Assembly (NCBI GenBank): GCA_025800305.1
Contig: JAOXRY010000284.1
Coordinates: 1-33,682 of the forward strand
DNA: 33,682 nt
Source: Campylobacterales bacterium
Lineage (GTDB): Bacteria > Campylobacterota > Campylobacteria > Campylobacterales > SZUA-545
Reading direction: 5' to 3'
A model generated the notes under the pieces. The model made no database searches and was not told the DNA's origin. It saw nothing but the letters and a program-made list of their open reading frames with translations. A program made the translations under genes and the position numbers. Shown here one piece after another: positions 1 to 33,682 of this stretch; position 1 is the stretch's first letter, and every line of letters starts with the position of its first letter.

Positions 1-530
1 GCGATTCCAATAGAGCTTCCCAGCCTTAAAGGTTTTAAAATAACAGGAAGACTCATCTTCAGATCTTCACCCTCTTTTAAAAGCTCATAGTCTAAAACAT
101 CCACACCAATATTCTGTGCGTAATTTTTTGTAAAAAGTTTATTAAAACTCATTACACTTGCTTCTGTTCTTGGCCCAATAAAAGGTATATCAAAAAACTC
201 TAGCATTGAAGCTAATTTTCCATCTTCTCCATCACCACCATGGACAAGATTTATAACAACACCAGCTTCAATCTTTTTAGAACCAAACATAGAAGAAGAA
301 CTAAACCCACCTCTCTCCATATTCATTTTTTTCTCTTTTTTATAATCACCACTGGAAAAAGTTTTTGATTTCATTTTCTCACCAGAGATCTGATATAGAT
401 CTCTTGCTTTATCAACAAAGATAAAATTTAAATTGTGTAAATTTTCAAGTTTTTTCTTTAGTGTAATTGCTGTTACGATACTAATCTCATGCTCGTAACT
501 AATACCACCAAATAATAGGGTCAAAGTCAT
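1..530 (-). CDS. ddl: D-alanine--D-alanine ligase, N-terminal part (truncated by window edge)
   Basis: Minus-strand frame from ATG at 530 open to the window edge: MTLTLLFGGISYEHEISIVTAITLKKKL...INLVHGGDGEDGKLASMLEFFDIPFIGPRTEASVMSFNKLFTKNYAQNIGV...PVILKPLRLGSSIGI; typical Ddl motifs (HGxxGEDG, GSSIG). Not in the ORF track because its stop lies outside the window. Confidence 0.9.
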   Translation of the reverse strand, partial: MTLTLLFGGISYEHEISIVTAITLKKKLENLHNLNFIFVDKARDLYQISGEKMKSKTFSSGDYKKEKKMNMERGGFSSSSMFGSKKIEAGVVINLVHGGDGEDGKLASMLEFFDIPFIGPRTEASVMSFNKLFTKNYAQNIGVDVLDYELLKEGEDLKMSLPVILKPLRLGSSIGI

Positions 531-547
531 TTATAATTCTCTTTAAT

Positions 548-1114
548 TTATTTTTGAAATTTTGCTAAGGCTTCTTTAACAAGATCTTCAACAGTAGTTC
601 CACTACAAGTTCCAAGAACCTTGTTAATCATCTCTTTTTTAAAACCTAATGTCTCAAGAGCCATAGTAGCTTCATACACAGCTTGTGTTTTTGGAGAGCT
701 ATCGGTTGCCACAAGTTGAGAAGAAAATTCTCCCAGCTGAACTAAGATAAGTCCACCTGATTTGTTTCCAATTCCTGGAACTTTGGTAATTGTTTTAAGA
801 TCTTGGTTTGCCACAACCTCCGCAAAAGCTGATGGAGAAAATGTTGAACAAATCGCCATGGCAACCTTTGGTCCAACACCATTTACTTTTAAAAGCATCT
901 CAAACATCTTCTGCTCATTAGGATCTAAAAATCCAAAAAGTGTCTGTGAGTCTTCTCTGTAGATTGCTGTAGTTAAAAATGTAACTTCATCATCTAAAAT
1001 AGCTGAATAACAGCTAAGAGAGATATTTATTCTATATATAACCCCTCCTGCTGTCTCTACATCACAATGGGAAAGCTCTTTTGTAAATATTTTGCCTTTA
1101 ATTCCTGATATCAC
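548..1114 (-). CDS. ruvA: Holliday junction branch migration protein RuvA
   Basis: 188 aa ORF; MISGIKGKI N-terminus, helix-hairpin-helix segments LLKVNGVGPKVAMAI and ITKVPGIGNKSGGLI. Confidence 0.92.
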   Translation of the reverse strand: MISGIKGKIFTKELSHCDVETAGGVIYRINISLSCYSAILDDEVTFLTTAIYREDSQTLFGFLDPNEQKMFEMLLKVNGVGPKVAMAICSTFSPSAFAEVVANQDLKTITKVPGIGNKSGGLILVQLGEFSSQLVATDSSPKTQAVYEATMALETLGFKKEMINKVLGTCSGTTVEDLVKEALAKFQK

Positions 1115-1144
1115 TTATTTAATTCTCTTTTCTGTTTATAATAT

Positions 1145-3022
1145 TTAGGATTCTTCATCTTGACCAACAACGTAGATCTCAAATCCCTCTTCCACATCTT
1201 CAAGACTCTTTTGTCTAATTCGTATCTCTCTTGCGTAGTCTTCCTCTTCTGGAAGATAAACATACTCTTTTGGAGGCATCATAGTTTTAAACATAATTTT
1301 ATTGTAGCCTTTCCATGTGTCCTCATTAATCACAGAAGAAGCAAGTACAACACTTTGTAACTCATTTACCTGTGCTACTTTTATTTTATGTTTTTCATCT
1401 ACTTTTTGGATCTCTTCCCGAAGTTTTTTTGCTTTTTTTAAGTCATCTTGATATGCTTTATACTTATCAACAAAGATTTTTTCAGAAGAAATACCTTTTG
1501 CTTTCTCTTTATCTAATCTTTTTTTAATCTCATCAACCCCTGGCTTATTTCTTTTAATCACATTATTTAAAGCTTGATATTTTCCTAGATAAACTTTTTT
1601 TCTAGCTTTTAATTCATTGACCTCATTAACAACTAGACGAATCTTGATTCTATCTTGCTTTGTAGCACCAGCATCCATAACAATAGTATTCTCACCACCG
1701 CTATCCATATTCTTAATATAGACTCTATTTTTAGCAAAAATTGTTACATTTGAATCTAATTCATCAATTTCTAGTTCTTCACAGTGGATTTTTCCACCTT
1801 TGGCTTTTTTTATTACTGCTTTTTTGCAGTAGAGATCTCCACCTTCAAATTGATTAATATCTGCTGTTTGACACTGTAAGAATCCTCTTAGATTATTAAC
1901 ATTGGCATCTGTACATGTTATTTTACTTGTTCCGTGGGTACTTCCATGGACAACAACATTAATAGCTTTAACTTCCGCTTTACTACCAATGTTCCCACCG
2001 ATATTGATATTCGAAGTCTCTACCTTCATATTTGTACCAATATCGTCTTCTCCTTCACCACCATTTGTTGTAATAGTAATATTCTTGTCTAGATCTGTTA
2101 CGATATTTCCTGTCTCTTTAAAGTTAATAGAGGTAACAGCCATATCCTCGCCAATTTTTAAGATCTTGTTTTTAACACTTACAAATCCCTCTTTTTTAGC
2201 ATAGTACAAAAATCCACTGTCTGTTTTTTCAATTCTTATTGTTTCTTTATCAGGTTTTAATGAGTCTTTAAAAATATCTCTTGGTCTCGTAATTGGAATA
2301 TGCTTTCCATTAAATCCTCGACCTGCAACTCCCAATGAGGACTTTTTATATTCAACAACAAGATCTCCTTCATTTACCTCTTGAACAAAACCTCTGTCTG
2401 CGTAATCGATTTTTTCATCTTCTGAAATAGTCTTTTTATTGTAATGAAAAATCATCTTATCATTATTTGTAGGAGTAGGAGCCACCCAATTAGCTAAAGG
2501 TAGCTTTATATCATCAAGAATATTGCCATGATTTTTTATCTCTTGGGCACACTCTTTTATAGTTGCTCTTAAATCATCATCTTTAACATTAACAAGCATT
2601 CCAAGTTTGATTTTTCGCTTATTTATTTCATCTATTAAAATATCTTCAATATCTGTTGTATGTTCGAAAGTTGATTCTTTTTTTAACACACCTGTAGCTT
2701 TTGTGTGGTATTTATCAACTCCTACCTCAAGACTTAGTTTAATTGGCTGTTGTGCCAATTTCGGTCTTATATTTACTTCATATGATTGTTTAATATCAAT
2801 TTTACTTGATCTTAAAAAAGCCTCATCATTATTGATTTTCTCAATTACTTTAGGGGATAATGGAACATATTTGTCTCCATTAGGAAGCTTTACTCCTGTT
2901 GATACATTTAAGATATCAAAATCAATTCTTGACGGCTGAACTTTAAATTTTTTTGAAACTTTTTTTATAAATTCTGGTATATTAGATGTCTTAGATATAA
3001 ATGGCTTAAAATCGTTTGTCAA
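1145..3022 (-). CDS. DUF342 / FapA-like protein (flagellar assembly protein A type)
   Basis: 625 aa; beta-helix-like central region (GGNIGSKAEVKAINVVVHGSTHGTSKITCTDANV), followed by a coiled-coil tail; location next to ruvA/murJ. Confidence 0.7.
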   Translation of the reverse strand: MTNDFKPFISKTSNIPEFIKKVSKKFKVQPSRIDFDILNVSTGVKLPNGDKYVPLSPKVIEKINNDEAFLRSSKIDIKQSYEVNIRPKLAQQPIKLSLEVGVDKYHTKATGVLKKESTFEHTTDIEDILIDEINKRKIKLGMLVNVKDDDLRATIKECAQEIKNHGNILDDIKLPLANWVAPTPTNNDKMIFHYNKKTISEDEKIDYADRGFVQEVNEGDLVVEYKKSSLGVAGRGFNGKHIPITRPRDIFKDSLKPDKETIRIEKTDSGFLYYAKKEGFVSVKNKILKIGEDMAVTSINFKETGNIVTDLDKNITITTNGGEGEDDIGTNMKVETSNINIGGNIGSKAEVKAINVVVHGSTHGTSKITCTDANVNNLRGFLQCQTADINQFEGGDLYCKKAVIKKAKGGKIHCEELEIDELDSNVTIFAKNRVYIKNMDSGGENTIVMDAGATKQDRIKIRLVVNEVNELKARKKVYLGKYQALNNVIKRNKPGVDEIKKRLDKEKAKGISSEKIFVDKYKAYQDDLKKAKKLREEIQKVDEKHKIKVAQVNELQSVVLASSVINEDTWKGYNKIMFKTMMPPKEYVYLPEEEDYAREIRIRQKSLEDVEEGFEIYVVGQDEES

Positions 3023-3091
3023 ACTCTTCCCTAAAATTCTTTAAAATTTTTTACATTATAGCAAAATGTAAACTCTGGTAGAATTATCGGC

Positions 3092-4480
3092 ATGTTTAAA
3101 GCAATTTTTACCAATTCTTTTGGTATTTTAGTTTCAAGAGTTTTAGGATTTATAAGAGACCTTCTAACAGCCTCAATCCTTGGTGCTAATATTTACTCAG
3201 ATATATTTTTTGTAGCATTTAAACTTCCCAATCTTTTTAGAAGAATTTTCGCAGAAGGTGCTTTCACACAAGCTTTTCTCCCAAGCTTTATCAGTGCCCA
3301 TAAAAAAGGAAGATTTACAGTAGAAATATTTGCAAGACTAATGGGGATAATTCTACTACTATCAATAATCGTAACAATCTTTAGTGAGCTTACAACAAAG
3401 CTTATTGCATTTGGATTTGATGATGAAACAGTAGCCATTGCTTCTACATTCACAGCTATTAACTTTTACTATCTAGATCTGATCTTCGTTGTGACTTTTT
3501 TATCAGCCTTGCTTCACTATAGAAAACACTTTGCTACAACATCCTTTTCAACTGCCCTTTTAAATATCTCCCTAATTGGAGCTTTACTTATCTCAAAAGA
3601 CATGGGGAAAATTGATATTGTTTGGTATCTCTCATGGGGTGTTATTGTTGGTGGTATTTTACAAGTTATTGTCCATATCATAGCTATCAAACAAGTAAAA
3701 ATGTGTAAAGTTCTTGTAGTTGGTTTGAGGTCTAAAAAAGAAGATAAAAACGACAGAAAAAGATTTTACAACTCTTTTATCCCAGCAATTTTCGGATCTT
3801 CCACAGCTCACATCTCTGCATTCTTAGATACCTTTTTAGCATCATTTCTAATTGCAGGAAGTATCAGCTACCTATACTATGCCAACAGAATCTTACAACT
3901 CCCACTAGCTCTTTTTGCCATAGCAACAGCCACAGCCCTCTTCCCGACAATCGCAAAAGCCCTAAAAAGAGACGATGAAAACGAAGCCATAAGACTTCTA
4001 GAAAAATCTTTCTGGATCTTAACAGCCCTTCTAAGTATGTCCACTTTAGGAGCAATAGTCCTAAACCAAGAGATAATCTCTTTGCTTTTTGAAAGAGGAG
4101 CTTTCACAGAGAAAGACACTCTCCAAACAGCTCAGATCTTAACAATGTACATGGTCGGTCTTATCCCTTTTGGTATCGCTAAGATCTTTAGCCTCTGGCT
4201 CTATGGAAAACATCAACAAAAAACAGCAGCGATTATTTCTGCTAAAGCTTTAGGAGTAAATATTGTTTTTGCTCTGCTTTTAATAACACCTTTTGAAGCT
4301 CAGGGGCTTGCTCTTGCTTCTTCTATTGGGGGGGTTACTCTTCTTTATTTGAGTTTGAAGGAGTTTGGGTTTAGTCGGTTTTTTCCTATGATTAAGATGA
4401 AGTATGTTGGGTTGCTGGTGATTGCTTTATTTGTTGAGTATGGGATTTTAAAATTATTGCTTAATAATTTTTCTGCCTAA
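3092..4480 (+). CDS. murJ: Lipid II flippase MurJ (MviN family)
   Basis: 462 aa polytopic protein; SFGILVSRVLGFIRDLLTASILG and KLPNLFRRIFAEGAFTQAFLP are hallmark MurJ motifs. Confidence 0.93.
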   Translation: MFKAIFTNSFGILVSRVLGFIRDLLTASILGANIYSDIFFVAFKLPNLFRRIFAEGAFTQAFLPSFISAHKKGRFTVEIFARLMGIILLLSIIVTIFSELTTKLIAFGFDDETVAIASTFTAINFYYLDLIFVVTFLSALLHYRKHFATTSFSTALLNISLIGALLISKDMGKIDIVWYLSWGVIVGGILQVIVHIIAIKQVKMCKVLVVGLRSKKEDKNDRKRFYNSFIPAIFGSSTAHISAFLDTFLASFLIAGSISYLYYANRILQLPLALFAIATATALFPTIAKALKRDDENEAIRLLEKSFWILTALLSMSTLGAIVLNQEIISLLFERGAFTEKDTLQTAQILTMYMVGLIPFGIAKIFSLWLYGKHQQKTAAIISAKALGVNIVFALLLITPFEAQGLALASSIGGVTLLYLSLKEFGFSRFFPMIKMKYVGLLVIALFVEYGILKLLLNNFSA

Positions 4481-4742
4481 ATATTGCCAAAACATACACT
4501 ATTTCTTTTTTAATTTTAAAGACTACCGTGTACCCTTTAAATATTAGATCTCTAATATTCTCATCATCATGATAATAACTCTTACGATATTTTAATGGCA
4601 TAAACTCTAGATTTTTTATTTGTTCTTTTAATAAATTTAGAAATTTTACTGCTTTAACCTCAGAATCATTTTTGGAAATAAAGTCTCTTATAATAATGAG
4701 ATCTTCAACCGCACTTGGCTCAATTTTTATTTTATAGATCAT
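4461..4742 (-). CDS. RelE/ParE-superfamily toxin
   Basis: 93 aa: MIYKIKIEPSAVEDLIIIRDFISKNDS...KNLEFMPLKYRKSYYHDDENIRDLIFKGYTVVFKIKKEIVYVLAIFRQKNY, typical ParE/RelE fold pattern; overlaps the upstream antitoxin by 1 nt (TAATG) and the convergent murJ 3' end by 20 nt. Confidence 0.8.
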   Translation of the reverse strand: MIYKIKIEPSAVEDLIIIRDFISKNDSEVKAVKFLNLLKEQIKNLEFMPLKYRKSYYHDDENIRDLIFKGYTVVFKIKKEIVYVLAIFRQKNY

Positions 4743-4972
4743 TAATTAGAAATAGCTTTTTCAAAAGCTTCATCTAAAGACACACCTTTACCTGTAGAGA
4801 TATTATTTACAGCCTCTGAGACTTTTTTTCTTCCATCACTTTTTGATAATACTAACTCATCTGGATAGTTACCATCTTCTTCTATAGTAACTTTATCTTT
4901 TGGCAGTAAATCCAGTAGTCCCATAAATTTGGAATAAATACTATTATCAATATTCAATGTAATTGTATGCAT
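4742..4972 (-). CDS. Antitoxin of the adjacent RelE/ParE-type TA pair
   Basis: 76 aa acidic protein immediately upstream of and translationally coupled to the toxin; C-terminus GKGVSLDEAFEKAISN. Confidence 0.7.
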   Translation of the reverse strand: MHTITLNIDNSIYSKFMGLLDLLPKDKVTIEEDGNYPDELVLSKSDGRKKVSEAVNNISTGKGVSLDEAFEKAISN

Positions 4973-5012
4973 ATAAACTTCCTTAACATTATATAAATTT
5001 TCAAAACTGCTC

Positions 5013-5252
5013 TTATAGGTTTCTTACTTGAGATTGTCTTTCTTTAAATTCCTCTAATGTCTCCTTAAAACAAGTTTTATAAGAATTTCCTGATTGCTTT
5101 TCAAGAATATCTTTCCATTTTTTTGCTTTGTATGTTTTAACTGTACTTTCTGCCCATCCTGTCGCTTTAGAAATATCTCTTAGTGAAATGACTTTCCCAT
5201 TATTACTCTTAAAAAATTCATAGCATAATTCTGTTTTCTCATCATTAGTCAT
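5013..5252 (-). CDS. Small helix-turn-helix protein of unknown function
   Basis: 79 aa; ISLRDISKATGWAESTVKTYKAKKW looks like an HTH; same strand, between the methylase and the TA pair. Confidence 0.5.
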   Translation of the reverse strand: MTNDEKTELCYEFFKSNNGKVISLRDISKATGWAESTVKTYKAKKWKDILEKQSGNSYKTCFKETLEEFKERQSQVRNL

Positions 5253-5297
5253 ATATTTTCCTTTTAAATTTATTTTATAAAAATAGAAAATATATTG

Positions 5298-6110
5298 TCA
5301 ATAGTTTTTTACTAGAACTTCGTAAACCTTACCTCTTTTTTCTCCGTCTGAATTTACAGATCGACTAGCAAGTACACGGTCTATCTTAAAATTTTTATAA
5401 AGTTCTCTAACCAGATCTGTATCAGAATTTGAAAGTAGAAAGTATCCTCCTATTGAATCGATATACTCACAAAGTTCTTTCAGCCTTATCTGCATATCTT
5501 CATCAAACCCCTGATCTGTGTACGAAGTGAAACTAGATGTTGTGTTTATAGGAACATAAGGAGGATCGAAATAAATGAAATCACCTTCTTTTGTATTCTC
5601 TTTAACTGCTTTTTCAAAATCTCCATTAAGGATTTGTACATTTTTTAAATAATGACTACATTCATTAAGGTTTTCTTCATCTAGTATCTTAGGATTTTCA
5701 TAGTTAGCAAAAGGCACATTATGTTCTCCATTCCTATTTACACGATATAGTCCATTAAATCCTGTTTTATTTAAATATATAAAACGACTTGCTCTTTTTA
5801 CTTCTGACTCATTTATGTACGATGGATTTCTATCTTTTGATCTTATTTTATAATAATATTCTGGATTATTTTCATGGGTTTTTAAATCTTCAACTAGTTC
5901 ATTAAGACTATTTTTAACTACAGAATAAACATTCGTAAGTTCTGGATTATAATCATTGATAATTGCATTAAATGGCTTCAAATAAAAAAGTAAAGCTCCA
6001 CCACCAATAAATGGCTCGATATAGTTATTAAATTTTTTAGGTAATCTCTTTTCAATTTCAGGAATTAATTGCCTTTTCCCTCCAACCCATTTGATAAATG
6101 GCTTTGCCAT
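5298..6110 (-). CDS. dam: D12-class (Dam-like) N6-adenine DNA methyltransferase
   Basis: 270 aa; FIKWVGGKRQLIPEI (motif I region), DFIYFDPPYVPI (DPPY motif IV), FIGGGALLFYL; starts directly after the comM stop. Confidence 0.88.
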   Translation of the reverse strand: MAKPFIKWVGGKRQLIPEIEKRLPKKFNNYIEPFIGGGALLFYLKPFNAIINDYNPELTNVYSVVKNSLNELVEDLKTHENNPEYYYKIRSKDRNPSYINESEVKRASRFIYLNKTGFNGLYRVNRNGEHNVPFANYENPKILDEENLNECSHYLKNVQILNGDFEKAVKENTKEGDFIYFDPPYVPINTTSSFTSYTDQGFDEDMQIRLKELCEYIDSIGGYFLLSNSDTDLVRELYKNFKIDRVLASRSVNSDGEKRGKVYEVLVKNY

Positions 6111-7628
6111 TTAACTTCTTTTTCTATAACTAAGGGCTTCTAAAATATGTGACTTACTTATGCTTTTTTTATTATCTAAGTCTGCTATAGTTCTTGCTAC
6201 TCTCAACACTTTTCCTCTTCCTCTCATAGAAATTCCAAATTTTTCCAAAGCACCATTTAAAAAGTTTTCCAGTTCACTTGAAAGTTTGCAAAACTGTTCA
6301 AGATCTCTATCTTCAATTCTAGAATTGAAAACTTTCTGCCCTCTCTCTTTTTGTATTTGAAAAGCTTTTAAGACTTTTTCAAACATCTCTTTTGAGGTTG
6401 TTGTGCTTTTTCCATTAAGATCACTATCTCGCATCTCAATGAAAAGATCTATTCTATCTAAAAAAGGATCAGAAAGTCTGTTTTTGTATCTTTGAAGCTC
6501 CATATCTGAACATCTACAAAGATTCTTATCACTTAACAAATTCCCACAAGGACAAGGATTCATAGCCCCTACAAAAAGAAAATCTGTTTTGTATTCAACT
6601 TTAGAATTAACCCTAGAAATCAAAAGCTTTTTATCTTCCATAGGCTCTCGTAATGATTCTAATGTGCTTTTTCCAAAGTGTGGTAACTCATCAAACCACA
6701 AGATCCCTCGATTGGCATTGGAGATCTCCCCTATCTTTGCTCCACGACTTCCTCCACCAAATATACTAGCCTTTGTCGATGAGTGGTGGGGATTTTTAAA
6801 AGGTCTAATAGGTGTGAGATCTACCTTTTCACTATTAAGAGATTTTGCCATTGCTATTTCTAAGATCTCTTGGCGAGAAAGTGGAGGAAGAATATATCTA
6901 AGCCTTTTAGTAATCATACTTTTCCCACTTCCAGGACTTCCGCTAAAAAGAATATTGTGAAAACCAGTAGCAGCAATAAGAGCTGATCTAAGAGCTACGG
7001 TCTGCCCTTTCACTTCTTTAAAGTCCTCTTCAAAACTCTTTACATAGAAATATTTCTCATCAAGATCTAAAAAGTTAAACCCTAGATCTTCACTCTCTAC
7101 AACTTCTCTACTCTCTTTATTAACAAAAAACTCAATAGCTTCTGCCAAAGTATCAACACCATAAACAGTAATTCCATAAATACTAGCAACTGTTTTGGCT
7201 ACATCTTTTGGAACTAATACTGTCAGATCTTTTTGGGTATTACTAAGACTTAAAATTGTCCCAAACAAAGAAGAGGTCGAACGAACTTTCCCATCAAGAC
7301 CTAGCTCCCCAAAGCAATAAATATTTTTAAAATCTATCTCTTGTTTATCCAGACCAATCAAAAGAGCAATAGGAAGATCAAAGAGACTTCCTCTTTTGGA
7401 TCTATCAGAAGGAGCTAGAGAAACAGTAATCCGTAGAGGTGGAAAAGTGTATTCATTAAGCAATAGTGCAGACTTTATCCGCTCCTTACTCTCTCGTATC
7501 GCCTCATCACCAAGTCCTACGATACTAAAATTAGGAAGTCCTTTTGTAAAACTAGCTTCAATCTCCACAGAAAAAGCTTCAACACCATCAAGTCCAGCAG
7601 AATGTAATCTCTTAATTTGTTTATTCAT
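6111..7628 (-). CDS. comM: YifB/ComM family Mg-chelatase-like AAA+ ATPase
   Basis: 505 aa; SIVGLGDEAIRESKERIKSAL, Walker A FSGSPGSGKSMI, NPCPCGN motif, C-terminal MgChl domain. Confidence 0.92.
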   Translation of the reverse strand: MNKQIKRLHSAGLDGVEAFSVEIEASFTKGLPNFSIVGLGDEAIRESKERIKSALLLNEYTFPPLRITVSLAPSDRSKRGSLFDLPIALLIGLDKQEIDFKNIYCFGELGLDGKVRSTSSLFGTILSLSNTQKDLTVLVPKDVAKTVASIYGITVYGVDTLAEAIEFFVNKESREVVESEDLGFNFLDLDEKYFYVKSFEEDFKEVKGQTVALRSALIAATGFHNILFSGSPGSGKSMITKRLRYILPPLSRQEILEIAMAKSLNSEKVDLTPIRPFKNPHHSSTKASIFGGGSRGAKIGEISNANRGILWFDELPHFGKSTLESLREPMEDKKLLISRVNSKVEYKTDFLFVGAMNPCPCGNLLSDKNLCRCSDMELQRYKNRLSDPFLDRIDLFIEMRDSDLNGKSTTTSKEMFEKVLKAFQIQKERGQKVFNSRIEDRDLEQFCKLSSELENFLNGALEKFGISMRGRGKVLRVARTIADLDNKKSISKSHILEALSYRKRS

Positions 7629-7667
7629 TTTGATATTTTAATAAATAATGGTAATATTTTTCTAATT

Positions 7668-7686
7668 ACATTACAAATTGTAATGT
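7668..7686. promoter_or_regulatory. Perfect 9-1-9 inverted repeat ACATTACAA-A-TTGTAATGT, candidate operator
   Basis: Arms are exact reverse complements; located in the divergent gap between comM (start 7628) and the small ORF at 7711. Confidence 0.45.
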
Positions 7687-7710
7687 GACAAATAATACAA
7701 GCGGCTTTTT

Positions 7711-7953
7711 ATGGTACTATATGGAATATTATTAGGTATCTTCATGTTTATAATAGGGTTTACTTTAGCATTGATACTTGCTGCTTTTCAAAGTATTAAT
7801 GATTTTCTTTTTTCCAACCCTAAAAAAATTACTAGCATTGTTATTGGGTTAATTATTGGTGGTGGGTTAAGTGTATTTTTTAATGTTCCCTATACTATTG
7901 AATTAATTTTTAGTGGTGGTATAATAGGATTAATAGTTGGATTCTTTATTTAG
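7711..7953 (+). CDS. Small hydrophobic membrane protein, unknown
   Basis: 80 aa, hydrophobic throughout, two to three predicted TM segments. Confidence 0.45.
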   Translation: MVLYGILLGIFMFIIGFTLALILAAFQSINDFLFSNPKKITSIVIGLIIGGGLSVFFNVPYTIELIFSGGIIGLIVGFFI

Positions 7954-8200
7954 TATAAAGTGGGTTTTTATTATTTTTGCTTCCTATTTAGCTCTTCTAA
8001 CTCTTATAAATATTGGCAAAATAAATTTTTTTGTTTTTTTAAATCATCCACAGTTTGTTCTTAAAGCTATTGGTATTTCTTTTCTTTCCTCTCTAATAGG
8101 ATTTCTTATAAACGGGTACTTTTCAACTGTAATAATACTGTATGGATTAATAGGCTTTATTATATACCTACTTTACTTTTTATTCATAGAAAACTACTAA
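7937..8200 (+). CDS. Small hydrophobic membrane protein, unknown
   Basis: 87 aa, TTG start as tracked, overlaps the preceding ORF by 17 nt; similar hydropathy to it. Confidence 0.4.
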   Translation: MDSLFSIKWVFIIFASYLALLTLINIGKINFFVFLNHPQFVLKAIGISFLSSLIGFLINGYFSTVIILYGLIGFIIYLLYFLFIENY

Positions 8201-8202
8201 GC

Positions 8203-8718
8203 TTACTTCTTCTTATTAGCTTTCTTCCACTCTTTTTCAAATTTCTTACGTTTAAGCATTGGAAGTCTCTCAACAAAAAGTTTTCCATTAAGATGATCGA
8301 TTTCATGCTGAACGGCAATTGCTAAAAGATCTGTAGCTTCTAAAATTTGGTTTTCACCATTTCTATCTTGATATTGGACAATAACATGTTGGGCTCTTGT
8401 AACATCTTCGTAGGTTTCTGGGACACTGAGACATCCCTCTTGATAAACAATTTCTCCATCCATCTCTGTAATAGTTGGATTAATAAGTTCTAAGACATCT
8501 TCTCTATGTTGAATCTCATCTTCTTCTCTTGGAAGGTTTATAACCAATGCTCTTTTTAAAACACCAACTTGCACAGCAGCTAAACCAATACCGTTGTACT
8601 CAATCATAGTATCGTACATATCATCTAAAAAAGTACCCAGTTCTTTATCGAACTGGGTAACTTCTTCTGATACTTTTTTTAGTAATGGATTTGGATATTT
8701 AACAACTTCTAAAGTCAT
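8203..8718 (-). CDS. def: Peptide deformylase
   Basis: 171 aa; GIGLAAVQVG, EGCLSVPE, QHEIDHLNGKLF motifs. Confidence 0.95.
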   Translation of the reverse strand: MTLEVVKYPNPLLKKVSEEVTQFDKELGTFLDDMYDTMIEYNGIGLAAVQVGVLKRALVINLPREEDEIQHREDVLELINPTITEMDGEIVYQEGCLSVPETYEDVTRAQHVIVQYQDRNGENQILEATDLLAIAVQHEIDHLNGKLFVERLPMLKRKKFEKEWKKANKKK

Positions 8719-8724
8719 AAAGGT

Positions 8725-9309
8725 CTACTTTGAACTTCTCTCTACAACTTTATCGATAACACCGTACTCCATCGCTTCTTTTGCACTCATGAAAAAGTCT
8801 CTATCTGTATCTTTTTCAATTGTCTTAAAAGTCTTTCCTGTGTTTTTAGAAAGAATCGTATTAAGATCTTTCTTCATTCTATTAATTTCATCAGCTTGAA
8901 TCTGAATATCAGTTGCTTGACCTTGAGCACCACCTAGTGGTTGGTGAAGCATAATTCTTGCATTTGGTAGAGCATATCTTTTTCCTGGTGTACCACACGA
9001 AAGTAAAAATGCTCCCATAGATGCAGCTTGACCAATACAAATTGTTACTACATCTGGTTTGATGTAGTTCATTGTGTCATACATTGCCATACCACTTGTT
9101 ACAACTCCACCTGGAGAGTTGATATAGAAGTAGATATCCTTATTTGGATCTTCTGCTTCTAAAAATAGCAATTGAGCAACAACCGAAGCAGATACTTGGT
9201 CATTAACTTCACCACTTAACATTACAATTCTATCTTTTAAAAGTCTAGAATAGATATCGTAACTTCTCTCCCCTCTTCCTGTTTTTTCAATTACGTAAGG
9301 GACTACCAT
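8725..9309 (-). CDS. clpP: ATP-dependent Clp protease proteolytic subunit
   Basis: 194 aa; [48 protein letters not shown]. Confidence 0.97.
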
Positions 9310-9311
9310 AA

Positions 9312-10709
9312 TTACTTTTCTTCTTCTTTTTTAGTTGTTTTTTTAGCTGGAGCTTTTTTTGCAGCTGGTTTTTTTGCAGGTGCTTTTTTAGGCTTCTCTT
9401 CTGTTTTGTTTTTATCTTCAATTAGTTTTGAAAGAACTTTTTCTTCAATCATACTCATCTTGATAACAGGTATCATACCACTTTGTTGGTACTGTTCCAT
9501 CATCTCTTGTGGGTTCATACCACTTCTTAACGCTTCATAGTAAAGAACCTGTTGAACTTCTTGATCAGCAACTGTAACCTCTTCAGCTTTTGCTAAAGCA
9601 TCGATGATTAAAGTAGTTTTTACTCTTTCCTCAGCCTCTGGTTTTACTAAATCTCTAAGTTCTTTGATTTTATCTTGGCTTTCGCTAAGTTCTTTTAACT
9701 CTTCTTCTTTCATCCCCTGAGCTTTTTGATTAGCTAGGTGGTCAACTTCTTTTTCAACGATTGTTTCTGGAAGATCAAATTTATAAGCTTTTACAAGAGC
9801 TTCTAATAGTTTTGGCTTTAACTCATCTTGATAAAGCTTTTGCTTCTCACCCATAACTAGTTGTTCTTTCATCATCTCTTCAAACTTCTCAACTGAAGCT
9901 TCTGGATCTTGTGGCATCATTTGCTTAGCAACATCCTCGTTGATTTCAACATCTTTTTTCTCTCTAATTTCATTTAGAGTTACACTAAATACAGCATCTT
10001 TTCCTGCTAGATCTGGAGCTTGGTAACCATCTGGAAACTTTACTTCAACGTCTTTTGACTCACCTGGTTTTAGACCAATCATTCCGTCTTCAAAACCTGG
10101 GATAAATTGACCTGAACCAATTTCTAGCTGATAGTCTTTTGCAGCACCACCTTCAAAAGCTACACCATCAACTTTACCTTCAAAATCAAATACTGCAAAA
10201 TCACCTTCTTTTAGTTTTCTTGCTCTAGCAATTTTTGTTGGTTGTGCAGTTTGGTTAGCTGCATTTTGCATAGCTTCTTTAACTGCTTTTGCTGTTACTT
10301 TAATCTCTTTGTGAGTTGGTACATGCTTAGAGTAATCACCTAAATCGATTGCTGGTCTGAAACAAAATTTAATTTCACACTCAACGTTTCCATCTTTTTC
10401 TTCAAATTTAGTAACTGCTGGTTCACCTAATACATCTGTAACATTTAACTCTTTTAAAGCGTCTTGGTAAGCTTTACCAACCATTTCATTTTTTGCATCT
10501 TGCTCTATTTGTTGACCATATCTTTGTTTGATAATTAAGGCAGGAACTTTTCCTTTTCTAAAACCGTCAATCTTTGCAGTTTTAGCGATTTCCTTTGCCA
10601 TTTTGTCTTCGCTTTTTTTGATGTCATCTTTGGAAATTACTGCTTCTGCAACTCCATTAGCTTCATCAATTTTTTTAGCTTTTAATTCCATGCTATTCCT
10701 CATTGTCAT
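9312..10709 (-). CDS. tig: Trigger factor, with Lys/Ala/Pro-rich C-terminal tail (likely true start is the internal MELKAKK near 10691)
   Basis: 465 aa; [17 protein letters not shown] ribosome-binding signature, FKBP-type region, C-terminal chaperone domain; tail [27 protein letters not shown]. Confidence 0.93.
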
Positions 10710-10775
10710 TAATTTTTTTAGGATTTTAGCTTACATTTGCTTTAATTGCATATATTAATGTAAAGAGAAGTTTCC

Positions 10776-11348
10776 ATGTCCCATAAAAAATTTGAAGATT
10801 CTGTGAAAAATATTTTAGAACTTGTTGGAGAAGATCCAAACAGAGAAGGACTTGTAAAAACACCTGGGAGAGTAAGAAAAGCTTTTGAGTTTATGTGCAA
10901 AGGCTACAATGAAGATCCTAAAGAAATTTTAAATCAAGCTATGTTTCAAACCACATCTAAAGAGATGGTTGTTGTGAGAAAAGTTGAATTCTATTCAATG
11001 TGTGAACATCATATGCTTCCATTTTTTGGAGAGTGTAGTGTTGCTTATATTCCAAATGAAAAAGTTGTAGGTCTTTCAAAAATCCCAAGAATTATTGAGG
11101 TATTTGCAAGAAGATTACAGATTCAAGAACAGATGACAGAGGAGATAGCAGAAGCAATAATGGATGTTGTTAAACCTAAAGGTGTAGCAGTTGTTACAAC
11201 TGCTAGACATATGTGTATGGAGATGAGAGGTGTTGAGAAACACAACTCTGTAACAACAACTTCAGCACTTAGAGGTCTGTTTCATAAAAATAAAACAAGG
11301 GAAGAGTTTTTTAATATTATAAACTCTCCACTAAATAACAGATTCTAA
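10776..11348 (+). CDS. folE: GTP cyclohydrolase I
   Basis: 190 aa; [42 protein letters not shown]. Confidence 0.96.
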
Positions 11349-12655
11349 TGGGTTTAAAAAAACTAAAAAAAAACATCTGTGTTAAACAGCTCTCACCGCT
11401 TTTTGGAGTAGTAAAAAAAATTAGTCCTACCCATATCACTGGAAGTGGGCTTAATCTTGGAATTGGTGATACTGTTAAGATTGATTCACTCTCTTTAAAA
11501 AAACACACCTATGGGATGGTCACAGAGATTAACCATGATGACTTTATCGTTACCCCTTTTGGCTTTATTGAAGGCTTTAGAAATGGAGATCACATCTTCA
11601 TTATGGACAAAGGCTTAAGAATTCCCGTTGGAGAAAATCTTTTAGGAAGAGTTCTTAACCCTTTTATGGAACCACTAGATGGAGAGGAAGCTCCTGTAAC
11701 ATCAGAACACATTCCAATTATGCAAGCACCTATCGCACCTATGAAAAGAGGAATTATTGATCAAGTCCTCTCGACAGGAGTAAAAAGTATTGATGGACTT
11801 TTAACTTGTGGTTTAGGACAGAAAATGGGGATCTTTGCTGGTTCTGGAGTTGGAAAATCCACGTTGATGGGAATGATAGTTAAAGGCTCCAATGTACCAA
11901 TTAAAGTCATCGCACTAATTGGAGAGAGAGGAAGGGAGATCCCAGAATTTGTTCAGAACAACCTTAATGGAGATCTTACAAATACTGTAATAATTACAGC
12001 AACTAGTGATGATAGTCCTCTTATGAGAAAATATGGTGCTTTTTCTGCAATGGCAGTTGCTGAATACTTCAAAAACCAAGGACGTGATGTTCTTTTTATT
12101 ATGGACTCTGTAACAAGATTTGCCATGGCTCAACGTGAAATAGGACTTTCTCTTGGTGAACCACCAACTACAAAAGGATATCCACCTTCAGTATTCTCAC
12201 TTCTTCCTCAACTAATGGAGAGAGCTGGAAAAGAAGAAGGAAAAGGGACAATTACCGCATTTTTCACCGTGCTAATTGAAGGTGATGATATGAATGATCC
12301 AATAGCTGATCAAGCCAGATCTATACTTGATGGTCACATTGTTCTTAGCCGCGAAATGACAGATTATGGAATCTACCCTCCTGTAAATATTCTCTCTTCT
12401 GCGTCAAGACTTTTTAATGATTTAAATGATGACGAACACAAAATTTCAGCACAAACTTTTAGAAAACTCTATGCCCTTTTAAAAGAGAATGAAGTTCTTA
12501 TTAGAATTGGTGCATATACCTCAGGAACAGATCCTGAATTAGACAGTGCAATTAGCAAAAAAGAGATCTTAGAAACCTTTTTAAAACAAGGAAACTCAGA
12601 CAAACTTGATTTTCCTGATACAAAGGAGTTGCTAAACGCTATCTTCTCCTCTTAG
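11348..12655 (+). CDS. fliI: Flagellar export ATPase FliI
   Basis: 435 aa; GIFAGSGVGKSTLMGMI Walker A, LIGERGREIPEF, RFAMAQREIGLSLGEPPTTKGYPPSVFSLLPQLMERAG; overlaps the folE stop (TAATG). Confidence 0.93.
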   Translation: MGLKKLKKNICVKQLSPLFGVVKKISPTHITGSGLNLGIGDTVKIDSLSLKKHTYGMVTEINHDDFIVTPFGFIEGFRNGDHIFIMDKGLRIPVGENLLGRVLNPFMEPLDGEEAPVTSEHIPIMQAPIAPMKRGIIDQVLSTGVKSIDGLLTCGLGQKMGIFAGSGVGKSTLMGMIVKGSNVPIKVIALIGERGREIPEFVQNNLNGDLTNTVIITATSDDSPLMRKYGAFSAMAVAEYFKNQGRDVLFIMDSVTRFAMAQREIGLSLGEPPTTKGYPPSVFSLLPQLMERAGKEEGKGTITAFFTVLIEGDDMNDPIADQARSILDGHIVLSREMTDYGIYPPVNILSSASRLFNDLNDDEHKISAQTFRKLYALLKENEVLIRIGAYTSGTDPELDSAISKKEILETFLKQGNSDKLDFPDTKELLNAIFSS

Positions 12656-12722
12656 TTTAAAATATATGAAAAATTCGTAAGATTGTAGATACTTTATTAG
12701 GAGGTTTTTTATAAAATATTTT

Positions 12723-14138
12723 ATGAAAAAAATAAATAAATACCTAATTACAATTCTTTTTCTACCAACAACAATACTGTTTTCATCGGTAGAGAAAAAA
12801 ACCATAGAAGATATCATTCCAATGACCATGGCAAATATACGAGGTCATCAAGCTCTTTATAATGAGGGTTGGTTTATCATAAGTTCCTCTAAAGATGCCT
12901 TTGAATATGCCCATCAAAAGTCTATTTTAAGTTCAAAAGATGCACTTTTAAAAACCTATAAAAGCGTTGAGACAAACTCTTTACAATACAAAAGTAATAT
13001 GAAGAGTAATCTTCTTTCAACTCAAACAGACACAAAAGAAATCTTTGAAAAAGGGACAGAACACAGTAAAAATATTTTAAGAACAACCCACAGACTAGGC
13101 AAAATACAATATGACTTCGCCAATAGAAACTTTCAAAAAGCATGGGGGAAATTTTCCAAAGGAAATATCTATTATGAAAAAAGAACAGCCAAAGATCTAA
13201 AAGAGTTAAAAGATCTTCCAAATAACTACTACAAAGATATCAAAGATGACTTTTCCAATATCTATAAAATCACAGACTCTGTAAGTTCTGACTTTGGAGA
13301 TGATATTGGTGATTACTGGGCAAGTGGCTTTAAAAAATCACAAGATGAATTTCAAAAAGAGTATGAAGAGTCTGGAAAAAGTTCCAATACACTAGTCGCT
13401 CTTGTTGATATACTTCAAGGATATGGAAAATCAATTTACTATGGGCTTTTCAAACCAACAGCACAAACAGCAGTAGATGCAACAGCCACTACAGCAGTAA
13501 GTGTAGGAAAAGCTATTGTAATTCCAACAAGTGGAGCTATCTCTATTACAGGCAGAACAATTGAGTCTCTAGGATTAACCGTCTACTACACAACTTCACT
13601 GGGAGTAAAAGTTATCTCTCCTACTGTTGAAGCTGGTTTTTTGACAGGTGTCTCTATCCTCTCTTTAGGAACTTCTGCTATTACTTACACTACAGGAGGA
13701 ACTATTGGAGCTGTTAATCAAGTTGCAACAACCGTTGCTTCTCCTGTTATTGCAACAGGTAAAGCAGTTGGAAAAAGTACAGTAGATACAGGAAAATATG
13801 TCTCTTTTATGGCTTATGATAGTGTATCAGGAACATCAAAGGTCATATATAACCAACTAGCTTCTGGTGTAGTATTAGGATACAACGGATTAACTGCTAT
13901 TCCTACCCACTTAGCAATGGGAGTAGTTGATACTGTTGTTTTAGCATATGATGGTCCAAGACTTGTCATTGCAACAGTTAATGGAGAAGTAGATGGTTTC
14001 TCTTCTGCAGGTCTTCCTGCTGGAACGGTTGTAGATCTTCAAAAATTACAAAACGAAAACAACATCAATATTAAAATCATTTCAAAAGATCCCAAGGTTA
14101 TTGAAAATGTTCTTGGTTCTATGAAGAAGGATCTATAA
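12723..14138 (+). CDS. Exported 11-residue-repeat protein, unknown function (paralog of the downstream ORF)
   Basis: 471 aa; N-terminal signal-peptide-like segment, charged region with 11-residue spacing (SKDALLKTYKS/VETNSLQYKSN/MKSNLLSTQTD/TKEIFEKGTEH/SKNILRTTHRL), then hydrophobic Gly/Ser/Thr region; C-terminal GPRLVIATVNGE...AGTVVDLQKLQNENN matches GPKWVVYAVTGN...GAVVDLEKIQNRGS in the next ORF. Confidence 0.8.
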   Translation: MKKINKYLITILFLPTTILFSSVEKKTIEDIIPMTMANIRGHQALYNEGWFIISSSKDAFEYAHQKSILSSKDALLKTYKSVETNSLQYKSNMKSNLLSTQTDTKEIFEKGTEHSKNILRTTHRLGKIQYDFANRNFQKAWGKFSKGNIYYEKRTAKDLKELKDLPNNYYKDIKDDFSNIYKITDSVSSDFGDDIGDYWASGFKKSQDEFQKEYEESGKSSNTLVALVDILQGYGKSIYYGLFKPTAQTAVDATATTAVSVGKAIVIPTSGAISITGRTIESLGLTVYYTTSLGVKVISPTVEAGFLTGVSILSLGTSAITYTTGGTIGAVNQVATTVASPVIATGKAVGKSTVDTGKYVSFMAYDSVSGTSKVIYNQLASGVVLGYNGLTAIPTHLAMGVVDTVVLAYDGPRLVIATVNGEVDGFSSAGLPAGTVVDLQKLQNENNINIKIISKDPKVIENVLGSMKKDL

Positions 14139-16504
14139 TGAAAAAACTATTTTTAATCATTTCAGCTTTTATACTTACCAGTTGTACTTTTAGTGATCCA
14201 GATCCTTTAAAAAACACAAAAAAACTTGTTAAAGAGGGTCATATCTCTTTATATAAAAATGGTGCATTTAAAGTTCCTAGTACCTCTATCTATCTTATTC
14301 CTCCAGGTCCGGAGCCTCTTGAACTTGCCAAAGAGTTAGCAGGTGTCAAAGCAAAAGAATCTTTTGATGTTGCGATCAAAAAAGCTTATGAAGCTGTATA
14401 TATTATCCCTAAAGGAACACAACTTTCAAAAGAGGTTGCTACAGATATTTTCGGTACTGCTGAATCTATCGGAGATGGAATCACTAATAGATCTAGAACA
14501 ACAGGAAACCTGATTATTGAAAAGTCATTCTTCCATGGAAAGAAATATTTTACTAAATCTTTTGAAAATGGTCTAATAGGAGGAGAAAAAGTCTATCAAA
14601 CAGGAGAAGATATCGAAGAACTTTTCTCTTATGATGAAACATCTGGTGTAAATACAGGAAAAAATCTTATAGCTTCCAGCCCTGAAAGTGGGTTCTATGT
14701 TGCAAAAAAAGGTTACAGACTAGGGAAAGATCTTACATCAACTAGTATAGAGATTGGAAAGGAGTTAGCACGTAGGGGAATAGTCTTAGGAAAAGAGGCG
14801 ATTGAAGAAGGTTTTTACGTAGGTGCTGGAACAATCAAAGCTAGTAATAAATTAGGAATTGAGTTAATTAAAAAAAGTCCAAAAACAGGAAAGAAAATTA
14901 TCGATAAAAGCTTCTCCTCTGCCAATAAGATTATCAACTCCTCTTCAGATGTAGGAAGAAATCTTTTTAACTCTTCTATAAAAACTGCTACAAAAATAAA
15001 TAACTACAGTGAGGAGAAAGGAAAAAATAATGCAATTTATGCAAAAGACTCTTTCATTTTAGGGTATGCAAAACTTCCTAAGACATTAGGAAAAAGAGCA
15101 GATAAAATAAATGAGTACCTTACATTAGATGAGTTTACCCAAGACTATAAAATAGCAGATAAACAAAGAGAAAAAAACTCATTATACTTTACAGAGATTC
15201 TTTCAGACACAGTTGATAACTACTCTAGAAATGTATCATCATCTTTTTCAAAAGCAAAAGAAGAGCTAGGAACATACAAAGAGAGTGGTGTTGCTTTTGC
15301 CTCAATAAAATCTCTTCGATGGGTACTGCAAGGAATCTTTTATGATGGGCTAATCAAACCCATTACAAACCTAACTACAGGTTCTTTAGGGTATATCGCT
15401 GTTAACGGTGTTGTATTTCCTGTTATGGTTGTTACAAATAACGGAATTACTATGTCAAAAATTGCGGTAGGAGTAACATATAATTCTGCCATTGGAGCCT
15501 ATGAAATTGTTGCACCAACAGCAGAGGCATCCCTTGCTGGACTTCTCTCAACTGCCCAATATATAGGAGGGAAAGTAGCCTCTACAGCAGTTATTGGCGC
15601 AGGAACTGTAGGAAGTGCTGGAATTATTGGAGGAGGGACTGTCCTTGGAGCTGGAGCAACTGTTGGACAAGTAGCAGTAGGATCTGGTGTAGCAGCTGGA
15701 GGAACAGCTATTGGAACTGGAATTGTCGCAGGAAAAACTATCGAAGGTGGAGCTAGAGCAGTAGGAGGAACTATTGCTGGTGCTGGTGTCAGTGCTGGAG
15801 GAACAGTTGCTGGTGGAGCTACAGTCGCTGGTGGTGTTATTGCTGGTGGTGGAACAACCGCTGGAAAAGCTATTCTTGGTACAGGTGTGATAGCTGGTAA
15901 CTATGGAGCAAAAGGAGCTATTGAATCTACAGGCTTTGTTCTTGGAAAAGGGGTTAAATACATAGGCGCACCTATTACAACTGCAGGTATAACAATTTCT
16001 CAAGCCTCTTATGGTGTAGTTGCTGGAGGAGTTGGGGTAACTGCTGGAAGTGGAGTTGTTGCCATAGGAGAGATCTCATCCTTAACAACAAAAACAGTTG
16101 GAGGAGTAGCCGCAGGTGGAACATTTGTAGGAGGGACAACAGCCAGTGTTGTTACAGGAACTGGACTTGGTGCTTATCAGCTTTCAAAAGCTGTTGTGGT
16201 TCCAGCTGGATACACTCTTTCTAGTGGAGTTGTCTTAAGTTATGGTACTGTTTCTCATTTATCTGCCCACGCTATCTTAGGTGTATCTGACGCAGCTTAT
16301 CTTGTATTGTCTCTAGAAGGTCCTAAATGGGTTGTTTACGCTGTAACTGGGAACCTAAAAGATGATGATAATATAATCGAAGGTGCTGTTGTAGATCTTG
16401 AAAAGATCCAAAATAGAGGCTCTATTATTAAAAGAGTTGAATTAAATAAAGAACAGATTGAGAAAGTAGTCCAATCAACCTATTCTACAAAGGAAGTTCA
16501 ATAA
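14138..16504 (+). CDS. Putative lipoprotein with long 11-residue-repeat region and Gly-rich hydrophobic repeat zone, unknown function
   Basis: 788 aa; lipobox FILTSC; 11-residue register in both charged and glycine-rich zones; TAATG overlap with the upstream paralog. Confidence 0.82.
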   Translation: MKKLFLIISAFILTSCTFSDPDPLKNTKKLVKEGHISLYKNGAFKVPSTSIYLIPPGPEPLELAKELAGVKAKESFDVAIKKAYEAVYIIPKGTQLSKEVATDIFGTAESIGDGITNRSRTTGNLIIEKSFFHGKKYFTKSFENGLIGGEKVYQTGEDIEELFSYDETSGVNTGKNLIASSPESGFYVAKKGYRLGKDLTSTSIEIGKELARRGIVLGKEAIEEGFYVGAGTIKASNKLGIELIKKSPKTGKKIIDKSFSSANKIINSSSDVGRNLFNSSIKTATKINNYSEEKGKNNAIYAKDSFILGYAKLPKTLGKRADKINEYLTLDEFTQDYKIADKQREKNSLYFTEILSDTVDNYSRNVSSSFSKAKEELGTYKESGVAFASIKSLRWVLQGIFYDGLIKPITNLTTGSLGYIAVNGVVFPVMVVTNNGITMSKIAVGVTYNSAIGAYEIVAPTAEASLAGLLSTAQYIGGKVASTAVIGAGTVGSAGIIGGGTVLGAGATVGQVAVGSGVAAGGTAIGTGIVAGKTIEGGARAVGGTIAGAGVSAGGTVAGGATVAGGVIAGGGTTAGKAILGTGVIAGNYGAKGAIESTGFVLGKGVKYIGAPITTAGITISQASYGVVAGGVGVTAGSGVVAIGEISSLTTKTVGGVAAGGTFVGGTTASVVTGTGLGAYQLSKAVVVPAGYTLSSGVVLSYGTVSHLSAHAILGVSDAAYLVLSLEGPKWVVYAVTGNLKDDDNIIEGAVVDLEKIQNRGSIIKRVELNKEQIEKVVQSTYSTKEVQ
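14438..15060 (+). repeat. Degenerate 33-bp / 11-residue repeats, charged type (consensus about G-K-x-x-x-x-x-S-x-x-x)
   Basis: Consecutive 11-mers: GDGITNRSRTT GNLIIEKSFFH GKKYFTKSFEN ... GKDLTSTSIEI GKELARRGIVL GKEAIEEGFYV GAGTIKASNKL GIELIKKSPKT GKKIIDKSFSS ANKIINSSSDV GRNLFNSSIKT. Confidence 0.8.
15538..16210 (+). repeat. Degenerate 33-bp / 11-residue repeats, glycine-rich hydrophobic type
   Basis: Consecutive 11-mers: KVASTAVIGAG TVGSAGIIGGG TVLGAGATVGQ VAVGSGVAAGG TAIGTGIVAGK TIEGGARAVGG TIAGAGVSAGG TVAGGATVAGG VIAGGGTTAGK AILGTGVIAGN. Confidence 0.82.
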
Positions 16505-17909
16505 CAAAAACAGCTCTCTCTTGACTGTTTCTCACACTGATTTTACCACCCATACTTCCTTCAATAATCATCTTGGCAAGGTTCAGACCAATTCCTGTTC
16601 CTTGCTCTCCTTTTGTTGTAAAATCCAAATCAAAGATCTTCTCAATAATATCTTCTGGAATTCCTCCACCATTATCAGTAATTGTTAAGATCGCTTTATC
16701 ATCTTCAACCATCGTATCAATTTTTATCATTGGCTTTTCAGGGCTTTTCTCAACAAGAACATCTTTTGCATTGTTCACTATGTTCATTACAACTTGTTCT
16801 AGTTCATTTTCAAACCCATTGATCATAATATCCTCTTTAACTTCTACTTTAAGGGCAATTCCTCTTTTACTAATCTGACTAGATATTAAAGAGAGAGATT
16901 TATCAATAGCTTTATTTAAAGAAAATGGTTTGGGTATTTTGTCTGATCTAAAGAAATTTCTAAGTTCATCAATACTCGATGACATAAACCTAATTCTTTC
17001 ATGAACAATTTTTGATGTAGCTGCCAGTGACTCCTCGGTCATCTCTTTATACTCGTAACTCTCTTGAATTTCATCAATGGAAAGACTTATTGCATTTAGT
17101 GGTTGCTTTAACTGATGGGCAATTATACTTATTAGCTCTCCTAAGGAGGCTTTTTTTGCTTGTTTAAAAAGAATCTCTTTTTGTTTTTCATTTGTCTTAA
17201 TTTGTCTTGCGACTTCTTTTTCAAGATAGTGTCTTAAACTAATCTCTCTATATATATAAATTAATACAAGAGCTATAATTACAAAACCGAAAAAATTTAT
17301 CATCATATAGATAATTGAGATCTCTGCTAAAAAGGCATTTTTTGTATAAGAGACAATATAGGCAATTGTCTTTTTATCCTTGATATTTTTTATTGGAACA
17401 AAAGCAGTAACCCCAACCTCATCGCCTATTTTGTCATAAAGGGCGAAGTTTTTAGATTCTTCCATATTTTTTTCAATAAGTGTTCTATTTGGTTGGATAA
17501 TATTTGTTTCAAAATTTGATTTATCGTCGTAGCTATTTTTTGCAAAAATACTCATGTATTTTCTATTTTCAATACTTTGTACAAATTGTAGTTTGTCGTT
17601 TTTTCTTTTCCAAACCAGTGGATTAAAAACCTGCTTTTTTACAAGAAAATGAAACTTAATCATATTAACTTCATTAATAGTTTCTTCCATTGATTCTGCT
17701 GAATATCCAATATCATAAGATCTTAAATATTTTCCATCTATTGTATTGTCATAGTTTGTTACTTTAAAATTAATTCGTAGTTCATTAATCACATCAGAAA
17801 GCTCTTTTTGTATTAGCTTCTCTTTATATGTGTAGTTAAGAGTAAAAATTCCCCCAAAAAGGGCTAGAAAAATAATTAGAAAGAGAATAGTTAGTTTTTT
17901 TTGAGACAT
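16485..17909 (-). CDS. Membrane sensor histidine kinase
   Basis: 474 aa; N-terminal TM, periplasmic sensor region, second TM, H-box IIAHQLKQPLNAISLSIDEI, N-box NIVNNAKDVL, G-boxes DNGGGIPE and GTGIGLNLAK. Confidence 0.88.
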   Translation of the reverse strand: MSQKKLTILFLIIFLALFGGIFTLNYTYKEKLIQKELSDVINELRINFKVTNYDNTIDGKYLRSYDIGYSAESMEETINEVNMIKFHFLVKKQVFNPLVWKRKNDKLQFVQSIENRKYMSIFAKNSYDDKSNFETNIIQPNRTLIEKNMEESKNFALYDKIGDEVGVTAFVPIKNIKDKKTIAYIVSYTKNAFLAEISIIYMMINFFGFVIIALVLIYIYREISLRHYLEKEVARQIKTNEKQKEILFKQAKKASLGELISIIAHQLKQPLNAISLSIDEIQESYEYKEMTEESLAATSKIVHERIRFMSSSIDELRNFFRSDKIPKPFSLNKAIDKSLSLISSQISKRGIALKVEVKEDIMINGFENELEQVVMNIVNNAKDVLVEKSPEKPMIKIDTMVEDDKAILTITDNGGGIPEDIIEKIFDLDFTTKGEQGTGIGLNLAKMIIEGSMGGKISVRNSQERAVFVIELPL

Positions 17910-18115
17910 TTAGTTTTCCAAGATTTAAAATTAAAACCATATTATCTCACAATCTATTTAAAAAAGAATAGTTAGTTTTTCTTTTCCTACTCTACAGTTA
18001 ACTATGAATCCATATAAATGATAATTCAGTTTTTTCTAAGTTATCTTTTAGATTAGTTTTATTTTTTCTCTGTATACTTGTTTTAGAATGAATATCTATT
18101 AAGTAAGGATATTTT

Positions 18116-19294
18116 ATGGAAAAAGAAAATTTATCGAAAAAACTAATATCTCTTTTTTGGGATCTCAAAATTCTTTATGTAGAAGATGAAGATCTTATCT
18201 ATAAAAATATGACAAGAATACTCAGACGTATCTGCAACACAGTCGACTTAGCTCACAACGGCAAAGAGGGCTATGAAATGTATCAACAAAAAGATTATGA
18301 CATTATCATTACAGACCTTGAAATGCCTATAAAAGATGGGTTTTGGCTAATTGACAAAATCCGAGAGGAGACCTTACGGCAGTTTATTGTTGTCACTACA
18401 GCATACACAGATCCAGCTCATATTGAAGGTTGTCTTGATAGAGGAGTAAATGGATTTATTTCAAAACCTATTAGAATAGAAAGTCTCTTTAAAAGACTTC
18501 AAGGTTTTGGATTAGATCTTCAAAAAGATCTGGAAATAAAAAGATTAAAAGAAGAAGCAGAAAGTAAGGTGATTCTTGAAAACCACCAAACGTTACTCAG
18601 CAATATCTCCCATCATTGGAGACAACCTTTAAACTCAATATCTATAGGAGTAACAGCTTTAGAAATTGAATTAGACGAAATACTTACAAAAGAGCAAAAA
18701 AACTCTTTAGAGAGAATCCACAAAATAGTGCAAAACCTTTCAAAAAGTATTGAAGAGTTCAGAAGAATAGGTACAGTAGATAGAGAAAATAAAGAATTTG
18801 ATTTTGTAGAACTTGTCCATGACGTTCAAAATATTGTCCAACCTGTTTTTGAAGAACTTAAAATCCAATCAAAAGTCTCATCAGAAACTGAAGAAATAAC
18901 TTACTTTGCACCTAAAAACGCTATAGGACAAATTATCAACTCAGTTTGTAATAATGCTATTGAAAGTATTCAAAGAGATCTAGACAACTCTCCAACTTCT
19001 AAAGAATACTTTATAAACTTCTCCCTAAACACTACAGAAAACTTTATAGAACTAAAAATTACAGATAATGGAGATCAGTTCTCTAAAGATGTTCTTGATA
19101 GTATTTTTGCTCCTTACAGTTCAGCCCATAAGTACGACTCTGGAAGTGGACTAAGTCTTTACAAAGCTTATAAAATTTTAAAAACTTCGGGAGGGGATAT
19201 TAAAATTCAAAATCTTGAAGATGGCTCCACTTTAGTAACTTGTGTCTTCTATAAAAATGCTTTTATTAATGTAGATACGGAAGAGAAATCGTAA
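18116..19294 (+). CDS. Response-regulator/histidine-kinase hybrid (N-terminal REC, C-terminal kinase)
   Basis: 392 aa; REC: ILYVEDEDLIYKN...IIITDLEMPIKDGF...VVTTAY...FISKPI; kinase: ISHHWRQPLNSISIGV, NNAIESIQ, DNGDQFSKD, SGSGLSLYKAYK. Confidence 0.87.
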   Translation: MEKENLSKKLISLFWDLKILYVEDEDLIYKNMTRILRRICNTVDLAHNGKEGYEMYQQKDYDIIITDLEMPIKDGFWLIDKIREETLRQFIVVTTAYTDPAHIEGCLDRGVNGFISKPIRIESLFKRLQGFGLDLQKDLEIKRLKEEAESKVILENHQTLLSNISHHWRQPLNSISIGVTALEIELDEILTKEQKNSLERIHKIVQNLSKSIEEFRRIGTVDRENKEFDFVELVHDVQNIVQPVFEELKIQSKVSSETEEITYFAPKNAIGQIINSVCNNAIESIQRDLDNSPTSKEYFINFSLNTTENFIELKITDNGDQFSKDVLDSIFAPYSSAHKYDSGSGLSLYKAYKILKTSGGDIKIQNLEDGSTLVTCVFYKNAFINVDTEEKS

Positions 19295-21920
19295 AAATAG
19301 CTCCCTTGTCACCATTTTGAACCATCAGCTTTCCACCCATACTGTTTTCTATAATCATTTTAGAAAGGTTCAAGCCTATTCCTGTTCCCATATCTCCTTT
19401 TGTAGTGAAGTAAGAATCAAATATTTTTTCAATTACACCCTCATCAATACCTCCTCCATTATCTTCTATCTCGATAACTCCGTTCTCTTCTATAGTCTGA
19501 CAAGAAACCCTAATAAACTTATCTTCACTTTCTATTTTTTCCAAAGCATCCTTACCATTACTAACAATATTTATAATCACTTGTTGGAGTTCTGAATCAA
19601 TTCCTAGCACTTTGCAATCTGCTTTAAACTCTTTTATTATTTCAATACCTTTAGAGTTAATGTTTTTTTCAACAATTGCCAAAGACTTTTCTATGGATTT
19701 TTTTAGAGAAAAAGGTAAAGACTTTTTATCTGGTCTAAAAAAGTTTCTTAAATCATCAATACTATCAGCCATAAACTTCACCTGTGAAGTAATATCTTCT
19801 GTAATTTCACTTAGATCTTCTTCTGTCAAATCGTTAAACTGATAACTATCTAAGATGGTCTCACTTCCCAAACTTATCGCACTAAGAGGTTGTTTTAGCT
19901 GGTGAGCTATAATTCCAATTAGATCTCCCATAGCTGCTTTTTTCTGATTTAGAAAATTTTCTTTTTGTAAAGACTCAACTTTCTTTACCTCTTCTTCAAC
20001 TTTCTTCTCTAAATTCTCATTGAGAACTCCTAAAGTTTCTTGAAGCAGAACATCGCTGGTCACATCAATCATGGTTCCTATCACTTTTGCAGGAATACCA
20101 TTGTCCCCTAGTTTCACCTCACACTGAATCTCAACCCACTTAATAGATTGATTATTCATAACTAATCGAACCCGAATCTTCGATGGTTTTTTGTCCCTTA
20201 ATAAAGTTTCATACTTTGTCTTTATCTTCTTCCTATCATCAGGGTGAACCACTTGTGTAAAAGAATCAGAAGATGGTTTTACCTTAGTTTTATCCAGACC
20301 TAAAATATTAAAAAACTCCCCTGACCAAGCCTCTTTATTTTCTATTAAGTCTTCTTCAAAAATTCCAAGTTTTGCGACCTTTTGTGCCCTTAAAAGTTTT
20401 CTCTCATTCTCTTTTAAATCTGTAACATCTTGAACAACTCCCACCATTTTTACAACAACACCGTCTTTTTCAATTGGGTTTCCTATTGCATGAATTGTTC
20501 TAATATGATTTTTTCTAATAATCCGATATTCAAAATCAAAAGGAACATTTTTTTCTAATGTGTTAATAACCTCTCTTTGATGCTTTGATAGATCTTTTTC
20601 ATATATTAAAGATTCTATAACTTGAAGATTAATATCTGTACCTTTTTCTAGTCCATAAATATCATAAGTTATATCACTCCAAGTCGTCACGTCATTAATA
20701 CTATCCCATTCCCAACTTCCTAAATTTGCAATAGATACAGCATTATCTAAAGTGTTTTTCAGTGCTGTTAACGCAAGATTTTGTCTTTTTTCATTGGTAA
20801 TATCTCTCACTGAGGCATAGATCACTTCTTTTTCTTGGATCTTAATTCGTACTGCTGAGATAGCCGCTATATATGTTGTTCCATCTTTTCGTGTGTGAGT
20901 TCTTTCAACAAACTTTGGAATTCCAATCTCTACATCAGATATTAAATCTTGATAGTCTTCAATTTTTTTAATATCTAAATCCCAATCCATCACACTTAAA
21001 GATAGCAGTTCGCTTTTTGTATATCTTAGCAAAACAGCTATTTGATTGCTAAGATCTAAGATCTTCCCATTTTCACAAGAAAGAATTAAAACCCCATCAG
21101 ACGAATATTCCATCAAAGATTGAAACTTCTCTTTCTCTTCAATATAAAGCATCATGTTTTTTTGCGTCTCTACATACTGAGCATCAAGTTCTAAGTAGGC
21201 ATTTTCCAATCTCTTAGAAGAGCTTTCTTGTTTAGATAGGTAATCGTTAAATGCTTCTATTAAAACTCCTATCTCATCGCCATTTTTTGAAGGAATAAGG
21301 TTTTTTTTGTTTTCAACACTTTTATTTTTCACCATATAAGATAGATGAACAATAGGAACAACAACTCTTCTCCAAATAAAAATCATAGTAGAGGCAAAAA
21401 GCATCACAGAAACAAAAATAAGAGATAAAGAGATATATTTCATTTTTTCAAAACGATTTTTTACCAACTCTTTATTGTGCTCTATATAAGAGATAACACT
21501 TTGGTTTAGTTGATTTAATAATCCTATTAGTTGACTCTCTTGTAATTTTTTAAAGTAATTTTTTTGATTACTCTTAATGGTTAGTAGATAATACTCATTT
21601 AAAACTGCTCCATATTGTTCTAAAGTCTTTTCTATAAGTTTAGTATTTATATTGGTAGATTCTATTTTTTCAATATCTTTTTTAAGTTTTTTGTACCGAC
21701 TTTTAATTAAAAAATATCTATGTTGTTCTTTATTTTGAATAAAATCATATGTCTCCATATTAAGCTCTGTTACTCGTGAAGAAAATTCTATTGCTTTAGT
21801 ATTGATTTGCTCTTGTTGAGTAAAAAACATATAGGTTGTATTAATAAGATATCCACAAACCCCAACAATTGACAATAAAGAGATTCCAATTAAAAAATTA
21901 AGGTTCTTAATACTCATCAT
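19266..21920 (-). CDS. Membrane PAS-domain sensor histidine kinase
   Basis: 884 aa; two N-terminal TMs, HAMP-like region, multiple PAS/PAC segments (ILDLSNQIAVLLRYTKSELLSLSVMDWD; VVGVVQDVTDLKENER; VIGTMIDVTSDV), H-box IIAHQLKQPLSAISLGSETI, GTGIGLNLSKMIIENSMGG. Confidence 0.9.
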   Translation of the reverse strand: MMSIKNLNFLIGISLLSIVGVCGYLINTTYMFFTQQEQINTKAIEFSSRVTELNMETYDFIQNKEQHRYFLIKSRYKKLKKDIEKIESTNINTKLIEKTLEQYGAVLNEYYLLTIKSNQKNYFKKLQESQLIGLLNQLNQSVISYIEHNKELVKNRFEKMKYISLSLIFVSVMLFASTMIFIWRRVVVPIVHLSYMVKNKSVENKKNLIPSKNGDEIGVLIEAFNDYLSKQESSSKRLENAYLELDAQYVETQKNMMLYIEEKEKFQSLMEYSSDGVLILSCENGKILDLSNQIAVLLRYTKSELLSLSVMDWDLDIKKIEDYQDLISDVEIGIPKFVERTHTRKDGTTYIAAISAVRIKIQEKEVIYASVRDITNEKRQNLALTALKNTLDNAVSIANLGSWEWDSINDVTTWSDITYDIYGLEKGTDINLQVIESLIYEKDLSKHQREVINTLEKNVPFDFEYRIIRKNHIRTIHAIGNPIEKDGVVVKMVGVVQDVTDLKENERKLLRAQKVAKLGIFEEDLIENKEAWSGEFFNILGLDKTKVKPSSDSFTQVVHPDDRKKIKTKYETLLRDKKPSKIRVRLVMNNQSIKWVEIQCEVKLGDNGIPAKVIGTMIDVTSDVLLQETLGVLNENLEKKVEEEVKKVESLQKENFLNQKKAAMGDLIGIIAHQLKQPLSAISLGSETILDSYQFNDLTEEDLSEITEDITSQVKFMADSIDDLRNFFRPDKKSLPFSLKKSIEKSLAIVEKNINSKGIEIIKEFKADCKVLGIDSELQQVIINIVSNGKDALEKIESEDKFIRVSCQTIEENGVIEIEDNGGGIDEGVIEKIFDSYFTTKGDMGTGIGLNLSKMIIENSMGGKLMVQNGDKGAIFTISLPYLH

Positions 21921-22913
21921 CTAATCCTGTAAAGTAACTCTTTCTTTTTGTATCGATCTTAAAACTTCTCTATCAAAAATTTTGTGAAAATCTACCTTCT
22001 TCTTTTGAACAATTTTGTTTTCTACCAGCCAATCACCTTCTATCTCCATAAGAGTTTTTAAATAGTATGGCAAACCAACCGCAAAAGAGTGTTTTCCTAA
22101 AGTGTAATCTGTGTAACGACTGTCATATTGAAAAGTTTCTTGAACCAGTTTTTTGAATTTTTCTGGATTATTTTCAATCCATTGCTCTGCTTTAATAAAT
22201 GCTGATAAAAGTCTTTTAGAAACCTCTGGATTTTTATGATGGAACTCTTTATCCACTGAAAATGTAAAGTAAAAATGAAACCCCACAGGCACTGGTGAAT
22301 AGAAAAACTCACCTTTATACTCTCTTGTCATATTATAAAGAAAAGGCTCCCAAGTAAAAAGTCCGTCAATTTCTCCACTTTTTAAAGCTTCTCCCCTTTT
22401 TTGAAAAGGTACATCTACCAAATCAAAATCTTTTAATAAAACACCGTTTTGTACTGCAAAAACTCCAGCATAAAACTCAGTAGCAGTTCCTAGTGAAGTC
22501 CCTATTGTTTTCCCTTTTATATCCAGTGTCTTTTTTATTCCATGGGATTTTTTTCCAATAAAACCGTTGATATTTCCCTCACCTGTAGAGGCAAGAATAG
22601 AAAAACTGTTGGTTTGAAATGCATTTTTCATATTAACAAACTCAGTAGAATTGGCAAAATCCACCTCTTTGTTTACCAATGCTTTAAATCCATCTCTACC
22701 AGTAGGAAAATAATTTATCTCTACATTTGTAAGACCTTCTCCTTCTATAAAACCTAATTTGTCTGCAACAATCTGCACCATACTGGCTTCTCCATTGTAA
22801 AGCCCGATTCTTACTGGGACAGAGATCTCAACAAAAGACTCTCTGTTTTTACTACAGGATGAAAAAACAAAAGCTAAAATAAAAGCTGTAAATATAAGTA
22901 ATCTTATAGCCAT
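21921..22913 (-). CDS. NMT1/ThiY/SsuA-like solute-binding lipoprotein
   Basis: 330 aa; lipobox AFVFSSCSKN; VRIGLYNGEASMVQIVADKLGFIEGEGLTNVEINYFPTGRDGFKALVNKEVDFANSTEF is the NMT1-type pattern; its stop codon directly abuts the PAS-kinase start. Confidence 0.82.
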   Translation of the reverse strand: MAIRLLIFTAFILAFVFSSCSKNRESFVEISVPVRIGLYNGEASMVQIVADKLGFIEGEGLTNVEINYFPTGRDGFKALVNKEVDFANSTEFVNMKNAFQTNSFSILASTGEGNINGFIGKKSHGIKKTLDIKGKTIGTSLGTATEFYAGVFAVQNGVLLKDFDLVDVPFQKRGEALKSGEIDGLFTWEPFLYNMTREYKGEFFYSPVPVGFHFYFTFSVDKEFHHKNPEVSKRLLSAFIKAEQWIENNPEKFKKLVQETFQYDSRYTDYTLGKHSFAVGLPYYLKTLMEIEGDWLVENKIVQKKKVDFHKIFDREVLRSIQKERVTLQD

Positions 22914-23022
22914 AATATATCCAATTCTAATAGGTCCTATATGAATAGTACTTCATGTAAACTTTAAAAAAATTGAAATCACTCAAATAAAATATAAAAT
23001 ACTCTTTGTAAATAAAGGCTTA

Positions 23023-23166
23023 ATGAAGAATCATTTTGTCCAAATACAATATAATTCAAATCTTATTGACGATAAATTTATAAAATATATAAATTTCAAA
23101 TCCATGGATTTTGTTGAAAACTATAGAGTTTTCTTTCCCCTATTATGGAGAGTGAAAATTCTCTAA
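23023..23166 (+). CDS. Possible 47-aa small ORF
   Basis: ATG...TAA: MKNHFVQIQYNSNLIDDKFIKYINFKSMDFVENYRVFFPLLWRVKIL, with an AAAGG-like element just upstream; otherwise unannotated gap. Confidence 0.2.
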   Translation: MKNHFVQIQYNSNLIDDKFIKYINFKSMDFVENYRVFFPLLWRVKIL

Positions 23167-23173
23167 AGAAGGG

Positions 23174-25948
23174 CTATTTCATATTCTTAGGATTGAGCTC
23201 TGTATAGATAATATTTTTAGTTTCTAAATATTTATTTGCTGTATTTTTAATGTCTTTAGGTGTTATAGATCTAATCATTTTCTCAAAATTATCAATTCTA
23301 TTTAAATTATCCCCATAGTAGTAGTGTTTTTTCAGTTGACCCATCCAAAACTTACCTTTCTTTTTAGCCTCTTTTAGATTTACTAATCTTTTTTTCACAT
23401 ATGCATTTACATATTTTTTATCAACTGTGTTGGTTTTTATATTTTTAATCTCTTCTTTAAGATATTTAACCAGTTCATCTTTTCTTGCTGGGTCGCATGA
23501 GAATGTTATATCTAAAGCAGCATGTTCATATGGCACTCTTATAAAATTACTACCAACTCTTATTCCATAAACCCCAGATTTTTCTTCTCTGATTAATTCT
23601 CTTAACTTAGTTTTTAGCACATCAGTAAAAGCACTTAATCTTATTGCTTCCATTGTTGAATATTTTGCTTCTTTGATGTAACTTAAAGATATGTCACTGA
23701 TATTTTCATTGTTATAAAATCTAATAAACTTATGTTCCCCTTGAACTTGCTTATTTCCTCTGAAGTTATAGGTCTCATCTCTTTTTGTTACTGGAAGATT
23801 TCCTAAGAACTTGGTAATGTATTTTTTTACTTCATCTTTTTCTATATCTCCAACAACAATAAATGTGAAGTTATTTAAGTCAGAGAATCTATCTTTATAG
23901 ATTTCCAACATTCTTTTTTTATCTAAAGCTTTTACATCATGCTTATCGTATTCGACAAATCTTTCATCGTTGCTATATCTATAGGCGTTTAACTCTTTAG
24001 AGAATTTTCTTGTAGGAATTCTATTCTGTTTTTTTAGGTTTGCCAAAGTGATGTGTTTTGTATTTTCAAAAATATTATCATCAAATTGGTATTTCGTTGT
24101 AAATAGATAAATTGTTTCTAAAAAATACTGAAAATCTTTAGTTGTGGTAGTTCCACCTAAAGACTCTCCATATCTACTTAAAGAGGAGTTAAAACTGATA
24201 CTTTTATCGTTATAGATCTTTTTATAGTCTAATATGTTGTAGTTGTCATATCCTGATTTACCAATGATTTTAACTGCAAACTTTGCATTGGCAAGATCTT
24301 TTGTATCATAAAGAGAAAAACCACCTTTTGAAAAAGCATTTATATAGACTTTGTTTTTCTTATAATTGTTAAATTTATAGGCTACTTTTATCCCGTTTTT
24401 TAGAGTAAATTCATAAAAATCATATTTTTTATTGTAGTTTTCTTTAACAATCTTGGAAGGCTTTAGTTTTTTTAGATCTACAATTCTATCTGGAAGGTCT
24501 TTTGAGATTTTTTGCTTTTTTACTCTTTTTTTCCCGTTTGCTAAGATCTTTTTAACTCTTCTTTTTGAAACATCTTTACTTTCAGGAAGTTGGTAAGTAA
24601 TAATTCTGCTTTTACTTTTTAAAATATCTCTATAGGCTTTATTTACATCCTTTAGGGTAATTTCAGATAATAGTCTCTCTTTTAACTTGATTTTGTACTT
24701 TTCATCGATAAATATCTCATCTACATGAGCTATATTTACTATCTCATCAACATATCTATTGGAGGTTTTATTTTTTAAAGCTTTTAGGCTATCTTGGTTG
24801 GCTTTTTTCATCTTTTTGATGGTTCTTTTAAAGTCACCTTTATCAAAACCATATTTTTCAATGGAGTAGATGAGAGAAGTTAACTCTTCTAAAGCTTTAA
24901 TCTCATTGGAGCCAGTAAAAGAACTTCCAAAGTTAAAACTTAATAGATTAGTTCCAAGATACCCAAGTCTCATTCCTATTGATTTTGCAGCTGGGTTTCT
25001 TTTAATTGTTTGTTCATTGCCTTTAATGTTAAATAGTTTAGGAATGATTTTATAAATCAGATCTTTTTTATAATCAGCCTCTGTTTTAGTTTTATATGCT
25101 TCTTTATAAAAGCTAATACCAGTGCTATATTTTGTAAGTTCTTTATCTCTTGCAACAACAACTCTTGTTTTATTAACTAAAGGAACCTCTCTAGATGCTT
25201 GTTTTCTACTACTTTTGTTTTTTAGATCTTTAAAAGTTTTTATAATGAGTTTTTCAATTTTTCCTACATCAAAATCCCCTGCAATTACAAAGTGCATTAA
25301 TTCTGGTCTATACCAGTCGTCGTAAAAAGCTTTAACTCTTTTAAGAGAGATGTTTTTTACAATATCCATATCACCTATTGGTGTTCTATCAAGATATTTA
25401 CTATTTGCATAATATACATCTTGGGCTTGAAGGAACATTCTAAATCTGACATTGTTTCTAGATCTGGCTTCTTCTAGAACTACACCTCTCTCTTTATCTA
25501 ACTCTTTTTGGGTAATTACAACTCCCCCTGCCCAATCTTTAAATACAAGCATCGCTTTTTCAAGATTATCATCTTTAAGTGGTACTTCTAGTTTATATAG
25601 AGTTCTTGTAGTGCTAGTACTTGCATTTAAGTGATTTCCAAAGCCTACTCCCATTGATTCTAAAAATGTTATTAAGTCATTACCTGGAAAGTTCTCTGTT
25701 CCATTAAAAGCCAAATGCTCTACCAAATGTGCAATCCCCTTTTGATCGTCATCCTCTTCCAAGGAACCGGCTTCTACTAAGAGTCTAAAAGAGGCTTTAT
25801 CTTGTGGTTTGGAGTTTTTCTTAATTGTATATTTTAAACCGTTTTTTAACTCTCCTGTAACAAGTGATGGTTCTACAGGTAGGTCTTTCCCTGTAAGTGT
25901 TGTAACAAGACAGAGTATTACAAATACTATGGTTTTTATTCTATTCAT
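23174..25948 (-). CDS. M16 family (PqqL/FusC-type) periplasmic zinc metallopeptidase
   Basis: 924 aa; signal peptide; inverted zinc motif HLVEH in KGIAHLVEHLAFNGTENFPGN; two-halved M16 architecture. Confidence 0.92.
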   Translation of the reverse strand: MNRIKTIVFVILCLVTTLTGKDLPVEPSLVTGELKNGLKYTIKKNSKPQDKASFRLLVEAGSLEEDDDQKGIAHLVEHLAFNGTENFPGNDLITFLESMGVGFGNHLNASTSTTRTLYKLEVPLKDDNLEKAMLVFKDWAGGVVITQKELDKERGVVLEEARSRNNVRFRMFLQAQDVYYANSKYLDRTPIGDMDIVKNISLKRVKAFYDDWYRPELMHFVIAGDFDVGKIEKLIIKTFKDLKNKSSRKQASREVPLVNKTRVVVARDKELTKYSTGISFYKEAYKTKTEADYKKDLIYKIIPKLFNIKGNEQTIKRNPAAKSIGMRLGYLGTNLLSFNFGSSFTGSNEIKALEELTSLIYSIEKYGFDKGDFKRTIKKMKKANQDSLKALKNKTSNRYVDEIVNIAHVDEIFIDEKYKIKLKERLLSEITLKDVNKAYRDILKSKSRIITYQLPESKDVSKRRVKKILANGKKRVKKQKISKDLPDRIVDLKKLKPSKIVKENYNKKYDFYEFTLKNGIKVAYKFNNYKKNKVYINAFSKGGFSLYDTKDLANAKFAVKIIGKSGYDNYNILDYKKIYNDKSISFNSSLSRYGESLGGTTTTKDFQYFLETIYLFTTKYQFDDNIFENTKHITLANLKKQNRIPTRKFSKELNAYRYSNDERFVEYDKHDVKALDKKRMLEIYKDRFSDLNNFTFIVVGDIEKDEVKKYITKFLGNLPVTKRDETYNFRGNKQVQGEHKFIRFYNNENISDISLSYIKEAKYSTMEAIRLSAFTDVLKTKLRELIREEKSGVYGIRVGSNFIRVPYEHAALDITFSCDPARKDELVKYLKEEIKNIKTNTVDKKYVNAYVKKRLVNLKEAKKKGKFWMGQLKKHYYYGDNLNRIDNFEKMIRSITPKDIKNTANKYLETKNIIYTELNPKNMK

Positions 25949-27231
25949 TATTTTCCTTGTATTATTTTTGTAGATATTAATTTATTAAAAAGAACTAGAG
26001 TTATCAAAGAATAGATCCCTCCAACAACAAGCAGACCAAAAGGAATCAAATGGGTATTAATATCTCTTTTTGTAAGTTTTACAAATAGTATTAAAGCAAA
26101 ACCTAACAAGATATTAAGATAGAGTGCTTTTATATGAACATCTCTTACCTCTATTTGATAGTGACCACTATTGCCTAAAAAAACCACGGTTCTAAAAGGA
26201 AGTACCAACTCTTTAATAGTCTCATAAATTGTTGAACCTTTATAAAGAAATTGGAAGGTTTTTTTCTTTAAAAGCTCATAATCTAAATTTGTAATATATG
26301 TATCTACAACCTTTGTATCTCTTGCTTCATCGAAAGATGTAATATTGATAATTCTATTGATTGGAGTTGTGGATATTTTGAACTCTTTTGTTTTATAGTC
26401 ATATGTATCAATAGGGAGCTTAACCAGTTCATAATCATCATCCATCATAAGATAGAGTTGACTTTTTTGATCAATAATAACTCCATAATACTCTTTTCGA
26501 ACGTCCTCTTTAATGAGAGCAAATTTAAAATCTATTCCATTTAAATCAACTCTGTTTAAAAGAGGTTTGCCATCTACTTGAATTAAATGAAAAAGTTGAT
26601 TTTTATTATCACTGATGAAATACCCTATATCAAATGGTTTTTGAGTACTAGGAGTACCATATGCTTCTTTCAGTGGAAATACTGCACCTTTTTCTAAAAA
26701 TAACTTGTTATAAGCTTCTGATTTTTTCTTATCTACACTATTTGTCTTAGTAGTTATAAATGTGATTCCATCTTTATCTAATCTAAATAGATCCTCAGGC
26801 AAAGAGAGCCCTGAATACTTTGGATTTGATTCAAATAGTGGATAGAGGTTTACTACTTTTGTATTGATAAAACTTGGCTTTATCTTTAAAAAACTCTTCT
26901 CTCTTTTTATGGCATTTAAATCAAAAGAGTAAGAGATAAACTCTTTGGGAAAGTTATCAGTTTTTAAAAGATCATAGTAATATCTAAAAGGAAATTTTGA
27001 TTTAAATTGGTCTAATGTGTACTCTTTTGTACCATCAAGATTTGAGTAAATGATTTTTCTCTCTTTTCCTCCTAGTGCAGTTTTTTTAATAAAGTCTTTT
27101 TCAACAGGGGAGTAATAGACCCATTCTCTATCAATTCTAGTTGAAAAAATATCTTTATACATTTTTGGGATAAGTATAGATAAGAGTAAAGTAGCAATTA
27201 TTATTATCGGATATATTCTTAAGCTTATCAT
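25948..27231 (-). CDS. DUF4857-like membrane protein associated with an ABC transporter
   Basis: 427 aa; N-terminal TM, large soluble domain (GITFITTKTNSVDKKKSEAYNKLFLEKGAVFPL resembles recalled Bacteroidota DUF4857 sequences), C-terminal TMs; overlaps the permease by 4 nt (ATGA). Confidence 0.6.
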   Translation of the reverse strand: MISLRIYPIIIIATLLLSILIPKMYKDIFSTRIDREWVYYSPVEKDFIKKTALGGKERKIIYSNLDGTKEYTLDQFKSKFPFRYYYDLLKTDNFPKEFISYSFDLNAIKREKSFLKIKPSFINTKVVNLYPLFESNPKYSGLSLPEDLFRLDKDGITFITTKTNSVDKKKSEAYNKLFLEKGAVFPLKEAYGTPSTQKPFDIGYFISDNKNQLFHLIQVDGKPLLNRVDLNGIDFKFALIKEDVRKEYYGVIIDQKSQLYLMMDDDYELVKLPIDTYDYKTKEFKISTTPINRIINITSFDEARDTKVVDTYITNLDYELLKKKTFQFLYKGSTIYETIKELVLPFRTVVFLGNSGHYQIEVRDVHIKALYLNILLGFALILFVKLTKRDINTHLIPFGLLVVGGIYSLITLVLFNKLISTKIIQGK

Positions 27232-27905
27232 TTTATATACCCTTTTGTGTAAGATCTAAAAACTTCATAGCTGGTAAGAATATAGATTATTATCACTGTA
27301 ATAGCAGAGATATTAATAACTTCACCCATAAAATAACCTCCTGTTGCCTTTGGTAAATAAACCATTAAAAAGTAAAAAGCAATAAGGATATAAAGGACTT
27401 TTTTTATAATTTTTGGTTCTAAAAAAGCTATCATTGTTGCAAGATAACACAAGATAGATCCTAAATACATTGGAAAAAGTTTTGTAAATATTCCTTGAAA
27501 AACCTCTTTTGGGTAGTAGCTATTTAAAATCAAAGAGTAGAATAGGGTAATAATAAAAAAACTCAAAATCAGTAGAATAAGTCCAGATGAAAATAGAATT
27601 GTTATCAGTTGGACATGCTTCATTGGCAGATGAAGAAATAGCCTTATCCTAGCACTTGAAACTTCTGGATAATATTGAGCAATTCCAAGTGAGATTCCAA
27701 ATACCATTAAGATGTAGTTCATGAGATTAAATTCAAACCGTCCCATTTGGGTAATAGATAAAATAGCACTGGTAGAGTTGATAAACTCCATATTGTTCTT
27801 AGCATCTATAAAAGTATCAAATAGACTCCATCCTATAATAACAGCAAAAAGTGCTATGATTTTGTAGCTTTTGAGCCACTCTTTATATATAATTCCTCCT
27901 ACCAT
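27228..27905 (-). CDS. ABC-2-type transporter permease
   Basis: 225 aa, about 6 TM segments, directly downstream of an ABC ATPase. Confidence 0.78.
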   Translation of the reverse strand: MVGGIIYKEWLKSYKIIALFAVIIGWSLFDTFIDAKNNMEFINSTSAILSITQMGRFEFNLMNYILMVFGISLGIAQYYPEVSSARIRLFLHLPMKHVQLITILFSSGLILLILSFFIITLFYSLILNSYYPKEVFQGIFTKLFPMYLGSILCYLATMIAFLEPKIIKKVLYILIAFYFLMVYLPKATGGYFMGEVINISAITVIIIYILTSYEVFRSYTKGYIK

Positions 27906-28793
27906 CTAATATCTCCCTGTATAACCCATAAAGGCTCTTTCAAACCCCATAGGTATCTTTGTTATCTTCTCAAAAGAGAGGTCTCTATGTTCAAGTTCTT
28001 TAGTGACCTCTTCTAGAGATTTAAAACTATAGATATAGGAATAGTTGTTAAAGTATTCAAAATTTGTTATTACATCATTAGACTCTATGTTTAAATTTTC
28101 AATACCCTCTATCTTATATTGAAAAAAATTATTGGTAAACTCATCTACTGTTGAGTGTAGAATAGGCTGTTTTCTATCTAAGATAATAATATCATCTAAA
28201 ATATTCTCTAAATTCTCCATAACATGAGTTGTCATTAAAACGGTTTTTTTGTACTTAATTACATACTCTTTTAAATACTCTAAAAATAGGCTTCTATAAC
28301 CTACATCCAGTCCTAAAGAGTAGTCATCAAGGATTAAAAGCTCAGGATCTTGGGCAAAAATAAGTCCCAATACAACTTGGGATCTTTGACCACATGAAAG
28401 TTTTCTAATAACTTGATTATTGGAAACATTGAGTTTTCCAACCAGCTCATAGTAGAGTTTCTTTTTCCATCTATTTGGGAAAAATTTAGAGTAGTATTTC
28501 TCAATTTGTTCAATAGTCATAAAGTCATATTGAATGTGGCCTTCATGTAAAAGTCCAATTTTTCCTTTGGTTGTAGGTGATAGATTATGAGAAGGCTCTC
28601 CATAGATGAGACACTCCCCTGATGTTGGCTCCAAGCACCCCATTAAAATATTAATTGTTGTAGATTTCCCTACACCATTTTTTCCTAAAAGACCTACAAT
28701 CTTTCCTTCAGGAATAAAAAAAGAGAAGTCTTCAAAAATCTTTTTTTTCCCGTAGTAGTGTGTAAGGTTTTTACATTCTATTATTTTTTTCAT
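27906..28793 (-). CDS. ABC transporter ATP-binding protein
   Basis: 295 aa; Walker A GLLGKNGVGKSTT, signature LSCGQRSQ, Walker B LLILDD, H-loop MTTHVME. Confidence 0.93.
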   Translation of the reverse strand: MKKIIECKNLTHYYGKKKIFEDFSFFIPEGKIVGLLGKNGVGKSTTINILMGCLEPTSGECLIYGEPSHNLSPTTKGKIGLLHEGHIQYDFMTIEQIEKYYSKFFPNRWKKKLYYELVGKLNVSNNQVIRKLSCGQRSQVVLGLIFAQDPELLILDDYSLGLDVGYRSLFLEYLKEYVIKYKKTVLMTTHVMENLENILDDIIILDRKQPILHSTVDEFTNNFFQYKIEGIENLNIESNDVITNFEYFNNYSYIYSFKSLEEVTKELEHRDLSFEKITKIPMGFERAFMGYTGRY

Positions 28794-28801
28794 CTACCTC
28801 C

Positions 28802-31291
28802 CTAAAACTTATAAGCAACTTTAAACCAAAGCTGTCTACCAGTTTTGTAGTTACTTTTTGAATTTTCAACGTTATAAACTTTGTCAAATAGATTATTAAC
28901 TTCAGTATTTAATATTAGGTTCTTCTTTGGAGTAACCTTAAAGTTAAATGTTGCTTTTAGATCTAAAGTTGTTACTGCTTTAAAGTGTATATCTCCGTAA
29001 ATAGGGACTTCTATATCCTCTGTTTTTCCGTTAGGCAATGTTGAAGTATAAGTTGTAGTAGCATCACCATCAGCTTTTCCAAGATCTGTATAGGAAGCTT
29101 TATGCTTTATAATACTATTCACATTTGTTCTACAAGAAGTTCCAAAAAATTCAAAAGATTGAAAAGCAAAATTTAGGTGAAGATTATAAGTTCTTGGTTT
29201 AGACTTTATGTTTAGATCATTGGAATCGTAAAACTCTCCCTTATAATAAACCTTATTACTGTCATTTTCACTATCTTCACTTATAGCACTATCATCGTAA
29301 TCTGTTATATTTTTCGTAGTTTCTTTCCATGAAGTGGAAAATTTATATCCCATACTAAAAGACTGAAATCTAATTGGTTCTACAGGACCTATATTTAAGG
29401 TAGTATTTTTAGATTCAGATCTACCTTCATTTGTAAAAAAAGTAGGTTTATAATAGTCCTTTGTAACACCATCAGGCATTGTAAATATTTTATAATCATC
29501 TTTTTTTTTGGAAAATTTATCTTTAGCTTCCCTTTGTACATATTTAAGATTAAATCTTATATTTGAAAAATCCTTTCTTAAACCTATTAATGATTCATCA
29601 CTATAGGGTGTTTTTAAATCTGAAAAAACATATTTTCCATCATCTTTATCAGAACTAGAACCCCAATCATTTACTACATTTTGATGGGTTTTTCTGTATT
29701 CATCATAATAAGGGATTCTTGCCTCTCTTAATTTAAAACCTAAAAATGATTTTCCATAATATCGATTGAAGCCCCCATATACAACTGTTTTATTATTTTT
29801 AAAAGGTTTAATAGAAGAGTTTACTCTATAAGAGTAGTCGTGATTTTTTAAGTAGTCATTGTAATCATATCTCAAACCAGGGGTTATTTCAAAGTTTTTA
29901 TACTCTATCTTATCTTCTAGAAATAAAGAGTGTGACAGCATATCTACACTGGTACTTTCTGCTTGATAAACTCTTCTTTCTGTAAAGAACTGTTCATAGT
30001 AAAAACAGCCTTGTGTATCACCGTTACAATCAATATTATAGTTAAATTCATGATTACTGTAATAGTGCATATCTTCTTCTCTATCAAATTTGGCACTATT
30101 AAGATTAATATCAAATCCTGTTTTTAATTTATGAATTAAAGAAGATGTTTCTATAGTGTCTGAAAATAATTTTAAATTGTAAGCCATACCACTATTCTCT
30201 TTTTCTATTGTTCCACTTCCTCCTTCAATTGAGTAGTCGTTTCCGCTACCGTTTTTTAAGCCCCAGTTCTTATCATCTGAATATCCCCATTTTTTATGAT
30301 AATTTAAAGATTTTTTAGAGTTTTGATTATATTTATAAGCAAGACTAGATTTTAAATTCCAAAAGTCATACCCTTTCTCATAGTTTGCTTTAAGTGAGTA
30401 CCCTCCACCTTTAATTTTTGTATTTGAGTCTTTTACATATTCTAAAAAGTGGGTTGAGTTATATGGAGAGTGTGTTCCTGTAATATCTAAAATAGCGTCA
30501 TCTTCAAAATAGTGACTCCACTTGAAAAAGAGTGATTGATTTAATCTCTCTTTATCTCTAAATCCCCCAAAATATGCTCCAGGAATAATAGATTCTTTTC
30601 TATTGTAAGAGAAGATAACTCCATTTTCATCATTAATAGGCATACTAGCGTAGGCAGAGTAGAAGTGCTTCTCAAATCTTGGTTGGGATTTATCAGACCT
30701 TGCTTTTTCAAACTCCTCTTTATTGGATACATGAAATTTTGTTAATTTATCACTTGTATGACCATAAGAGACTTTGTATACTGGTTCTGCTCCAGCTCTT
30801 ATAGTTTTTACATCTATAACCCCACCTGTAAAATTTCCATATTCAGCAGAGATCCCTGAGTCATATACCTCAATTGATTCAACCAAATCTAGATCTAAAA
30901 AGATCTCATTCTCATTTCCTGGTGCATCATAAGAATTAAATGTACCTGATAGATTTGGGTCAATCAATGAGTCGTTTGATACTCCATCAATTTGAAAATT
31001 ATTTTGATAAAAAGGAGCATCATTTATAGATACTTTTCCAGGGGTAATTTCTCCTGCTGTTTTAGAGTTTTTAGATTGATCTGAAACTTCAATATTTGGA
31101 TTTGTTTCAAGTAAAGATCCAATAAAACCGTTGCCTTGTACCGAATTTTCAATCTCGGTTCTATCAATTTTTGTTCCAGAGATTGAGGTACTTGAAGTAT
31201 CTTGGCTTCCGTCTACTGTAATTACAGAAAGACTCTCTGCAAAAAGAGCCTTTCCTGATAATAAAGCTGCTAATAAAAGCTTATAATTCAT
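28802..31291 (-). CDS. TonB-dependent outer-membrane receptor
   Basis: 829 aa; signal peptide; plug domain (SVITVDGSQDTSSTSISGTKIDRTEIEN...FQIDGVSNDSLIDP...VESIEVYDSGISAEYGNFTGGVIDVKT); beta-barrel ending in ...WFKVAYKF. Confidence 0.92.
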   Translation of the reverse strand: MNYKLLLAALLSGKALFAESLSVITVDGSQDTSSTSISGTKIDRTEIENSVQGNGFIGSLLETNPNIEVSDQSKNSKTAGEITPGKVSINDAPFYQNNFQIDGVSNDSLIDPNLSGTFNSYDAPGNENEIFLDLDLVESIEVYDSGISAEYGNFTGGVIDVKTIRAGAEPVYKVSYGHTSDKLTKFHVSNKEEFEKARSDKSQPRFEKHFYSAYASMPINDENGVIFSYNRKESIIPGAYFGGFRDKERLNQSLFFKWSHYFEDDAILDITGTHSPYNSTHFLEYVKDSNTKIKGGGYSLKANYEKGYDFWNLKSSLAYKYNQNSKKSLNYHKKWGYSDDKNWGLKNGSGNDYSIEGGSGTIEKENSGMAYNLKLFSDTIETSSLIHKLKTGFDINLNSAKFDREEDMHYYSNHEFNYNIDCNGDTQGCFYYEQFFTERRVYQAESTSVDMLSHSLFLEDKIEYKNFEITPGLRYDYNDYLKNHDYSYRVNSSIKPFKNNKTVVYGGFNRYYGKSFLGFKLREARIPYYDEYRKTHQNVVNDWGSSSDKDDGKYVFSDLKTPYSDESLIGLRKDFSNIRFNLKYVQREAKDKFSKKKDDYKIFTMPDGVTKDYYKPTFFTNEGRSESKNTTLNIGPVEPIRFQSFSMGYKFSTSWKETTKNITDYDDSAISEDSENDSNKVYYKGEFYDSNDLNIKSKPRTYNLHLNFAFQSFEFFGTSCRTNVNSIIKHKASYTDLGKADGDATTTYTSTLPNGKTEDIEVPIYGDIHFKAVTTLDLKATFNFKVTPKKNLILNTEVNNLFDKVYNVENSKSNYKTGRQLWFKVAYKF

Positions 31292-33682
31292 TAATTAACA
31301 TTATCGTAAGGTAAGGTGTCTATAGTATCTAAAATACCATCACCATCAATATCATCATCTATTTCTAGACCTGAAGCAGTAATGTCTGCTTCAGTGGCAC
31401 CTAGGTTAAAAAAGTCTGGTTTTCCATCACCATCAGAGTCTACACTAGCTACACTACTACCTAATAATTGATCAAATTCAGCTAAAGCTTTAGCTCCATA
31501 TACATATGCTAACTCTTTCTCTTTTGTAGTTTTGATTTTTTCAAGAACTGATTTTAATTTGGTTACATCATTAAGACTACCATATCCACTTACCACACTA
31601 ACAAGATAGTCGTATTGTGTTGCTGTATCATAAGATACCCTATCAGAACCTAAAGATTTGATTTCAGTTTCATATACTTGTTTAATTATATCTTCTGCTT
31701 TAGATTTATCTCCAACTTGATAATAACCATTGGCAATGGATGATTCAAAGTTACTTGAATTATTGTATATTCCTATTAGTGATTTCATTCTATCTTTAAT
31801 ATTGTCTTTATCCCCAGCTACAAATTGATTGTCAGTATTAACTTGATTTAAAGCTCTTTCTAGTAATCCTTTTGCTTCTGTTTGTTTTTTATTTATAGAT
31901 AGGATATTGGCAATTTTAACAATATCTTCAACATCTGTAGTTGTATTTGCAAAGGTCTCTAGAGAATCTAATATAGAAACTACATCAATTTCATTTTCAT
32001 ACCCTAACTCTTTTGCCGCATCCCAAATATTTAATAAACCATCTACTTTTTCTGAAGCACTATCTGGAAAACTTTTTAGCTTTACAATTGATTCATTGAT
32101 TGTATCTTTGGCACTTTGATTCTCTCCCAGATCTTTATACATACTTGCAATTGCCAAATATCCATATCTATTTCTATGGTTTGTGTTACTCCAATATCCA
32201 TAAACTTTTTTTGCATCTCCTTCACTTATATTAGAATCACCTCCATACCATGTATCAGCTAAGACTCTTAGTCTGTCCAAATAATCTTTTAAGTCACTAT
32301 CTGTTCCTAAAATTTTAATAGCCATTGCTGTGGGAATCAAATTAGTTGGTTGTAGTTGAGTGCTGTATTGCATTAATTTTTCTTTATTTGAAGAAGAATA
32401 GTATGTATCAACTCCATAGTAATCAGTAAATAGCTTGTCTTTTTGACCATTTAGAAAAAGTGCTGTACCAGCACCTCTTTGAATGGCATCATCAACATAG
32501 GAATTACTAAGAGTTCCAAGCTCAGTAATAACTGTATCCATATCAGTAGTATTAAGAGCATTATAAGCGACTTGAAGATTTTTCATTGACGAACTTAAAG
32601 CACCGTTTTCTATACCACCAAATGCTTTTTCTGCTATTGTTGTTGTATCTTTTCCAAATATTTTTCCATGGATTGCTATAGTCGCAAGGTGGAATTGTGC
32701 AGATTTCTTTTCTGGATCTGCAGGAAAATTGTTACCTAATTCAATATTTTTATCATATGATTTTCTAGCATTTTCAATATCATTATAATAAGTGATAAAA
32801 TCTGTTGATAAATCATCAATTAAGTTTGTTATTTTTTGATAATCATTTACTTGTTGTTTAGCCACAGGAGTTGATGAGGTAGCTGTATATCTATTGGCTT
32901 CTAAATAATATTGTGTATAGCCCGTTAGTTTATTAATTACTGTATTTGCACCGGTTATTTCTAAACTATTATTGTCTTCAAAATGACCTGTTTTTGACAG
33001 ATGCCTTATAATATATGAGAGATCGTTCTGTTCAGAAGTAGCTATACTTTCATCTTGTCCATCTTTAGAAAGTATAGTCTGTTTTACAATTTCATACTCT
33101 TTTGTAAAAGCTTTTGCTGCTACTGTTTTCTCATCAATTTCAAGTAATAACTTACCTAGAGTTCTATATCCATCTTGCTTTTCACTAGGTGTATAAACGT
33201 TATCCTTAATATGTTCAAGACCTTCATCATAAAAACCAAGTTTTGTTAGTCCTTTTGCAACTTCTGAATTTATAGGATCGTTTACACCATCACTATAAAG
33301 AACTTTTGTTAGTTCAATTATACTGGCTATATTAGATTTATTTGAATATGCGTAATAGTTCCTTCTTTTTGTTTGATCATTTCCTACAACTTGAGCATAA
33401 CTACTGGCATCGAAAAGTACAAAACCACTGATATCTAAAATATTAATAGCTTTACTATCTATATAGGTTTGAAACTCATTTAACGTTAAAGTTAATCTAT
33501 CTGCAGTTGTTATATTTAATTCACCATCTTCAAATTTAGGTAACAGATCAAGGTCTGTTAGAGCTTTTCTAATATGATAAGAGGTGATAACATGAGTCTT
33601 ACTATCCTTTTTATTTGCTGCCACAATTTTTTGTTTGGGAGAATAAGAGGTTTGTTTTGAAAACCGGTAGGTTTGTAGGGTG
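31291..33682 (-). CDS. Large helical-repeat protein with C-terminal DxDxDGxxD calcium-binding-type motifs; 5' end outside the window
   Basis: Tracked start at 33624 is a GTG; the same frame stays open upstream to the window edge (...TLQTYRFSKQTSYSPKQKI-VAANKKDSK), so the N-terminus is missing. C-terminus VDSDGDGKPDFFNLGATEADITASGLEIDDDIDGDGILDTIDTLPYDNVN. TPR-like helical repeats suggested by alternating amphipathic segments. TAATG overlap with the receptor. Confidence 0.75.
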   Translation of the reverse strand, partial: TLQTYRFSKQTSYSPKQKIVAANKKDSKTHVITSYHIRKALTDLDLLPKFEDGELNITTADRLTLTLNEFQTYIDSKAINILDISGFVLFDASSYAQVVGNDQTKRRNYYAYSNKSNIASIIELTKVLYSDGVNDPINSEVAKGLTKLGFYDEGLEHIKDNVYTPSEKQDGYRTLGKLLLEIDEKTVAAKAFTKEYEIVKQTILSKDGQDESIATSEQNDLSYIIRHLSKTGHFEDNNSLEITGANTVINKLTGYTQYYLEANRYTATSSTPVAKQQVNDYQKITNLIDDLSTDFITYYNDIENARKSYDKNIELGNNFPADPEKKSAQFHLATIAIHGKIFGKDTTTIAEKAFGGIENGALSSSMKNLQVAYNALNTTDMDTVITELGTLSNSYVDDAIQRGAGTALFLNGQKDKLFTDYYGVDTYYSSSNKEKLMQYSTQLQPTNLIPTAMAIKILGTDSDLKDYLDRLRVLADTWYGGDSNISEGDAKKVYGYWSNTNHRNRYGYLAIASMYKDLGENQSAKDTINESIVKLKSFPDSASEKVDGLLNIWDAAKELGYENEIDVVSILDSLETFANTTTDVEDIVKIANILSINKKQTEAKGLLERALNQVNTDNQFVAGDKDNIKDRMKSLIGIYNNSSNFESSIANGYYQVGDKSKAEDIIKQVYETEIKSLGSDRVSYDTATQYDYLVSVVSGYGSLNDVTKLKSVLEKIKTTKEKELAYVYGAKALAEFDQLLGSSVASVDSDGDGKPDFFNLGATEADITASGLEIDDDIDGDGILDTIDTLPYDNVN

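Follow-up and report, generated by a model that had tools for sequence, protein, structure and literature searches.

The analyzed window is a 33,682-nucleotide stretch of a Campylobacterales bacterium (GTDB lineage SZUA-545; GenBank assembly GCA_025800305.1, contig JAOXRY010000284.1, positions 1 to 33,682, forward strand). Here, we report two adjacent genes in it, A and B, that encode predicted exported proteins of an undescribed bacterial family (Table 1); B is a putative lipoprotein with two separate zones of 11-residue repeats, one charged and one Gly/Ala-rich.

Table 1. Features of the A-B locus (window coordinates; residues are those of the respective protein)
Position	Strand	Feature	Details and basis
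12723..14138	+	Gene A	471-aa exported protein (signal-peptide-like N terminus); short-armed paralogue of B, homologous over full length; length-rigid family, no arm expansion in 26 homologues
12867..13163	+	A, first arm (residues 49-147)	Equivalent of the B charged arm; 98 aa in nearly all homologues (anchor distances, HHalign correspondence)
13623..13868	+	A, second arm (residues 301-382)	Equivalent of the B Gly arm; 81 aa (anchor distances, HHalign correspondence)
14136..14140	+	TAATG stop/start overlap of A and B	One base shared; translational coupling likely; genes overlap or nearly touch in relatives (-29 to +26 bp)
14138..16504	+	Gene B	788-aa lipoprotein with two hendecad arms
14138..14185	+	B signal peptide and lipobox	LTSC, Cys16; Cys present in 27 of 28 B proteins; no Asp at +2
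14201..14278	+	B N-terminal family motif (residues 22-47)	DPLKNTKKLVKEGHISLYKNGAFKVP; near-invariant in alignment
14414..15055	+	B charged arm (G93-F306)	213 aa against 118 in unexpanded relatives (+95)
15053..15517	+	B inter-arm segment (F306-P460)	Proposed hairpin tip; 152-156 aa in 28 of 28 proteins
15515..15961	+	B Gly/Ala-rich arm (P460-Y608)	148 aa against 60 in unexpanded relatives (+88 = 8 x 11); residual 33-bp DNA repeat at 15764-15849
15959..16501	+	B C-terminal domain (residues 608-788)	Near-invariant LSLEGPKWVVYAV; proposed base, shared with A

The initial annotation described a coupled pair of exported proteins built mainly from 11-residue (33-bp) repeats, and this observation was confirmed. 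The charged and the glycine-rich hydrophobic ladders of 11-mers that it listed are both literally present in B. Residue-identity autocorrelation was computed against shuffles that keep local composition, a lag-11 peak above shuffled sequence having been set beforehand as the test; in B, lags 11, 22, and 33 were the three best (z, 8.2, 6.6, and 6.3), with z values at lag 11 of 5.8 for the charged half alone and 5.7 for the Gly half. The signal was weaker in A (lag 11, z 2.7; lag 22, z 3.1), and "built mainly from 11-mers" fits B better than A. At the DNA level, only the short 33-bp array in Table 1 is still recognizable in the window. The period belongs to the family, as 11 was the best lag in both proteins when averaged over 14 A and 16 B proteins. 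Hydropathy and charge in the charged zone peaked at 3.65 residues (11/3), as in straight alpha-helices, and its hendecads had the canonical core pattern (a, Gly/Ala; d, Ile/Leu/Val; e, Ile/Val/Ser/Ala; h, Ser/Gly/Ala), with small residues where knobs meet knobs (PMC9858780).

Scans of A, B, and relatives against Pfam, NCBIfam, PHROGs, and PADLOC returned no family (PADLOC, none at an E value of 0.1), and a phage database gave no match. In particular, no Pfam or NCBIfam hit to a chemoreceptor signaling domain or to HlyD-type lipoyl/beta-barrel domains was found. One of 16 B members had a weak Pfam hit to apolipophorin-III (PF07464; E value, 0.007), isolated and not significant over the family. 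A PDB sequence search with both profiles gave only generic designed helical bundles, spectrin, and apolipophorin at weak E values (apolipophorin-III, 0.28 for A), rejected as helix background. AlphaFold2 with 14 to 15 sequences gave no usable model (mean pLDDT, 40 for A and 38 for B; about 20 for the Gly zone of B). A literature search found no paper on these genes; papers on Leptospira biflexa, which carries the pair on plasmid p74, mention that plasmid only in general, including that about 68% of its genes are up in late biofilm (PMC4863578), which was too unspecific to use.

A and B are full-length paralogues (HHalign E value, about 1e-36) and occur as an adjacent pair in about 30 genomes of Campylobacterota, Nitrospirota, Bdellovibrionota, Geobacteraceae, Myxococcota, gammaproteobacteria, and Leptospiraceae. 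A functional link to neighbors (FliI upstream and a histidine kinase downstream; GGDEF and Ser/Thr kinase genes in Leptospira) was considered and rejected, because neighbors are shared only among close relatives.

In 28 full-length B proteins, every segment between invariant residues keeps its length (408-460, 608-680, and 680-731 have zero variance; the inter-arm segment hardly changes), except the charged zone (86 to 217 aa) and the Gly zone (38 to 159 aa). These two change together about 1:1, mostly in steps of 11. Relative to the common 118/60 (charged/Gly), changes were -32/-22 (locus L089, the shortest B at 547 aa; L numbers denote homologous loci), about -10/-4 (five Leptospiraceae), 0/0 in most, +31/+33, +53/+55, +66/+66 twice, +95/+88 (window), and +99/+98 or +99 in four Bdellovibrionota. 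In hendecads, L117 stands at 0/0, L119 at +5/+5, and L086 at +9/+9. The window is the least exact of the expanded cases, and both L089 and the Leptospiraceae contract unequally. Independent contrasts gave r = 0.998 (slope, 0.966), a value that none of 20,000 permutations reached. Expansions arose in at least four lineages, and expanded proteins sit beside unexpanded relatives in several places of the tree (window/L022, L118-L119/L029, and L120-L121/L027).

Repeat units also match between the zones. In L120 and L121, both arms carry three copies of a 33-aa block at matching distances from the tip (18-118 and 16-110; 11-113 and 20-123 residues), and in L118 and L119 both carry 11-aa repeats; mirror placement is clear only in some members, and not in L086-L088. 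In three Nitrospirota, both zones carry DNA tandem repeats of the same unit, with 33-bp arrays in both arms of L118 and L119 and 99-bp arrays in both arms of L121. A fits the same rule as a paralogue: by arithmetic, its arms are shorter than those of a common B by about 74 and 67 aa and than those of L089 by about 42 and 45 aa, with the gaps confirmed by HHalign.

We therefore consider it more likely than not, with moderate confidence, that B is a lipid-anchored protein, probably on the outer membrane, whose two repeat chemistries are the two arms of one antiparallel hendecad hairpin. In this view, the chain would run out along an amphipathic hendecad helix (charged arm), turn in a conserved tip of about 154 residues, and return along a Gly/Ala-rich hendecad helix to a conserved C-terminal base beside the lipid anchor. 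The arms would pack side by side and nearly straight, so that a hendecad gained or lost in one has to be matched in the other, each step changing the reach by about 1.65 nm. A would be the same fold with short arms of fixed length, probably the partner at the base of an obligate pair, and the most likely job is to hold the tip at a set distance from the membrane, as a spacer, tether, or surface spike. Because the inter-arm link is fixed in length, the arms cannot run parallel within one chain at all lengths, and odd hendecad gains (3, 5, and 9) argue against each arm folding back on itself. The analysis itself establishes the pair, the homology, the periodicity, the 1:1 length coupling, and the matched repeat units; the antiparallel hairpin, the straight helices, lipoprotein processing, the site of anchoring, the A-B complex, and the function are inferred, with no experiment and no conserved neighbor pointing to a function. 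In the window's own Gly arm, the hydropathy period is 5.45 rather than 3.65, so helix is inferred there mainly from homologues; Gly and beta-branched residues are poor helix formers.

The interpretation in the initial annotation was partly supported. Hendecad helices (here inferred from sequence), export, a lipoprotein, two chemistries in one chain, and the lack of a match to a known family all found support; a soluble or lipid-surface rod that switches to a separate, possibly membrane-inserted Gly-zipper did not, as two zones that change length together around a middle segment of fixed length are better read as length-matched arms of one stalk than as consecutive zones.

Of the alternatives, an oligomeric two-layer tube is possible but unlikely: several B hairpins would assemble side by side, with Gly arms forming a tight inner ring with a narrow polar stripe toward a lumen and charged arms outside, and the pair would be an adjustable-length conduit across or out of the envelope. 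In homologues, the Gly arm is small or hydrophobic on most of its surface, with Lys/Gln/Glu confined to three adjacent wheel positions (3, 7, and 10), which fits a mostly buried helix; hendecads pack straight, small core residues or higher oligomers relieve crowding (PMC9858780), and length coupling would equally be required. However, there are no oligomer data, no transporter or exporter gene is conserved nearby, and the window's own Gly arm has hardly any polar stripe. An equally unlikely but not excluded extension is that A-B is a previously unrecognized envelope machine, in which B hairpins assemble through their Gly arms into a hollow or solid hendecad shaft on an A base and bacteria tune shaft length by duplicating the same number of hendecads in both arms, a genetically adjustable molecular ruler outside the cytoplasm.

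A membrane-inserted Gly-zipper bundle or pore beside a separate charged rod is doubtful. The zone is Gly/Ala/Val-rich with two Gly stripes, as in Gly-zipper packing, but this model gives no reason for the length coupling; the zone rarely reaches transmembrane hydropathy, with 19-residue values seldom above 1.6, many homologues carry Lys/Glu (e.g., the repeat GGYVAGKAVEG in L118), and at up to 159 residues it is not an ordinary membrane span. Similarly improbable is a beta-structure or polyglycine-type solenoid of 11-residue coils in the Gly zone, with matched coils in both zones: in the window, the Gly and hydrophobic periodicity is 5.5 rather than 3.67, lag 4 is below chance, and AlphaFold gave no secondary structure, but hydropathy of the same zone in L020, L086, L118, L119, and L120 peaks at 3.65 to 3.70 above shuffles and the other zone is clearly helical by periodicity. 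Least likely is that the zones do not touch and are slippage-prone repeats in flexible linkers with total length under selection or drift, for although hendecads amplify readily, as in FilP/Scy (PMC9858780), and some arrays are recent at the DNA level, selection on total length would make the zones compensate rather than rise together, drift would give one-sided expansions (none of several hendecads was seen in 28 proteins), and repeat units match in type between arms.

Two zones about 150 residues apart, with different chemistry, have thus kept the same number of 11-residue units, within the deviations given above, through several independent expansions, an unusually clean evolutionary readout of physical pairing in a family with no structure, no name, and too few sequences for AlphaFold. 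If the hairpin is right, the family is a natural series of stalks from about 6 to 24 nm, usable to ask how cells set reach or spacing in the envelope and how paired coiled-coil arms evolve through intermediates that should be mismatched; its presence in L. biflexa, a saprophytic laboratory organism (LBF_RS18705/LBF_RS18700 in L. biflexa Patoc), makes it experimentally accessible.

Paired lengthening of hairpin arms is already known from the cytoplasmic hairpin of bacterial chemoreceptors (MCPs), an antiparallel two-arm helical hairpin whose evolutionary length classes differ by paired repeat units in both arms (12 to 32 paired heptads, about 10.5 Å per pair; PMC6628036); equal gains or losses around a fixed inter-arm segment were also found here, but MCPs are built of heptads rather than hendecads and are cytoplasmic signaling proteins with a conserved kinase-binding tip, with no sequence match to A or B. 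Periplasmic adaptor proteins (AcrA, MacA, and EmrA) are exported helical hairpins of two matched coiled-coil arms of variable length (47 to 127 Å; PMC4158417) but have heptad coils with lipoyl and beta-barrel domains, and no efflux transporter is conserved near A-B. Apolipophorin-III and apolipoprotein-type helices share the amphipathic 11-residue periodicity but lack the paired-arm rule. Hendecad coiled-coil proteins such as FilP and Scy have long 11-residue repeats with small core residues, grown by hendecad amplification (PMC9858780), but are cytoplasmic single-rod proteins of Gram-positive bacteria, with no second matched arm and no export. Periscope proteins are bacterial surface proteins whose stalk length varies by repeat number and sets the projection of a tip (PMC8201768); there, one run of repeats varies, while here two separate zones of one chain vary together.

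The two open reading frames placed by the initial annotation at 12723-16504, A and B, were recovered at those positions and share one base in TAATG, and B begins with a signal peptide and lipobox (LTSC). Residue autocorrelation, the check set beforehand for the claimed 11-residue repeats, was run against shuffles that keep local composition and returned lags 11, 22, and 33 as the best three in B (z, 8.2, 6.6, and 6.3), with lag 11 strong separately in its charged half and its Gly half; A was weaker (z, 2.7 at lag 11 and 3.1 at lag 22). The observation of a coupled pair with 11-residue repeats therefore held. The window is a contig of a fragmentary Campylobacterota genome (464 contigs, about 79% complete), with FliI upstream of the pair and a histidine kinase downstream; the kinase gene runs into the 3' end of B (at 16504), in convergent orientation, overlapping by 20 bp. 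Related sensor kinases lie near the pair in the sister genome and on the Leptospira biflexa plasmid p74, but this is a large common family. Elsewhere in the window, a protein with a FapA N-terminal domain (PF20250) lies next to RuvA and MurJ genes.

Coordinates of the features in the window and at the homologous loci
Sequence	Coordinates	Strand	Feature	Length
Window	1145-3022		Protein with FapA N-terminal domain (PF20250)	625 aa
Window	12723-14138		Gene A	471 aa
Window	14138-16504		Gene B	788 aa
Window	16485-17909	minus	Histidine kinase gene	
L088 (Bdellovibrionota)	5311-7590		Most divergent B	
L116	4845-6483		A split into two open frames, in front of an intact B	132 and 374 aa
L122 and L123 (one Nitrospirota genome, G863, contig C8)	about 492 kb and 770 kb		Split B	

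None of the family libraries searched names A or B; the initial annotation had been unable to match the lipoprotein to a known family. Relatives were collected by three routes, namely, a sister genome, two Leptospira plasmids (p74 of L. biflexa and pE30-1 of L. kobayashii), and a scan of bacterial and archaeal genomes that gave 16 loci, extended by whole-genome searches. Hosts were Nitrospirota (21 of 296 genomes), Bdellovibrionota (5 of 129 in the class), Leptospirales (3 of 30), Geobacteraceae (2 of 141 in the order), Myxococcota (1 of 284), gammaproteobacteria, and Campylobacterota (2 of 15 in the window's family; a sample of 397 across the phylum gave the window's own genome and one marginal hit, E 6e-4), so the family is rare, scattered, and old. 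Wherever the upstream side of a B gene could be read, A was immediately upstream, overlapping or within a few tens of bases. Neighboring genes were shared only between close relatives, so the pair looks self-sufficient; on both Leptospira plasmids, A and B are followed, in the same order, by a GGDEF diguanylate cyclase, a Ser/Thr kinase (called homoserine kinase in the 2008 paper), and an RNA methyltransferase gene. A and B are homologous over their whole length (HHalign E values, 6.6e-36 and 2.3e-36).

The lipobox Cys was present in 27 of 28 B proteins, with no Asp at +2, which suggests the outer membrane by the rule that holds for gammaproteobacteria. The exception, the B of L088, keeps the arm-length rule but has no Cys at the lipobox position and may be a nonlipidated variant or have a misplaced start. 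At locus L116, A is split into two open frames, suggesting a frameshift or sequencing error. In Nitrospirota genome G863, A plus the first ~140 residues of B lie at one place and the rest of B about 278 kb away on the same contig, with the break in the charged arm, reflecting either rearrangement or misassembly. Four Nitrospirota genomes (G816, G838, G1011, and G1015) contain short open frames (83 to 123 aa) matching only the C-terminal ~55 to 85 residues of B, well inside contigs by their coordinates, which may be remnants or a stand-alone version of the C-terminal domain.

Alignment of B proteins showed that L. biflexa and the sister genome lack exactly the two stretches where the window has its 11-mers; distances between invariant residues were therefore measured in 28 full-length B proteins. 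Segments 408-460, 608-680, and 680-731 were 52, 72, and 51 aa, respectively, in every protein, and segment 306-408 was 100 to 104 aa. Only two segments varied much, the charged zone (G93-F306, 86 to 217 aa) and the Gly zone (P460-Y608, 38 to 159 aa), and these varied together. Relative to the common lengths of 118 and 60 aa, the paired changes (charged/Gly) were −32/−22; about −10/−4 in Leptospiraceae; 0/0 (one −1/0) in the unexpanded members; +31/+33; +53/+55; +66/+66 twice; +95/+88 in the window; and +99/+98 or +99/+99 in four Bdellovibrionota. Gly-zone changes were multiples of 11 except −4 and 98. Independent contrasts on a tree built only from the rigid regions gave r = 0.998 and a slope of 0.97, which none of 20,000 permutations matched. 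Expanded proteins sit beside unexpanded relatives at several places in the tree, so at least four lineages expanded separately, although support for some deep branches is low.

In the B proteins of loci L120 and L121 (Nitrospirota), both zones contain three copies of a 33-residue block, and in those of L118 and L119, both contain tandem 11-residue units, though the sequences of the two zones differ. The arrays lie at similar distances from the middle segment (18 to 118 and 16 to 110 residues in L120; 11 to 113 and 20 to 123 in L121). At the DNA level, L118 and L119 have 33-bp arrays in both zones and L121 has 99-bp arrays in both, whereas L120 has none left that can be recognized. A never expands, with segments almost constant in 26 proteins whatever the length of its B. 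Compared with B, A is short in the same two places by similar amounts (about 74 and 67 aa against a common B, and about 42 and 45 aa against the shortest).

The charged arm had a hydropathy and charge period of 3.65 (11/3) and a canonical hendecad pattern, with small residues at a and h, Ile/Leu/Val at d and e, and charge on the opposite face. The Gly arm was helical by the same test in five expanded homologues (3.65 to 3.70), but in the window itself the main period was 5.45, from two Gly stripes. Hendecads form nearly straight helices with crowded cores that favor small residues (PMC9858780). The equal length of the arms, together with a connecting segment of constant length, fits an antiparallel hairpin, because a parallel arrangement in one chain would need a connector that grows with the arms, and odd unit numbers argue against each arm folding back on itself. 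AlphaFold2, with only 14 to 15 sequences, gave models too poor to use; the periodicity, the pairing, the homology, the length rule, and the matched units are read directly from the sequences, whereas the hairpin is an inference from evolution, not a structure, and lipidation, outer membrane location, and function are likewise inferred.

The likely role is mechanical, a lipid-anchored stalk that would hold a conserved tip at a defined distance, with A as a short-armed partner at the base. Relatives within Nitrospirota differ by up to 66 residues per arm (about 10 nm), which seems more than periplasm width would vary and slightly favors a projecting stalk over a strict envelope-spanning tether, although this evidence is weak. 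An oligomeric shaft or conduit remains possible. The interpretation given by the initial annotation was supported only in part, as hendecad helices fit the data but insertion of the Gly arm into the membrane, which it had raised as a possibility, is unlikely.

The length rule itself has precedents: chemoreceptor hairpins come in classes of 12 to 32 paired heptads (PMC6628036), periplasmic adaptor hairpins range from 47 to 127 Å (PMC4158417), and periscope proteins vary stalk length by repeat number (PMC8201768). A and B match none of these by sequence. A survey of hendecad families has reportedly been published (Martinez-Goikoetxea and Lupas 2023), and it cannot be excluded that this family appears there. 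Relative to these precedents, what is new is the family, the use of hendecads, the very different chemistry of the two arms, and the close coupling across phyla.

Follow-up and report, generated by a model that had tools for sequence, protein, structure and literature searches.

The best described relatives of the locus reported here are the Fus system of Pectobacterium (FusA, FusB, FusC and FusD) and the yddA-yddB-pqqL cluster of E. coli. Cleavage by FusC frees the Fe-S cluster and is required for the acquisition of iron from ferredoxin (PMC7593965). As yddB and pqqL mutants showed no iron-growth defect in LB (PMC6793856), iron is unproven even for the YddB/PqqL model. The passage of the freed iron or cofactor across the inner membrane is an open step in Fus-type systems, in which FusD is only named as a putative ABC transporter. 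In Bacteroides thetaiotaomicron, BT3625-BT3633 were upregulated 37-128-fold under iron depletion, and BT3625 (DUF4857), BT3626, BT3627 (ABC ATPase), BT3628/29 (PepSY) and BT3633 (TonB-dependent receptor, TBDR) were also upregulated in a colitis model (PMC10434189). In the literature searched, a single paper names DUF4857.

The window, a stretch of 33,682 nucleotides, is an entire contig of a 464-contig, ~79%-complete genome of the Campylobacterales. Positions 23174-33682 of its minus strand hold a single tightly coupled operon of six ORFs, with the coordinates first read, which runs from a truncated lipoprotein-family gene through a TBDR, an ABC ATPase, a small permease and a DUF4857 protein to an M16 peptidase (Table 1). 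The genome being fragmented and the window running the full length of one contig, the head gene has lost its 5' part at the contig end. Head gene and TBDR share one nucleotide (TAATG at 31291), an 8-nt gap (28794-28801) separates TBDR and ATPase, ATPase and permease abut at 27905/27906, permease and DUF4857 genes overlap in ATGA (27228-27231), and the M16 gene follows at a second TAATG (25948). Chance is not expected to yield five junctions this short (≤8 nt), and all ORFs, strands and junctions of the six-gene coupled operon described in the initial annotation were reproduced. Promoter- and terminator-like sites around the operon were found near the shuffled expectation, and the operon ends are thus not definable in that way. 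Two genes on the same strand that abut at 21920/21921 lie 260 bp below the operon (19266-22913). Their products, an NMT1/SsuA-like binding protein and a histidine kinase rich in PAS domains, are probably a separate ligand-sensing pair.

Table 1. Genes of the operon, listed from its head, with their coordinates in the window and the basis of each call.
Feature	Coordinates	Strand	Basis
Head gene, 3' 796 codons	31291..33682	-	ORF call; homologues; weak AF2/Foldseek solenoid
TonB-dependent receptor (TBDR), FusA/YddB type	28802..31291	-	Pfam Plug; PDB sequence matches
ABC ATPase, DUF4857-linked subfamily	27906..28793	-	Pfam ABC_tran; alignment of 9
Small 225-aa polytopic permease, ABC-2-like	27228..27905	-	Hydropathy; conserved motifs; remote ABC2_membrane_4
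DUF4857 protein	25948..27231	-	Pfam PF16149; AF2 model
Secreted two-half M16 metallopeptidase, FusC/PqqL type	23174..25948	-	Pfam; PDB matches; HxxEH

A Pfam search gave M16, DUF4857, ABC_tran and Plug for the operon proteins, as they had been read initially. The receptor (Plug, 3.8e-5) has a signal peptide, and a TonB-box-like SVITV was read by eye near its N-terminus. When it was compared with all PDB chain sequences, FusA (4zgv) was matched over nearly the full length at 1.6e-82 and YddB (6ofr) at 1.5e-47, and every further match had E > 0.06. A generic TBDR reading was ruled out, FusA and YddB being the sole PDB sequence matches. The receptors of the sister locus C339, of Arcobacter and of genomes G075 and G082 likewise match FusA and YddB in the PDB sequence search. 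The protease (M16, 5e-30; M16_C, 1.5e-32) has a hydrophobic N-terminal signal sequence and an intact zinc site (HLVEH, HxxEH). It was aligned end-to-end with the M16 peptidase 9ldy (1.7e-111) and, over ~890 residues, with PqqL (6ofs, 7.6e-77) and FusC (6b03, 2.6e-46). The earlier reading had proposed a resemblance to the FusA/FusC and YddB/PqqL pairs; judged by these PDB searches, receptor and protease are members of the FusA/YddB and FusC/PqqL families, beyond mere resemblance.

By its receptor and protease, the operon is thus assigned to the protease-associated import systems of the Fus/YddB-PqqL kind, but its inner-membrane module differs. Like Fus, it combines a FusA-family receptor and an M16 protease of the FusC type with an ABC transporter gene, but it has an ATPase, a 225-aa permease and DUF4857 in addition to an extra lipoprotein, and no FusB-like TonB homologue was found in the visible operon, the contig ending upstream. 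Receptor and protease are also homologous to those of yddA-yddB-pqqL, where an ABC gene belongs to the same cluster, but YddA is a single fused SbmA-type protein (ABC_membrane_2/SbmA_BacA), and no DUF4857 is present. The ABC protein of the TonB-receptor-M16-ABC locus of Pantoea pPAT9B03 is of the same fused type and is similar to the window ATPase at the level of the nucleotide-binding domain (NBD) only. No SbmA/BacA-like fused ABC is found in the window operon, which encodes a separate ATPase, permease and DUF4857 protein instead, and the proposed departure from the YddA precedent was thereby borne out. Since a 2019 survey describes the composition of protease-associated clusters as diverse, the fused SbmA/BacA-like ABC is not strictly defining.

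The ATPase (ABC_tran, 1.8e-20) was aligned with its DUF4857-linked relatives, the nine members being chosen by DUF4857 and not by motif. The subfamily carries the signature LS[C/F]GQ[R/K]SQ and a C-terminal FExxFxGxxGxY, and in all nine ([IL][LF]DD[YF]S) the Walker B aspartate is followed by Asp, not by the usual catalytic Glu, a substitution that could make the hydrolysis of ATP slow or unusual. Among solved structures, the NBDs of the type V exporters ABCA3/ABCA1 are nearest, and in NCBIfam the closest entries are the PmtA/GldA/DrrA exporters. The permease itself matched no Pfam family, and its profile found no relative in the PDB. Among 28 aligned relatives, KEWxK and QFxPExxxxRxKLxLHLP are conserved, and three match ABC2_membrane_4 (best 8e-8). 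Of the split ABC-2 transporter first proposed, an ATPase and a separate permease stand, whereas the ABC-2 assignment is only remote.

The DUF4857-like protein was correctly recognised: it matches PF16149 at 4.3e-71, with 239.7 bits against a cut-off of 25. Its AF2 model (pLDDT 93, pTM 0.85) predicts a single TM helix at the N-terminus, followed by a beta domain of ~330 residues in the periplasm and a C-terminal TM hairpin of two helices. A Foldseek comparison with the PDB gave mostly beta-propellers at TM-scores of about 0.3 or less, with no confident match, and a fold assignment was dropped on those scores. In the alignment, a single His (H215) is nearly invariant and a few Asp/Glu are conserved; no conserved Cys/Met/His cluster was found, a result that counts against an iron function.

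The head protein fragment has a TPR-like alpha-solenoid and two C-terminal DxDxDG Ca2+-type motifs; AF2 and Foldseek recovered the solenoid only, at low confidence (pLDDT 61). Homologues in Arcobacter sp. CECT 8985 (41% identity), Desulfoluna and Desulfatibacillum have a lipobox and the same C-terminus, and the full-length relatives are lipoproteins of ~1,010-1,067 aa with an N-terminal beta domain. The large Ca2+-motif protein of the initial annotation therefore keeps its motifs but is a truncated gene of this lipoprotein family, and is a putative surface co-receptor. As in RagAB/SusCD, the operon is headed by a surface lipoprotein and a TBDR, but the receptor is FusA-type and the head protein lacks a SusD/RagB match; a SusD/RagB identity was rejected, as neither the window fragment nor a full-length homologue matched in Pfam and the AF2 model was too weak.

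Four DUF4857 loci were found in the genome, including the window (C112). One (C339) reads head-TBDR-ATPase-permease-DUF4857 followed by a MASE6 histidine kinase and has no M16, and another (C189) consists of a permease end, DUF4857 and M16. The fourth (C111; 156-9936) starts with an ATPase, a fused permease-DUF4857, a Fur homologue, an HMA_2 protein and small hydrophobic proteins, and continues with a P-type ATPase containing an HMA_2 domain, a DUF4198-like protein and other genes; by gene content it may be a ferrosome-like cluster with the DUF4857 transporter at its head. The fused form, which occurs in the same order beside FeoAB or ferrosome-like genes, shares the ATPase subfamily and the DUF4857 domain with the window, but permease and DUF4857 are one chain without the C-terminal TM hairpin. 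The ends of contigs C397 and C339 overlap by 9 nt, in frame, which would probably put a lipoprotein gene, together with a divergent AraC-type regulator, at the start of the C339 operon, although this adjacency is suggestive only. Elsewhere in the genome (C433, 795-3970), a TBDR C-terminus is followed directly by a third M16 of the FusC/PqqL type.

Among 200 genomes of the order, 11 encode DUF4857, and in six of these (G000, G024, G075, G082, G094 and G197, the last being Arcobacter sp. CECT 8985) ATPase, permease and DUF4857 form a split triad. A FusA-like receptor adjoins the split triad in 6/6, compared with 13/200 genomes having such a receptor overall, and the co-conservation of receptor and ABC/DUF4857 genes was thus upheld. 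A FusC/PqqL-like M16 is likewise present in 6/6 (10/200 overall), linked to the triad in G000, G024, G075 and G197 and unlinked in G082 and G094. Hypergeometric probabilities were 2e-8 for the receptor and 2.5e-9 for M16, relatedness being ignored; the six genomes represent five genera and four families. The five genomes with the fused form only, unlike the window, have neither a FusA-like receptor (0/5) nor a FusC/PqqL-like M16 (0/5); two have FeoA-FeoB as neighbours, one a ferrosome-like P-type ATPase cluster, another Fur, ferritin-like and ExbBD-TonB-TBDR genes, and the fifth shows nothing clear. In the window's own family, most FusA-like receptors have a PepSY_TM protein as their partner, and neither a triad nor an M16.

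Outside the order, loci were collected with the C-terminal half of the ATPase; a single DUF4857 protein query gave no match. The 80 named loci were chosen by ATPase motifs (GQ[RK]SQ, DD after Walker B), which are thus not counted as findings in this set. Of the 81 entries counted, 76 contain DUF4857 and 73 contain the permease, and the triad is almost invariant across the 80 named loci; its recurrence in >70 loci ruled out DUF4857 as an oddity of one operon. In forty loci the sequence reached 8 kb or more upstream of the DUF4857 gene. By raw count, a TBDR was found in 33 of them (32 by HMM and one SusC that it missed, L095), FeoB in five, both together in none, and M16 in six. M16 therefore holds as a partner in part: it is present in all split-triad genomes of the order but unlinked in two of them, absent from C339 and infrequent among the outside loci. 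The lipoprotein-TBDR-ATPase-DUF4857 order of the window recurs in Desulfatibacillum and Desulfoluna (Desulfobacterota), the Desulfatibacillum locus also carrying ExbB-ExbD-TonB. Bacteroidota loci (L077) read TBDR-DUF4876-DUF6850-ATPase-permease-DUF4857, and the L077 TBDR has no FusA match. BT3625-BT3633 resembles the window in DUF4857, a small hypothetical protein at the permease position, an ABC ATPase and a TBDR, but has PepSY_TM, DUF4876 and fimbrillin-family proteins instead of M16.

The best explanation, to which we assign a probability of roughly 60%, is a protease-associated import operon of the Fus/YddB-PqqL kind for a metal-bearing polypeptide, with another type of module at the inner membrane. 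The surface lipoprotein and the FusA-type receptor would capture the polypeptide, which would be drawn into the periplasm by TonB energy and cleaved by the M16 protease, which would release a metal or a metal cofactor, iron being the likeliest. At the inner membrane, the released iron or cofactor would be handled by the triad with its periplasmic DUF4857 domain, and peptides would leave through an ordinary oligopeptide importer. We infer the substrate class, the order of events and iron as the cargo. A metal- or heme-bearing polypeptide had been proposed initially, and it is the link to metal, and to iron, that is strengthened by the neighbouring Feo, ferrosome-like and Fur genes, as well as by the induction of the Bacteroides version under iron starvation. 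Against this explanation count the exporter-like NBDs, the C339 operon without M16 and the FeoB that adjoins the triad at some loci, where an iron importer would be redundant.

In an alternative reading, the triad imports no product but exports a chelator, reductant or peptide, or acts by ATP-driven mechanotransmission on the periplasmic DUF4857 domain. Its NBD kinship with ABCA1/ABCA3 and with PmtA/GldA/DrrA and the lack of a separate substrate-binding protein in the triad would be accounted for, and co-occurrence with FeoB would no longer be redundant. However, neither a gene for a peptide precursor nor one for chelator biosynthesis was recognised in the window operon and the sister loci inspected, and we regard this alternative as unlikely, with perhaps one chance in a few.

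Import of polypeptides as a carbon or nitrogen source in a RagAB/Opp-like manner, with digestion by M16 and any metal incidental, appears somewhat less probable again. It would agree with the Arcobacter sp. CECT 8985 operon, where lipoprotein-TBDR-ATPase-permease-DUF4857-M16-TonB-ExbB-ExbD is continued on the same strand, the genes overlapping or lying a short gap apart, by an oligopeptide importer (SBP_bac_5, two BPD_transp-type permeases and an ATPase), and with an Algicola locus reading SusC-SusD-ATPase-permease-DUF4857-M16. However, a Fur homologue lies near the Algicola locus, the Bacteroides version responds to iron starvation, and the associations of the triad extend to FeoAB, to ferrosome-like genes and to TBDR loci without a protease. 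Because the Arcobacter operon already has an oligopeptide importer, its triad more likely serves a metal or cofactor than peptides. Given this dedicated importer after M16, and with no peptide gene recognised, the two-way peptide system suggested at first found no support. Two unrelated functions in one operon, Fus-like import and a housekeeping ABC transporter, would fit order-mates that have M16 and receptor each without the triad, but are very improbable given the receptor adjoining every split triad of the order and the recurrence of the gene order in Desulfobacterota.

Of most general interest is the DUF4857 triad. The operon places at the inner-membrane step a different and much more widespread ABC/DUF4857 module, which is also linked to the iron-starvation loci of Bacteroides and to Feo and ferrosome-like loci, and points to an unstudied step of iron uptake. 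Tentatively, and with less than even odds, the triad may represent a previously undescribed, phylum-spanning class of inner-membrane transporter or mobilising machine for iron or iron cofactors, with interchangeable feeders: FusA-type receptors with a protease, other TBDRs with DUF4876/DUF6850 or PepSY, FeoAB, or ferrosome-like clusters. As DUF4857 is so rarely named, a sizeable part of how bacteria take up metals may have escaped study.

Two further proteins were observed beside the module. A DUF4198 protein adjoins the triad in 9/81 entries, mostly with FeoAB or ferrosome-like genes (L009, L022, L062 and others), hinting at a further periplasmic partner. In Calditrichota/Ignavibacteria, a membrane Fer4_5 protein of ~640-660 aa follows DUF4857 or M16 (L034, 12517-14442; L049, 15352-17325), suggesting a reductive step.
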